A stretch of DNA of 64,000 bases from Beijerinckiaceae bacterium (lineage in GTDB: Bacteria > Pseudomonadota > Alphaproteobacteria > Rhizobiales > Beijerinckiaceae). Where the stretch lies: NCBI GenBank assembly GCA_947475995.1, contig CANJNI010000023.1, positions 1 to 64,000 of the forward strand, given 5' to 3'. Shown piece by piece: positions 1-64,000 of this stretch (positions are counted from its first letter, which is position 1; every line of letters starts with the position of its first letter). A program made the position numbers and the translations under genes. The notes beneath the pieces are model-generated. The model had not been told where the DNA came from, searched no databases, and worked only from the letters and a program-made list of their open reading frames with translations.

Positions 1-144
1 ATCAAGGTTAATCGGGAAGCCCGGCCGCAGGTTCCCGGTTCAGGGAATAAAGCAGCAAAAACATTGACTTGAAAAAATTGAAACTACATGGAACCGAATT
101 GCTTTTGTAAACGGGACGATAAAAATCTGATTACCATAAAACAA

Positions 145-557
145 CGAAAGCGCCAGCCGGCCTGTAAGCCGGGTTCTGTATGGCGCGGGTCGCCCCGCAC
201 GTGACGGCCATTCCTCTGGGACGATCCTCGCGGATCGCCTCAAGCAACCAACCCGGGCGACGTCCCGGAAACAGGCTGGAGCCTTGCGGCTCCGGTCGCC
301 CCTATTCGGTCTTGCTCCCGGCGGGGCTTGCCATGCCGCGCCCGTTGCCGGCCGCGCGGTGCGCTCTTACCGCACCTTTTCACCCTTACCGATCGGCCAG
401 CAAGCTGGTTCGACAGGCGGTTCGATCTCTGTGGCGCTATCCCTGGGGTCGCCCCCGCCGGACGTTATCCGGCGCCGTATTTCCGTGGAGCCCGGACTTT
501 CCTCCCGCCGACTTGCGTCGAGCGAGCGGCCGTCCGGCCGACTGGCTGGCGAGCGAT
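145..557 (-). ncRNA. rnpB: RNase P RNA (bacterial class A)
   Basis: Minus strand carries GAGGAAAGTCCGGGCTCCACGG, GGAGCAAGACCGAATAGGGGCGACC and the 3' end CAGAACCCGGCTTACAGGCCGGCTGGCGC. P1 ends CGCCAGCC (551-544) and GGCTGGCG (158-151) pair. Ends approximate. Confidence 0.93.
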
Positions 558-775
558 AGGGGCTGGCGGGCGACGGGTCAACGAGGAAACCGGGTCCGCA
601 AGGTTTTGTTGAGCTTAACCGGCGGCCAAATGCCGCCCTTGCGGCTGCGCAATGACGAATCCCCAAGGTTGTGGTTTGATGTTTCCCATGTGCGGCTCCG
701 CACATGCTGAGTAGGGTGTTCCGGCCGAAAGTGCGCGGCGTGCGCTGATAGGCGCGACAATTCTGGAGGCGTTTC

Positions 776-1063
776 ATGAAGAAGATTATTCTGCTCGCAG
801 GCGCGATCGCCATGGCCCTGCCGCTGGCGGCCTGCAACAGCCGTGATCCGGGCGACCGGGCGCTGGGCGGCGCGGCTCTCGGCGCGGGCGCCGGGGCTCT
901 CATCGGCGCTGCGGCCACCGGCCGGGCGAGCGGCGCTCTGGCGGGCGCGGCCATCGGCGCAGCCGGCGGCGCAATCGTCGGCGCGAGCACGGCTCCGCGC
1001 CGCTGCATTCGCTCGGGCTATGACTATTACGGCAATCCGGTCTGCCTGCGTTACGCCAACTAA
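776..1063 (+). CDS. Small glycine-zipper (YMGG-like) lipoprotein
   Basis: 95 aa; lipobox LPLAAC; Gly/Ala-rich zipper GGAALGAGAGALIGAAATG. Confidence 0.8.
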   Translation: MKKIILLAGAIAMALPLAACNSRDPGDRALGGAALGAGAGALIGAAATGRASGALAGAAIGAAGGAIVGASTAPRRCIRSGYDYYGNPVCLRYAN

Positions 1064-1080
1064 TCCGGTTTCCGGAATGA

Positions 1081-1119
1081 AGCCCGGATCGCTCTCCGCG
1101 ATCCGGGCTTTTCTTTTTT
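1081..1119 (+). terminator. Rho-independent terminator
   Basis: AGCCCGGATCGC-TCTCC-GCGATCCGGGCT (12-bp perfect stem) followed by TTTCTTTTTT. Confidence 0.9.
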
Positions 1120-1143
1120 GCGCGCGCTGCGTTAGGTCAGCAC

Positions 1144-1902
1144 ATGCGCCTCACGCCTGACAGTCCGGTCGCCGCGAAAGTGTTTCCCTCGCCCAATCAC
1201 GGCGAGCGGCGCGGCGTCGAGCGTCCCGACAGCATCATCCTGCATTACACCGGCATGCCGACGGGCGAATCCGCCCTGCAATGGCTGTGCAATCCGGTGT
1301 CGGACGTCTCCTGCCATTATTTCGTGTGGGAGGACGGCCATGTGCTGCAACTCGTGCCGGAATCGCGCCGCGCCTGGCATGCCGGTCGCGGCCATTGGGC
1401 GGGCGCCGACGATCTCAATTCGCATTCTATCGGCATCGAGATCGTCAATCCGGGCCATGAGGGCGATTTGCCCGGCTTCCCGAACGTGCAGATCGAATCC
1501 GTGATCCGCCTGTGCGCGGACATCTGCGCCCGCCATTCCATCAAGCCGCAGCGCGTGCTGGCCCATTCGGACATTGCGCCTGCGCGCAAGCGCGATCCGG
1601 GCGAAAAGTTTCCGTGGGATGTTTTGCATCGCGGCGGCGTCGGCCACTGGGTCGAGCCCGCGCCCATCGGGAGCGGGCGATTTTTCGGGCCGGGGGACGA
1701 GGGCCAGCCGGTGCAGGCGCTGCAGGCCATGTTCGGCATGTACGGATACGGCCTCGCCATCACGGGCGTTTACGACGCGACGACGGAGCATGTTGTGCGG
1801 GCGTTCCAGCGCCATTTCCGGCAGGCGCGGGTGGACGGCGTGGCGGATGCGTCGACGATTACGACGCTGCGGAATCTGATTGCGGCGCAGGCCTCCCCGT
1901 AG
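1144..1902 (+). CDS. N-acetylmuramoyl-L-alanine amidase (Amidase_2 plus peptidoglycan-binding domain)
   Basis: HYTGM...SCHYFVWEDG...HAGRGHW...SIGIEIVN...AHSDIAPARKRDPGEKFPW, C-terminal PG_binding_1-like region. Confidence 0.9.
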   Translation: MRLTPDSPVAAKVFPSPNHGERRGVERPDSIILHYTGMPTGESALQWLCNPVSDVSCHYFVWEDGHVLQLVPESRRAWHAGRGHWAGADDLNSHSIGIEIVNPGHEGDLPGFPNVQIESVIRLCADICARHSIKPQRVLAHSDIAPARKRDPGEKFPWDVLHRGGVGHWVEPAPIGSGRFFGPGDEGQPVQALQAMFGMYGYGLAITGVYDATTEHVVRAFQRHFRQARVDGVADASTITTLRNLIAAQASP

Positions 1903-1907
1903 CTCTG

Positions 1908-2011
1908 CCCCTCCCTAACCCTCCCCGACAAGCGGGGAGGGAACAGTCGGCGGCGCACCACGTGCGCGCTCCCTCCCCCTTCATGGGGGAGGGTTGGGGT
2001 GGGGTTCACCG
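1908..2011. repeat. Intergenic palindromic GC-rich repeat (CCCTCCC...GGGAGGG type)
   Basis: CCCTCCCTAACCCTCCCCGACAAGCGGGGAGGG ... TCCCTCCCCCTTCATGGGGGAGGGTTGGGGTGGGG: two nested hairpins forming a larger dyad. Confidence 0.7.
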
Positions 2012-2019
2012 CGAGCCCC

Positions 2020-2991
2020 TCACGCCTTCTGCTCGTCCCGCGTCTTCCACAGGCTGAACAGCACGCCCGAGATGAGGATCGAGAAGGTCACGCCCAGCGA
2101 CAGGAGCGGGGGAACCTTTTCGATGCCGAGCAGGTCGGCCGCGAAGATCTTGCTGCCGATGAAGATCAGCACGAAGGCCAGCGCCACCTTCAGATAGTGG
2201 AAGCGGTGCACCATCGCGGCGAGCGCGAAATAGAGGGCGCGCAGGCCGAGGATCGCGAAGATGTTCGACGTGTAGACGATGAACGGGTCGGTGGTGATGG
2301 CGAAAATCGCCGGCACGCTGTCCACCGCGAAGATCACGTCGGCGAATTCCACCAGCACGAGCGCCAGGAACAGCGGCGTCATGAAGGTCGCGGTCTTGCC
2401 GGCGGCCGTCGGAAGCCGCACGAAGAATTTCTCTCCGTGCAACTCGTCGGTGACGTTGAAGCGCTTGCGGACAATGCGCAGCACCGGGTTCGAGGCGACG
2501 TCATATTCGCTGTCGCCCATGATGAGCATCTTCACGCCCGTCGCGACGAGGAACAGGGCGAAGAGGTAGAGCACCCAGTCGAAGCTCGCGATCAGCGCTG
2601 CGCCGAGGCCGATCATGATGGCGCGCAGGATGATGACGCCGACGATGCCCCAGAACAGCACGCGATGCTGATAGGCCTGCGGCACAGCGAAAAACGTGAA
2701 GATCATCGCGATGACGAAGACATTGTCCATCGCCAGCGCCTTCTCGATCGCAAAGCCGGTCAGATAGTTCATGCCCGCCTCGGCGCCGAGCGTCCACCAG
2801 ATCCAGCCGCCGAAGGCGACGCCGAGGCTGATGTAGACGGCTGACAGGACCAGGCTTTCGCTGACCCCGATGGCGCGGCTTTCACGATGGAAGACGCCGA
2901 GATCGAGAACCAGAAGGACCGCGACCAGACCCATGAAGGTCAGCCACATCCACAGAGGCTTGCCGAGAAACAAACCGAACAGGATTTCCAT
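2020..2991 (-). CDS. TerC/Alx family integral membrane protein
   Basis: 323 aa; LVLDLGVFHR, NYLTGFAIEKALAMDNVFVIAMIF, FADVIFAVDSVPAIFAITTDPFIVYTSNIFAILGLRALYF. Confidence 0.93.
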   Translation of the reverse strand: MEILFGLFLGKPLWMWLTFMGLVAVLLVLDLGVFHRESRAIGVSESLVLSAVYISLGVAFGGWIWWTLGAEAGMNYLTGFAIEKALAMDNVFVIAMIFTFFAVPQAYQHRVLFWGIVGVIILRAIMIGLGAALIASFDWVLYLFALFLVATGVKMLIMGDSEYDVASNPVLRIVRKRFNVTDELHGEKFFVRLPTAAGKTATFMTPLFLALVLVEFADVIFAVDSVPAIFAITTDPFIVYTSNIFAILGLRALYFALAAMVHRFHYLKVALAFVLIFIGSKIFAADLLGIEKVPPLLSLGVTFSILISGVLFSLWKTRDEQKA

Positions 2992-3086
2992 TTGTTTTTG
3001 ATCGCCGGTGTTGTTGGAACGTCAAAAGACTTGCCGCGCGCGGGTTGCGCGCGGCCTGTCGTGTCGCGTTATAGCTTGATGTCAGA

Positions 3087-3593
3087 TCAGATGGCGACCG
3101 GGAGGTGCCGGGGATTGTGCCTCTCGCGCTGCATCGCGAAGGCCGGAGCGCCGCCGTCGGGCTCCAGTCCGAGATTGACGCGCAATTTCGAGAAGGCGCG
3201 CTGCTCGGCGGGGTGAACGACCCCGTCGGCCGGGATCATGTGACGGCAGGTCTCGATGATGACGTGCGCCTCGCGACGGCGGTTGCGGAACGGCGCGAGT
3301 TTCTCGAAGGCCATCTCGCAGCCCATCTCGGGGTCCATCTCGATGGTGGCCGTATGGGCGGCGAATTCTTCCGCCAGTTCCTCGAACGAAAAGGCCGACA
3401 GGCGAGGCTCGCTGCGCGCCAGCGTCAGGAAACGACGGCGTTCCGCGCGTGCGACCTCGCCGTCCGCACAGGAGATGATGGCGCAGGCCGCAACGACAGC
3501 CTCCATGAATTCCGTATTGTGGGCGCGTTCAATATCGGTCGCCACAAACGCCGGGTTGAGCTTGGGACGGCGGCCGAAACGGGTCTCAGACAT
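3087..3593 (-). CDS. TerB-like (tellurite resistance-type) cytoplasmic protein
   Basis: MSETRFGRRPKLNP...FMEAVVAACAIISCADGEVARAERRRFLTL; TerB-like ADG.. motifs; start assigned to internal Met. Confidence 0.75.
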   Translation of the reverse strand: MSETRFGRRPKLNPAFVATDIERAHNTEFMEAVVAACAIISCADGEVARAERRRFLTLARSEPRLSAFSFEELAEEFAAHTATIEMDPEMGCEMAFEKLAPFRNRRREAHVIIETCRHMIPADGVVHPAEQRAFSKLRVNLGLEPDGGAPAFAMQRERHNPRHLPVAI

Positions 3594-3946
3594 GTATTCC
3601 TCCACTTGCCTCGAAAGCAGCGCTTGGCTTTCCGGGTACATTTCTGGAGGGAGGTTGATGGGTCCCGATCAGAAAGGCACACCCGAGGGCATTGCGCTGA
3701 CTGATCCGACATCGCGTTTCTTTGAACGCCAGAGGGGCCCGGATCAATGCTGTCAAGGTCGTGTCCGATCGTGGCTTAGTTGTGGCGGCGGCGGCGTCTT
3801 CGACAAAAGAATGAGGGCGCACGTTTGGCGGCTGCTTCGTGTGGATAGGCCGTCTGCTCTGCCCGCATGGGCACGTCGCAATTCCCGCTTGACGGCCCGG
3901 TCGGACCGCGCTTAATTGCCGGAGATCAGAGTTTTCGGGGGCCAGT

Positions 3947-3997
3947 ATGCTCAGCCTTATCGTAGTAGGACGCGCGCCAGGGACAGGACGGGGATAG
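3947..3997 (+). CDS. Candidate ilv leader peptide [16 protein letters not shown]
   Basis: ATG CTC AGC CTT ATC GTA GTA ... TAG: 16 codons enriched in Leu/Ile/Val, directly upstream of hairpins, a terminator and ilvI. Confidence 0.75.
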
Positions 3998-4027
3998 ACC
4001 CCGCAATCCTGCGATTGGCGCATACCG

Positions 4028-4048
4028 GGCCCCCTGAGGGCCTTTTTT
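4028..4048 (+). terminator. Attenuator-type intrinsic terminator upstream of ilvI
   Basis: GGCCC-CCTGA-GGGCC followed by TTTTTT, between the leader peptide and the ilvI start codon. Confidence 0.7.
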
Positions 4049-4098
4049 ATTGCCCGAAATCCAGAATGCAGCAGACGAACGACCGAGGGAACAGCGTC

Positions 4099-5871
4099 AT
4101 GTCGAGACAGATGACCGGTGCGGAGATGGTGGTGGAAGCCCTGAAGGGTCAGGGCGTCGATACGGTGTTCGGCTATCCGGGCGGCGCGGTGCTGCCGATC
4201 TATGACGCGATCTTCAACCAGAACCATGTCCGTCACGTGCTGGTTCGTCAGGAGGGCGGCGCGGCCCATGCGGCGGAAGGCTATGCGCGCTCCACCGGCA
4301 AGGTCGGCGTGCTGCTCGTCACGTCCGGTCCCGGCGCCACCAACGCCGTCACGGGCCTGACCGATGCGCTGCTGGACTCCATCCCGCTGGTCTGCCTCAC
4401 CGGGCAGGTGCCGACGCATCTCATCGGCTCGGACGCCTTTCAGGAATGCGACACCGTCGGCATCACGCGCCATTGCACCAAGCACAATTATCTGGTCCGC
4501 AATATCGAGGATCTGCCGCGCATCCTGCACGAGGCCTTCTATGTCGCCCGCAGCGGGCGTCCTGGTCCGGTGGTGATCGACCTGCCGAAGGATGTGCAGT
4601 TCGCGTCCGGCAATTATTCCGTGCCGGAGTTCAAAGGACACAAGACCTATTCGCCGAAGCTGAAGGGCGACGCCGGCCGCATCGCGGAAGCAGTCGCCCT
4701 GATGGCCTCTGCCAAAAAGCCGGTGTTCTATACGGGCGGCGGCGTCATCAACTCGGGGCCGAAGGCGTCCGAATTGCTGCGGGCCTTCGTGGCCATGACG
4801 GGGTTCCCGATCACCTCGACCCTGATGGGCCTCGGCTCCTATCCGGCGTCCGGCCCGAACTGGCTCGGCATGCTGGGAATGCACGGCACCTACGAAGCCA
4901 ATAATGTGATGCACGATTGCGACGTGATGATCTGCGTGGGCGCGCGTTTCGACGACCGCATCACCGGGCGGCTGGATGCGTTCGCGCCCTATTCGAAGAA
5001 GATCCACATCGACATTGACCCGTCCTCGATCAACAAGAACGTGCGCGTGGACATTCCGATCGTGGGCGATTGCGCGAATGTGCTCGAAGACATGATTGCG
5101 CAGTGGAAGGCCAAGAACTATCAGGCTGAAAAGACCGCGCTCACCGACTGGTGGAAGCAGATCGACAAGTGGCGTGCGCGCAAGTCGCTTGCCTATCGAC
5201 CCTCCAAAACCGCCATCAAGCCGCAGTATGCGGTCCAGCGTCTCTATGAATTGACCAAGAACCGCAACACCTACATCACGACGGAAGTCGGCCAGCACCA
5301 GATGTGGGCCGCTCAATATTATCATTTCGAGGAGCCGAACCGCTGGATGACGTCGGGTGGCCTTGGCACGATGGGCTACGGATTGCCGGCCGCCATCGGG
5401 GTGCAGATGGCGCATCCCGATGCGCTCGTCATTGATGTGGCGGGTGACGCCTCGATCCTGATGAACATTCAGGAACTTTCGACCGCCAAGCAATATCGGG
5501 CGGGCGTGAAGGTGTTCATCCTGAACAACCAGTACATGGGCATGGTGCGTCAGTGGCAGGAACTGCTGCACGGCGGGCGCTACGCCGAAAGCTACACGGA
5601 CTCGCTGCCGGATTTCGTCAAGCTGGCCGAAGCCTACGGGGCGAAGGGCATTCGCTGCACCGACCCGAACGACCTCGACCGCGCGATCAACGAGATGATC
5701 GAGACACCGGGTCTGGTGATCTTCGATTGCGTCGTGGAGGCGGAAGAGAATTGCTTCCCGATGATTCCCTCGGGCAAGGCGCATAACGACATGATCCTCG
5801 CAGAACTCGGCGACGATGCAGGCGTCGAACTGGGCGCCATCATCGACGAGAAGGGCAAGATGCTGGTGTGA
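4099..5871 (+). CDS. ilvI: Acetolactate synthase large subunit (ThDP-dependent)
   Basis: [51 protein letters not shown]; start at ATG 4099 rather than ORF start 3916. Confidence 0.96.
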
Positions 5872-5923
5872 GGCGAAAGCCTCGCACTTCTCGCCTTCCC
5901 ATCATTCGCTACGGAACAAAATC

Positions 5924-6487
5924 ATGAACGCTCCTGTCCCCGCTCCGGTGATCCCGCCCTCGCCCTATTCGTCGGCGCTCGGCAAATCCAATATCGAAAG
6001 CCACACGCTCTCCGTGCTGGTCGACAACGAACCGGGCGTGCTGGCCCGCGTGGTCGGCCTGTTTTCGGGGCGCGGCTACAATATCGAGTCGCTGACGGTC
6101 GCAGAGGTTGCGCATACCGAGAACCTTTCGCGCATCACGATCGTGACCAGCGGTCCGCCCGAAGCCATCGAGCAGATCAGCCATCAGCTCGAACGCATCG
6201 TGCCGATCCACAAGGTTGTGGACCTGACCAAGCAGGGCCGGGCCATCGAGCGTGAACTTGCGATGATCAAGGTGCGCGGCACCGGCGACAATCGCAGCGA
6301 GGCGTTGCGGCTTGCCGAAGCCTTCCGGGCCAAGCTGATAGACGCCACGACCGAGAGCTTCATATTCGAACTCACCGGCACGCCGTCCAAGATCAACGAT
6401 TTCGTTGAGCTGATGCGTCCCATCGGCCTCGTCGAGATCGCCCGCACGGGCGTTGCGGCGATCACGCGCGGCGCTTCAAGCACCTGA
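5924..6487 (+). CDS. ilvN: Acetolactate synthase small (regulatory) subunit
   Basis: ACT domain HTLSVLVDNEPGVLARVVGLFSGRGYNIESLTVA; directly downstream of ilvI. Confidence 0.95.
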   Translation: MNAPVPAPVIPPSPYSSALGKSNIESHTLSVLVDNEPGVLARVVGLFSGRGYNIESLTVAEVAHTENLSRITIVTSGPPEAIEQISHQLERIVPIHKVVDLTKQGRAIERELAMIKVRGTGDNRSEALRLAEAFRAKLIDATTESFIFELTGTPSKINDFVELMRPIGLVEIARTGVAAITRGASST

Positions 6488-6496
6488 CCTGAAGTC

Positions 6497-7096
6497 TTGT
6501 CGATTGAACTCGCCATAGCGGCGGCCTTGTTCTGCTTCGCGGGTTCGCTGACCCCGGGGCCGAACAACATCATGCTGCTCGCCTCGGGGGTGAACTTCGG
6601 TTTCGCCCGCACGATTCCGCACATGAGCGGCGTCGTGGCCGGCTATGCGCTTCTCCTGCTGATGGTCGGGCTCGGCATAGGCCAGAGTGTCATGGCGCAT
6701 CCGATGGCGTTTCTGGCGCTCAAGGTCGCCGGCGCCGCCTATCTGGTCTGGCTGGCGTGGAAAGTCGCGACCGCCACCGGCGGCCCAAGCGGCGAAGGCC
6801 GAAGCGCGCCCCTGAGTTTCGTGCAGGCGGTCGCGTTTCAGTGGATCAACGTCAAGGGCGTGCTGCTGGGGATCAGCGCGGTGGCGGCCTTCACGCGGCC
6901 TGCTGCTTTCGGCCCCACGCTCACCATGCTGATATCGGTGTCCTTCGCGGCCAATGTCACTTCGGTGCTGGTCTGGACCCTGTTCGGGACGGCGCTGCGC
7001 GGCTTTCTGTCCGATCCGCGCAGGGCCCGCGTCTTTAACGTCGGCATGGCGATCCTGCTGCTCGCCTCGCTTTATCCGATGCTGGCGGACGTCTGA
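6497..7096 (+). CDS. LysE family translocator
   Basis: SLTPGPNNIMLLASGVNFG motif, six-TM hydrophobic profile; TTG start. Confidence 0.88.
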   Translation: MSIELAIAAALFCFAGSLTPGPNNIMLLASGVNFGFARTIPHMSGVVAGYALLLLMVGLGIGQSVMAHPMAFLALKVAGAAYLVWLAWKVATATGGPSGEGRSAPLSFVQAVAFQWINVKGVLLGISAVAAFTRPAAFGPTLTMLISVSFAANVTSVLVWTLFGTALRGFLSDPRRARVFNVGMAILLLASLYPMLADV

Positions 7097-7102
7097 GCGG
7101 GC

Positions 7103-7480
7103 TCAGGCCTCCCTGAGCGCGCGCCAGGCATTGAGGCAGAAGGCCGCCATCCCGGCGAAAATCAGGATCGATGCGATCACCGCCAGACCTTCACTCTGGG
7201 ATTTGATCGTCAGAAAAATGCCCGCCGCGAAGAAGGGCGTCACGCCCATGAACAGGTAGGCGTGAATGCGGGTCAGCAGGGGGCGGGCCTTCAGGTTGGG
7301 CCAAAGCTTGTAGGCGATGCCGAAAACAAGATGCAGGACGCCGCCTACCAGATTGAGATGGGCGTGGACCGGCGCATAGGTGAAGTCGTGGGAAGCGCCC
7401 ATATGGAGGCCCCAGCCCATCCCGATCGTCAGCCAGGTCGCTCCAAGAGACAGAAACCAGTTTTCGATACGGTCGATCAT
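7103..7480 (-). CDS. Small multi-TM membrane protein with cytochrome oxidase/NnrS-like HAHLNLVGG motif
   Basis: MIDRIENWFLSLGATWLTIGMGWGLHMGASHDFTYAPVHAHLNLVGGVLHLVFG; start at internal Met. Confidence 0.7.
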   Translation of the reverse strand: MIDRIENWFLSLGATWLTIGMGWGLHMGASHDFTYAPVHAHLNLVGGVLHLVFGIAYKLWPNLKARPLLTRIHAYLFMGVTPFFAAGIFLTIKSQSEGLAVIASILIFAGMAAFCLNAWRALREA

Positions 7481-7672
7481 TCCAGTCCCCCTTTTCGAAC
7501 GCCCTTTGCGGGTCGCGGGCCGAAATGTGACTTTCCGGGTTACGGTCTGCAATCTCCTAAATACTTAAGATTGCGGTGTAATTCACAGAAACTGGAGTAG
7601 GCCCGGGCTGCCTTGATCGCCGGGGGGCTGCGCAGGCGCTTCAGAGGGTCGCAGTCGGCTCCCGGTCCCAAA

Positions 7673-7694
7673 GTCAAAGGCTTCGCCCTTTGAC
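7673..7694. promoter_or_regulatory. Stable hairpin in ilvC upstream region
   Basis: GTCAAAGG-CTTCGC-CCTTTGAC perfect 8-bp stem, no T tract. Confidence 0.4.
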
Positions 7695-7760
7695 GACAGG
7701 CCCGTCGCCGCTTATAGGGCGCAGGTCACAATTTTCGAGCGGCCCGGCCGCCACGAGTAG

Positions 7761-8792
<1,032 letters not shown>

Positions 8793-8813
8793 GGTCAACC
8801 GACCGGGGGCGGC

Positions 8814-9254
8814 ATGCAAAGTCTGGACGCGCTACTCAAACTCCCTAATGTCGACCGTGACATCATCGAGAAGACTGTGCGCGACTTTCTGGATTGCCGC
8901 GCCCGTTCCGACAGGAAGGCCTATTTCGCCTTCCTGTCTCCGGCGGCGGAAATCACCATCGTCGGGGACCCGAGGCTTCATCCCTATTCCGGGCGTTATT
9001 CCGGAGAGGAAGGCATCCGCCAGCTCCTGCGGCGGATCGACACGGAATTCATCTATCTCGAATCCGAGATTCTCGACACCGTGGTCGATCATGACCGCGC
9101 CGTCGTCCGCCGCATGAAACGGATGCGGCAGATCGGCACCGGCGAGGTGCGCGAGCAACATTTCTGCACCTGGTTCCGCTTCTCCGGCGGCAAGATCATC
9201 GAAATCGTCGAATATTCCGACACAGCCCTGACGATCTCGCTGAGCCAACCCTGA
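8814..9254 (+). CDS. NTF2-like/SnoaL-like protein
   Basis: 146 aa; RDFLDCRARSDRKAYFAFLSPAAEITIVGDPRLHPYSGRYSGEEGIRQLLRRIDTEF... typical NTF2-like fold pattern. Confidence 0.7.
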   Translation: MQSLDALLKLPNVDRDIIEKTVRDFLDCRARSDRKAYFAFLSPAAEITIVGDPRLHPYSGRYSGEEGIRQLLRRIDTEFIYLESEILDTVVDHDRAVVRRMKRMRQIGTGEVREQHFCTWFRFSGGKIIEIVEYSDTALTISLSQP

Positions 9255-9328
9255 TTGCACGCCGGTCGCGTCAAGCCTGCATCTTGAGCATGGCTATTTC
9301 ATTTGCAATCCTTAGCTGTGCGTTTACA

Positions 9329-9341
9329 AATGATATTCATT
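9329..9341. promoter_or_regulatory. Fur-box-like palindrome AATGATATTCATT
   Basis: Perfect 5-3-5 dyad AATGA-TAT-TCATT about 100 bp upstream of the 9441 CDS. Confidence 0.35.
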
Positions 9342-9440
9342 GACGGGAATTGGTCCGGCGTTCATCGGAGCGTCAGGCAAACTTAGGCATTGTGCTCCCA
9401 CGGGCCCTTGAGGCACAGCGCAATGCGGGTGGGTTGGAAA

Positions 9441-9872
9441 ATGGATTTGACCAAGGAGATAGTCCTTGAGCGCGGGCAGGTGCTCGAGCTGATCAAGGTG
9501 CTTTTCAAGACTCGTTTCGCGAGGGAAATAGACCAGCTCAGGCCCTATGTGGCGCCCGATATCGTCTATCGCATGGTCGGTCACAGGACGCATACGCCGT
9601 TTTCCGGCGAGTTCCGCGGCCCGGATGCGGTGATGAACGGCGTTCGCAATCTTCATATCGAGTTTGAATTCACCCATATGTCGCTCGACAAGGTCATCAT
9701 CGACGGCAACAGCGTCGGGGTGCGCTGGCACGGCCGCTGGAAGAACCGCGGCACGAACGCCTCCGCGGATTTCGAGGGCTTTGCGCATCTCGAATTCGAG
9801 AACGGACTGGTGAAGTCCTATACAAACTTCGTCGATACGGCCCTCGTGGCGAATATCTCCGGCTGGGGCTGA
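9441..9872 (+). CDS. NTF2-like/SnoaL-like protein (second copy)
   Basis: MDLTKEIVLERGQVLELIKVLFKTRFAREIDQLRPYVAPDIVYRMVGHRTHTPFSGEFRGPDAVMNGVR. Confidence 0.68.
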   Translation: MDLTKEIVLERGQVLELIKVLFKTRFAREIDQLRPYVAPDIVYRMVGHRTHTPFSGEFRGPDAVMNGVRNLHIEFEFTHMSLDKVIIDGNSVGVRWHGRWKNRGTNASADFEGFAHLEFENGLVKSYTNFVDTALVANISGWG

Positions 9873-9909
9873 GCGCTCGGGCGGGATAGTCTGGCGCGGT
9901 GGAGCGCCC

Positions 9910-11010
9910 ATGACGATTCGCATCGCCACCTTCAACGTCGAGAACCTGTTCTCCCGGTTCGATTTTTCGGGACGCGCCCAGCGCGAGAAGCGCCTCGTGG
10001 GCCATTTCGCATTCGACGACGAGCGACAGTTCGAAATGGCCCGGATGATCTTTCAGGCGGTGCATTCCGACGACATGCGGCAATTGACGGCGCTGGCGCT
10101 GGCGGAAACGCGCGCCGATATCGTCTGCCTGCAGGAGGTGGACAATCAGGACGCGCTCGACGTCTTCTACGAAAATTATGTGCGCCGCGTGCTGCGCCAG
10201 AGTTTTGCAGCGGCCACCAAGGGGTTGGGCGCAGAGGAAAGAAACGCCCGCGCGACGGACTTCTTTTACGACTATCGCTATGTGCTGCCCGGCAATGACC
10301 AGCGCGGCATCAATGTGGCGGTGATGTCGCGGCGCGATGTTTCCATCCGCTCATGGTCTGCGATAACCTATGACTTCATCCGGGATCTGCCGCTGGACTG
10401 GAGCAAGCTGGCCGCAGTGGGCGAGGCGCCGGGGAAGAAGGTATTTCGCCGCGATTGCCTGCAGGTCGAAACCAGCGTCGATGGAGCGCCACTCACGCTC
10501 TTCATCTGCCATCTGAAATCGCGGCAGGCCTATACGCCCAAGGGCGATCCCCAACAGGAGACCTTGCCGGTACGCCTTGCGGAAGCCCATGCGATCCGGC
10601 GCATCATCGAGCAACGCTTCGGCAAGGCGTCGAAACACGCCAACTGGGCCATCTGCGGCGACTTCAACGACTTCTACGAGATCGACGGTGCGCCCGTGGA
10701 AGAGCATGCGCTCGGACCGTTGCTCGGCGACGGCTTTGCGGTCAACATCATGGAGCGCCGTAGCGCTGACGACCGCTGGACCCATTACCATCCGGCCACC
10801 GACACGCATGTGCAACTTGATTATATCTTGCTGTCGCCTGCGCTCGCGGCCGCCAATCCGCAGGCGGTTCCGGAGGTCGTGCGGGCCGGGCAGGCGTTCC
10901 GGGTGCCGCGCCTGCACGACGCGCCACGCTATCCGCGCATCGGCTGGGACAGGCCGAAGGCCAGCGACCATTGCCCGGTGGCGGTTGAGTTGCATGTGCC
11001 GGGGCGGTGA
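9910..11010 (+). CDS. Endonuclease/exonuclease/phosphatase family protein
   Basis: MTIRIATFNVENLFSR, VCLQEVDNQDAL, ICGDFNDFYEI, LDYILLSP, SDHCPVAVEL. Confidence 0.9.
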   Translation: MTIRIATFNVENLFSRFDFSGRAQREKRLVGHFAFDDERQFEMARMIFQAVHSDDMRQLTALALAETRADIVCLQEVDNQDALDVFYENYVRRVLRQSFAAATKGLGAEERNARATDFFYDYRYVLPGNDQRGINVAVMSRRDVSIRSWSAITYDFIRDLPLDWSKLAAVGEAPGKKVFRRDCLQVETSVDGAPLTLFICHLKSRQAYTPKGDPQQETLPVRLAEAHAIRRIIEQRFGKASKHANWAICGDFNDFYEIDGAPVEEHALGPLLGDGFAVNIMERRSADDRWTHYHPATDTHVQLDYILLSPALAAANPQAVPEVVRAGQAFRVPRLHDAPRYPRIGWDRPKASDHCPVAVELHVPGR

Positions 11011-11019
11011 CGCCTTGCC

Positions 11020-11104
11020 GTCATTGCGAACGCAGTGAAGCAATCCAGAGTCGCTGCACGACACGATGGATTGCTTCGCGCGCCTTCGGCGCACTCGCAA
11101 TGAC
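11020..11104. repeat. REP-like dispersed palindromic element, copy 1
   Basis: GTCATTGCGAACGCAGTGAAGCAATCCAG ... TGGATTGCTTCGCGCGCC...CTCGCAATGAC; related copies at 25656 and 63552. Confidence 0.8.
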
Positions 11105-11115
11105 GCGAGCGCCCA

Positions 11116-13608
11116 TCAAGCCGCCTTTACAAAACTTTCCAGCACCATCTTGCGGCCGGCCTTGTCGAAATCCACGGTGAGCTTGTTGCCATCCACGGCC
11201 GCAACGGAACCGTTGCCGAACTTCTGATGAAAGACGCGCGCGCCGGGCGCGAAGCCGGACTCGGTGGAGGACTTGGCGACAAGTTCGCCTTCGATCTGCA
11301 TGGGGCCGCCGCGCCGCGCGCCGCTGTTCCAGGATTGCTGCGGGCGGTCAGAAAATCCTTTTCCGCCGCCGCTATCGTCGCGGCGCGCCTGCGCGCGTTT
11401 CCAGCCCGGCGTGTCGTAGGTCGAGCCGAACGTGTCGACGGAATTGAAGCGCGACGACGCATAGCCGCCGTAGCTGTTGCCGCTCGCGGCTTCGACGACT
11501 TCCACATGTTCGGGCGGAAGCTCGTCGAGAAAACGTGAGGGAATCGTCGTCTGCCACAGGCCGTGAATGCGCCGGTTGGTGGCGAAATAGATCTTGGCCC
11601 GGCGCTTGGCGCGCGTCACCCCCACATAGGCGAGGCGGCGCTCTTCCTCGAGGCCCGCGCGGCCGTTGTCGTCGAGCGAACGCTGGTGGGGGAACAGGCC
11701 TTCTTCCCAACCGGGCAGAAACACCGTCTCGAATTCGAGGCCCTTGGCGGCGTGCAGCGTCATGATGCTGACGCGCGGCCCCGCATCCTTGTTCTCCACG
11801 TCCATCACGAGAGAAATGTGTTCGAGGAAGCTGGCGAGGTCCGGAAACTCCTCCATCGACCGCACGAGTTCCTTGAGATTTTCCAGCCGTCCCGCAGCTT
11901 CCGCCGAGCGGTCCTTCTGCCACATCTCGGTATAGCCGGATTCCTCCAGAATCATTTCGGCCAGTTCGTTGTGGGGCTTCTGGTCGATCAGCGACGACCA
12001 GCGGGAAAAATCGCCCAGCAGCGAACGCAATGTCTGGCGCTGCTTGGGCTTCAGTTCTTCGGTTTCGACCAGATTGCGGGCCGATTGCATCAGCGGAATG
12101 CGTTGCGCGCGCGCATGGTCGTGCAGGAACTGGATCGTCGCGTCGCCCAGGCCGCGCTTGGGGACGTTGACGATGCGCTCGAACGCCAGATCGTCAGACG
12201 GTTGCGCGACGGCGCGCAGATAGGCGAGCGCGTCGCGAATTTCGGCGCGTTCGTAAAAGCGCGGTCCGCCGATGACCCGATAGGGCAGGCCCAGCGTGAT
12301 GAAGCGTTCTTCAAATTCGCGCATCTGGAACGAGGCGCGCACCAGAATGGCGATCTCGTCCAGCGAGACGCCCTTGCGCTGCAATTGCTCGATCTCTTCG
12401 CCGACCGTCCGGGCTTCTTCTTCGGAATCCCACACGCCCGCAACGGTGGGCTTGATGCCTTCATCGCCGTCGGTGAACAGCGTCTTGCCCAGCCGACCCT
12501 CGTTATGGGCGATCAGTTTTGCGGCGGCGGCCAGGATGTGCCCGGTGGAGCGGTAATTGCGTTCGAGCTTGATGACGGTGGCACCGGGAAAATCCTTCTC
12601 GAAGCGCAGGATGTTGTCCACCTCGGCGCCGCGCCAGCCGTAGATGGACTGATCGTCGTCGCCGACGCAGCAGATGTTTTGCGGTCGCTTGTCCGCGCCA
12701 GACTGGGCCAGCAGGCGCAGCCACAAATATTGGACGACGTTGGTGTCCTGATATTCGTCCACCAGAATGTAGCGGAAGCGGCGCTGATACTCGGCCAGCA
12801 CGTCAGGGTTTTCGCGCAGCAGCCGCAGACCTTCGAGAAGGAGGTCGCCAAAGTCTGCGGCGTTCAAAATTTTCAGGCGCTCCTGATAGATGCGGTAGAG
12901 ATCGCCGCCCTTGCCGTTGGCGAAAGCGCCGGCTTCGCCCGGCGGAACGCGCGAGGGATCGAGGCCGCGATTTTTCCATGAGTCGATCTGGATCGCCAGC
13001 GCCCGCGCGGGCCAGCGCTTGTCGTCGATGTTTTCCGATTGCAGCACCTGCTTGAGCAGGCGAATCTGGTCGTCCGTGTCGAGAATCGTGAAGCTGGATT
13101 TGAGGCCGACGAGTTCGGCGTGGCGGCGCAGGATCTTGGTGCCGATGGCGTGGAAGGTGCCGAGCCACGGCATGCCTTCCGCCACCGGTCCCGCCAGAAC
13201 CGCGACGCGCTCTTTCATTTCGCGCGCCGCCTTGTTGGTGAAGGTGACGGCGAGAATTTCGTGCGCCCTCGCGCGGCCTGTCGCCAGAATATGCGCGATG
13301 CGGGTGGTGAGGACGCGCGTTTTGCCGGTGCCGGCTCCTGCCAGAACCAGCACGGGCCCGTCGATCGCCTCGACGCCCGCGCGTTGTTCCGGGTTCAGGG
13401 CGTCCAGATAACGCGGCGCGCCGACCGCAGCCGCCTGCGCGCGTGCCGCCAGCCCGCCTTGGCGCGGCACATACGGCTCAGCCGCGCTTCTGCCGGTTGC
13501 AGGGGCGCGGGGCGCGGGCGCACGATATTCGCCTTCTTCTTCGGCGTCGAACGAAAACGGATCGGACAGGGCGGCGGGCTCCGGTGAGGAGAACAGACTA
13601 CGAATCAA
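11116..13608 (-). CDS. uvrD: UvrD/PcrA-family ATP-dependent DNA helicase
   Basis: [71 protein letters not shown]-type motifs. TTG start overlaps miaA stop (TTGA). Confidence 0.94.
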
Positions 13609-14549
13609 TCGCGCCCAATGTGGGGCGCGGCGGGTGCGATGTCGATGGAAAGGCGACCGAACGCCTCCCCGGGCGTCATCCACTCGAAACCCGGCAATTG
13701 GTGACGGACGAAAGTGAACTGGCGCTTGGCGTAATGGCGGGTGTCGCGCTTGCCCCGTTCGATTGCGTCGGCGAGCGAACATTCCCCTCGCATGTAGGCC
13801 ATCAGGCCCGGAACCCCGTGCGCCCGCATGGCCGGGAGGGCAGGGTCGAGATTGCGGGCTGCGAGCTGCTGCACTTCGTCCAATGCCCCGTGGCGCATCA
13901 TCTGGTCGAAGCGCGCGTCGATCCGGACGTTGAGGGCAGGGCGGTCCGGGGCGAGGAATACGGCGCGGCAGTTCTCGATGTCGAGCAGGGGCGCGCTGCG
14001 GGCGCCCTGAAAATCCGCGAGGCTGCGGCCAGTTGCGGCGAAGATTTCCAGCGCACGCAGGATGCGCTGCGGGTCCGTGGGGCGGAGCCTTGCGGCCATC
14101 TGCGGGTCGCGGGCGACGAGGCGGGCGTGAAGCTCGGCGGGCGAGAGGTCCGCGGCTTCAGCGCGGATCGCGGCGCGAACCTCGTCAGGCACCGCCGGAA
14201 TGTCCGACAGCCCCTGCGTCAGCGCCTTGAAATACATGCCGGTGCCGCCGACGAAAATCGGCAAGCGGCCCGCCGCGCGAGCCTCGTCCAACAAGGCTTC
14301 CGCATCCGCTAGCCAGCGGCCTACGGAATAGTTCTGTGACGCATCCACATGACCGAAAAGCCTGTGCGGAGCGGCGGCTTCCTCGTCGGGCGTCGGGCGC
14401 GCCGTGATGATGCGCAGATCGCCATAGACCTGCATGGAATCGGCATTGATGACCCAGCCGCCGAGGCGCTGCGCCAGCGCGATCGCCAGTGCGGACTTGC
14501 CGCTGGCCGTCGGTCCTGCGATGAGAAGCGCCGACATTGCCGTGCTCAT
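13605..14549 (-). CDS. miaA: tRNA dimethylallyltransferase
   Basis: [52 protein letters not shown]. Confidence 0.96.
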
Positions 14550-14579
14550 GCACGGTCCTTCCTGTTGCCGGGCTTTCGC

Positions 14580-15476
14580 ATGATCCACGTCGTCACTCTC
14601 GTCTCCAATCCGGCGCGTCCCGCGCTCACCGATGCGCTGGTCGCGGCGGTTTCGGCTCTGCTTCCGGCTGCTTGCGAGCCCGACTGGCTGGAGCCCGGCG
14701 TCGCCTGCGACATTGCTTTCGCACCCGTGGGAGAAATCGACAACCGGGCCGTAGCGGACCGGCTTCGCGGCGTGCTTGGCGATGCGCCTGTCGACGTGAT
14801 GGTTCAGGCCGCGAAGGGTCGTCGCAAGAAGCTGTTTCTGGCCGATATGGATTCAACCATGATCGGGCAGGAGTGCATCGACGAACTGGCCGATTTCGCC
14901 GGCATGAAGGAACATGTGTCGGGCATTACGGAACGCGCCATGCGGGGCGAGATCGCCTTCGAGCCAGCCTTGCGCGAGCGCGTGGCGCTGCTGAAGGGGT
15001 TGAAGGCCGACATCATTGATCAGGTGATTTCGGAACGCATCCGGCTGACGCCGGGGGGGCGCGAACTGGTGCAGACCATGCGGGCGAACGGCGCTTACAC
15101 GGCGCTGGTGTCGGGCGGCTTCACGGTTTTCACCGAAAAGATCGCGGCCCGGATCGGCTTTCACGAACATCGCTCCAACACGCTCATCATCGAAGGCGAT
15201 TTCTTCGCGGGACTCGTGCAGGAGCCGATTCTCGGACGCGAGGCGAAGCTGGCCTCGCTGACGAGCCTGCGGATCGCACATGAACTCGCGCCTGAAGATA
15301 CGATGGCGGTGGGCGACGGCGCGAACGATCTGGCGATGCTGGAGGAGGCCGGGGCGGGCGTAGCGTTCCACGCAAAGCCCGCTGTCGCGGCGGCTGCGGC
15401 CTATCGTGTCGATCACGGCGACCTGAGCGCGCTGCTCTACATGCAGGGCTACCGGCGCAGCGAGTTCAGGACCTGA
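14580..15476 (+). CDS. serB: Phosphoserine phosphatase
   Basis: [69 protein letters not shown]. Confidence 0.95.
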
Positions 15477-16268
15477 TCATTTCGTAGCGAGCTTCGCGCT
15501 CTGCAGCGACAGCATCGCGTCGAGCCCGATGCCGATGACAGGGCTCGACCTGTCGAACAGCGACAGTGTCTGGCTCTGCGGCGCATTGAGCAGGCCGCCA
15601 TTTGCGGCGTCATAGGCGGCGCAAAAGCGTTCGAGGAATTTTTGCAGCTTCTTCGCGTCCTTGAAGTCTGCGACATCCACCTTCGCGGCGAGGTTTTTCG
15701 CCTGCAAATCCACGTCCTGATGTGATGACAGGGGCGAAATGCCCAGCGCCATCTGGGCGACCTGCAGAAGATCTCGGTCTGCGAGCAGGCCTAATGTGCT
15801 GGTGATGTTCGGGGCGTTCTGGCGGAAATAAAGGGCCAGCCTCACGCCCGGATTCTTGGCGCCCTGTTCGACTTCGAGAGTCTGTTCGACGAAGCGGGCG
15901 GCGACATCCTGCCGGACCGCGTCGGACTGCGTGGCGAGCGCGCCCTTGCCGGCGAAATCGAAGGCTTTGGCGAAGGCCTTGATGCGCGGATCGTTGAGCC
16001 TGTTGGCGAGGGCCGAAGGACTGGCGGTTCCCTGTTCGAGCACCTTCTTCATCAGGCCTTTTGCATAGAGCCTGTCGCCCATCCCAAAGGCCTGCATGGC
16101 GAAGTTGAACAGCCTTGTGTTCTTAACGAAGGCGTCGATGGTTTTGACGTTGCCGATATTGGCCTGAAAATATCTGGTCTGCTGGGCGACCATCGGCTTC
16201 TTGTTGGTGATCGACTGCCAGCGCGTCAGGTCCCGGGCGATCAGCCGGTAATCGGTGAGGGTGGACAT
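15477..16268 (-). CDS. DUF1217 family protein (often flagellum-associated in rhizobia)
   Basis: MSTLTDYRLIARDLTRWQSITNKKPMVAQQTRYFQANIGNVKTIDAFVKNTRLFNFAMQAFGM, DUF1217-like. Confidence 0.75.
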   Translation of the reverse strand: MSTLTDYRLIARDLTRWQSITNKKPMVAQQTRYFQANIGNVKTIDAFVKNTRLFNFAMQAFGMGDRLYAKGLMKKVLEQGTASPSALANRLNDPRIKAFAKAFDFAGKGALATQSDAVRQDVAARFVEQTLEVEQGAKNPGVRLALYFRQNAPNITSTLGLLADRDLLQVAQMALGISPLSSHQDVDLQAKNLAAKVDVADFKDAKKLQKFLERFCAAYDAANGGLLNAPQSQTLSLFDRSSPVIGIGLDAMLSLQSAKLATK

Positions 16269-16281
16269 GGGTCCAGAAACA

Positions 16282-16307
16282 GCAAGGCCCGCTTGCGCGG
16301 GCCTTGC
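16282..16307 (-). terminator. Terminator-like hairpin downstream of degP
   Basis: GCAAGGCCCGC-TTGC-GCGGGCCTTGC 11-bp perfect stem; weak T tract. Confidence 0.55.
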
Positions 16308-16330
16308 GTGATCATCGACGTTACGCCGAA

Positions 16331-17863
16331 TTACTCCACGGGGAGCGCCACAAAGCGCTTGTCGCCGGTCGGGCTGGCGATCAGGAACAGCGCCGTCTTG
16401 CGGCCCTGATCCTTTACGGCTTTCATCTTTGCCGTGACATCGCTCGCCTGATTGATCGGGTCCTGATTGATCTCGACAATCGTGTCGCCCGCCTGAATGC
16501 GCTTTTCGGCGGCGGCGGAATTCGGCTCGACCTTGCTGACCACGACGCCCGTCACGCCTTCCTGAATGTTGTAGCGCTTGCGGATGTCCGGCGTCAGCGC
16601 CGAGAACTCCATGCCGATCGCCTTCTGGATGGCGGCCTGCGGGGCCGCCGGAGCGGGCTTGCCATCCTGAAGGGCGGCCTGCTGGGTCTTCTCGCCATCT
16701 TCCAGGCGGCCAAGCGTGACCTTGAGGGTCATGGGCTTGCCGTCGCGCATGATGCCGAGATCGACTTCCTTGCCGACCGGCGTCGAGGCGACGATCTTCG
16801 GCAGTTCGGTCGAGTCCTTCACGTCCTGGCCGTCAAAGGTGACGATCACGTCGCCGGCCTTGAGGCCCGCCGGTTTGGCCGGACCCTTTTCGTCAATGCC
16901 GGCGACCAGCGCGCCGCGCGCCTTGCCGAGCGCCAGACTCTCGGCGATCGAATCGTCGACGTTCTGGATACGCACGCCCAGCCAGCCGCGGCGGGTTTCG
17001 CCGTACTTCTGCAACTGGTCGATGATCGGGATCAGGGTCGCGGCCGGAGTCGCGAAGCCGATGCCGACCGAGCCGCCCGACGGCGACAGGATCGCGGTGT
17101 TCACGCCGACCACTTCGCCCGCCATGTTGAACAGCGGGCCGCCCGAGTTGCCCTTGTTGATGGAGGCGTCGGTCTGGATGTAGTTGTCGTAGGGACCGCT
17201 GTTGATGTTGCGGTTGCGGGCCGAGATGATGCCGAGCGTCACCGTGCCGCCGAGGCCGAACGGATTGCCGACCGCCAGAACCCAGTCGCCGACGCGGGTC
17301 TTGGAGCTGTCGGCGAATTTCACCGCCTTGAGGGGCTTCTCGGGCTTCACTCGCAGAACCGCGATATCGACCTTCGCGTCCTTGCCGAGCACTTCGGCCT
17401 TCAGCTTCTGACCATCGGTAAAGATCACCGTGACTTCATTCGAGTCGGCGATGACGTGATTGTTGGTGATGACGATGCCGGATGAATCGATTACGAAGCC
17501 CGAGCCCAAAGAATTTCCGCCGCGACGTTCCTGCGGAGCGGGCTGGCCGCCGCCCTGACCGCGCCGACGGAAGAATTCCTCGAACAGGTCGTCGAAAGGC
17601 GTGCCCTGCGGGAGTTGCGGGGCGGCGCTGGCGCTGCGCTGCGGGGCGGTCTGGGTCGCGGAGATGTTGACGACTGCGTCGCTCACCTTTTCGGCGAGGT
17701 CGGCGACGGAGTCGACGCCACGGACCTGACCGATCGCAGGCGGAACGATTGACAGGGGCGCGATGGCCAGCACTGCTGCCATCATGACTGCACGCGTTCC
17801 GGTGCGGAATTTTGGGGTGCTCGCCTTGGACGTGGCGGCGGTCGCGAAGCCCATGTGGTTCAT
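16331..17863 (-). CDS. degP: Do family serine endopeptidase with two PDZ domains
   Basis: LGSGFVIDSSGIVITNNHVI, DASINKGNSGGPLFN, two PDZ segments; next to hflCK. Confidence 0.94.
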   Translation of the reverse strand: MNHMGFATAATSKASTPKFRTGTRAVMMAAVLAIAPLSIVPPAIGQVRGVDSVADLAEKVSDAVVNISATQTAPQRSASAAPQLPQGTPFDDLFEEFFRRRGQGGGQPAPQERRGGNSLGSGFVIDSSGIVITNNHVIADSNEVTVIFTDGQKLKAEVLGKDAKVDIAVLRVKPEKPLKAVKFADSSKTRVGDWVLAVGNPFGLGGTVTLGIISARNRNINSGPYDNYIQTDASINKGNSGGPLFNMAGEVVGVNTAILSPSGGSVGIGFATPAATLIPIIDQLQKYGETRRGWLGVRIQNVDDSIAESLALGKARGALVAGIDEKGPAKPAGLKAGDVIVTFDGQDVKDSTELPKIVASTPVGKEVDLGIMRDGKPMTLKVTLGRLEDGEKTQQAALQDGKPAPAAPQAAIQKAIGMEFSALTPDIRKRYNIQEGVTGVVVSKVEPNSAAAEKRIQAGDTIVEINQDPINQASDVTAKMKAVKDQGRKTALFLIASPTGDKRFVALPVE

Positions 17864-17991
17864 CTCCTCGATTGCCGGGTCGTCCCGGACTTCATTGCAT
17901 ATCGAAGCACGAAATGAGGCGTAATGGCGACAGAAACAGCCGCCATCACGCTTATTTTACGCGCAGCCCGCATCAGCGCCAAACCGGCGCG

Positions 17992-18900
17992 TCAGCGTGC
18001 GGCGGGAGTTGCGGCTGCGCCTGGCCTGATGCCCGACGGCGCCCCGAAGAAGCGGAAGAACTCGCTGTTCGGGCTGATCACCAGGCGCGTGTCGTTCGAT
18101 TTCAGGCCTGCTTCGTAAGCCTGCATCGACCGGTAGAAGGCGAAGAAGTCCGGGTCCTTGCCGAACGATTCGGCGAAGATCTGGTTTCTGGTGCCTTCGC
18201 CCTCGCCACGGATCGTGTCGGCCTGACGCTGCGCATCGGCGCGCAGGACGACCACGTCGCGGTCGGCCTTGGCGGTGATGCGCTGCGCCTGCTCGGCGCC
18301 CTGCGCGCGGAACTCGGCCGCTTCACGGGCGCGCTCCGTCTGCATGCGCTTGAACACCTGCTCCGAAATCTGCCTGGGCAGATCGGCGCGACGGATACGA
18401 ACGTCGATGACCGAGACGCCGAACTTCGTGGCTTCCAGTTCGACCTGATCGCGGATGCGGGCCATCAGGTTCGAGCGGTTATCGCGGACGATCTGCACCA
18501 TGTTGGCCTCGCCCAGAACGCGGCGGACTGCCGAGTTCAGGATCGAGCCCAACTGGTTGTTGCTGCGCTGAACGGTGTTGACCGACTGATAGAAGCGCAG
18601 CGTGTCGACGATCCGGTAGCGCAGGAATGCGTCCACCTCGATGCGGTTGTTGTCCGAGGCCAGCACTTCCTGTTTGTCGGTTTCGAGATCCAGGATGCGC
18701 TTGTCGAAGAACAGAACCGTTTCGATGAACGGCACCTTGAAGTGCAGGCCGGGGTTCGTCACGACGCCCCGCGGCTCGCCGAGGCGCAACACCAGAGCCT
18801 GCTGGTTCTGATGCACTGTATAGAGTGACCCGCTGCCGAGAATGATCACGGCGACGAGGGCGATGAGGGCAAAAAGCCCCAGAGCGGAATTGCGCATCAA
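17992..18900 (-). CDS. hflC: Protease modulator HflC
   Basis: SLYTVHQNQQALVLRLGEPRGVVTNPGLHFKVPFIETVLFFDKRIL; paired with hflK. Confidence 0.95.
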   Translation of the reverse strand: MMRNSALGLFALIALVAVIILGSGSLYTVHQNQQALVLRLGEPRGVVTNPGLHFKVPFIETVLFFDKRILDLETDKQEVLASDNNRIEVDAFLRYRIVDTLRFYQSVNTVQRSNNQLGSILNSAVRRVLGEANMVQIVRDNRSNLMARIRDQVELEATKFGVSVIDVRIRRADLPRQISEQVFKRMQTERAREAAEFRAQGAEQAQRITAKADRDVVVLRADAQRQADTIRGEGEGTRNQIFAESFGKDPDFFAFYRSMQAYEAGLKSNDTRLVISPNSEFFRFFGAPSGIRPGAAATPAAR

Positions 18901-20048
18901 CGGGCTCCCTGGCTGGCGGGTGCGGCAGGACGCGGCGCGTCCAGCGCGCCGAGCGGCAGGTAGGGCACGACGCCCTGTCCGTTCTGGCCCTGATCAATGA
19001 TGATCTTGCTGGTTCCGCCCAGAACACGCTCCATGGTTTCCAGATACATGCGCTCGCGGGTGACGGCGGGCGCATTTCGGTACTGCTCGTAGACCTGGTT
19101 GAACCGGGCGGCCTGACCACGCGCTTCCGCGACAGTCTGCTCCCGATAGCCTTCGGCTTCCTGCAGAATCCGGGACGATGCGCCTCGGGCCTCGGGAACC
19201 ACGCGGTTGGCGTAGGCCTCGGCCTCGTTGCGCAGACGGTCCTGATCCTGCTGGGCCGCCGTCACGTCGCGGAACGATGCAATGACCTGCTCGGGCGGAT
19301 CGACGGACAGGAGCTGCACCTGCAGCACAAGCACGCCGGCCTTGTAGTCGTTCAGCACCTTCTGGATCAGTTCCTGGGCGGCGGGTTCGATGACCTTTCG
19401 TTCCGCCGTCAGGATGCGCTGGATCGCGGTGCGGCCGACGATTTCGCGCATCGCGCTTTCGCCGACCGCCTTCACGGTCTCGGGCGGGTTGCGCACGTTG
19501 AAGGCGTAGTCTTCGGGCCGAACCGGGTCGATCTGCCAGATGACGCGGAACTTCACGTCGGCGATGTTCTCGTCGCCGGTCAGCATCAGGCTTTCTTCGG
19601 GAACCTCGATCTGGGTCGGCGAATTCACGCGGCGCGAATCTTCCCGCGTCACGAAGCCGATGTCAGTGCCGACGCGGTTCGTCACGGCCAGCTTGCTCAC
19701 CGAGCCGATCGGGTAGGGCCAGTTGTAATTCAGACCCGACGACGTCTTCTTGTCGAAGCGGCCGAAGATCATGTTGAGACCGACCTCGTTCGGCGCGACC
19801 GTATAAAAGCCGCTGCCGAGCCAGGCGACCGCAACCGCCACCAGAACCAGCAGGATTCCCTTCCCGCCCGCGATCCCGCCGGGCATTGCCTGCCGCAGCT
19901 TGTCCTGACCGCGTCTCAGCAGTTCCTCAAGATCCGGAGGGCCGCCGTTGCTATTGCCGCCGCCGGACGGTCCCTGACCCCATGGACCCTGATTGCCGGG
20001 TTTCCATGGTCCACCACCGCCGCCGCCAGACTGATTGTTCCAGGGCAT
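18897..20048 (-). CDS. hflK: FtsH protease activity modulator HflK
   Basis: MPWNNQSGGGGGGPWKPGNQGPWGQGPSGGG N-terminus, FYTVAPNEVGLNMIFGRF SPFH domain. Confidence 0.95.
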   Translation of the reverse strand: MPWNNQSGGGGGGPWKPGNQGPWGQGPSGGGNSNGGPPDLEELLRRGQDKLRQAMPGGIAGGKGILLVLVAVAVAWLGSGFYTVAPNEVGLNMIFGRFDKKTSSGLNYNWPYPIGSVSKLAVTNRVGTDIGFVTREDSRRVNSPTQIEVPEESLMLTGDENIADVKFRVIWQIDPVRPEDYAFNVRNPPETVKAVGESAMREIVGRTAIQRILTAERKVIEPAAQELIQKVLNDYKAGVLVLQVQLLSVDPPEQVIASFRDVTAAQQDQDRLRNEAEAYANRVVPEARGASSRILQEAEGYREQTVAEARGQAARFNQVYEQYRNAPAVTRERMYLETMERVLGGTSKIIIDQGQNGQGVVPYLPLGALDAPRPAAPASQGAR

Positions 20049-20172
20049 GAAATCCTCTTTTTTGGTTCCCCTCCCGCGCAAGCTTGGCCGAGGCCGCACC
20101 GGCGCGCTTCTGGCAGTTAATCACCGGCGGGGCCGTTTTCAACGTGACACAACAGACTTGTACGCTGCGTGC

Positions 20173-20694
20173 TTAATTCGGTTCGTAATCCACAAAGGAA
20201 AAGGCCGCCTCATCCTTCGGTCCCGAAGCATGTTCCTCGCGCCGGACCGCCTTCCAGCGGGCCGGATCTATGGGCGGAAACATGCTGTCGCCGGAAGGGG
20301 CGAGATCGACATGGGTGATGTGCATCCGGTCGGCCATTCCGATGGTCTGGGCATAAAGATCGGCGCCGCCGACAACCATGACGTCCTGGCTGTGCAGAAC
20401 GGCTGCGGCTTCGGCGGCTTTCGCCAAAGCCTGCTGCAAGTCGTACGCCACGATCACGCCCGGGAATGACCATTTGGGATCGCGCGTCAGCACGACCGAA
20501 GTGCGGCCCGGCAGGGGCTTGCCGATGGACTCGAAGGTCTTGCGGCCCATCAGGAGAGGCTTGCCCATGGTGAGCGCCCTGAACCGCTGCAGATCGCTCG
20601 ACAGCCGCCATAACAGCCGGTTGTCGCCCCCGATCACATTGTTCCTGGCGACGGCGGCGACGATGACCAAAGCCGGTTTCGCCGGAGCCGTCAC
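20173..20694 (-). CDS. folA: Dihydrofolate reductase
   Basis: VIVAAVARNNVIGGDNRLLWRLSSDLQRFRALTMGKPLLMGRKTFESIGKPLPGR; GTG start overlaps upstream stop (GTGA). Confidence 0.95.
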   Translation of the reverse strand: MTAPAKPALVIVAAVARNNVIGGDNRLLWRLSSDLQRFRALTMGKPLLMGRKTFESIGKPLPGRTSVVLTRDPKWSFPGVIVAYDLQQALAKAAEAAAVLHSQDVMVVGGADLYAQTIGMADRMHITHVDLAPSGDSMFPPIDPARWKAVRREEHASGPKDEAAFSFVDYEPN

Positions 20695-21185
20695 AGCGTC
20701 TTGTCCGCGAGCCGCCAGAGGGCGGTTCCGTCGATGCGGCAGATGCGCCAGTCGTCGAGCACTGCGGCGCCCTGCTTCCTGTAAAAGTCGATGGCCTTCT
20801 GGTTCCAGTCGAGGACTGACCATTCGAGCCGGCCGAGGTTCTCCGACAGGCAGTGCTTGGCCAGTTCCGCCATGATGGCCTTGCCGCAGCCTTTCCCGCG
20901 CCATTCCGGCCGGATGTAGATATCCTCGATCCAGACCCCGTGCCGGCCGCGGAATGACGAGAAGGTGTAAAACCAGATCGCGAACCCGATGGGCCGGTCG
21001 CCCGACGCCTCGACCATAACGGCGAAAACGCGCGGACTTTCGCCAAACAGGGCTTCGGCGAGGCTTTCCTCGGTGGAATCGACCTTGTCGGCCAGCTTTT
21101 CGAACTCTGCCAGCTCCCGCACCATGGCGTAAATGTCCGGAACATCTTCCGGCTTTGCGGGGCGTATCTGCGGATGGATCAACAT
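20691..21185 (-). CDS. GNAT family N-acetyltransferase
   Basis: IRPAKPEDVPDIYAMVRELAEFEK, WIEDIYIRPEWRGKGCGKAIMAELAK. Confidence 0.92.
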   Translation of the reverse strand: MLIHPQIRPAKPEDVPDIYAMVRELAEFEKLADKVDSTEESLAEALFGESPRVFAVMVEASGDRPIGFAIWFYTFSSFRGRHGVWIEDIYIRPEWRGKGCGKAIMAELAKHCLSENLGRLEWSVLDWNQKAIDFYRKQGAAVLDDWRICRIDGTALWRLADKTL

Positions 21186-21189
21186 GGGG

Positions 21190-21984
21190 TCATACAGCCA
21201 CGGGTGCGCGGATCAGCGGGTGCGGATCGTAATTCTCGATCGTGATGTCTTCGTAGCGGAAATCGAAGATCGACCTGACATCGGGATTCAGCCTGAGCGA
21301 TGGCAACGGGCGCGGCATGCGGCTCAGTTGCAGGCGGGCCTGCTCGAAATGGTTCGTGTAGATGTGGGCGTCCCCGAACGTGTGGACGAAATCGCCGGGC
21401 TTGAGCCCCGCCACGTGGGCGATCATGTGCGTGAGCAGCGCGTAGCTCGCGATGTTGAACGGCACGCCCAGGAAAATATCGGCTGAGCGCTGATAGAGCT
21501 GGCAGGAAAGTTTCCCGTCGGCCACGTAGAACTGGAACAGGCAGTGGCAGGGGGCCAGCTTCATCTTCTCGATGTCGGGCACGTTCCAGGCCGAGATGAT
21601 CAGCCGGCGCGAATCGGGGTTGCGGGCGATTTCCTTCATCAGCCAGGAAATCTGGTCGAAAGTCTCGCCGTTAGCGCCCTCCCATGAGCGCCATTGCTTG
21701 CCGTAGACGGGGCCAAGATCGCCGCGCTCGTCCGCCCATTCATTCCAGATGGAGACGCCGTTTTCCTTCAGGTAGCGAATGTTGGTGTCGCCCTGCAGGA
21801 ACCACAACAATTCGTGGATGATGGACTTCAGGTGAAGCTTCTTGGTGGTGACCAGCGGGAAGCCTTCCGCCAGATCGAAGCGCATCTGATAGCCGAACAC
21901 CGAGACCGTGCCGGTGCCGGTGCGGTCCTGCTTGCTTGTCCCGCTTTCCAGGACGTGGCTCATGAGGTCGAGATACTGGCGCAT
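21190..21984 (-). CDS. thyA: Thymidylate synthase
   Basis: [70 protein letters not shown]. Confidence 0.97.
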
Positions 21985-22002
21985 GGCGGGCCGGAGCAAA
22001 AA

Positions 22003-22029
22003 GGGGGAATCGAACCCTCTTGTAGCCTT
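22003..22029 (-). other. tRNA 3'-end-like fragment / stem-loop between SDR and thyA
   Basis: Minus strand CCAAAAAGGCTACAAGAGGGTTCGATTCCCCCTTTTTG contains a GGTTCGATTCC T-loop-like motif but no D or anticodon arms. Confidence 0.3.
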
Positions 22030-22049
22030 TTTGGCGGCCAGCTGAAATC

Positions 22050-22080
22050 TTCATGGACGGGAGCGTCCCCCGGCCATGAA
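22050..22080. terminator. Hairpin, possible terminator of the minus-strand SDR operon
   Basis: TTCATGG...GGGAgcgTCCC...CCATGAA nested dyad downstream of SDR stop. Confidence 0.4.
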
Positions 22081-22177
22081 ATTGATGCTCCAACTTCCCG
22101 CCATTGCAGGGAAGCGATCCAGCCCAAACGTTGCGCCGGGGCTCGCGGGGAGGTGGTTCCGGCGACGACGCTATCGG

Positions 22178-22930
22178 CTACTCGTTGCCCGGCATCAGGG
22201 TCGTCACGCCGCCGTCGACGAACAGGTCCGTGCCGACGATGAAGTCCGACTCATCCGAGACGAGGAACAGGACCGCATTGGCGAGGTCGATCGGCAGGCC
22301 GGGGCGGTCGCGCAGGTTCACGACCTTGCGGCTCGGGTCGAATTCCGACTTGCCGACCGGCGAACCAATCTTGTTCGGCACGACTGCGTTGACGCGGATG
22401 TTGTGCGGAGCAAGCTGGATCGCCATCGACTTGGTGAGGTTGCGGACGCCGCCCTTGGCGGCCGTATAGGCGACGGCGCGGTTGCGGCCGTAATAACCAG
22501 ACGTGGAGGACACGTTGACGATCTTGCCCTTCGTGCCTTTCGAGACCATCGCCTTGCCGACATGCTTGCCGAACAGGAAAGGCGCGGTGAGGGTGATCGC
22601 CAGAACGCGGTTCCATTCGTCGAGCGTGATGTCGAACATGTGCTTGTTGTCGGAAATGGCCGCGTTGTTGACCATGATGTCGATATGGCCCCACTCGTCC
22701 ATGACGGCTTTCACGACGGCCTCAATGTCGGCTTCCTTGCCGACGTCGCACACGAAGCCTTTCGCCCTGCCGCCCGACGCCACAATGTCGGCCGCCACCT
22801 TGTCGCCGCGCGCCTTGTCGAGATCGACCACCGCGACGGTCGCTCCATGGGCGGCCAGCAGCTTGGAAATGTCTTCGCCGATGTTGCGTCCCGCCCCGGT
22901 GACGATCGCCACCTGATTTGCCAGTTTCAT
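22178..22930 (-). CDS. SDR family oxidoreductase
   Basis: VAIVTGAGRNIGEDISKLLAAHGATVAVVDLD, NNAAISDNKHMFD, YTAAKGGVRNLTKSMAIQLAPHNIRVNAVVP. Confidence 0.93.
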   Translation of the reverse strand: MKLANQVAIVTGAGRNIGEDISKLLAAHGATVAVVDLDKARGDKVAADIVASGGRAKGFVCDVGKEADIEAVVKAVMDEWGHIDIMVNNAAISDNKHMFDITLDEWNRVLAITLTAPFLFGKHVGKAMVSKGTKGKIVNVSSTSGYYGRNRAVAYTAAKGGVRNLTKSMAIQLAPHNIRVNAVVPNKIGSPVGKSEFDPSRKVVNLRDRPGLPIDLANAVLFLVSDESDFIVGTDLFVDGGVTTLMPGNE

Positions 22931-22964
22931 TCTTGTCTCCTTGGTCAATCCAGCCTTGCTTTTC

Positions 22965-23801
22965 TCAATTGCGCGTGTCGACGCGCCAGGATTCAAAACG
23001 CCGTTCGATCATCCGCAGCACTTCGGTCATCAGCATGCCGGCGCCGGCGATGATGACGAGCCCCACGAAAACGCGGTCCGTCTGGAACGTCGCGCCCGCC
23101 AGCGACATCATGTAGCCGATGCCGGCCTGTGCGCCGATCATTTCGCCGACCACGATGCCGATCAGCGCGTGGCCAAGACCAAGGCGTAGCCCCGTGAGCA
23201 ACATCGGCACTGACGAGGGCAGCGCCACGGTGAGAAAGATTTGCCGGTCAGATGCGCCGAAGGAGCGCGCCACCTTGATGAAATCGCGGTCGATGGTGCG
23301 TACGCCCGTGATGGTGCTGACAAGGATCGGAAAGACTGTCGCCAGAAAGATGATGGCGATCTTCGCGCCGAGATCGACGCCGAACCAGATGATGATCAGC
23401 GGCACAAGCGCGATGCGGGGCGTCGCGTAGAGCGCCGACACGAATGGATCGAGAATGGCGTTGAGACGCCGGTACCAGCCCATCAGGATGCCGAGCGGAA
23501 TGCCGACCACGACCGCCAGCGTATAGCCGAACAAGAATTCCATGCCGCTGACCGCGAGATGGTTCCAGATGCTGCCGTCGGCGATCATCGCCACCAGCGC
23601 CTTCACGATGCGGGTGGGCGAGGACACAAAGAGCGGCTTGGCCCAGCCCATGATGACGGTGGTTTCCCAGAAGATCAGAAAGCAAACGACGGCCACGAGG
23701 CCGAGAATGAAATTCTCGCGTTTGCGCCAGGTTGCCCGGGCGCTCTTGGCGTTGACGGGCGCGGCGATGGGGGCGCTTGTTACAGTGCTCACTTGTGTCA
23801 C
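22965..23801 (-). CDS. ABC transporter permease (TauC/SsuC type)
   Basis: EFLFGYTLAVVVGIPLGILMGWYRRLNAILDPFVSALYATPRIALVPLIIIWFGVDLGAKIAIIF. Confidence 0.93.
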   Translation of the reverse strand: MTQVSTVTSAPIAAPVNAKSARATWRKRENFILGLVAVVCFLIFWETTVIMGWAKPLFVSSPTRIVKALVAMIADGSIWNHLAVSGMEFLFGYTLAVVVGIPLGILMGWYRRLNAILDPFVSALYATPRIALVPLIIIWFGVDLGAKIAIIFLATVFPILVSTITGVRTIDRDFIKVARSFGASDRQIFLTVALPSSVPMLLTGLRLGLGHALIGIVVGEMIGAQAGIGYMMSLAGATFQTDRVFVGLVIIAGAGMLMTEVLRMIERRFESWRVDTRN

Positions 23802-23802
23802 C

Positions 23803-24612
23803 TCACTGCGCCGTCATCAGGCCGGTGCGGGCGGATTCTTCCTCGATCAGCCGCCACACGTGCGCTTGCAGATCGCGGAAACGCGGCTGGTGCTTCATGG
23901 ACAGCATGCGGGTCGAGGGCAAATCGACCGACACGATCTCCTTGATCTTTGCGGGCCGCGCCGAAAATACCGCCACGCGGTTCGACAGGAAGATCGCCTC
24001 ATCGATCTGGTGCGTGATGAACAGGGCCGTCTTTTTCGTTCGTTCCAGAATCTTCAGAAGCTCCGCCTGCATGAATTCGCGCGTCTGCGCGTCGAGGGCA
24101 GCAAAGGGCTCGTCCAGCAGGAGCAGTTCGGGGTCTGGCGCAAGCGCGCGCGCGATGTTGACGCGCTGACGCATTCCGCCGGAAAGCTCATGCGGAAAAT
24201 GATCCGCGAAGCCTTTAAGGCCCACGAGTTCCACGAGGCCGCGCGCGCGGTCGATCATCGCGCTCTTTGGCATCTTCTGCTGGATTTCGAGCCCGTATAT
24301 CACGTTTTGCAGAACGGTCCGCCAGGGAAACAGCGAGTCGTTCTGGAACACCATTGCGCGATCCGGACCCGGCTCGTTCACAACCTTGCCGCTGACGCGG
24401 ATTTCGCCGCCGTCGACATGGATCAAGCCATCGACGGCAGCCAGAAACGTGGACTTGCCGCAACCGCTGGGGCCGACGATGGAGACGAGTTCCCCTTCGT
24501 TCACCGACATGTCGATGCCGTCGAGCACATGCAGGGTTTGCCCGATGCGCTCGTTGAAATAATCCAGACGCACGCCCCGGGCGGACATCTTGATCTGGGG
24601 ATCGGCCATCAT
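23803..24612 (-). CDS. ABC transporter ATP-binding protein (TauB/SsuB type)
   Basis: VSIVGPSGCGKSTFLAAVDGL, ELSGGMRQRVNIARALAPDPELLLLDEPFAALDAQTRE. Confidence 0.96.
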   Translation of the reverse strand: MMADPQIKMSARGVRLDYFNERIGQTLHVLDGIDMSVNEGELVSIVGPSGCGKSTFLAAVDGLIHVDGGEIRVSGKVVNEPGPDRAMVFQNDSLFPWRTVLQNVIYGLEIQQKMPKSAMIDRARGLVELVGLKGFADHFPHELSGGMRQRVNIARALAPDPELLLLDEPFAALDAQTREFMQAELLKILERTKKTALFITHQIDEAIFLSNRVAVFSARPAKIKEIVSVDLPSTRMLSMKHQPRFRDLQAHVWRLIEEESARTGLMTAQ

Positions 24613-24630
24613 GCGGCTCCGGTCTCGGGC

Positions 24631-25608
24631 TTACTTGAGCTTGTCGAAGAAGCCTTCCTTCTGAAGCTGGTCGAGGATCGACATGTCGACCAGAGACTCA
24701 GGCTTCACGTTGGCGGCGGCCGGGACGGTGGCCTTCAGTTCATCGAGCACGATTGCGATGCCCTTGACGGAAGGCGCAGGCACGTCAGGGAATATTTCAC
24801 GATTGAAATAATCGTAGGTGTCCTTCACCGCATGGCCGGGCTTCAGCTTGAGAAAGTCGATCATGACCTTCTGGCCTTCGTCGGGATTCTTCTTGAAGCC
24901 CGCAATGCCTTCCGACATGGCCATCATGAAACGCTTCGCGCCTTCAGGGTTCTTTTTCAGAAATGCGCGGGTCGTCACATAGGATGTGTTGGGATAGTCG
25001 CCGGCAATGGGCGTGCAGTCGACCAGCACATGATAGCCTTCGTCTTCCAGCTCCGCAGTGCGCGGATATTGTTCAAGCGAAGCGTCTAGCTGGCCGCTCA
25101 TCATGGCGGCTGTGCGGGTGGTTTCACCGCCCAGCTGCAGGATGTTCACATCGGTGCGCTTGAGGCCGAGGTGCGTCAGCGCAAAGGTGGCGGCGGTGTC
25201 GGTCGATGAGCCAAAGCGCGAAATCGCGATGCGCTTGCCCTTCAGGTCCGCGGCGGTCTTGATGTTGTTCTTCACAACAAGCTGGAACGGAAGCTTGTTG
25301 GAAATGCCGCCGATGAAGACGAGATCCGCGCCCTGTACGGCGGCTGCTGCGGCGGATGTGTAGCCGTTCTGGCCGATATCGACGGAGCCGCCGATGACGG
25401 CCTGGGTGAGCGTCGGGCCGCCGTCGATGTAGGTGATCGTAATGTCGAGGCCATGCTTCTTGAAGATGCCGTTCTTCTGCGCATACATCATCGGCGATGT
25501 GGTCATAGACGCGCCGTCATAGCCGACCCGAAGCGGAATCGGGGCCTGGGCGAAGGCCGGGGAAGCCAGCAGAAGAGCGCTGGCGGCGAAAGCGAACTGG
25601 CGACGGTT
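24631..25608 (-). CDS. ABC transporter substrate-binding protein (NMT1/SsuA-like)
   Basis: Signal peptide MNRRQFAFAASALLLASPAFA; IPLRVGYDGASMTTSPMMYAQKNGIFKKHGLDITITYIDGGPTLTQAVIGGSVDIGQNGY. Confidence 0.93.
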   Translation of the reverse strand, partial: NRRQFAFAASALLLASPAFAQAPIPLRVGYDGASMTTSPMMYAQKNGIFKKHGLDITITYIDGGPTLTQAVIGGSVDIGQNGYTSAAAAAVQGADLVFIGGISNKLPFQLVVKNNIKTAADLKGKRIAISRFGSSTDTAATFALTHLGLKRTDVNILQLGGETTRTAAMMSGQLDASLEQYPRTAELEDEGYHVLVDCTPIAGDYPNTSYVTTRAFLKKNPEGAKRFMMAMSEGIAGFKKNPDEGQKVMIDFLKLKPGHAVKDTYDYFNREIFPDVPAPSVKGIAIVLDELKATVPAAANVKPESLVDMSILDQLQKEGFFDKLK

Positions 25609-25655
25609 CATGCTGGTCTCCCGTGAAATGACTGGTCTGTTCACATTATTGGTCC

Positions 25656-25734
25656 GTCATTGCGAGAAGCGAAGCGACGAGGCAATCCAGCACATTTGAT
25701 GGATCCTTTCGTTCGCCCTGGCCCCGCTCAATGA
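25656..25734. repeat. REP-like dispersed palindromic element, copy 2
   Basis: GTCATTGCGAGAAGCGAAGCGACGAGGCAATCCAG ... TGGATCC...CTCAATGAC, between hyuB and the SBP gene. Confidence 0.8.
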
Positions 25735-25737
25735 CGA

Positions 25738-27471
25738 TCACGCGTTCATCAATTCGTTGCGTCTGGATTTCGTAGCCGCTTCATCCACCGCATCGGCAGA
25801 AATTACCACCCCGTAATCCCTCGCGGCGGATTCTACGGACAGGTAGCCTTCACGGATGTCCGACAGAACCATGGCGGGATCACGCTCAAGGGCCGAGCCC
25901 AGGCCGCCGCCCCCGGGCGTGTCGAGCCGGAAACGATCGCCGCCTTTCAGCGGATAATCGGCATAGCGGGTCGGCAGGCGCTTTTCGCCTTCAAGTCCCG
26001 GATTGACAATGATGTCGCCGGTGCGCCCCTTGCCGCCGTCCGCCGCGCCGTTCGGAGCGATGACGTGTTTGGTCGAGCGGATCGAGAAGCGCGCATCTTC
26101 CAGATTGACGTATTCGCGGCGAATGCCGAGGCCGCCGCGGAACTTGCCGACGCCGCCGGAGTCGCGAATGAGTTCGAAACGTTCGACGCGCGTGGGAAAT
26201 TCACTTTCGACGATTTCGATCGGCGCAATCTTGGCGTTGCTCTGGTTCACCGACGTGCCGGATGTGCCGTCCTTCGAGGCGCGTGCGCCCGCGCCGCCGC
26301 CCAGAATTTCGTACTGCACGTAGCCCTTGCCGGTGTAGGTGCTGCGGCCGCCCAGAATGATCGAGCGGCTGCCGCAGCCATCAGCGCGCGCCTTGGAAGG
26401 CACGATGTTGGTGAGCGCCGCGAACACTGCTTCGACTGTCGCATGCACCGTCGGATTGTAGGTGTTCACAGGCGCCGGGAAGCGGGGGTTCATGACGCTG
26501 CCCTCGCGGACGGTGATGCTGAATGCGTCGAACAGGCCCGAGTTGACGAAAATGTGCGGATCGACGAGCGCGATCAGCACATAGGCGCAGGCGGCATTGA
26601 CGAGCGGCGGGCGAATGTTGGCGGGGCCGCGCGTCTGATCGGCGGAGCCTGAAAAATCGAAATGGATGCTGTCGCCCTTCTTCTCGACGACGACATGGAT
26701 CCGCACCGGCTTGTTGAGTTCGATGCCGTCGTCATCGACGAAGCGCTCGGCCTCGTAGCGCCCGTCGACCCATTCGGAAATGGCGGCCCGCATGCGAAGT
26801 TCGGCCAGTTCCAGCAGGCGCGCAAAACACGCGATGGCGCGCTCGCGGCCGAATTTCGTGATAAGCGCCTTGAGGCGCTCCTCGCCGAGGCGGCTCGAAC
26901 CAAGCTGTCCACGAATATCGCCGAGCACCAGTTCGGGGGTGCGGCTGTTGCAGGCGATGATGCGCTCGATCTCCGTGTTGCGCTGATAGCCGCGCTGATA
27001 GCGAACCGCCGGCAGATGCAGGCCTTCATTGAACGTTTCGCGCGCCTGGCCCGAGCATGAGCCCGGCACGGGGCCGCCTATGTCGCTCTTGTGGGCGATG
27101 GAAGCGCAGAAGCCCATCAGGTCGCCATTGATGAAGACCGGCGTGATCACGGCCATGTCGGGCGCGTGCGGGCTGCCGCCCTCATAGGGATGATTGATCA
27201 GGTAGGCGTCGCCTTCCTGAATATCATCGTAAGTGCGCAGCACGGCCTGACAGCAGGCGGGAAACGACCCGATGTGCAAAGGCAGCACGACATGCTGGGC
27301 GATCACGTCGCCCTTCGGGTTCATGATCGCGCATGACGCATCCTGAGACTCGCGCACGATGGTCGAATAGCCCGTGCGGAAAAGCGAATTCTGCATTTCC
27401 TGCACGATGCCATCGAGGCTGGCGCGCATGATTTCAAGATCGACTGCGTCGAGCTTTGTCTTGGTCGGCAT
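25738..27471 (-). CDS. hyuB: Hydantoinase B/oxoprolinase family protein
   Basis: MRASLDGIVQEMQNSLFRTGYSTIVRESQDASCAIMNPKGDVIAQHVVLPLHIGSFP; NHPYEGGSPHAPDM. Confidence 0.95.
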   Translation of the reverse strand: MPTKTKLDAVDLEIMRASLDGIVQEMQNSLFRTGYSTIVRESQDASCAIMNPKGDVIAQHVVLPLHIGSFPACCQAVLRTYDDIQEGDAYLINHPYEGGSPHAPDMAVITPVFINGDLMGFCASIAHKSDIGGPVPGSCSGQARETFNEGLHLPAVRYQRGYQRNTEIERIIACNSRTPELVLGDIRGQLGSSRLGEERLKALITKFGRERAIACFARLLELAELRMRAAISEWVDGRYEAERFVDDDGIELNKPVRIHVVVEKKGDSIHFDFSGSADQTRGPANIRPPLVNAACAYVLIALVDPHIFVNSGLFDAFSITVREGSVMNPRFPAPVNTYNPTVHATVEAVFAALTNIVPSKARADGCGSRSIILGGRSTYTGKGYVQYEILGGGAGARASKDGTSGTSVNQSNAKIAPIEIVESEFPTRVERFELIRDSGGVGKFRGGLGIRREYVNLEDARFSIRSTKHVIAPNGAADGGKGRTGDIIVNPGLEGEKRLPTRYADYPLKGGDRFRLDTPGGGGLGSALERDPAMVLSDIREGYLSVESAARDYGVVISADAVDEAATKSRRNELMNA

Positions 27472-27472
27472 G

Positions 27473-29536
27473 TCACGCGCCTCCCATGGTCATGATGATG
27501 TTGCGATATTCGTCCACCCGCGCCGCATGGCCGGGGAACAGCACGGTGGTGCAATCGAGCTGGTCGATGATGGCCGGCCCTGTAAAGGTAACGCCCACGT
27601 CGAGCTTTTCCCGCTGGTAGACGGGGCAATCCACGACCTTTCCGTCGAACTGCGCCTTGCGGGTTTCGCGGATGGCGTCGGTCAGCTTCGCGCCCGTCGG
27701 GGCGAATTTCGGTATCTTCACGGGCGGAACGAGGCCGACTCCGCGCAGACGATAGGAAACAATTTCGACAGGTTCGTCCGGCGCAGTGTGGCCGAAGCTC
27801 TGCTTGTGCATGTCGTCGAACAGCGCGCGGAGCTTCCTGATCGCACCCGGCTGCAGCGCAACATCACACGGCACGGTGATTTCATAACCTTGCCCGGCGT
27901 AGCGCATGTCGAGCGCAGCCTCGATGCGGATTTGCGAGTCTGTAAAATCCTCGCCGGCGAGTTCGAGCTTCGCGCTGGCGGCGAGTTCGGCGAACACATC
28001 GTTGATCTGGTCTTCGGTGATCTTCGCCAACGAGGTGAGGCGCGAGCGAATGTAATCGTGCTTCACGTCCGACATCACGAGGCCCATGGCCGAATAGACG
28101 CCTGGATAGAGAGGCACCACGACGCCAGCCATTCCGAGGTCTTCGGCGATGCGGCCTGCGTGCAGCGGACCGGCGCCGCCAAAGGCCAGCAGCATGAAGT
28201 CGCGCAGATCGTGCCCGCGCATGGTCGAGATGGCCTTGATGGCTTCCTGCATCTTCACGTTGATGATGCGCACGATGCCCTCAGCCGCAGCCGGAACCGT
28301 CATCTGCAGCGCATCGGCGACGTTGGTCTGGATCGCCGTGCGGGCCTTGAGGCGGTCGAGCTTCATCTTGCCGCCGAGGAAATTGTCCTCGCCCAGATAG
28401 CCGAGCACGAGATTGCAATCGGTGATGGTGGGCTGCGTGCCGCCGCGGCTGTAGCAGGCGGGGCCGGGCTGCGCGCCTGCGCTTTCCGGTCCGACTTCCA
28501 GCGTGCCGAACCGATCGACGCGGGCCAGCGTGCCGCCGCCGGCGCTCACGGTGTTGATGTCGATCATCGGCAGCGCAATGTCGCGTCCCTCTATCTTGCC
28601 GCGATTGCTCACGGAGGGCTCGCCATCCTTGATGAGAGCCACATCGCAGGACGTGCCGCCCATGTCGAAGGTGATGAGGTTCTGGAATCCGGTTGTGCGG
28701 CAGGCCTGAACGCTGGCCGTAATGCCGCCTGCCGGGCCTGAGAGCACCGTCGCGACGGCCTTCTTCGCCGTGGCCGCAAAGGTCGACATGCCGCCGTTCG
28801 ACTGCATGATGTATTTCTGCGGCGTATCGACGCCCGCGCCCGCAAGGCGGCCTTCCAGATTGGCGATGTAGCGCGCCAGAATAGGCTGCAGGTACGCGTT
28901 GATCACAGTTGTCGAAAGACGATAATATTCCCGGATCTGCGGTACGATTTCGCTCGACAGCGAGACGCTGACGCCTGGAAGTTCTTCCGCAATGATCTCC
29001 CGCACGCGCGCTTCATGCTGGGGAGCGAGGAACGAGAACAGCAGGCAGACCGCGATGGATTGCAGGCCGGTCTTTTGCAGACGGCGCAACTCCTGCCGCA
29101 GATGGTCTTCGTCCAGCGCCTTCAGGATTTCGCCGTCGAACGCCACGCGTTCGCGCACTTCACCGGTCTGGCTTGCCGGGGCGAGAAGCGAAGGCTTGTC
29201 GTACATGATGTCGAAAATGGTCGGGCCATGCGGGCGTGACTGTTCCTGCACCTCGTAGACGCCCCGAAATCCTTCCGTCACCAGAAGGCCGGTGCGGACG
29301 CCCTTGCCTTCCAGCAGGGCGTTGGTGCCGACTGTGGTGCCGTGGCAGAAATAGCGGATGTCCTGCGGCTTCACGCCCTGCGCGATCAGCAGTTCGACGC
29401 CCGACAGGATCGCGCGCGAGGGGTCATCCGGCGTTGAAGGAATCTTGGCGACGGTGATCTCGTCCGTGTCCTCGTTGAGGTACACGAAATCCGAAAATGT
29501 GCCGCCTGTGTCGACTGTGACCCGATAAAGTCCCAT
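27473..29536 (-). CDS. hyuA: Hydantoinase A/oxoprolinase family protein
   Basis: VTVDTGGTFSDFVYL, FCHGTTVGTNALLEGKG, FDMGGTSCDVALIKDG, AFGGAGPLHAGRIAEDLGM. Confidence 0.95.
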   Translation of the reverse strand: MGLYRVTVDTGGTFSDFVYLNEDTDEITVAKIPSTPDDPSRAILSGVELLIAQGVKPQDIRYFCHGTTVGTNALLEGKGVRTGLLVTEGFRGVYEVQEQSRPHGPTIFDIMYDKPSLLAPASQTGEVRERVAFDGEILKALDEDHLRQELRRLQKTGLQSIAVCLLFSFLAPQHEARVREIIAEELPGVSVSLSSEIVPQIREYYRLSTTVINAYLQPILARYIANLEGRLAGAGVDTPQKYIMQSNGGMSTFAATAKKAVATVLSGPAGGITASVQACRTTGFQNLITFDMGGTSCDVALIKDGEPSVSNRGKIEGRDIALPMIDINTVSAGGGTLARVDRFGTLEVGPESAGAQPGPACYSRGGTQPTITDCNLVLGYLGEDNFLGGKMKLDRLKARTAIQTNVADALQMTVPAAAEGIVRIINVKMQEAIKAISTMRGHDLRDFMLLAFGGAGPLHAGRIAEDLGMAGVVVPLYPGVYSAMGLVMSDVKHDYIRSRLTSLAKITEDQINDVFAELAASAKLELAGEDFTDSQIRIEAALDMRYAGQGYEITVPCDVALQPGAIRKLRALFDDMHKQSFGHTAPDEPVEIVSYRLRGVGLVPPVKIPKFAPTGAKLTDAIRETRKAQFDGKVVDCPVYQREKLDVGVTFTGPAIIDQLDCTTVLFPGHAARVDEYRNIIMTMGGA

Positions 29537-29569
29537 TCGGCGATCCGTCCCGACTGTTGTTTCTGGTGG

Positions 29570-29589
29570 CCGGACCCTAGCGGGTCCGG
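29570..29589. promoter_or_regulatory. Perfect palindrome/hairpin between lysR and hyuA
   Basis: CCGGACCC-TAGC-GGGTCCGG. Confidence 0.5.
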
Positions 29590-29625
29590 ACGGTCAGGTA
29601 AATTACGGGGTTTCTGTAGGCGAGT

Positions 29626-29640
29626 TTCAGATTTTGTGAA
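29626..29640. promoter_or_regulatory. LysR-type box upstream of hyuA (TTCAGATTTTGTGAA)
   Basis: 13/15 identical to TTCAGATTTGCTGAA at 30547-30561; TTCA...TGAA dyad. Confidence 0.6.
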
Positions 29641-29649
29641 TGTCGCCCC

Positions 29650-30540
29650 TCAACCCCCGTCATGCGCCAGCGTTTCGATGAGATCGTTCGCCTGCGGGAT
29701 GCGCTGCGCGCCCTTGCGATGCACGACGCTGAAGGCCAGCTTGCCGATGCGCGGGCCGAGGTCGACCGCCTGCACCTGCCGCGACCTCAGGCGGTGAATG
29801 CAGAGCGTATGCACGATGGCGCTCCCGACGCCCGCCTCCACGAAAGTCGCGGCTGTCTCGCAGGTCGGGGCCTCCAGCAGCATCCCGGCCCGGGCGATGT
29901 GGGGTCCCAGCGTTCGCTCGATCAGCTTGCGGGTCGTGGTGGTGGCGGGGGGCACGATGAGCCGCTGGCGGGCGAGGTCGGCCAGCGCCGGCGGGCGGCG
30001 GCGGATGGCGGGATCTTTCGGATTGAACGCCAGCGACAGGCCGGTTTCGGCGACCGTCTCTCGTTCAAGCCGTTTCGGCAGGTCGGGGAAAATCCCCAGC
30101 GCAATATCCACCTCGCCCTTGTCGAGAGCCACGATGGCGTCGGCTGACTTGTAAACGCGCAGGTTCACTTCAATGGACGGATAGCGGTTCAGGAAGTTGC
30201 GGATTTTCGGCGCGAAATACCACGCATGATCGCTGCCGACCGAAATCGCCAGACGTCCCTCCGGGGCGCGGCGCGAGAGGGTTTGCAGCGCCTGTTCGGC
30301 GCGCTCGAAGATTGCGTCGACTTCGCGCAGAAAGCGTTCGCCTGCCACGGTGAGCACAAGTTTATTCGGCAGGCGCTCGAACAGATCGAAGCCCAGATCG
30401 GTCTCGAGCCTGCGAATCTTGCCGGAGATGGCCGGGATCGATTGTTTCAGTCGCGCGGCCGCGAGCCGCAGGCTTCCCTGTCGGGCCACGAGATGGAAGG
30501 CCCGCAGGCGCTTCAGGTCGAGCGTATCAATATCGAGCAT
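29650..30540 (-). CDS. LysR family transcriptional regulator
   Basis: LKRLRAFHLVARQGSLRLAAARLKQSIPAISGKIRRLETDLGFDLFERLPNKLVLT N-terminal HTH. Confidence 0.95.
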   Translation of the reverse strand: MLDIDTLDLKRLRAFHLVARQGSLRLAAARLKQSIPAISGKIRRLETDLGFDLFERLPNKLVLTVAGERFLREVDAIFERAEQALQTLSRRAPEGRLAISVGSDHAWYFAPKIRNFLNRYPSIEVNLRVYKSADAIVALDKGEVDIALGIFPDLPKRLERETVAETGLSLAFNPKDPAIRRRPPALADLARQRLIVPPATTTTRKLIERTLGPHIARAGMLLEAPTCETAATFVEAGVGSAIVHTLCIHRLRSRQVQAVDLGPRIGKLAFSVVHRKGAQRIPQANDLIETLAHDGG

Positions 30541-30546
30541 CGGAGG

Positions 30547-30561
30547 TTCAGATTTGCTGAA
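30547..30561. promoter_or_regulatory. LysR-type inverted-repeat box (TTCAG-N5-CTGAA)
   Basis: TTCAGATTTGCTGAA (contains T-N11-A), 6 bp from the lysR start codon in the divergent promoter region. Confidence 0.6.
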
Positions 30562-30694
30562 ACTTGTCGCAGGTAAGCCTCAGGACTGGGCAAGGTCAAT
30601 GGCGCGCTCCTGCATTGGTCGAATGCGCCGGATTATTGTTGGCCGCGCGGGCCGCCGGGCCTAGAATGCGCTGCACCGGATTCAGGATTTTTCC

Positions 30695-31609
30695 ATGACG
30701 ACCGTCTACCCGCGCGATCTTGTTGGATATGGCCGCAACCCGCCCGACGCCCAATGGCCTGGAGGGGCGCGCGTCTGCGTGCAATTTGTCGTCAATTACG
30801 AAGAGGGCGGCGAGAACAACATCCTGCATGGAGACGCGGCGTCCGAGGCGTTTTTGTCGGAAATCGTCGGCGCCGCCCAATGGCCGGGGCAGCGGCACTG
30901 GAACATGGAATCGATCTACGAATATGGCGCGCGCGCCGGCTTCTGGCGCGTCTGGCGCGCCTTCACGCGACGCAACCTGCCGGCTACCGTCTATGGCGTC
31001 GCCACGGCGCTTCAGCGCTCGCCCGAACAGGTGGCGGGCATGAAGGAGGCCGGGTGGGAAATCGCCAGCCACGGCTACAAATGGATCGAATACAAGGATT
31101 ACACGCGGCAGGCCGAACTTGAACATTTTCACGAGGCGTTGCGCATCCATGAAGCCGCCACGGGCGAACAACCACTCGGCTGGTATACCGGTCGCGCGTC
31201 AATGTTCTCGCGCGAGATCGCCGCAGACCATGGCGGGTTCCTGTATTCGTCGGACGACTATGCAGACGATCTGCCATACTGGGTGAAGGGCAAGAACGGC
31301 CCGCATCTGGTCATCCCCTACACGCTCGATGCGAACGACATGCGTTTTGCAGTGGCGGCGGGTTTCAATTCCGGCGAGCAGTTCTTCCAGTATCTGAAGG
31401 ACAGTTTCGACGTGCTGTATCGCGAGGGTCAGGAAGGCTCGGCGAAGATGATGAGCATCGGCCTCCATTGCCGCCTCGTCGGTAGGCCCGGCCGGATCGC
31501 GGCGCTGGAGCGCTTCATGGATTACATCCTGTCGCATGAAAAAGTCTGGGTGGCGAAGCGCGTCGATGTCGCGCGCCACTGGCATGCTGTTCATCCGGCG
31601 AAGGTCTGA
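30695..31609 (+). CDS. Polysaccharide deacetylase family protein, PuuE (allantoinase/cyclic imidase)-like
   Basis: YPRDLVGYGRNPPDAQWPGGARVCVQFVVNYEEGGENNILHGD; ASHGYKWIEY; GFLYSSDDYADDLPYW. Confidence 0.9.
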   Translation: MTTVYPRDLVGYGRNPPDAQWPGGARVCVQFVVNYEEGGENNILHGDAASEAFLSEIVGAAQWPGQRHWNMESIYEYGARAGFWRVWRAFTRRNLPATVYGVATALQRSPEQVAGMKEAGWEIASHGYKWIEYKDYTRQAELEHFHEALRIHEAATGEQPLGWYTGRASMFSREIAADHGGFLYSSDDYADDLPYWVKGKNGPHLVIPYTLDANDMRFAVAAGFNSGEQFFQYLKDSFDVLYREGQEGSAKMMSIGLHCRLVGRPGRIAALERFMDYILSHEKVWVAKRVDVARHWHAVHPAKV

Positions 31610-32841
31610 TGAGCGCACTCACCGGAGATCTCATCGAGGCGCGGCTGAAGGAACTGGCGCAGCATACGTCCGAACCGGGACGGATGACGCGGCTCTATCT
31701 TTCGCCCGAGCATCGCGCCGCAATGGATCTCGTGGCGAGCTGGATGCGCGCCGCCGGCATGGACGTGCATGTCGACGCGGCGGCCAATGTCGTCGGCCGT
31801 TACGAGGGCGCGCCTCCCGATGCGCAAACGCTCTTGATCGGCTCGCACATCGACACGGTGCGCAACGCCGGTATTTACGACGGCAATCTGGGCGTCGTGA
31901 CGGGCATTGCGGTCGTGGAAGAATTGCATCGCGCCGGCCGACGCCTGCCGTTTGCGATCGAGGTGATTGCATTCGGGGATGAGGAGGGCGTGCGGTTCGC
32001 CACGACGCTGAGCGGATCGCGCGCGGTCGCGGGACGTTTCGTCGAAAGCTGTCTTGATGAACGCGATGCCGGGGGCCAGTCGCGGCGGGACCTGCTGGCG
32101 GGCTTCGGTTGCGGGGTGACGCAAACTCCGCAAGCTGCGCGCGATCCCTCCAGGGTTCTGGGCTATGTGGAAGTCCATATCGAGCAGGGTCCGGTGCTGG
32201 AAGCCCGAAGCCTGCCGCTCGGAATCGTGACGGCGATCAATGGCTGTTCGCGCGGCGAGGTGCGCCTCAAGGGCATGGCCGGCCATGCCGGAACCTTGCC
32301 GATGGACATGCGCCACGATGCGCTTGCGGCCGCCGCCGAAATGATTCTTGCAGTCGAGGCGCGCGGACGCGCCGAGACTGGACTCGTGGCGACGGTCGGC
32401 GTGCTGAACATGCCGTCCGGGGCCATCAATGTGGTGCCGGGCGAGGTGCGTTTCACGCTCGATGTCCGAAGCGCAGACGACGCCGGCCGGCATCGTGCCG
32501 TCGAGGATATCCGCCGCGACCTGGCCCGAATAGCCGCGCATCGCGGCGTTTCATGCGACATCGAGATTTCCTACGACGCGCCTGCCGCGCCCTGCGACGG
32601 GGCCTTGATGGATCTGCTGTCGCGCGCTGTGGACATTCAGGGTCTGGAGGCGTTCCGGCTGCCGTCCGGCGCGGGCCACGACGCGATGTCGTTTCGCGGC
32701 CTGTGGCCGATCGCGATGCTGTTCGTGCGGTGCCGCGGAGGCGTCAGCCATAATCCGGCGGAATATGCCTCCCCTGAAGACATGGGACTTGGGGCGCGGG
32801 CGCTTTTCGATTTCGTGCATTTGCTTGGAGCCAGAACATGA
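31609..32841 (+). CDS. M20-family allantoate amidohydrolase / N-carbamoyl-amino acid hydrolase-like
   Basis: LLIGSHIDTVRNAGIYDGNLGVVTGIAVVEEL, EVIAFGDEEGVRF, VEVHIEQGPVLEA, GAGHDAMSFRGLWPIAMLFVRCRGGVSHNPAEYAS. Confidence 0.93.
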   Translation: MSALTGDLIEARLKELAQHTSEPGRMTRLYLSPEHRAAMDLVASWMRAAGMDVHVDAAANVVGRYEGAPPDAQTLLIGSHIDTVRNAGIYDGNLGVVTGIAVVEELHRAGRRLPFAIEVIAFGDEEGVRFATTLSGSRAVAGRFVESCLDERDAGGQSRRDLLAGFGCGVTQTPQAARDPSRVLGYVEVHIEQGPVLEARSLPLGIVTAINGCSRGEVRLKGMAGHAGTLPMDMRHDALAAAAEMILAVEARGRAETGLVATVGVLNMPSGAINVVPGEVRFTLDVRSADDAGRHRAVEDIRRDLARIAAHRGVSCDIEISYDAPAAPCDGALMDLLSRAVDIQGLEAFRLPSGAGHDAMSFRGLWPIAMLFVRCRGGVSHNPAEYASPEDMGLGARALFDFVHLLGART

Positions 32842-34466
32842 CGGTGGCAGTCGACGGCCGCAAACTTACCGCTGCGCGTGTCGTGCGCGTAGCCCGACCG
32901 ACCGGAGGTCGTTACGAGAAGGCGCGGCTCGATCCGAAGGCGCGCGAGAACATCGTGGCGACACGGCAATATCTCGACTCGAACTTCATGCATGACGATG
33001 CGCCGCTGATGTATTCCTTCAATACGGGCGTCGGGCTTTTCAAGGACCAGCGCGTGCTGATGCGCGACATGGCGGAATATCAGCGAAAGAGCGTTTACGC
33101 CCATGCGACGGGCGTGGGCGAGCCGTTCGACGAGGACGTCACGCGCGCCATCATGCTGCTGCGCGCCAATGCCTTCGCGTCCAATTATTCGGGGCCGCGC
33201 GTCGAGCTTGTCGAGCGGTTGATCGAGTGCCTGAACGCGGGCCTGCATCCGGTCATTCCGCAAAAGGGATCGGTCGGCGCATCCGGCGATCTCGCGCCGC
33301 TGGCGCATATGTCGGGCGCGATCTGCGGCTTCGAGGAAGCCGAGATGTTCTACAAGGGCAAGCGCATGAAGGCGCGCGATGCCCTGCGCAAGGCCGGACT
33401 TTCGGAGACGTTCGATCTCGGCGCCAAGGATGCTTCTTGCCTGATCAACGGATCGACCGTGTCGCTTGCGCTGGGCGCGTTGGCGCTGGAAGATTCCAAA
33501 AGACTGTTGAAACACGCTGATATTGCGTTGGCGCTGTCGCTGGAATGTTTGCGCGGCGAGCTGGCCGCTTTCGACCCGCGCGTTCATGCTGCTAGGCCGC
33601 ATCCGGGGCAGGCGGCGAGCGCGCGCAATGTCCTGCGCATGGCGGGCGACTCGAAACGTTGCTCGGAAGACGCCCGCATGACGGTCTTTCCCGAAGAAAC
33701 ACGCGCTCCCGGCGTCAAGCCTCCGCCGCGCGTGCAGGACGTTTATTCGCTTCGCTGCGGCCCGCAGGTGCATGGGCCGGTGCGCGAGGCGCTCGCCTAT
33801 GTGGATCGCATCATCGGGACGGAAATCAATTCGGCGACGGACAATCCGCTGGTGTTCGACAACGGAAAGGGCGGGCTCGAAATCATTTCGGGCGGTCATT
33901 TCCATGGTCAATATGTGGCGCAGACGATGGACCTGCTCGGCATGTCGATCACGGATCTGGGCTCCATCAGCGAGCGGCGACTGGCGCGTCTCGTCGATCC
34001 GACGATGAGCTACGGACTGCCGCGCAATCTGCTTGCCGGCAAGAAAGGCCTCAACACGGGCTTCGCGACAGTCCAATGTTCAATGTCAGCGCTGGTCATG
34101 GAGAACCGCACCTTGTCGGGGCCGGGTTCGGTCGATTCCATTCCGGGCAAGTCGAACGCCGAGGATCATGTGTCCAATTCGACCTGGTGCGGGCGCAAGG
34201 CGCGCACCATCGTGGCGAATACGGAGCAGATCGTCGCCTGCGAAATCCTGATGGCGGCGCAGGCGCTTTCGCTGGTGGCGGAAGTGGCGAAGGATCACCC
34301 GGTCGGCAGCGGCAGCCGCGCGGCGCTCGACGCAGTCCGGAAGGTGATTCCTCCTGCCCTCGATGGAGACCGCTGGTACGGAATCGAGATGCAGCAGGCG
34401 CTCGATCTGGTGCGCTCGGGAGCGATTGTGGAGGCGGTGGAAGCGGCGGTCGGTCCGCTGGAATGA
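32838..34466 (+). CDS. HAL/PAL/TAL family (MIO) ammonia-lyase, histidine ammonia-lyase-like
   Basis: MIO tripeptide context GSVGASGDLAPLAHM; YSFNTGVG; HATGVGEP; NAEDHVSN. Confidence 0.93.
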   Translation: MTVAVDGRKLTAARVVRVARPTGGRYEKARLDPKARENIVATRQYLDSNFMHDDAPLMYSFNTGVGLFKDQRVLMRDMAEYQRKSVYAHATGVGEPFDEDVTRAIMLLRANAFASNYSGPRVELVERLIECLNAGLHPVIPQKGSVGASGDLAPLAHMSGAICGFEEAEMFYKGKRMKARDALRKAGLSETFDLGAKDASCLINGSTVSLALGALALEDSKRLLKHADIALALSLECLRGELAAFDPRVHAARPHPGQAASARNVLRMAGDSKRCSEDARMTVFPEETRAPGVKPPPRVQDVYSLRCGPQVHGPVREALAYVDRIIGTEINSATDNPLVFDNGKGGLEIISGGHFHGQYVAQTMDLLGMSITDLGSISERRLARLVDPTMSYGLPRNLLAGKKGLNTGFATVQCSMSALVMENRTLSGPGSVDSIPGKSNAEDHVSNSTWCGRKARTIVANTEQIVACEILMAAQALSLVAEVAKDHPVGSGSRAALDAVRKVIPPALDGDRWYGIEMQQALDLVRSGAIVEAVEAAVGPLE

Positions 34467-35722
34467 GCGCGCAGCGCATTCTGCTGGAAAAGATGTTTCT
34501 GGCCGCCATTGCGGCTGCCGATCCGATGCTTTGCGTGCCGCCGCATCTGCCCGTGCGACCGAAAGGCCGCACCATCGTGATCGGCGCCGGAAAGGCCGCC
34601 GCCAGCATGGCGCGCGCGGTGGAGAAGAACTGGCGCGGCGCGTTGAGCGGTCTGGTGGTCACCCGCTATGGACATGCGGCTCCGTGCGCGCAGATCGAAG
34701 TCCTGGAGGCTGCGCATCCGGTGCCGGATGCGGCGGGTGAGGCGGCTGCGCGACGCATCCTCGAAACGGTGCGGGGTTTGACGGCGGACGATCTGGTGAT
34801 TTGTCTGATTTCGGGCGGCGGCTCCGCCTTGCTGTCGCTGCCTGCCGAAGGACTGAGGCTTGCGGACAAGCAGGCGGTCAATGCGGCGCTTCTGAAAAGC
34901 GGCGCGACCATTACGGAAATGAACTGCGTCCGCAAACATCTGTCCGCCATCAAGGGCGGACGTTTGGCGCTGGCCTGCGCGCCCGCGCGACTGCTGACGT
35001 TGATCATTTCTGATGTACCGGGCGATGATCCGTCAGTCATTGCGTCGGGTCCCACCGTTGCAGATGCGACGACCTTTGCGGATGCGCGCGAGATCATGCG
35101 GCGCTACGGGATCGACGCTCCGGCTGCGGTGACGGCGCATCTGGAGATGGCGAAAGAGGAAACGCCGAAGCCCGAAGATGGACGGCTCGTGCATGGCGAA
35201 ACCAGACTTGTCGCGACGGCTCTGCAATCCCTTGAGGCCGCCGCACAAGTAGCGCGCGTGGCGGGTTATGCGCCGCTGATCCTGGGGGATTCCATCGAGG
35301 GCGAAGCGCGCGATGTCGCGCTCGTTCATGCGGGCGTCGCGCGGCATGTGGCGCGTCACGGCGGGCCGGTCGGGAAGCCCTGCGCGATTCTTTCCGGCGG
35401 CGAGACGACCGTGACGGTGCGTCACAAGGGGCGCGGCGGACGCAACGGCGAATTCATGCTGGCGCTCGCCAGGGCGCTCGGCGGCCATGCGGGCATTCAT
35501 GCTTTTGCTGGCGACACGGATGGAATCGACGGCTCCGAAAATAACGCAGGGTGCTTTGCGTCGCCCGACACTCTCTCGCGTGCGCTTGCGCTGGGGCTGA
35601 AAGCCGACGATTATCTCGCCCGCAACGATGCGTGGAGTTTTTTCAATCCGCTCGGCGATCTTCTGATCACCGGCCCCACGCTCACGAATGTCAATGACTT
35701 TCGGGCGATTCTAATCGACTGA
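34463..35722 (+). CDS. Glycerate 2-kinase (MOFRL family, GckA/TtuD type)
   Basis: VIGAGKAAASMARAVE, CLISGGGSALLSLPAEGL, LIISDVPGDDPSVIASGPT, FAGDTDGIDGSENNAG; ATGA overlap with ammonia-lyase. Confidence 0.93.
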   Translation: MSAQRILLEKMFLAAIAAADPMLCVPPHLPVRPKGRTIVIGAGKAAASMARAVEKNWRGALSGLVVTRYGHAAPCAQIEVLEAAHPVPDAAGEAAARRILETVRGLTADDLVICLISGGGSALLSLPAEGLRLADKQAVNAALLKSGATITEMNCVRKHLSAIKGGRLALACAPARLLTLIISDVPGDDPSVIASGPTVADATTFADAREIMRRYGIDAPAAVTAHLEMAKEETPKPEDGRLVHGETRLVATALQSLEAAAQVARVAGYAPLILGDSIEGEARDVALVHAGVARHVARHGGPVGKPCAILSGGETTVTVRHKGRGGRNGEFMLALARALGGHAGIHAFAGDTDGIDGSENNAGCFASPDTLSRALALGLKADDYLARNDAWSFFNPLGDLLITGPTLTNVNDFRAILID

Positions 35723-35837
35723 GGGCGGGGAGGTAAGATGCAAAAGCATCATGCGGCGCGGCTTGCGTATGCGCTCGCCTGTTCGTCGACCGGCAAGCCT
35801 GCAATTAATTCCATCCCGAGCGAAACAAGACGCAAGA

Positions 35838-36401
35838 ATGAACACTGAAAAAACCACAGCCGCTGTCGGGTTGCACCAGATTTTCCTCGCCTTCTGCAAC
35901 ATCGGCGCATTCAGCTTCGGAGGCGGCATATCAGGACTCATCCATCGCGAAATCGTTCACAACAAGAAATGGTTGAGCGATACGGAGATGCTGGCGGGCC
36001 TGGCGCTTGCGCAGGTGGTGCCGGGGGCAAATGTCGCGAACACCTGCGTCTATGTCGGCCAGCGGCTGCGTGGCGTCCCGGGCGCAGCGGCTGCATTGCT
36101 CGGCCTGCTTTGCATCCCGTTCTTCGCCACCGTGTTCGTCTATCTGATGTGGGATCAGTTGTCGGCGATTCCGATGATGGATTCGGTGGTGGACGGCGTT
36201 GCGGCTGCGGCCGTCGGCCTCAACCTGAGGCTCGCCATGGTGGGCGCGCAACGGTCCTTTCCGAAGATTTTCCCCATGCTGGTCATGGCGGCGACGATCG
36301 TGGCGGTGGGAGTCCTGCGCTGGCCGATCATCCCGGTGATGGCGGTGCTTGCGCCGCTCAGCATCGCCTATGCATGGCCGAGGAAGTCCGCCGATGCGTG
36401 A
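35838..36401 (+). CDS. Chromate transporter family protein (half-size, N-type)
   Basis: FCNIGAFSFGGGISGLIHREIVHNKKWLSDTEMLAGLALAQVVPGANVANTCVYVGQRLRG. Confidence 0.9.
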   Translation: MNTEKTTAAVGLHQIFLAFCNIGAFSFGGGISGLIHREIVHNKKWLSDTEMLAGLALAQVVPGANVANTCVYVGQRLRGVPGAAAALLGLLCIPFFATVFVYLMWDQLSAIPMMDSVVDGVAAAAVGLNLRLAMVGAQRSFPKIFPMLVMAATIVAVGVLRWPIIPVMAVLAPLSIAYAWPRKSADA

Positions 36402-36939
36402 CAATCTCTATCTCCAGATCGCCGCCGTCATGGCGCCTCTTTCGCTGATTGCGGTCGGGGGCGCACCGGCGATCTTCGCGCCGATGCAGCATGAGGTCGT
36501 GGACGTGCGGCAATGGCTGACCGGCCGCGAGTTCGTGGAAATGTTCGCGGTCGCGAAATTCGCTCCGGGGCCGGGGGCCATGATCTCCACCCTGATCGGC
36601 TACAAGGTGGCCGGCTGGATCGGCGCGCTCGTGTCGACGCTGGCGCTTTTTTTGCCCTCGTCGCTGCTCTGCATGGCGGTGGCGCGGGCGTGGGACAAGC
36701 ATCGCGGCAAGCCGTGGCACAAGGCGGTGGAGGAGGGGCTTTCGCCAATCGCGGCGGGGCTGGTGTTCGCCGGCATTCTGGCGCTGTTCCGCCTGGTGGA
36801 CTCGGGCGTCCTGTCGTGGATCGTGGCTGTGGTGGTCGCGGGCGTGATGACGTGGCGGGCGAAGATTCACCCGTTCAGCCTGCTGGGGATCGGAATCGTG
36901 ATCTTTCTGGCCGTCGCGTTCGCCCGCAAGCTGGTCTGA
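36394..36939 (+). CDS. Chromate transporter family protein (half-size, C-type)
   Basis: FAPMQHEVVDVRQWLTGREFVEMFAVAKFAPGPGAMISTLIGYKVAGWIGALVST; overlaps preceding half by 8 nt. Confidence 0.88.
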   Translation: MRDNLYLQIAAVMAPLSLIAVGGAPAIFAPMQHEVVDVRQWLTGREFVEMFAVAKFAPGPGAMISTLIGYKVAGWIGALVSTLALFLPSSLLCMAVARAWDKHRGKPWHKAVEEGLSPIAAGLVFAGILALFRLVDSGVLSWIVAVVVAGVMTWRAKIHPFSLLGIGIVIFLAVAFARKLV

Positions 36940-37006
36940 AGGCGCGCTTCCGTTGCGCGGCGCTTTGGGCTAATCAGCCGAAGTCGCCTCTGTCCCGGAT
37001 CGTCCC

Positions 37007-37336
37007 ATGAGCCCCATCGTCAAGGATATTTCGCTTCCCGACCTCAAGAACGGTCTGGCGGACGGGTCAATCCTTCTGGTCGATTGCCGCGAGGCGAACG
37101 AATGGGCAGATGCGCGCATTCCGGGCGCGACCTTCAACCCGCTGTCGGCGTTTGATGTCGCGGCGCTGCCGAAGCCGGGGCCGGGACAAAAGGTTGTGAT
37201 TCATTGCCGCTCGGGCCGCCGCTCGGTGACGGCGCTCGACATGGCCCAGCAGGGCGGCCGCAGCGATATAGACACGCATTTCGGCGGCGGCATGCTGGCC
37301 TGGCAGGCGGCGGGCGAGCCGACCGATCGCGGTTAG
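37007..37336 (+). CDS. Rhodanese-like domain protein
   Basis: LVDCREANEWADARIPGATFNPLSAF, VIHCRSGRRSVTALDMAQQGG (catalytic Cys loop CRSGRRS). Confidence 0.93.
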   Translation: MSPIVKDISLPDLKNGLADGSILLVDCREANEWADARIPGATFNPLSAFDVAALPKPGPGQKVVIHCRSGRRSVTALDMAQQGGRSDIDTHFGGGMLAWQAAGEPTDRG

Positions 37337-38391
37337 GCCGCTTTCCGCTCGGTCGGGCCGACCCAGAATTTCCGCATATCCGAGCGTCGCAGCACATCCA
37401 CCCGCACGGTCTTGCCGATCCGGTCGCCATTCAGCAGGCGGACCAGATCGTCGACGCCCGTGACCTGCTGGCCGTCCACAGCAATCACGAAATCACCGGT
37501 CATCAGATCCGCCTCGGCGGCGGGGCTGCTTTTCTCGATGGCCGTGATGAGCGCTCCGGTCGCCTGCGCCAGCCCAAGCCGCAACGCGAGGCGGCGCGGC
37601 AGAACCGCCGTGCTGGCTGCTACGCCGATATAGGCGCGCCGCACGCGGCCATGGCGCAGGATTTCGCCCAGCACGAAATTCGCCGTGTTGGACGCCACCG
37701 CGAAGCAGATGCCCTGCGCGCCGCGGATGATCGCGGTATTCACGCCGATCACTTCCCCCGACGAGGAGACCAGCGGTCCGCCCGAATTGCCGGGATTCAG
37801 CGACGCATCGGTCTGGATCACGTCGTCGATCATGCGGCCGTTCTGCGAGCGCAGGGTGCGGCCGAGCGCCGACACCACGCCTGCCGTCACCGTCGCGTCG
37901 AAGCCGAGGGGATTGCCGATCGCAATGGCGAGCTGGCCGGGGCGCAGCTTTTTGGAATCGCCCAGCGTCGCGTGCGGCAGATGCGTGTTTTCCTCGATCC
38001 GCGCCAGCGCCAGATCGGTGTCGGGGTCCTCGCTGAGCACGCGCGCGGCGAGGCGGCGGCCATCCAGGGTTGTGACTTCAACGCGCCGAGCCCCGTGCAC
38101 CACATGGCTATTGGTGAGGATCAGCCCGTCGGGCGAGACGATGACGCCCGAGCCCGAACCCTGCGGCGAACCATCCGGCCGCCGCAGGTCGAGTCGGACC
38201 ACGCTCGGGCCGACCCGCTCGACAACGTCGCTGACCGTGCGGGAATAGGCGTCGAAAAGGGCTGTGTCGTCAGGTCCTCCCGGGGCCGGGCCGGATCTGG
38301 AGACGGGTTCATCATTCCTGTCCCCGTCGAGGACAGGTTCTGTGGAGAAATCAAGCATGGAAGGGTCTGTCCCTGAAGGATTTCCACTCAT
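37333..38391 (-). CDS. Trypsin-like serine protease with PDZ domain (HtrA/DegP-type)
   Basis: GSGSGVIVSPDGLILTNSHVVHGARR, DASLNPGNSGGPLVSSSGEVIGVNTAII, PDZ segment. Confidence 0.93.
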   Translation of the reverse strand: MSGNPSGTDPSMLDFSTEPVLDGDRNDEPVSRSGPAPGGPDDTALFDAYSRTVSDVVERVGPSVVRLDLRRPDGSPQGSGSGVIVSPDGLILTNSHVVHGARRVEVTTLDGRRLAARVLSEDPDTDLALARIEENTHLPHATLGDSKKLRPGQLAIAIGNPLGFDATVTAGVVSALGRTLRSQNGRMIDDVIQTDASLNPGNSGGPLVSSSGEVIGVNTAIIRGAQGICFAVASNTANFVLGEILRHGRVRRAYIGVAASTAVLPRRLALRLGLAQATGALITAIEKSSPAAEADLMTGDFVIAVDGQQVTGVDDLVRLLNGDRIGKTVRVDVLRRSDMRKFWVGPTERKAA

Positions 38392-38551
38392 ATGGGGGTG
38401 GAATTTTCCGTCCGCCAGTAGCGGACTTCGGGGGACTCAATTCTGCCTCACGGCCATGTGACCCGGCGGGGTGAGATTGTGTAATCGCGCAACTCTCAAC
38501 CCGTGGCATGTGTGTTCTGCATGGCAACACGCCATTTCCGGAGGGATTGTA

Positions 38552-38995
38552 ATGATTGGTAAGGTTCTTGTCGCTGGCCTGGTGCTTGCCGGCGTCGCGA
38601 CGACTGCAATTGCGCAGAACGATCCTATTGCCCAGCGTAAGGCGACCATGAAGGGCGTCGGAGATATCTGGTTCGGCGACATCAACAAGATGATGAAGGG
38701 CGAAATGCCCTACAACCAGGCGACAGCCGTTCTGGTGCTTGAAAAGATTCAGGCCGCCGGCAAGGCGATGGTTCCGCTGTTCCCCGACAACAGCAAGACC
38801 GGCGGCGACACGAAGGTTCTGCCGACCATCTGGGAAACGAAGGCGGATTTCGACGGCCGCTGGACCCGCATGGCCAATGAAGCCACCGCCGCTCTGGCTT
38901 CGGTCAAGGACGAGGCTTCCTTCAAGGTCGCCCAGCCGAACATCGCCAAGAACTGCCAGGAATGCCATTCCACCTATCGTCAGCGTAACAACTGA
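38552..38995 (+). CDS. Cytochrome c' / c556 family protein
   Basis: Signal peptide MIGKVLVAGLVLAGVATTAIA; C-terminal CQECH heme motif; PIAQRKATMKGVGD. Confidence 0.92.
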   Translation: MIGKVLVAGLVLAGVATTAIAQNDPIAQRKATMKGVGDIWFGDINKMMKGEMPYNQATAVLVLEKIQAAGKAMVPLFPDNSKTGGDTKVLPTIWETKADFDGRWTRMANEATAALASVKDEASFKVAQPNIAKNCQECHSTYRQRNN

Positions 38996-39097
38996 CAGGA
39001 ATTTGCATCGGGAAATCCGGGGGCGGCGATTGCCGCCCCTTTTGTTTGGCGGGCCGCCTGATGCTAGCCTTACTGTCTCGTTTGCGGGAAGATTCGA

Positions 39098-40000
39098 ATG
39101 CGCAATGTGTTGATCGGGCTTGGAGTGTTGGCGGCGGTGGTTCTGGGCGGAGCCTGGTGGATCACCGAGCCGAAGACGGGGCATATCCAGCGCGTCTTCG
39201 CCATCGGGGACGCCGGTCGCGGCAAGGCGGTGTTCGATGCGGGCGGCTGCGCTTCCTGTCACGTCTCGACCGGGCAGGAAAACCGCCTTCAGCTCGGCGG
39301 CGGCATGAAGTTCGCCACTGCTTTCGGGACGTTTTATGCGCCCAACATCTCCCCCAGCGTGCGCGACGGCATCGGCGGGTGGAGCTATGAAATGTTCACC
39401 AACGCCCTGCAGGCAGGCGTGGCGCCGGACGGCTCGCATTATTATCCGGCGTTTCCGTACACCACCTTTGTGCGGATGAAGCCGCAGGATGTCTCGGACC
39501 TGTTCGCCTATATCCGCACGCTGCCGCAAGTGGACGGCAAGGCACCGCCGCATGAACTGGCGTTTCCGTTCAACCAGCGCCGCGCGCTTGGATTCTGGAA
39601 GGCGCTCTATCTCGACACCACCCCGATCGTGAACGAGTCCTCGAAATCCGCCGAATGGAATCGCGGACGTTATCTGGTCGAGGGGCTGAGCCATTGCGCC
39701 GAATGCCATTCGGCCCGGACGCAGCTCGGCGGGATCGACGAAAATTTCCGCATGGCGGGCGGTCCGAACCCCGACGGCAAGGGGCGCGTGCCGAACATCA
39801 CGCAGGAGACGATGGGCAAGTGGAGCAAGTCGGATATTGTCGAGGTCCTGACCACCGGCATTACGCCCGACATGGATGAAATCGCCGGCTCCATGATGGA
39901 AGTCGTCAAGAATCTCGCCCAGCTTCCCAAGAGCGACCGCGAGGCCATCGCCGAATACATCAAGTCGCTGCCGCCGAAGAAAAGTCCGCCGCGGACCTGA
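39098..40000 (+). CDS. Diheme c-type cytochrome
   Basis: Two CxxCH motifs: CASCH and CAECH; N-terminal membrane anchor/signal. Confidence 0.92.
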   Translation: MRNVLIGLGVLAAVVLGGAWWITEPKTGHIQRVFAIGDAGRGKAVFDAGGCASCHVSTGQENRLQLGGGMKFATAFGTFYAPNISPSVRDGIGGWSYEMFTNALQAGVAPDGSHYYPAFPYTTFVRMKPQDVSDLFAYIRTLPQVDGKAPPHELAFPFNQRRALGFWKALYLDTTPIVNESSKSAEWNRGRYLVEGLSHCAECHSARTQLGGIDENFRMAGGPNPDGKGRVPNITQETMGKWSKSDIVEVLTTGITPDMDEIAGSMMEVVKNLAQLPKSDREAIAEYIKSLPPKKSPPRT

Positions 40001-40057
40001 GCGTTTTGGCAAAAATCGCGAATCGTCCGACACTGACGGACGATTCGCAGGGGCGAC

Positions 40058-40663
40058 ATGCCGACCCACCGGCCACCGCAGGGGCTTGAAGAAGCCGATT
40101 ACGAAACCATCGAGGCCGCCGTCATGGAGACGGCGCGCGGTCGATGGTTTCTGCACGAGCACGCGCGCCGCACGCGCGAGGCCGAAACGGCCCGAATGCT
40201 GGAGGCCATCGGGCAACTTGAAAGGCTGTTGCGCGAACAGTCGCAAGCGCGTCCCGACTCCATCGACCGGCAGGATGCGGCGCGGCTTCTCGGATTGATC
40301 GAGGAACGACTGCTCGACCTGTCCTGGATGATGAAATCGCGCGGGTTGGACCCTGCTCTCTGCGAGGTCGTGGACCGCGAGGCGCGGCTCATCGGGCGCG
40401 CTCTGGAACGCGATGCGGGGCTCGATCTCGCCGCGCCGATGCGGCCCCTGCCGCCGCCCGACGCGCCTGAGCAGGCGCAGGCCGCGCCACCGGAGCGGTT
40501 GGAGGATGCGCGTCCGGCCGAGAGAGCCGCCGAGTCTTCGCCAGAGCCCGTCGCGACGGCGCAGCCCGACGATGTCCCGTCCGAGCCCCTGCGGTTGCGG
40601 CTGGAAGCGCTGGAATTCCTCGACCGCATGAGCGAGCGCGAGCGTCAGCGGTTTTTCGCCTGA
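40058..40663 (+). CDS. Hypothetical protein (Pro/Ala-rich C-terminal linker)
   Basis: LEEADYETIEAAVMETARGRWFLHEHARRTREAETARMLEAIGQLERLL; coding-like frame between flanking genes. Confidence 0.7.
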   Translation: MPTHRPPQGLEEADYETIEAAVMETARGRWFLHEHARRTREAETARMLEAIGQLERLLREQSQARPDSIDRQDAARLLGLIEERLLDLSWMMKSRGLDPALCEVVDREARLIGRALERDAGLDLAAPMRPLPPPDAPEQAQAAPPERLEDARPAERAAESSPEPVATAQPDDVPSEPLRLRLEALEFLDRMSERERQRFFA

Positions 40664-40729
40664 GCGATGGCGGTCGAGCGACCCGTCCTGTAAGAGGTCG
40701 CGGATATTTCGGATCACCGGAGAACTTCC

Positions 40730-41509
40730 ATGGATCTCGGCATCAAGGGCCGCAAGGCTATCGTCTGCGCATCGAGCCGGGGACTCGGGCGAGCCTGCGC
40801 AACAGCGCTGGCCGAGGCCGGATGCACGGTCGTAATCAATGGGCGGGATGAGAAGACGCTCGCCGCAACGGCAGCCGAACTTGCGCGTCTTACAGGATCG
40901 GAGATCATTCCGGTTGCTGCCGATGTCGGTACGCCGGAAGGGCGCGACCGGCTGCTCGCGGCCTGTCCGTCGCCGGACATTCTGGTCAACAACAACGCCG
41001 GGCCGCCGCCGAAAGATTTCCGCCAGCTTTCCCATGCGGACATGATCGCCGGCGTCGAAGCCAACATGATCACCCCCATCGCGCTCATTCAGCGCGTCAT
41101 CGACGGCATGGTGGAGCGGCGCTTCGGGCGCATCATCGACATCACCTCCGGCTCGGTGAAAATGCCCCTGCCGCTGCTGGATCTTTCATCCGGCGCCCGC
41201 GCGGGCCTGACGGCCTTTCTGGCGGGCGTCGCCCGTCAGGTCGCGGGTTCCAACGTGACCATCAATCATATCCTGCCCGGCGCGTTTTCCACGGACCGTC
41301 TGTCGGCGATCATGCAGAAGACCGCCACCGACAAGGGCATACCGTTCGAGAAGGTGGCGGACGCCCGCATGGCGACGATCCCGGCGAGACGCTTCGGGAC
41401 GCCTGAGGAATTCGGCAAGCTCTGCGCCTTTCTGGCAAGCCAGCACGCCGGATACATCACCGGACAAAATCTGCTGATCGACGGCGGCGCTTTCCCAAGT
41501 GCCTTCTAG
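40730..41509 (+). CDS. SDR family oxidoreductase
   Basis: MDLGIKGRKAIVCASSRGLGRACATALAEAGCTVVINGRDE; ILVNNNAGPPP; AFSTDRL. Confidence 0.92.
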   Translation: MDLGIKGRKAIVCASSRGLGRACATALAEAGCTVVINGRDEKTLAATAAELARLTGSEIIPVAADVGTPEGRDRLLAACPSPDILVNNNAGPPPKDFRQLSHADMIAGVEANMITPIALIQRVIDGMVERRFGRIIDITSGSVKMPLPLLDLSSGARAGLTAFLAGVARQVAGSNVTINHILPGAFSTDRLSAIMQKTATDKGIPFEKVADARMATIPARRFGTPEEFGKLCAFLASQHAGYITGQNLLIDGGAFPSAF

Positions 41510-42458
41510 GGTCCTTCGCGGCATCGGACTGAAGGTGCTGTCGACGCTGATCTTCAGCGTCATGCTGGCGCTCGTAAAGGCGCTCAACGGCTATCCGCTG
41601 AGCCAGATCGTCTTCATCCGGTCCGCGCTGGCGATTGTGATCCTGTGCGTCTGGCTTGCGGCCAGCCATGAATTTCCGGGCGCGCTGGGAACGAAGCGGT
41701 TCGGCGGGCATCTGCTGCGGGCGATTGCCGGAGTGGGAAGCGTGTTTCTCAACTTCACGGCCTTCCGGCTGCTGCCCTTTGCGGATGTGACGGCGCTGAA
41801 CTTCCTGTCGGTGCCGCTCATCCTGATCTTTTCGGCCCTGATGGGCCGAGAACCCATGCGGGGCATCCGGTGGGCGGCGGTGATCGGCGGCTTCGGGGGC
41901 ACGATGCTGATGCTCTGGAGCCATTTCGAGCCGGGCAGTTCGGAGCACTCGCGCAGTCTTCTGGGCATTTCGGCGACGCTGATCAGCGTCTGCGCCGTCG
42001 CGGTCGCGATGATCCAGACCCGCAGCCTGGCGAAATCCGAGCACACGGCTGCGATTGTCTTCTACTTCCTGAGTCTGACCGGACTGCTGGCATTGCTGGC
42101 CTATCTGGCGGCGCTGGCATGGCCGGCCGACTGGGCGGGAGCGGCCTTGATGCGCGACCAGCACTGGGTTTGGCCGACGCCGGAAGACTGGCTGCTGCTG
42201 ATCATCATGGGCTTCGCCGGCGGAGTGGGTCAGCTGGTGATGACGGCGGCGTTCCGCCACGCGGACGCCTCCGTGCTGGCCTGTTTCGAATATTCGGCCA
42301 TGCTGTGGGCGCTGCTGATCGGCATCCTGATCTTCGGGGAATTTCCGACCGCGCTGGTCATGGGCGGTGCAGGGCTGATCATCGCATCGGGCCTCGTGGT
42401 CATGTGGTCCGAGGGACAGGTGGGGGCGCGATTGCGGGCCGCGCTTCGTCGGACCTGA
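41499..42458 (+). CDS. DMT/EamA family transporter
   Basis: About ten hydrophobic segments; TALNFLSVPLILIFSALMGREPMRGIRWAAVIGGFGG. Confidence 0.9.
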   Translation: MPSRVLRGIGLKVLSTLIFSVMLALVKALNGYPLSQIVFIRSALAIVILCVWLAASHEFPGALGTKRFGGHLLRAIAGVGSVFLNFTAFRLLPFADVTALNFLSVPLILIFSALMGREPMRGIRWAAVIGGFGGTMLMLWSHFEPGSSEHSRSLLGISATLISVCAVAVAMIQTRSLAKSEHTAAIVFYFLSLTGLLALLAYLAALAWPADWAGAALMRDQHWVWPTPEDWLLLIIMGFAGGVGQLVMTAAFRHADASVLACFEYSAMLWALLIGILIFGEFPTALVMGGAGLIIASGLVVMWSEGQVGARLRAALRRT

Positions 42459-42492
42459 GAGCCTTTATTCCCCGGCGGCCCAGTTTTCCGTT

Positions 42493-42527
42493 CGTTATTC
42501 CAAACAAAATCGTTTATTATCCAAAAC
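42493..42527. promoter_or_regulatory. AT-rich imperfect direct repeats upstream of HTH-cupin regulator
   Basis: CGTTATTCCAAAC and CGTTTATTATCCAAAAC separated by a 5-bp spacer. Confidence 0.4.
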
Positions 42528-42550
42528 GCTTTGAATGGAGTGGGATTTCG

Positions 42551-43168
42551 GTGGGCGTCGAAGGACGAGACAAGGTCAAGGCGCTGGAAGCCGGGGCGCA
42601 AGCCCTGTCGGGTCAGTTGGGCAAGACCGTGCAGCGGTTGCGCAAGGCCTATAACCTGTCGCTGTCCGAACTCTCCGAGCAGTCGGGCGTCGCCAAGTCG
42701 ATCATCAGCCAGATCGAGCGCAACGAAACCAACCCCACTTTGGCGACGATCTGGCGGCTGGCGCAGGCGCTGGATGTTTCCATCGAGCGCGTGTTGCAGG
42801 GCGCCGGCGACGAGCCGTTCCTCGAAAAATCCACCAAGGGCGAGACGCCCATTCTGGTCTCGGACGACGGCAAGTGCAGGCTGGCCATCATCGGCTGGAT
42901 CAAGACCGTCGAATGGCTTCAGTGGTACAGCTTTCAGGCCGATCCGGGCGGCGCGCTGGAATCAGAAGCGCACCAGCGCGGGTCGGTGGAATGTCTGTCG
43001 GTGCTGGAAGGCGCGCTGGAAGTGGAAGTCTCCGGCGTGATCGAGACCGCGCAGGCCGGCGAGACGCTGCGGTACAGGTCCGACCGGCCGCATGTGATCC
43101 GCAACATCGGCAAGAAGCCGGCGCATGCGATCATGGTGAACATCCTCAAAGCCGCCGTGATGGAATAG
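42551..43168 (+). CDS. XRE-HTH plus cupin domain transcriptional regulator
   Basis: LGKTVQRLRKAYNLSLSELSEQSGVAKSIISQIERNETNPTLATIWRLAQAL plus cupin VECLSVLEGALEVEVSG; GTG start. Confidence 0.93.
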   Translation: MGVEGRDKVKALEAGAQALSGQLGKTVQRLRKAYNLSLSELSEQSGVAKSIISQIERNETNPTLATIWRLAQALDVSIERVLQGAGDEPFLEKSTKGETPILVSDDGKCRLAIIGWIKTVEWLQWYSFQADPGGALESEAHQRGSVECLSVLEGALEVEVSGVIETAQAGETLRYRSDRPHVIRNIGKKPAHAIMVNILKAAVME

Positions 43169-43184
43169 GCGACGCGAGCCTGAC

Positions 43185-44390
43185 ATGAGCCAGCCCCTGC
43201 CTTCAGGCGACGCGGCGAAACATCAGCGCATTTCAGGTTCACATCTGTCGATCCTGTTCGGATCCACGATGGCCTATGTGGGCATTGCCTTGCCGTTCTT
43301 CCCGGTGATGCTGGCCGGAAAGGGTTTGTCGGGGGAGGACGTGTCGCTCGTCATCGCGATCTCGCTGGTCTCGCGGCTGCTCGGCAATCCGCTCGTGACC
43401 GCCATCGCCGACAGGTGGTCGGGGATCGCGCGTGCGCTTGCAGTCTGCACGGTTCTGGCGGCGTTCCTGACGGCCCTGCTGGTCGCCGCGAACGGCTTCT
43501 GGCAAATCGCGGTTCTGGTGGCGCTGATGTCGCTCGCGCAGGGATCGCTCATGCCGCTGAGCGATGCGATCACCATGGGCGAGATCAGGCGGCGCGCGGA
43601 AGCGCATGAGCCCGCGCTCGATTACGGGCGCATCCGGGTCTGGGGGTCCGGCACCGTCTTCGCCGTGATGCTGATCGGCGGAAGCCTGATCGAACTTATT
43701 CCGGGAGAAGGCATCGCGATTCTTCTGGCGGTCGCCACGCTTGCGCCGGTCCTTCCGGCCATGGCGCTGGCGCGGCGCAACATCGCCAGTCCGCGCGAGA
43801 CGCAGATGCGCGAGAGCGCGGAGCGCACGATCGTCTGGGCGCCCATCGTGCTGCTCATCCTGTCATCGGGTTTGGTGCAGGCCAGCCACGCGATGTATTA
43901 TTCCTTTTCGTCGCTGCACTGGAAAGCCATCGGGCTCTCGACGGCCTTCACCGGAACCGCCTGGGCGCTGGGCGTTCTGTGCGAGATCGTTTTTTTCGTC
44001 ATTGCCGGCAAGGTTTTCGGCGGCGAACGCAACGCGATCGTCTTTCTCTTCGTCGGGGCGCTGGGCTGCATCATCCGGTGGGGGGCGATGACGAGCGATC
44101 CGGCGCCCGCCGTGCTGCTTGGTTTGCAAAGTCTTCATGCGCTGACATTCGCCTCGACCCATCTGGGAAGCGTGTATTTGTTGTCGCGCCTTGCAGGCCC
44201 GACCTTCCGGGCGCAGGCGCAGGGCTGGATGGCGGCCGCCGCGAGCTGCGGATTAACCGTGTCGACCATCGCGATCGGCCAGAGCTACGCGCAGATCGGC
44301 GAACAGGCCTACTGGATCATGGTCGGCATGGCGGCGGCGGGTTTGTGCGGATTCATTGCCATCAGCCGGATATTGCGGACTGATCGGTAA
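43185..44390 (+). CDS. MFS transporter (MFS_1-like/3-phenylpropionate-permease type)
   Basis: 12 hydrophobic segments; SHLSILFGSTMAYVGIALPFFPVMLAGKGLSGEDVSLVIAISLVSRLLGNPLVTAIADRW; YGRIRVWGSGTVFAV. Confidence 0.9.
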   Translation: MSQPLPSGDAAKHQRISGSHLSILFGSTMAYVGIALPFFPVMLAGKGLSGEDVSLVIAISLVSRLLGNPLVTAIADRWSGIARALAVCTVLAAFLTALLVAANGFWQIAVLVALMSLAQGSLMPLSDAITMGEIRRRAEAHEPALDYGRIRVWGSGTVFAVMLIGGSLIELIPGEGIAILLAVATLAPVLPAMALARRNIASPRETQMRESAERTIVWAPIVLLILSSGLVQASHAMYYSFSSLHWKAIGLSTAFTGTAWALGVLCEIVFFVIAGKVFGGERNAIVFLFVGALGCIIRWGAMTSDPAPAVLLGLQSLHALTFASTHLGSVYLLSRLAGPTFRAQAQGWMAAAASCGLTVSTIAIGQSYAQIGEQAYWIMVGMAAAGLCGFIAISRILRTDR

Positions 44391-44481
44391 CCTTGACGCA
44401 AGGCCGGACGAGGCAACACGCGGTTCCGTGGTAAGAACGCACTGTGGTGCTTGCGGAGTGGCTGCGGTGGAAAACTCACCG

Positions 44482-44877
44482 ATGCTCGAATACCGGATCG
44501 TCGAAAGCGGTTCTGCCTTTACGGAAACCTATCTGCTCGATGGCGAATTGCATCGGGACGATGGACCCGCAGCAATCATGCGCCGCACCTGCGACGGGCA
44601 GGTCGCGTGGGAGACATGGTATCGTCACGGCGTCCTGCATCGCGAGGACGGGCCGGCGGCGCTCTACTACAATCTCGAAACCGGCCGCGTCGAAGAAATC
44701 TATTATTTCCTGGACGGCGCGCTGCGCCGCGAGGACGGCGGCCCGGAAAGCATCGAGTTCGATCCGCATTCGGGACGTATGCGCGACGCTACTTGGTGGC
44801 GCGACGACGAACCGCAACAGCTGACGCTCAGTCGCTGGATGTGGCTGACGCGCGCCCGAAGCGAAGGCGCGGGCTGA
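44482..44877 (+). CDS. Hypothetical protein with LHRDDGPA-type repeats
   Basis: Repeated GELHRDDGPA / GVLHREDGPA / GALRREDGGPE motifs. Confidence 0.7.
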   Translation: MLEYRIVESGSAFTETYLLDGELHRDDGPAAIMRRTCDGQVAWETWYRHGVLHREDGPAALYYNLETGRVEEIYYFLDGALRREDGGPESIEFDPHSGRMRDATWWRDDEPQQLTLSRWMWLTRARSEGAG

Positions 44878-44953
44878 CCGCCGCGTGCGCGGCAGCACAT
44901 CTGGACGCGCGCAATCGACCTATTAGTCTGGTGTTCCCGAGGGAGGATCGGAC

Positions 44954-45544
44954 ATGCGAGTCGCGGCTGCACTCTGCTTCGTTTTTCTCGGCGCGGCGGG
45001 CGCGCAGGCGCAGGGCGCGCAGAGCGCCTATACGCGAACCGGCGGCGCGGATTGCCGCACGACGCCTGTCATGCAGGACAAAATCGAGATCGGCGCCACG
45101 ACTGTCTGCAAGGGCTTCGCGGGCATTGCGGTCACGCAATTCGAGGACGACAGCCGCGTGGCCGTGTCTTACGGCCGCAAGCCATCGGGCGAACCTGCGG
45201 CCAGCACGTTCTTCGGACCGCTCAATTCCATCGGCGACATGATCGAATGGCGATATGTGAAGAGCGGCGACAAGTCCCTTCCTCATGCGACGATACTGCG
45301 CTGGCGGCTCAGTCCGGTCGATGAACACGACCATGTGAAGAAGCTCGACGTGCTGGTCGTGACGCGGCTTGCGCCCGGACCGGTCTGTCATGTGGCCTAC
45401 GTGGACGCCGAAGCGAACCCGAACGCCAATGAGCTGGCGCGCCAGGCGGCCGACCGGATGGCGAAATCCTTCCGCTGCGAGGCCGACAAGCCCGCGATGG
45501 CCGGGCTGCCTGGCAGGGCGGCCAAAATCCTCATCGGCCCCTGA
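44954..45544 (+). CDS. Hypothetical exported protein
   Basis: Signal peptide MRVAAALCFVFLGAAGAQAQ; Cys pair region. Confidence 0.75.
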   Translation: MRVAAALCFVFLGAAGAQAQGAQSAYTRTGGADCRTTPVMQDKIEIGATTVCKGFAGIAVTQFEDDSRVAVSYGRKPSGEPAASTFFGPLNSIGDMIEWRYVKSGDKSLPHATILRWRLSPVDEHDHVKKLDVLVVTRLAPGPVCHVAYVDAEANPNANELARQAADRMAKSFRCEADKPAMAGLPGRAAKILIGP

Positions 45545-45629
45545 CATTTCAGCGCGATAGCGGCGGCGGTGCAAAAGCGTTAAGAGGGGTGGCCGTCCCG
45601 GCCGGTCGGCGTCGATTCATCGCGAGATC

Positions 45630-46763
45630 ATGGCGGACGAACCTTCCTTCAACGTCAGACGGCTCGGGACCAGCGTCCGGGTTTCGCTGGCGGGCGGCTG
45701 GATTGTCCGCAACGGCCGCCAACTCGAACGACTCGGGGCGGACCTCGCGAAAGAATGCGGCGATGCGCGCGAGATCGTGTTCGATCTCGCCGGGGTGACG
45801 GCCTTCGACACGGCGGGCGCCTGGATGATCGGCCGCAGCCGCGCGGGCCTTGAACAGGGCGGCGCTGCGGTCTCGATCGAAAACGCCACGAACGCCCATC
45901 AAATCCTGCTGCAGGAAGCGTCGCACCAGAATTTTGAAAGGCCGGTCGTCAAGCAGGGCTTTTTCATCGTCGACATGCTGGCCGACCTCGGCTTCGTGAT
46001 GGTGATGGCCCTCAAGGATCTGTGGAGCGGCGTCGCATTTTTCGGCGAGGTGATGTCCGCACTGGTCAGGCTGGTCCTGCGACCGGCGCGGTTCCGCTTC
46101 ACGTCGGTGGTCTTTCACATCGAGAATTTCGCATTCCGCAGCCTGCCCATCATCGCGCTGATCAATTTTCTTGTGGGCGGCATCGTGGCCCAGCAGGGCA
46201 TCTTTCAGCTGAGCCGGTTCGGAGCCTCGACCTTCACGGTGGATCTGATCGGCATTCTGGTCCTGCGCGAACTGGCTGTGCTGCTCACCTCGATCATGGT
46301 GGCGGGCCGGACAGGGTCCGCCATCACGGCGGAGCTCGGCTCGATGAAAATGCGCGAGGAAATCGACGCATTGCGGGTCATGGGTCTCGATCCCATCGAC
46401 GTGCTGGTGATCCCCCGCCTGCTGGCGCTGCTGGTGTCGTTGCCGCTGCTGACGTTTCTGGCCGACCTGTCCGCGATCTTCGGCGGGCTTGTGGTGGCGT
46501 GGCAATATGGCGGCATCAGCCCGGATGTGTTCATGAGCAGGCTGCAGGCGGCCATTGCGATGAACACCTTCATGGTCGGCATCATCAAGGCGCCGGTGAT
46601 GGCGCTCCTCATCGGCATGATCGCCGCCATCGAGGGATTCCGGGTGCAGGGCTCGGCGGAATCGCTGGGTCGTCAGGTGACGGCTTCCGTGGTCAAATCC
46701 ATTTTCATGGTCATCGTGGTGGATGGCATTTTCGCCATCTTCTTCGCTGCAATCAATTACTGA
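45630..46763 (+). CDS. mlaE: MlaE family ABC transporter permease with N-terminal STAS-like domain
   Basis: LINFLVGGIVAQQGIFQLSRFGASTFTVDLIGILVLRELAVLLTSIMVAGRTGSAITAELGSMKMREEIDALRVMGLDP. Confidence 0.95.
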   Translation: MADEPSFNVRRLGTSVRVSLAGGWIVRNGRQLERLGADLAKECGDAREIVFDLAGVTAFDTAGAWMIGRSRAGLEQGGAAVSIENATNAHQILLQEASHQNFERPVVKQGFFIVDMLADLGFVMVMALKDLWSGVAFFGEVMSALVRLVLRPARFRFTSVVFHIENFAFRSLPIIALINFLVGGIVAQQGIFQLSRFGASTFTVDLIGILVLRELAVLLTSIMVAGRTGSAITAELGSMKMREEIDALRVMGLDPIDVLVIPRLLALLVSLPLLTFLADLSAIFGGLVVAWQYGGISPDVFMSRLQAAIAMNTFMVGIIKAPVMALLIGMIAAIEGFRVQGSAESLGRQVTASVVKSIFMVIVVDGIFAIFFAAINY

Positions 46764-46765
46764 AC

Positions 46766-47620
46766 ATGGCGGACGACGACGAAACCATTCCAATGCCCCG
46801 CGAAGTCACGGTCGATTTGCCGGCCGCCGAACGCTCGCGCGAAATTGCGATCCGGGTTCGCGATCTGACAGTTGGTTTCGGTCCCAAGATCATTCTCGAT
46901 CATCTCGACCTCGACGTGTATCGCGGCGAAGTGCTCGGCTTCGTGGGCGGCTCGGGCACCGGCAAGTCGGTGCTGACGAGGACAATTCTCAAGCTGGTCG
47001 ACAAGCGGGGCGGGACGATCGAGGTGTTTGGTCAGGATCGCGATGCGATTTCGACGCGGGAAAATCGCGTGATGGAGCAGCGCTTCGGCGTGCTGTTCCA
47101 GCAGGGCGCGCTGTTCTCGGGCCTGACGGTGAAGCAGAACATCCAGATTCCCATGCGGGAATATCTGCATCTCTCGCAGCAGTTCATGGACGAGCTTGCG
47201 CTTCTCAAGATCCGCATGGTGGGTCTGCCGCTCGACGCCGCTGAAAAATATCCGTCCGAATTGTCCGGCGGCATGATCAAGCGCGCGGCGCTTGCGCGCG
47301 CGCTGGCGCTCGATCCAGACATCCTGTTTCTCGACGAGCCCACCTCGGGACTCGATCCCATCGGGGCGGCCGATTTCGACGAGCTGATCGCTACGCTGCA
47401 GAAGACGCTGGGCCTCACGGTCTTCATGGTCACGCATGACCTCGACAGTCTTTATTCCATCTGCGACCGGATCGCCGCACTGGCCGAAAAGCGGATCATC
47501 GCAGCGGGCACGATCGAGGAAATGCTGGCCAACGACCACCCCTGGGTGCGCTCCTATTTCCACGGCAAGCGCGCCCGCCAGCTGGCGGTTCCCGAACACC
47601 GTCGGGAGGGCCTGTCTTGA
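46766..47620 (+). CDS. mlaF: MlaF-type ABC transporter ATP-binding protein
   Basis: VLGFVGGSGTGKSVLTRTILKLVDKRGGTIEVFG, LSGGMIKRAALARALALDPDILFLDEPTSGLDP. Confidence 0.96.
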   Translation: MADDDETIPMPREVTVDLPAAERSREIAIRVRDLTVGFGPKIILDHLDLDVYRGEVLGFVGGSGTGKSVLTRTILKLVDKRGGTIEVFGQDRDAISTRENRVMEQRFGVLFQQGALFSGLTVKQNIQIPMREYLHLSQQFMDELALLKIRMVGLPLDAAEKYPSELSGGMIKRAALARALALDPDILFLDEPTSGLDPIGAADFDELIATLQKTLGLTVFMVTHDLDSLYSICDRIAALAEKRIIAAGTIEEMLANDHPWVRSYFHGKRARQLAVPEHRREGLS

Positions 47621-47680
47621 AAGCGCCCCGAAAGATTGCGACTGTGCGCGAGCTGCGGCTCGGCCGCGGGAAGTGAGTGA

Positions 47681-48949
47681 ATGGAAACGCGCGCCAATTA
47701 CGCCCTGATCGGACTGTTCACCCTGGCGGTGCTCGCCTCGGCGATCATGTTCGTCACGTGGTTTTCGGGAGCCGACAAGCGCGGCACGCGCGTTGTGTAC
47801 AAGGTCGTCTTCACGACGTCCGTCTCGGGCCTTTCGCGCGGCGCGCAGGTGCTTTTCAACGGCTTGAAAGTGGGCGAAGTCACCGCCATCGACCTTATGG
47901 ACGATCCCGGTCAGGTCTATGCAATGATCGACGTGGACCGCCGCACGCCCGTCAAGGTCGATACGCGCGCAAGGCTCGAATATCAGGGTCTGACGGGCGT
48001 CGGTTCCATCGCGCTTGCGGGCGGCACTCCGGATGCGGCTGCGCTGCAGTCAACGGACGGGACGCCGCCGACCATTCTGGCCGAACGTTCGGAATTCCAG
48101 AACATCCTTGAGACTGTGCAGCGGCTTTCCGGAAAGACCGAAAGCGTGCTCGAAAATGTCGATAAGCTGATTTTGGGCAATTCCGAGAATGTCGGCCGGA
48201 TGATCGTCAATCTTCGCACCTTCTCGGACGCGCTGGCGGCGAATTCCGACGGCCTGAAAGATTTCATGGCCGGTATGTCGGAGCTTGGCCGCGCAGTTAA
48301 GCCGGTCGCCGAAAACCTCGAAAGGCTCACGCGCGATCTCGACGAGCGCATCGTGGCGATCGACCCCAAGGCGATCACCAGCATCGTGGCGAATGTGCAG
48401 GATCTGTCGGCGAAGCTGAACGATTCGGCCAACCCCGAAAGCATCAAGCAGTTCCTGACCGGCATGGCGGACCTTGGCCGCGCCGCCAAGCCCATCGCGG
48501 ACGATATCCAGAAGGTCACGCGCGACCTCGACGAGCGCATCGCGGCGGTGGACCCGAAAGCCGTTTCCTCCATCATGGCCAATGTGCAGGAGCTTTCGAC
48601 CAAGCTGAACGCTTCGGCCGACAAGGTTGATTCCGTGCTGGCCGGAATCAACAATTTCATCGGCGCCGGCGACGGCAAGGGCGGCGACACCAAGAGCATG
48701 TTCGCCGATGTCGGGGAGGCGGCGCGGTCGATTCGCAAGCTCGCCGACAATCTCGACCAGCGCACCAAGGATCTGACCGCCAGCATCGGGCGTTTCACCG
48801 GCCCGGGACTGCGGCAATATGAGGCGCTGGCGGCCGACGGGCGCAAGACGCTCGAAGAGATCAACCGCACCCTGCGCTCGCTGGAAAAGAACCCGCAGCA
48901 GCTCCTCTTCGGCGCGAAGCCGAAGATTCCCGAATACAGCGGTCGGTAA
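47681..48949 (+). CDS. mlaD: MCE/MlaD family protein
   Basis: METRANYALIGLFTLAVLASAIMFVTWF; MCE domain VYKVVFTTSVSGLSRGAQVLFNGLKVGEVTAIDL; coiled-coil C-terminus with 63-aa tandem repeat. Confidence 0.94.
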   Translation: METRANYALIGLFTLAVLASAIMFVTWFSGADKRGTRVVYKVVFTTSVSGLSRGAQVLFNGLKVGEVTAIDLMDDPGQVYAMIDVDRRTPVKVDTRARLEYQGLTGVGSIALAGGTPDAAALQSTDGTPPTILAERSEFQNILETVQRLSGKTESVLENVDKLILGNSENVGRMIVNLRTFSDALAANSDGLKDFMAGMSELGRAVKPVAENLERLTRDLDERIVAIDPKAITSIVANVQDLSAKLNDSANPESIKQFLTGMADLGRAAKPIADDIQKVTRDLDERIAAVDPKAVSSIMANVQELSTKLNASADKVDSVLAGINNFIGAGDGKGGDTKSMFADVGEAARSIRKLADNLDQRTKDLTASIGRFTGPGLRQYEALAADGRKTLEEINRTLRSLEKNPQQLLFGAKPKIPEYSGR

Positions 48950-49078
48950 TCCATCATTCCTGTGCAACCAGAGGAACTTCGCCCGCCCTTCCGGCTTGCC
49001 ATCGGGCGGCGTTGTTTCCATAGTCGTCGCAATGATCGATCGAATGCGGGCCGGAACTCGGCCTGCGCGGAGTGGGGT

Positions 49079-49705
49079 TTGAAAGCGTCCTTGCCTTCGA
49101 CGCGCTTCAGACGTGGCGGCGCGCCCCGTGGGCGCTTGGCCCGATGGATCGCGGTCGCGCTTATGGCGGGCGCGCTCGCCGGCTGCGGCGGCTCGGCCCC
49201 GGCGACATTCGATCTCACAGCTCCTACCAGCGGCATCGGCGGACGACCTACGCGCGCACAGATCCTCGTGGCGGAACCAAACGCCACATCCCCGGTCGAC
49301 GGGGACCGCATCGTGGTGCGGACCGGGGCAGAATCCGTTGCTTATCTCTCCGGCGCCCAGTGGGCCGAACGGCTTCCGCGCCTGATCCAGACCCGGCTCA
49401 TCCAGACTTTCGAGAACGGCAAGTCCTTGCGGTCGGTCGGACGTGTTGGCGACAAGATGGTCGCGGACTCGACGCTGACCACCGAAATCCGCCGCTTCGA
49501 GATCGACGTGACGACCGGTCAGGCCGTTGTGGAAATGTCCGCCAAGCTGGTCGGCGAAATGAGCGGGCGCGTGATGGCGGCGAAAATCTTCTCCGCTTCG
49601 GCGCCCGGCAGCGCGTCGGATGGCGCGGCTGCGGCTGCGGCGCTCGACGCGGCGCTATCGAGCGTCCTGCGTCAGATCGTGGCCTGGACCAGCGCCCGCG
49701 GATAA
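49079..49705 (+). CDS. ABC-type transport auxiliary lipoprotein
   Basis: Lipobox LAGCGGSAPATFDLTAP; GDRIVVRTGAESVAYLSGAQWAERLPRLIQTRLIQTFEN; TTG start assumed. Confidence 0.82.
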   Translation: MKASLPSTRFRRGGAPRGRLARWIAVALMAGALAGCGGSAPATFDLTAPTSGIGGRPTRAQILVAEPNATSPVDGDRIVVRTGAESVAYLSGAQWAERLPRLIQTRLIQTFENGKSLRSVGRVGDKMVADSTLTTEIRRFEIDVTTGQAVVEMSAKLVGEMSGRVMAAKIFSASAPGSASDGAAAAAALDAALSSVLRQIVAWTSARG

Positions 49706-49721
49706 TTTCGACTTACTCAAT

Positions 49722-49752
49722 AAAAAAGGCGGCCTCGCGGGCCGCCTTTTTT
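49722..49752. terminator. Bidirectional intrinsic terminator between convergent genes
   Basis: AAAAAA-GGCGGCC-TCGCG-GGCCGCC-TTTTTT. Confidence 0.92.
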
Positions 49753-49772
49753 GCATTCTGTCGGTTTGCTGC

Positions 49773-52700
49773 TCAGTCGAAGCGGCCTGCCGCATGTGCG
49801 AGCATCGTATAGACCTTGCCGGTGTCTGAGGTCAGATACGAGCGCACCAGCGTCCCGTCGCGGTCCTCTCGGCCGACCTCGGTGAGGAGGCGCTCGAACT
49901 CGCGCGTATAGCGGGTCACGGTCTCCCGGAAATCCGCATCCACCCTGTAGCGGCGGCGGATTTCGTCGAAGGTCTGCTGTCCCTGCACGGTGTAGAGCCG
50001 GCGGGAGAACACATTGCGCTCGCCCCGGTTGTAGCGCTCCCACACGTCCATGACGGCGTCGTGATCGACCATGCGGGCAATGTCGAGCGAGATCGACTCG
50101 AGCGTATCGGCAGGCTTCGCGACCGGGGCAGGCGCAGCGCGCTGGGCCTCGGGCTCGTCGCGGGAGGCGCGGGCGAGCAGGTCCGAAATCCAGCCTGCGC
50201 CGCGATCGGTCGCCGAACGGGCAGGGCTTGCGGCGGCGGCGCGGCGCGGTTCCTCGCGCGGCGGCGGCGGGGTGACGCGCGCTTCGTTGCGGAACGGCTC
50301 GAAGCTGCGGGCCGGTTCGGGACGCGCCTCTTTCCGCGCGGGTTCGGACATCCGGAAGGTCGGTGCGGGATCGACCGGGCGCGGCGTGGCGCGGAAGGTC
50401 GGCTGCACGGCTTCGGGCATCCGCACCGGTTCGGGCGCGCGTTTGGTCTCGACGACGCGGGCGGGCTCGACGCGGGCGGCCGGAGCAGCGTCCACAACGT
50501 CATAGGCGCGGCCTGACCGGGAGACGAGTTCGGTCAGTTCGCCGAGCGCCTTGATCTGGTCGTTGACGACACGGCGCAGTGCGGCGGCCTGTTCGGCCGT
50601 CTCGCGCGGCAGGTCCGCAGTCCCGCGGCGCACTTCCTGCCGGGTCGCTTCCAGTTCCTGCTGGATTTGCGCCGACACAGTGCGCACTTCCTGGGCGGAG
50701 GTCTGGAATCGTTCGGTGGCCTGCGAGAACAGTTCGTTCATCTCGCGGATGGCCTGCTCGTAGGCGGCCCGCAGGGCTGCAGCGGTGCGCTCGCGTTCGC
50801 GGCCGCTCGCATCGCGGATTTCCTCGAATTGCGAGCCGATCATGCCCGCCACGCCCTGCGTGGTTTCGGACAGGAACGTGCCGATGTCGCGTGCGCGCGC
50901 TTCCGCCTTCTGGAAGGATTCGTCGAGCAGGGAGGAGAAAGACCGAAGCACGCCGTCGAAGTCGCCGGTGCGGCGGTTGATCTCGGCCAGAAGCGCGTCG
51001 AGCGACTCGCGGCGCTGCTCGACCATATGTTCGATCTCACGCTGCGAGCGGCTGAATTCGACCGCGCTGAGTTCGAGGTTCTGCTGTTCGGTCTGGAGGC
51101 GGCCGGCCAGCGCGCCGGCGTTCTCGAGCGTCGAGGACGCCGTCTGGTTGAGGGTGATGACCTGCGTGGAGATTGCGCCAAGCGACGACTGGAAATCGCG
51201 CACGCGATTGCCGAGCGCGCCTTCGATGGCGCCGAGATTCTGGCTGGCGTCGCCGATGATCGACTGCAAGGCCGTGTTGGTGTTCGAAAGCTGATCGAGC
51301 ACGGCGACCATCTCGCTCTTGAGGCGGTCGTTGGCGCTGAGCAGCGAATGAACGGACTGGGTGGCGCTCGTCTCGATCGCCTGACGCAGGCCGTTGGTCG
51401 AATGATCGACCGCAGCGGACAGTTCCATGCGGGTCTTGCCGAGTTGCTGCACCACGGAGGCGCCGCGCTGCTCGATCGCATTGGCGACCAGTTCGCCGAC
51501 GCTCGCGACTTCCTGGGCGATCTCGCTGCCGCGCGACGACAGGAGTTCGATCAGCATCGGACCCTTCTGGTCCAGCATGTCGTGCAGTTCGGACGAGCGC
51601 GTCGCCAGCGTGTTGTGAAGCTGCGACGTGCTCTGCGAGAGCGATCGTTCGATCTCGCCGATGCGGCGCGTGAGCGTCTCTTCCAGCACCTGCGGATTGA
51701 GAACGGCCGCGACGCGTTCGACGCCGTCGCCCAGCACGCGCGCGATGTCGAGCGCATTCTGTGCGAGCGTGTCGCGGACAGCAGCGCCGCGCGCCTCGAG
51801 GCCTGACTCGATCTTCTCGGTGATCTGCGTCAGCGTGCGGGCGACTTCGCCGGCGCGCGATGCGGTGGTGCGGTCGAAATTGTCGATCTGCTCCGCCAGA
51901 CGCTCCGAGACTTCGGTCGTGCGCACCGATGCGGTTTCCTCGAACCGTTCGATGTGGCTGGCCATCGTGTCGATGTGCGACGCGATGCGTTCGGCCACTT
52001 CCACGGCGCGGGTCGAGGCTGTTTCCTCGAAGCGGGCGATATGGGCGGCCATCGTGTCGGCGATCTCGCGCGCCTTGGCGGCGGAAACGCTGTCGAAGCT
52101 CTGAAGCTGTTCGCCGATGGCGGCGGCGACTTCATCGGTCCGGGTTCCGGCGGCGTCTTCGAGCATCTGGATATGACCGACGAGCGCTGTCGTCACTTCC
52201 GTGGCGCGGGCAGCGGTGGTGCGGTCGAAGCTCTCGATCTGGTCCGCGATGGCGTTCAGAACGTCGTTCGTGCGCGTTCCGGCGGTCTCCTCGAAGACGC
52301 GCAGTTGCGCCTGGATTGTCTGCGCGGTTTCCTCCGCGTGCCGTGCGGCATGGTCGTTGAAAGTGCGGATGTAGCCGTCGAGCGCGCGGGCGATGGCGAC
52401 GGTCTTTTCGTTGGCGGCCTGCTCGAAGCGGCTGATATGCCCGTCGAAGGTGGCGGCCACCTCGATGGTCTTGAACTCGGCGGTCTCGTTGAAGTTGCGA
52501 ACCTTCGCTTCGAGCAGCGAGGCCGCTTCATGCGTGCGCTGCGCAAGACGATCCGTGAAGGCCTCGGCATGGGTCGTGAAGGCCGCTTCGACCGCGTCGA
52601 GCTTCTCGTTCACTTCGCCGGTGAACTTGTCCGAATGGGCGGCGATCTGCTGCGTCAGCGCGCTGCCGTGCGCCATGACCGCCTGTTCGAACGAACCAAC

Positions 52701-55397
52701 GCGATCCACGATGGCTTCGTTGATACGGTCCCCATGCATGCCGATGGCCGCAATGGCCTCCCCGGCGGAAGCCGCGAAACGTTCGTGCAGCGCGTTGGTC
52801 TGCGCCTCGAGCTGCGTGCGGGCGAGTTCGTGATGCTGGTCGAGCATCTCCGCGACTTCGTTGCCGGAGACATGGAAAAGCTGACGGGCGGCGTCGGCCT
52901 GCGCGGCGATGCGGGCCGCGATGTCCGACGTCGAGGCTTCGAGTTCTTCCTGCAGCTTGCGGCCCTGGACCGTGATGGTTTCCTGCAGCTGGTCGGTCGT
53001 CTGCGCGATGCGCACGGCCAGGTCCTGGCCGTCGCCGGTGATGACGGAGACGATGCGGGCGCTGGCTTCGTCGAGGCGTCCGGTGACGGCTTCGCTGTGC
53101 TCGGCGATGTTGCGGGTGAAATGATCTGCGCCGGCCGTGAGATGCCCGGCGAAGGTCTCGCTCTGCTCGGCCACGGTGCGGGTGAAGAACTCCGCCGTCG
53201 TGGTGAGCTTTTCAGCAATTGAATCGCCGTGCAGCGAGACCGCGTCGAGGAAGCGCGTGGATTCCTGATTGATGCGCGATGTGACCGCCTCGCCTCGCGA
53301 CGAGATGACCTCGCCGATTTCGCCCGCCGCATTGGCGATGCGGTCGGTGATGGCTTCGTTGTGCCCCGCCAGAGTTTCGGCGAGATGCATGGCTGCAGCG
53401 CCGACACGCTCGGCCAGCGACTCGCTGTGCGTCGTAAGGGCCTCGGTGAGATAGCCGGTCGTGTGTTCCAGATTGGCCGCAATGGTTTCGGAACCCGTCG
53501 ACATGGCGGCCGCCAGACGGTTCGTGGCTTCGTCGACGCTGGAGACGATGTGGTCGGAATGGCCCGACAGGGTCTGGGTCAGCTTGCCCGAGCCGGATTC
53601 GAGCGTGGTCGCAAGCCGTTCCGTGGCTGCTTCCAGATTTGTGCCGAGCAGCGAGGTCTGACCCGAAATCGTTTCGGTGAGGCGCGAGGCCGCGCTGTTG
53701 AGATCGCCCGTGAGTTGTTCACCATGCTGGGTGAGTGTGCCGGCCAGATGAGCGGCGGCGGTCGCGATGCTGTTGGCGAGCGTGTCCGTGTGGCTCGCCA
53801 GTATTTCGGCGTGCTGCGACAGGGTCGTGCCGAGAACGCCCGACGACTGGTCGAGCGTCTGGGTGATGCGGTCGGTGCCGCTGTTGATGGTCGCCGCCAG
53901 ATTGCTGGTCGATGTTTCGACCTTGGTGGTCAGCAGCGCGCCATAAATTGACAGCGTCTCGCCGACTTCGGTCGTGGAACGTTCGAGCTGTTCGGTAAGG
54001 GTCGTGGTTCCCGTCGTGAGGCTCTCGGCAAGCTTCGCGCTTGCTTCATCGAGGCGGGTGGTCAGCGAATCGCCACGCGTGGCGATCGTGTCGGCGATCA
54101 ACGACGCGGTTTCGCTCAGGCGCGCCGCCAGATTGTCGCCGCGCGAGGAGATCGTATCGGCGATGCGGCTGCCGGTTTCGTCGAGCCGCGTGGCGACTTC
54201 CGTGCCGCGCAGGCCGAGGTCCGCCACGAGAGCTTCGCCGGTGGTCTTCAGGCGCTGGTCGAGCGAGCCGACCTGTTCGGCCAGCGTGGTGGCGACGGTC
54301 TCGGACGCATCGGAGAGCTTGCGGGCGACGTCTTCGCCCGTGCCGGAAAGGCGCGTAACGATGTCCGCGCCGTGGGCGCCGATCTGTTCGACCAGCGTTT
54401 CGCCGGTGCGGGCGAGGGTGAGGCTGATTTCCTCGCCCTTCGAACCCAGGGAGGTGGTGACGCGCGCGCCGGCGTCGCTGACGCGCTCGGCGATCTGGCG
54501 ACCGGCGGTTTCGAGTTCCTTCGAAAGCGAGTCATGGGCGCCGGTGATGGCGAGCTTCACGCGCTCCGCATTGGACGCAATGGCTTCGCGTTCCGAAATG
54601 AGTTCGTCGAGCAGGGCGCGCATGCGCCGCTCGTTGTCCGAATACGAGCGTTCCAGGTTCGAGACTTCGGAACGCACGACCGTTTCGAGTTCCGCCGCGC
54701 GGGCGAGCGCCCGCTCGATCCCGTCGCCCATGGAGGCGACCTCGCGGCGGATGGCCTGCGACAGGGACACGACCTTCTCGGTCGCGAGGCCTTCGGGCTC
54801 CGCCAGACGAATGGCGACTTCGGTCATGGAACGCGCGGTGAGGCGCATTTCCTGGGCGCGGCGCATGATCCAGCCGGCGAGCAGGAACAGGAGCGCCGGG
54901 CCGAGCGCCGCAAAGCCCAGAACGGCGAGCGTATGCTGCGGCAGGCTCATCAATTCGCCGCTGCGCCAGAGGCTGAGGGCGTAAATGGCCGAGAGGCCGA
55001 GCCAGCCGGCGGCCAGCAGCAATCCGAGCAGAACCGGCGCGCGCGAGGGGCGGATCTGCATCGCCTGAAGAATCTGGCCGACGGAGCGCTGGTCGTCATT
55101 GGCGGCGACGGCGGTGGAGCGCGGCGGCTGCAACGGGGTTGCGCCGAGGTCGATCGGGGCAGGGCGCTCGATCGGCTCCCTGATGTCCAGCTTGGGGATG
55201 GCGCTGTCGTCTATGTCGGGAAGCCGCGAGGACGCCCGCACCGGAGGCGCGTCGTCGCCGATGGGATCGCCGATCTTGGGCAGGCGGGGTTCGTTGTCGG
55301 ACGTATTTTCGTCCTTGCCGGGCGTCAGGTTCAGCGCCTCCTCGATGGCCGAGAGCGCCGCCGCCGCCGGATCGAGAGGTTTGGGTTGGGTCGCCAT
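49773..55397 (-). CDS. Giant apolipoprotein-like coiled-coil membrane protein, GPR/RgsE (growth pole ring)-like
   Basis: 1874 aa; two TM helices near N-terminus (LLGLLLAAGWLGLSAIYAL, LAVLGFAALGPALLFLLAGWIM); long 22-residue repeats; conserved-looking C-terminal domain ending YLTSDTGKVYTMLAHAAGRFD. Confidence 0.85.
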   Translation of the reverse strand: MATQPKPLDPAAAALSAIEEALNLTPGKDENTSDNEPRLPKIGDPIGDDAPPVRASSRLPDIDDSAIPKLDIREPIERPAPIDLGATPLQPPRSTAVAANDDQRSVGQILQAMQIRPSRAPVLLGLLLAAGWLGLSAIYALSLWRSGELMSLPQHTLAVLGFAALGPALLFLLAGWIMRRAQEMRLTARSMTEVAIRLAEPEGLATEKVVSLSQAIRREVASMGDGIERALARAAELETVVRSEVSNLERSYSDNERRMRALLDELISEREAIASNAERVKLAITGAHDSLSKELETAGRQIAERVSDAGARVTTSLGSKGEEISLTLARTGETLVEQIGAHGADIVTRLSGTGEDVARKLSDASETVATTLAEQVGSLDQRLKTTGEALVADLGLRGTEVATRLDETGSRIADTISSRGDNLAARLSETASLIADTIATRGDSLTTRLDEASAKLAESLTTGTTTLTEQLERSTTEVGETLSIYGALLTTKVETSTSNLAATINSGTDRITQTLDQSSGVLGTTLSQHAEILASHTDTLANSIATAAAHLAGTLTQHGEQLTGDLNSAASRLTETISGQTSLLGTNLEAATERLATTLESGSGKLTQTLSGHSDHIVSSVDEATNRLAAAMSTGSETIAANLEHTTGYLTEALTTHSESLAERVGAAAMHLAETLAGHNEAITDRIANAAGEIGEVISSRGEAVTSRINQESTRFLDAVSLHGDSIAEKLTTTAEFFTRTVAEQSETFAGHLTAGADHFTRNIAEHSEAVTGRLDEASARIVSVITGDGQDLAVRIAQTTDQLQETITVQGRKLQEELEASTSDIAARIAAQADAARQLFHVSGNEVAEMLDQHHELARTQLEAQTNALHERFAASAGEAIAAIGMHGDRINEAIVDRVGSFEQAVMAHGSALTQQIAAHSDKFTGEVNEKLDAVEAAFTTHAEAFTDRLAQRTHEAASLLEAKVRNFNETAEFKTIEVAATFDGHISRFEQAANEKTVAIARALDGYIRTFNDHAARHAEETAQTIQAQLRVFEETAGTRTNDVLNAIADQIESFDRTTAARATEVTTALVGHIQMLEDAAGTRTDEVAAAIGEQLQSFDSVSAAKAREIADTMAAHIARFEETASTRAVEVAERIASHIDTMASHIERFEETASVRTTEVSERLAEQIDNFDRTTASRAGEVARTLTQITEKIESGLEARGAAVRDTLAQNALDIARVLGDGVERVAAVLNPQVLEETLTRRIGEIERSLSQSTSQLHNTLATRSSELHDMLDQKGPMLIELLSSRGSEIAQEVASVGELVANAIEQRGASVVQQLGKTRMELSAAVDHSTNGLRQAIETSATQSVHSLLSANDRLKSEMVAVLDQLSNTNTALQSIIGDASQNLGAIEGALGNRVRDFQSSLGAISTQVITLNQTASSTLENAGALAGRLQTEQQNLELSAVEFSRSQREIEHMVEQRRESLDALLAEINRRTGDFDGVLRSFSSLLDESFQKAEARARDIGTFLSETTQGVAGMIGSQFEEIRDASGRERERTAAALRAAYEQAIREMNELFSQATERFQTSAQEVRTVSAQIQQELEATRQEVRRGTADLPRETAEQAAALRRVVNDQIKALGELTELVSRSGRAYDVVDAAPAARVEPARVVETKRAPEPVRMPEAVQPTFRATPRPVDPAPTFRMSEPARKEARPEPARSFEPFRNEARVTPPPPREEPRRAAAASPARSATDRGAGWISDLLARASRDEPEAQRAAPAPVAKPADTLESISLDIARMVDHDAVMDVWERYNRGERNVFSRRLYTVQGQQTFDEIRRRYRVDADFRETVTRYTREFERLLTEVGREDRDGTLVRSYLTSDTGKVYTMLAHAAGRFD

Positions 55398-55483
55398 CTG
55401 TTACGCCTCGCGCTACGCCTCGACTACATAACGATAAAATGCTTGCCGATCGCCAGTGGGCCTCGGACCGGCAGCTTTCATCG

Positions 55484-55498
55484 TTAACCAAATCTTAA
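55484..55498. promoter_or_regulatory. CtrA-like box TTAA-N7-TTAA
   Basis: TTAACCAAATCTTAA, exact consensus spacing, in the divergent intergenic region. Confidence 0.7.
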
Positions 55499-55555
55499 TG
55501 TACAGCGAAGGGCCGACGAATGAAACCGGCCCGGACATCCCAAAGCAAAACGTCG

Positions 55556-55570
55556 TTAACGCGACATTTA
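55556..55570. promoter_or_regulatory. Degenerate CtrA-like box TTAA-N7-TTTA
   Basis: TTAACGCGACATTTA. Confidence 0.4.
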
Positions 55571-55704
55571 CCCTGTTACTGAAGGGTTTGTTCACCTCAG
55601 GCGAGGATCGGGTGTGGATAATCCCGCCGGTTCATCTGCCGTTCGGCTTCAGTTTGCACAATAGCCGGCGTGGCATCGGATCATGCCGCACATGGAGACT
55701 TCGT

Positions 55705-56115
55705 ATGTCAATGCAGGCTGCCCGCCAGTTTGGTACCCGCGACGGGTACAAGCCGCCCGCCCCGGCGACCGACCGTCCGATTGATCTTGTTCACCTTTCA
55801 CGCCAGACACTGGGCGACCGGGCGCTGGAAATGGAACTGCTTTCCCTGTTCGAGCGGCAGGCGGCGCAGGCGATCGAGCGTCTCCAGCAGCCCAATGGAA
55901 ATGGGGAGCGCCGCTGGCGGCACGATCTGGCCCATACCCTGAAAGGCTCTGCCCGCGCCGTGGGCGCCGGGCGGGTTGCGGCGGCCGCGCAGTCCTATGA
56001 AGAGGCCCTGTTCTCCTCGACGAGCGAGACGGAAATCGCGGTGGTTCTGGCCGAACTGGCCGCTGCGGTCGAGGAAGCCCGGAAGGCAGCGCTGGAATTC
56101 GTCTCCGAGGCCTGA
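55705..56115 (+). CDS. Hpt (histidine phosphotransfer) domain protein
   Basis: ELLSLFERQAAQAIERL...WRHDLAHTLKGSARAVGAGRVAAAAQSYEEAL (HTLKG phosphoacceptor motif). Confidence 0.9.
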   Translation: MSMQAARQFGTRDGYKPPAPATDRPIDLVHLSRQTLGDRALEMELLSLFERQAAQAIERLQQPNGNGERRWRHDLAHTLKGSARAVGAGRVAAAAQSYEEALFSSTSETEIAVVLAELAAAVEEARKAALEFVSEA

Positions 56116-56241
56116 CCTGATCCGCGTTCTGCAGAAAACGCCCGGCGCCGATATGCGGCGCTGCGGCCTCTCGCCAAAGCTGCCTTGATTGGATAAGGGA
56201 AGGCGCGACAATTCCGCCCAACCTCCCGAGAGCAGCTCCCG

Positions 56242-56562
56242 ATGGTGAAGATTACCTATATCGACAATGATGGCGAAAGCCGGTCCGTCAACGCCGAGGA
56301 AGGCTCGACGGTCATGGAGACCGCCCTGCGCAACGACATTCCGGGCATCGAGGCGGAATGCGGCGGCGCCTGCGCCTGCGCGACCTGCCACGTCTATGTT
56401 GAAGAAGAATGGTTCGCCAAGCTGCCGAAGGCGCAGCAGATGGAAGAAGACATGCTGGATTTCGCCAGCGACGTCCGCCCCACCTCGCGCCTCTCCTGCC
56501 AGATCAAGGTCGCCAAGGACATTGACGGGCTGGTGGTGACGACGCCGGAATCGCAGGGCTAG
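56242..56562 (+). CDS. 2Fe-2S ferredoxin
   Basis: [51 protein letters not shown]. Confidence 0.95.
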
Positions 56563-56584
56563 GGCCGGATCGGTATTTTTACAT

Positions 56585-56620
56585 AACAATTTTGGAATTA
56601 AAACTGTTTCCAAATTTGTT
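56585..56620. promoter_or_regulatory. AT-rich 36-bp dyad upstream of ferredoxin reductase
   Basis: AACAATTTTGGAA-N10-TTCCAAATTTGTT: 13-bp arms with one mismatch. Confidence 0.6.
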
Positions 56621-56632
56621 CTGTTGAATTAA

Positions 56633-57724
<1,092 letters not shown>

Positions 57725-57765
57725 CGCCGTCACGGCGTTTAAGCTGAAGCACCGCATTCTCTTGC

Positions 57766-58689
57766 ATGAACGGGCCGCCGCACTATGGTGCGCCACCTTC
57801 ACAAAAGGATGGCGATGTGACCGGCGCAGGCACCGACAAGACACGGCCCATGATCGCGGGCGGACCGGCGGTCATTCTGGTGCGCCCGCAACTCGCGGTG
57901 AACATCGGCATGTGCGCCCGGGCCATGGCGAATTTCGGCCTCAGCGATCTGCGGCTGGTCAATCCGCGCGAAGGCTGGCCACGAACGGGCGCGCTTCGCA
58001 AGGGCGCCTATGCGGCTGCAGCCGGCGCTGTTCATCTGCTGGAAGGCGCGAAGCTTTACGACACGCTCGAAGCCGCCGTGGCCGACCTCAATTTCGTCTG
58101 GGCCACCACCGCCCGCGAACGCGGGCAAGGCAAGCGCGTCGAGGCTCCGTTTACCGCAATGGCGGAAACCGCCGCGCGTCATGCCGCAGGCGAGGCTCAT
58201 GGCATCATGTTCGGGCCCGAACGCACCGGGCTCGACAATGACGAGGTGGCGCTGGCCGACGCCATCATGACGTTTCCGGTCAATCCGGCCTATGCGTCGC
58301 TCAATCTGGCGCAGGCCGTTCTGCTGTCCGGCTATGAGTGGTTCCGGTCCTCGCAGGGCGACGTGATGCCCTTTGCGGCGCCCGAGCGCTCCTATCCGGC
58401 CCAGCGCGAGATGACGATCGCGTTCTTCGAATTTGTCGAAGGCCATCTGGAAGATGCGGGCTTCTTCCGGCCCGCCACGAAGCGCCCGGTCATGCAGCGC
58501 AATTTGCGCAACATGTTTCACCGCATGCAGCTCACCCAGCAGGATGTTCGCACGCTCTGGGGCGCAGTGGTGCGGCTTGTGGAGGGTCCGCGCCAGCATG
58601 TGCAGACCCGCAAGCGAATCCGTCCGCCCAAGAAGTTGCCCGAGCCGTCAGTCGACAAGACTGAGGGGACGGGCGACGCTCTCGAGTGA
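57766..58689 (+). CDS. trmJ: SpoU-family RNA methyltransferase (TrmJ)
   Basis: AVILVRPQLAVNIGMCARAMANFGLSDLRLVNPREGWP, HGIMFGPERTGLDNDEV, NPAYASLNLAQAVLL. Confidence 0.94.
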   Translation: MNGPPHYGAPPSQKDGDVTGAGTDKTRPMIAGGPAVILVRPQLAVNIGMCARAMANFGLSDLRLVNPREGWPRTGALRKGAYAAAAGAVHLLEGAKLYDTLEAAVADLNFVWATTARERGQGKRVEAPFTAMAETAARHAAGEAHGIMFGPERTGLDNDEVALADAIMTFPVNPAYASLNLAQAVLLSGYEWFRSSQGDVMPFAAPERSYPAQREMTIAFFEFVEGHLEDAGFFRPATKRPVMQRNLRNMFHRMQLTQQDVRTLWGAVVRLVEGPRQHVQTRKRIRPPKKLPEPSVDKTEGTGDALE

Positions 58690-60123
58690 CCTGCGTTCGG
58701 CTGCGACGCCCCAGCGCCACATGACGAGAGCTGCAACGATCATCAGCACGGCCCCGAACGCATAGCCGGCGAATACGTTGGCGCGTTCGCCGCTCGCCAC
58801 CAGCCAGCCGAACAGCCAGGGCGCGCCCACGCCTCCGAGGCCCGTCCCGATGGCGTAGAAGACCGCGATGGCCAAAGCGCGAATTTCCACCGGGAATGTC
58901 TCGCTCACCGTCAGATAGGCCGAACTCGCCGCCGCCGACGCGAAGAAGAAGATCACGGACCAGGCGAAGGTCATCTGCGCGGCTGTGAGCATGTCGCGCC
59001 AGAACATCCAGCCGCAGACCAGCAACAGCAGGCCCGAGATGGCATAGGTGAGGCCGATCATCGGGCGGCGGCCCCATGTGTCGAACAGCGGCCCCAGCAC
59101 AAGCGGGCCAAGCACATTGCCAAGCGCAAACGGCAGGATGTACCAGCCGACATCCGCGCTGGGCACGCCGTAGAATTTCGTCAGCACAAGCGCGTAGGTG
59201 AAGAAGATGGCGTTGTAGAAAAACGCCTGCGCGGCCATCAGGGTCAGGCCCACCATTGCGCGGGTCCGGTGCTGGTGGAACAGGCTGTCGAAGACTTCGC
59301 GCAACGGCGTATGCGGGCGGCTGCGCAATCGCATCGCGTCCAGATCGTCAACGCGGCCCACGTCGGCGCCTGCAAGGCAGCGGCCCTCGATCTCCTCGAT
59401 TACCCGTTCGGCCTCGTGCTGGCGGTTGTGGATGACCAGCCAGCGCGGGCTTTCGGGAAGCCATGCGCGCATGATGAGCGTCACGAGGCCCAGAACCGCG
59501 CCGATGAAGAACGCCAGCCGCCAACCCGTATCCGGACCGAAACGCGCCGGATCAATCAGCACGATGGAGCCTGTTGCGCCCAGCGCAGCGCCGACCCAGA
59601 AGGAGCCGTTGATCGCGAGGTCCGTGCGGCCCCGGTAGCGCGCCGGAATGAGTTCCTGAATGGTGGAATTGATCGCCGCATATTCGCCGCCGATGCCCGC
59701 GCCGGTGAGGAAGCGGAACGCGCAGAAGCTCCACAAATTCCACGAGAAGGCTGTTGCGGCAGTCGCCAGCAGATAGATCGCCAGTGTGATGAAAAACAGC
59801 TTCTTGCGGCCGAGACGGTCGGTCAGCCAGCCGAAATAAAGTGCGCCCAGCACAGCGCCCAGCAGATAGAAGCTCGATGCGAAGCCGACATCCGTATCGG
59901 TGAACCGCAGGGTAGGGCTGTCTTTCAGCGCTCCCGCAACAGATCCGGCGAGAGTGACTTCAAGTCCGTCGAGAATCCATGTGATGCCCAGAGCGGCGAC
60001 GACATGCCAGTGAAATAGGCTCCAGGGCAGGCGATCGAGCCGCGCCGGAATGCGCGTCAGCACGGCAGTCGCGGGTCCAGCCTCCATGTCGTCCTCGCAG
60101 CTTTGGCGAGTCCATGAAGTCAC
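58648..60123 (-). CDS. MFS transporter (sugar/aromatic acid porter type)
   Basis: FGWLTDRLGRKKLFFITLAIYL, FLTGAGIGGEYAAINSTIQELIPARYRGRTDLAINGSFW. Confidence 0.94.
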   Translation of the reverse strand: MTSWTRQSCEDDMEAGPATAVLTRIPARLDRLPWSLFHWHVVAALGITWILDGLEVTLAGSVAGALKDSPTLRFTDTDVGFASSFYLLGAVLGALYFGWLTDRLGRKKLFFITLAIYLLATAATAFSWNLWSFCAFRFLTGAGIGGEYAAINSTIQELIPARYRGRTDLAINGSFWVGAALGATGSIVLIDPARFGPDTGWRLAFFIGAVLGLVTLIMRAWLPESPRWLVIHNRQHEAERVIEEIEGRCLAGADVGRVDDLDAMRLRSRPHTPLREVFDSLFHQHRTRAMVGLTLMAAQAFFYNAIFFTYALVLTKFYGVPSADVGWYILPFALGNVLGPLVLGPLFDTWGRRPMIGLTYAISGLLLLVCGWMFWRDMLTAAQMTFAWSVIFFFASAAASSAYLTVSETFPVEIRALAIAVFYAIGTGLGGVGAPWLFGWLVASGERANVFAGYAFGAVLMIVAALVMWRWGVAAERRSLESVARPLSLVD

Positions 60124-60234
60124 GAGCTTGTTATAAGCTCCACAGCCCCGGAAATTCCGGCTGCATCATTTTGCCCGTTTTCGCCGCCATGATTGAGCTT
60201 ATAATCCTCCTTCATTGATTTGCCGGACATCGCC

Positions 60235-61560
60235 ATGACGAAACTGGTTTCCCGACGCAGCGTGTTCGGCGTCATGGGGGCGAGCCTTGCGCTTCCGCAT
60301 GCGTTGCGGGCGCAAACCGCCGCTTTCGATTTCGACGTCGCCATCGTGGGTGCTGGCGCGGCAGGCGTGACGGCGGCGCGCGCGTTGCAAAAACTCGGCA
60401 AGTCCTTTGTGATTCTGGAGGCGCGCGACCGCATCGGCGGGCGTACCTTTACGGATACGAGTCTCGGTGCGCCCTTCGACGCCGGTGCGCTCTATATCCA
60501 CTGGGCCGAACGCAATCCGTGGCGCGACATCGCTGACGCCCTGAAGGTTCCGACCATCGACAGCTCCGCCATCCGGGGCGGGTCGAGGTTTTTCGACAAT
60601 GGCGCGCAGAGCGAGCGCGGCGGCGGGCGCGGTCGCGGCGGGTTCCAGGAAATCATGAAGCTGTTCGACACGGACGAGGGCGACGTGCCGGATGTTTCGC
60701 TCGTGCAGCGAGTGGCTCATCTGGGCGATGGCGCGCAAAGCGTGTCGGGCATTGCCCGCATGGCGCTGGGCGACGAGCCGGAGAATATTTCGGCGCTGGA
60801 TTATGCGCGGCTCTGGTCCGGCGACGATCTGGTCGTTCCGAGCGGTTACGGAGATCTGGTCGGGCTCTATGCCAGGGGCCTCGACATACGCCTTTCGACT
60901 CCGGTGACGGCGATTGATACCAGCGGCGCGGGCGTGGCGCTGGATACGCCGGGCGGGCGGTTGCGCACACGCGCCGCCATCCTGACCGTGCCGGTGGGCG
61001 TCCTGAAGGCTGGCGGCGTGCGTTTCACGCCGGAGCTTCCTGTCTCGACGCAGGAGGGCATTAACGGCCTCGGCATGGGAGCGCTGTCGAAAATCGGGCT
61101 GCGCTTCGACGGTAACCGGTTCGGCCTGAAAGCGCCCACGGATGTCTGGGAGCGTCTTGGACCACGCGCGTCGATCAATTTCGACTGCTGGTCCTTCGAT
61201 CGCGATATTGTGGTGGCCTATTTCGGCGGAGACCATGCGCGCGATGTGGTGGGGCGCGGGTCGAAAGAGGCTGTCGCCTATGTGCTGGATGAATTTGTGA
61301 AGATCATCGGCCCCGAGGCGCGCAAGTCCTTCGTGGGCGCCGTGATGCACGGGTGGAGTGTCGATCCGTGGTCCATGGGCTGCTATTCGCACGCGCTCCC
61401 GGGCCATGCGGATGCGCGCGCCAAGCTCAAGCAGCCTGTGGCGGAGCGGCTGTTCTTTGCCGGCGAGGCCACGGGCGGCGAAGGGTTCGGGGGCGCGATG
61501 ACGGCGGGCGGCGCGGCGCTGGCCGGGCAGGAGGCCGCGATGGCGGCTGCGAAAGTCTGA
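60235..61560 (+). CDS. FAD-dependent (flavin amine oxidase-like) oxidoreductase with Tat-like signal
   Basis: SRRSVFGVMGASLALPHALRAQ; DVAIVGAGAAGVTAARALQKLGKSFVILEARDRIGGR; FFAGEATGGEGFGGAMTAGGAAL. Confidence 0.93.
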   Translation: MTKLVSRRSVFGVMGASLALPHALRAQTAAFDFDVAIVGAGAAGVTAARALQKLGKSFVILEARDRIGGRTFTDTSLGAPFDAGALYIHWAERNPWRDIADALKVPTIDSSAIRGGSRFFDNGAQSERGGGRGRGGFQEIMKLFDTDEGDVPDVSLVQRVAHLGDGAQSVSGIARMALGDEPENISALDYARLWSGDDLVVPSGYGDLVGLYARGLDIRLSTPVTAIDTSGAGVALDTPGGRLRTRAAILTVPVGVLKAGGVRFTPELPVSTQEGINGLGMGALSKIGLRFDGNRFGLKAPTDVWERLGPRASINFDCWSFDRDIVVAYFGGDHARDVVGRGSKEAVAYVLDEFVKIIGPEARKSFVGAVMHGWSVDPWSMGCYSHALPGHADARAKLKQPVAERLFFAGEATGGEGFGGAMTAGGAALAGQEAAMAAAKV

Positions 61561-61618
61561 AGCCTCGCATTGCACCGACTCGCGGCTTCCTCCAGACTCG
61601 GCGCGGCTGGAGGAACGG

Positions 61619-62368
61619 ATGACGATTGTACTTGTGCATGGGGCATGGACCGGAAGCTGGTCGTGGCGCGACTGCGCGCGCATTCTGCGCCGCAAGGGCT
61701 ATGAGGTTTATGCGCCGACCAATACGGGCCTTTCCGAACGGTCCCATGTGAAGCCGCGGCATGTGACGCTGGAATCGCATATTGCGGATATTGCCGGACT
61801 GCTGCGCTACGAGGACCTGAACGACGTGCTGCTGGTCGCGCATTCCTACGGAGGAATGCCGACGACCGGCGCGGTGGATCGGGAACGCGACCGGGTGAAG
61901 GGCGTCATGTATGTCGATGCGTTCCTGCCCGAAAGCGGCCAGTCCCTCTGGGATATCGTGTCTGCGGACGGCAAGGCCACGCAGCAGAGGATGGCGCAGG
62001 AGTTCGACGGCGGGCTGTCGGTCCCCCGCCCGCCGCACGCGCCAATACGCCCACGCACGAGGCCGTGGCCGCCCGAATGGTCGCCCCAACCGGTCGGGAC
62101 GACGGCAGAGCCCTATGTGTCCGTGCGCGGCGCGGCCACGATGGACCCATCATGGTGGCCGCCGCGCCATTATGTGCTCTGCACAGGCTATGAAAACTCG
62201 ACCTTCACGGGCCTCGCCGCCAAGGCGCGCGGCGCGCCCGGCTGGGACTATAGCGAATTCGACTGTCATCACGACGTGGTCCGGACCCATCCGCAGATGA
62301 CGGCCGACCGGATCGAGGCATTTGCCGACAAGCTGGGGATCGCCCGGCCCTATGCTAGAACCCCCTGA
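61619..62368 (+). CDS. Alpha/beta hydrolase (esterase EstC/hydroxynitrile lyase-like)
   Basis: TIVLVHGAWTGSWSWRDC, VLLVAHSYGGM, HHDVVRTHP. Confidence 0.92.
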   Translation: MTIVLVHGAWTGSWSWRDCARILRRKGYEVYAPTNTGLSERSHVKPRHVTLESHIADIAGLLRYEDLNDVLLVAHSYGGMPTTGAVDRERDRVKGVMYVDAFLPESGQSLWDIVSADGKATQQRMAQEFDGGLSVPRPPHAPIRPRTRPWPPEWSPQPVGTTAEPYVSVRGAATMDPSWWPPRHYVLCTGYENSTFTGLAAKARGAPGWDYSEFDCHHDVVRTHPQMTADRIEAFADKLGIARPYARTP

Positions 62369-63231
62369 TGACGGACCCGACGATCCTCGTCTTCGATTCC
62401 GGGCTCGGCGGCCTGACGGTCCATGCCGAGATCGTCGCCCTGCGTCCGCAGGCCCGCTATGTCTATCTGGCCGATGATGCGGTGTTCCCGTACGGCGGCA
62501 TGGCGGCGGACGTTCTGATCGAGCGCGTCTGCGGGTTGCTGGACGTCCAGATTGCGCGGCTGAAGCCGGACATTGTGGTGATCGCGTGCAATACGGCTTC
62601 GACGCTGGTGCTGCCGCGCCTGCGCGCTACATGGCCGGGCATTCCATTTGTCGGCACCGTTCCGGCCGTGAAGCCCGCCGCACATCATTCGGCGTCGCAA
62701 CTGATCTCCGTGCTGGCGACTCCGGCGACCGTGGCGCGGGACTATACGCACGACCTGATCCGCCAATACGCTTCCCATTGCGAGGTGCAACTTGTGGGCG
62801 CGCCGAAACTTGCCTCTCTCGCAGAAGCCTTCATGAAGGGCGAGAGCGTGGCGGACGCGGACATCGCCCGCGAGATCGAATCCTGTTTCGTCGAGAAAGA
62901 CGGGCGGCGCACCGATCATGTGGTGCTGGCCTGCACGCATTATCCGCTGCTGCTCGATGCGTTCCGGCGCGTTGAGCCCTGGCCGGTGACATGGGTCGAC
63001 CCGGCCCATGCGATTGCGCGCCGCGCCGATCATGTGCTGGTCGAGGCAGGATTTCCGGAAGAGCCGCATGGAAGTGCGTCCCCCGTGCAGGTCGGCTTTG
63101 CGGAATTCACCAGCAACCGGCCACCGGGGGCGGCGCTCGCGAAGGCGCTGGAGGCGCGCGGCCTTGTCTGGCGCGCGATGGATGAGCGCAATGGCGACAG
63201 ACGGGTTTCGCAATCCGCCGCACTTCGCTAG
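62368..63231 (+). CDS. murI: Glutamate racemase
   Basis: ILVFDSGLGGLTVHAEI, YLADDAVFPYG, VVIACNTASTLVLPRLR, VLACTHYPLLLDAF. Confidence 0.94.
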   Translation: MTDPTILVFDSGLGGLTVHAEIVALRPQARYVYLADDAVFPYGGMAADVLIERVCGLLDVQIARLKPDIVVIACNTASTLVLPRLRATWPGIPFVGTVPAVKPAAHHSASQLISVLATPATVARDYTHDLIRQYASHCEVQLVGAPKLASLAEAFMKGESVADADIAREIESCFVEKDGRRTDHVVLACTHYPLLLDAFRRVEPWPVTWVDPAHAIARRADHVLVEAGFPEEPHGSASPVQVGFAEFTSNRPPGAALAKALEARGLVWRAMDERNGDRRVSQSAALR

Positions 63232-63254
63232 TTTGCCTAAAAGCCGAGCCCGGA

Positions 63255-63494
63255 ATGCCGCCTCTCAACGATCCCGACCGTCCCAACGACCACACAGATT
63301 ATGATCGCCGCCGCCGGGTGAACATCGTCGTGGGGGTCGGGCTGTGCGTATTGCTGTTCATCTTCATCTGGGCCGTTCAGGCGCTGGAGGAAAACGAGCG
63401 TCTTCAGCGCTGCCTTGCGACCGGCAGGCGCGACTGCGTCAAGATCGACGATCGCGGGCGCGAAGGACCGCTGGAGCCGACTTTGCCGCGTTGA
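63255..63494 (+). CDS. Small single-TM hypothetical protein
   Basis: DRRRRVNIVVGVGLCVLLFIFIWAVQALEENERLQRCLATGRRDCVKID. Confidence 0.7.
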   Translation: MPPLNDPDRPNDHTDYDRRRRVNIVVGVGLCVLLFIFIWAVQALEENERLQRCLATGRRDCVKIDDRGREGPLEPTLPR

Positions 63495-63551
63495 CGGGCG
63501 GGGCGACAATGATCAAACTTCATCCCTAACAAAGCGAGGCCTTTGCAAGCC

Positions 63552-63643
63552 GTCGTTGCGAGCAAGCCTTGGGCGCCGAAGCAATCCGTGCATTGTGTTC
63601 CGGATTGCTTCGCTCCTCTGGCGATCTGCGATCGCCACAATGA
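63552..63643. repeat. REP-like dispersed palindromic element, copy 3
   Basis: GTCGTTGCGAGC...CCGAAGCAATCCG...CGGATTGCTTCGCTCC...CACAATGAC. Confidence 0.75.
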
Positions 63644-63676
63644 CCATCAACGAACGAAAATCATCGGGAGGGAATA

Positions 63677-64000
63677 TTGCGGACTTTCAAATCGACACTC
63701 ATGGCGGCGCTTTTGTTTGCCCCGATGGCCCATGCGGCTGATCAGGCGCTGATCGACGCGGCGAAAAAGGACGGCAGCGTCACCTGGTACACGACGCAGA
63801 TCGTCAATCAGATCGCAGCGCCCATCGCGGCGGCATTCGAGAAAAAATATGGCGTCAAGGTCGATTACGTTCGCGCCGACAACAATGAAGTGATCCTGCG
63901 CCTCAATTCGGAAGCCAAGGCTGGCAAGATTCAGGGCGACCTGTTCGACGGGACGGTGGCGACGTCGCTCATTCGCGACGGGCTTGTGCTGCAATGGCAG
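63677..64000 (+). CDS. ABC transporter extracellular solute-binding protein (Fe3+/family 1-like), truncated by window end
   Basis: Signal peptide LRTFKSTLMAALLFAPMAHA; DQALIDAAKKDGSVTWYTTQIVNQIAAPIAAAFEKKYGVKVDYVRADNNEVILRL; TTG start. Confidence 0.85.
   Translation, partial: MRTFKSTLMAALLFAPMAHAADQALIDAAKKDGSVTWYTTQIVNQIAAPIAAAFEKKYGVKVDYVRADNNEVILRLNSEAKAGKIQGDLFDGTVATSLIRDGLVLQWQ

Follow-up and report, generated by a model that had tools for sequence, protein, structure and literature searches.

Operators of LysR-type regulators combine an RBS near position -65 with an ABS near position -35 (PMC4730206; PMC8407307), the RBS being the more symmetric of the two (PMC6441110), and these regulators often repress their own gene (PMC8407307). 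The AtzR/atzDEF, BenM, CbbR, IlvY and MmsR operators, as described in PMC4730206, PMC6441110 and PMC8407307, provide the closest parallels for the locus analyzed here, which lies in a 64-kb stretch of DNA (the window). As in these systems, a symmetric RBS-like site with a T-N11-A signature is placed at about -65 by the predicted start, a less symmetric ABS-like site lies towards the -35 element, and a catabolic operon is presumably activated. While AtzR-type systems share one divergent region, the regulator and its target are here arranged in tandem and have two separate operators. In the literature collection searched for LysR regulators with hydantoinases, no relevant paper described a LysR operator of a hydantoinase/oxoprolinase-type operon. 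We consider it probable (roughly 80%) that two boxes flanking lysR are binding sites of the LysR encoded between them, which would activate hyuAB and repress its own gene. This kind of control is ordinary; what is new is the LysR subfamily and the split of the operator into a composite at hyuA and a single box at lysR.

The lysR gene (29650..30540, minus strand; ATG at 30540) encodes a 296-aa protein with both the N-terminal LysR HTH (PF00126, E 1.2e-16; 60.8 bits, cutoff 26.6) and the C-terminal LysR substrate-binding domain (PF03466, E 1.1e-32; 113.5 bits, cutoff 28), and is thus a LysR-type transcriptional regulator. It belongs to the same family as CbbR-type regulators (best PDB match 5y2v, E 1.5e-16); its best NCBIfam match, TIGR03339 phn_lysR, scored 130 bits, far under the cutoff of 341, and no named NCBIfam equivalog fitted. 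A second close LysR was not found in the same genome, where the next match showed 31% identity (E 1.5e-18). On the minus strand, lysR is followed in tandem by hyuA (27473..29536, ATG at 29536; hydantoinase/oxoprolinase A family, PF01968 E 9.7e-95), hyuB (25738..27471; hydantoinase B/oxoprolinase family, PF02538 E 6e-161) and an NMT1/SsuA-type ABC transporter, whose genes for a substrate-binding protein (24631..25644), an ATPase (23803-24612) and a permease (22965-23801) presumably belong to the hyu operon. In domain content hyuA and hyuB resemble caprolactamase/N-methylhydantoinase operons, but they scored 614.7 and 269.2 bits against NCBIfam caprolactamase cutoffs of 1000 and are hence not assigned to these equivalogs, even though caprolactamase alpha was the best NCBIfam match for hyuA. 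The plus strand carries, divergent from lysR, a puuE-like allantoinase (30695..31609; TIGR03212, 529.5 bits, cutoff 424.6) together with an allantoate/carbamoyl amidohydrolase, an aromatic amino acid lyase and a glycerate-2-kinase-like gene.

The two boxes, TTCAGATTTTGTGAA at 29626-29640 and TTCAGATTTGCTGAA at 30547-30561, differ at 2 of 15 positions, so that the 13/15 agreement reported in the original prediction is correct, as is its distance of about 90 bp between the first box and the hyuA ATG (89 bp as measured). Read in gene direction, the hyuA box is TTCAC-AAAAT-CTGAA and the lysR box TTCAG-CAAAT-CTGAA. The T-N11-A signature had been ascribed to the lysR box, where it does occur, but it is also present in the hyuA box (positions 2 and 14 of both); both boxes are thus dyads with the T-N11-A expected at the RBS of a LysR-type operator. 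Exact matches to TTCAGN5STGAA in the 64 kb amounted to three strand-hits, located exclusively at the two boxes, as compared to 0.15 expected from shuffled sequences, which exceeds chance. A genome-wide search for this motif, which the original prediction had proposed, yielded 13 distinct sites in 4.14 Mb (pattern search); apart from the two boxes, 10 of 11 sites fell inside long open frames, as assigned by length and codon-position G+C alone, but one was intergenic. The C44 site (TTCAGATTTGGTGAA) was set aside as it falls within a long open frame. The intergenic site (G000:C28:25059, TTCAGGTTTGCTGAA) is likely a chance match; it is flanked by a peptide ABC binding protein on one side and a creatininase-like gene on the other, with a palindromic repeat adjacent.

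Orthologous loci were defined by a LysR with 59-90% identity adjoining hyuA, which gave 17 non-duplicate loci including the window; these represent one genus-level group, largely Beijerinckiaceae/Hyphomicrobiales MAGs, and hence are not independent. A family-wide search (397 genomes) found close relatives confined to this genus. One of the 17 loci (L060) is labelled Devosia equisanguinis; its LysR-hyuA pair would reflect either a horizontal transfer event or incorrect binning of the contig. Ungapped alignment of the lysR-hyuA gap, anchored on [AG]TTTAC or ATTGT, revealed two conserved blocks. The first corresponds to the hyuA box (box B; 29626..29640, minus strand), an RBS-like dyad found in identical register in 17/17 loci, with the core TNNA-N7-TNNA. 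Arm complementarity averaged 4.06/5 at this register as compared to 2.76 at the best other register (17 sequences), and it was the only register at which all 17 sequences had a 5-5-5 dyad. Arm pairs differed by clade (TTCAG..CTGAA, TACAC..CTGTA, TTAAG..CTTTA, TAAAG..CTTTA and TAAAC..GTTTA), indicating, at the level of sequence, that both arms vary together between clades; when arms were permuted among clade representatives, complementarity was 3.32 +/- 0.31, and the observed value of 4.11 was reached in 0.3% of permutations. The TTAAG..CTTTA dyads of several clades are without T-N11-A at positions 2/14, the invariant core being TNNA-N7-TNNA. Differences in the recognition-helix residues (SIPAIS, TIPAIS, TVPAVS) did not map cleanly onto the TTCAG and TTAAG operators.

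The second block, box C (TACAG-AAACC-CCGTA; 29604..29618, minus strand), lies 22 bp downstream of box B (centre-to-centre, i.e., two helical turns) in every ortholog, with the consensus TACA[CG]-N5-CTNAA. Its left arm, TACA[CG], is nearly invariant across orthologs and its right arm is less symmetric (arm match 4/5 in the window and 0-4 in other orthologs); located between box B and the -35 element, it is ABS-like in both position and reduced symmetry. The predicted hyuA -35 (TTTACC, 29597..29602, assigned from conservation) and -10 (TAGGGT, 29574..29579; spacer of 17), both on the minus strand, place the predicted start at approx. 29567 and the centres of boxes B and C at about -66 and -44, respectively. 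Relative to this predicted start, the two boxes thus have the RBS/ABS arrangement that is classical for activators of the LysR type. Among orthologs, the -35 TTTAC was present in 13/17 (ATTGT in one clade), followed after 16-17 bp by a TANNNT-like -10. The composite pattern was found once in the 64-kb window and was absent from 30 shuffles. Box B would be the half with high affinity in this conserved composite operator; the original prediction correctly picked out this box but overlooked the second half of the operator at 29604-29618. That the dyads might instead be RNA hairpins or terminators is extremely improbable: the hyuA box does begin 9 nt past the lysR stop codon, but the arms are short and A+T-rich, a T run is absent, and a terminator would not be expected to conserve its spacing to box C (22 bp) and to the promoter.

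With a matrix built from the hyuA boxes of other clades alone, the two boxes ranked 2nd and 3rd in the 64-kb window. The best match (TTAACCAAATCTTAA, 55484-55498, score 18.8) scored above both boxes; it precedes a minus-strand ORF of 1874 aa (49773-55397) and is without a box C partner.

The composite also occurs upstream of 9/19 more distant lysR genes (36-56% identity), where it faces a divergent gene and has other neighbours. It there consists of TNNA-N7-TNNA, a 7-bp interval, a TACA/TTCA-type second site and TTTAC; for example, in one case (L093/L098) with a 56% identical LysR divergent from a hyuA-like gene, the arrangement is TAAAATTAATCTTAA-CCTCCCC-TACACAAGGTCTTAA-ATTTAC. Conversely, in three loci (L077, L080 and L097) a hyuA with 80% identity stands behind a LysR with 42% identity, and the composite is absent from the gap. 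The upstream motif of these three loci differs (GTAAATCGAATTATTTTATACGATGTT), and they look like cases of regulator replacement. As distant LysRs keep the composite and hyuA loci with an exchanged LysR lack it, the operator tracks the regulator rather than hyuA. These observations also bear on whether both boxes bind a different dimeric regulator; although a dyad is expected of any symmetric regulator, the composite follows this LysR subfamily across gene arrangements, does not occur at hyuA genes paired with a different LysR, and has the geometry of LysR operators, so that we regard binding by another regulator as very improbable. The sites, their conservation, their geometry and their co-variation with the LysR subfamily are established from sequence, and the proposed control of hyuAB by LysR has gained strong sequence support from the 17/17 orthologs, the RBS/ABS geometry, the two-arm covariation and the divergent paralogs.

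The lysR-proximal box (30547..30561, minus strand) lies 6 nt ahead of the lysR ATG and is a perfect 5/5 dyad. A predicted -35 (TTGACC, 30594..30599) and a predicted -10 that is a weak hexamer (TTACCT, 30571..30576), both on the minus strand, are separated by a 17-bp spacer, which predicts a lysR start at approx. 30564; the box would thus cover the predicted transcript from roughly +4 to +18. As repressor sites occupy such positions, the data suggest that LysR may repress its own gene via the lysR box. Using a matrix trained on hyuA boxes of other clades alone, the lysR box scored 17.1 with its own clade left out, a value equalled in 0/300 shuffles. By the same leave-clade-out procedure, a box was identified at P <= 0.003 in four loci (the window, L044, L046 and L060) and weakly in L053 (P = 0.06). 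Its distance upstream of the lysR ATG was 20-23 nt in all of them; L045 carries a degenerate version. Overall, the lysR box is conserved in 5/18 loci (weakly 6/18) but missing in 12/18, and the candidate autoregulatory site has, on this evidence, been gained or lost between clades. The six loci with a strong or weak box, and no others, have TTGAC[CG] at -58 to -61 relative to the lysR ATG. Conservation in just five loci and absence from twelve would agree with a genuine hyuA box accompanied by a chance resemblance at lysR; however, a perfect 5/5 dyad that is recovered by a matrix trained without it, and that keeps a constant distance to the ATG and to TTGAC[CG] in boxed loci even with different neighbours, makes chance resemblance quite unlikely. 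Autoregulation of lysR, as originally predicted, is thus supported for the window species and four other loci by a box placed over the predicted start.

The original prediction further held that LysR would control the divergent plus-strand operon that starts with puuE. Divergent regulation is common for LysR regulators (PMC8407307), and a box is present in the 154-bp lysR/puuE gap of both the window and L044, so that one LysR might govern lysR, hyuAB and the puuE operon through two boxes. However, the lysR box was found in 2/12 puuE-bearing loci, ten having puuE without a box, and 3/5 boxed loci (L046, L053 and L060) are without a nearby puuE. Box and puuE were not associated (P = 0.27; Fisher's exact test), and the box is not kept where puuE is divergent, as it would be if it were a shared operator. 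The predicted puuE promoter (-35 TTGGCC, 30639..30644; -10 TAGAAT, 30662..30667; spacer of 17; plus strand; from sequence alone) places the centre of the lysR box approx. 120 bp upstream of the predicted puuE start, and no further matrix match or activation site was found near the puuE promoter or its -35 in the window. Since the presence of the box and of puuE is uncoupled, the box is about 120 bp away and there is no other nearby match, control of puuE is unsupported; direct regulation of its operon is improbable, and joint control of all three units is unlikely. A second dyad near the puuE promoter (30612-30626, GCATTGGTCGAATGC) had no counterpart in L044 and was rejected. In L015, L049 and L054, which form part of one clade without the lysR box, the lysR/puuE gap is filled by a palindromic repeat of the GTCATTGCGAG...CGCAATGAC type, and the repeat abutting the G000:C28:25059 site in the genome of the window is similar to it.

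For binding, transcription starts, activation, repression and effector, we infer the following. A LysR tetramer would anchor on box B (about -66) and contact box C (about -44) beside the -35 element; effector-bound LysR would activate hyuAB and the ABC transporter, the effector perhaps being a hydantoin- or lactam-like substrate. LysR bound to the lysR box would block RNA polymerase at the lysR start and so repress its own gene. A possible history, to which we would give slightly less than even odds, is that the whole LysR subfamily carries a composite operator of common ancestry (TNNA-N7-TNNA, a 7-bp interval, a second site and a TTTAC -35). Its divergent members would have a single copy between lysR and the target; where lysR and hyuA are in tandem, the task would have been divided, the composite remaining at hyuA and lysR having a separate single box that several clades later lost. 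If so, autoregulation was rewired and lost while target control remained fixed. The loci provide a natural series in which to study how target control persists as autoregulation comes or goes. For an uncharacterised LysR subfamily, the analysis also yields an operator and a regulon core that can be tested, and it links a hydantoinase/oxoprolinase-type operon with its ABC transporter to one regulator.

Several relatives have a beta-hydroxyacid-dehydrogenase-like gene beside hyuB (L045 10783-11595, L053 6432-7244, L098 8917-9744 and L091 12030-12920), which is absent from the operon of the window. Elsewhere in the window, the 1874-aa ORF at 49773-55397 contains helical segments of the Apolipoprotein A1/A4/E type in repeated form (PF01442, E 6.5e-71) and has repeats at the DNA level within it (51844-52247), and two 189-nt tandem copies (75% alike) are located at 48237-48614, in the region of an MlaD-family gene (47681-48949).
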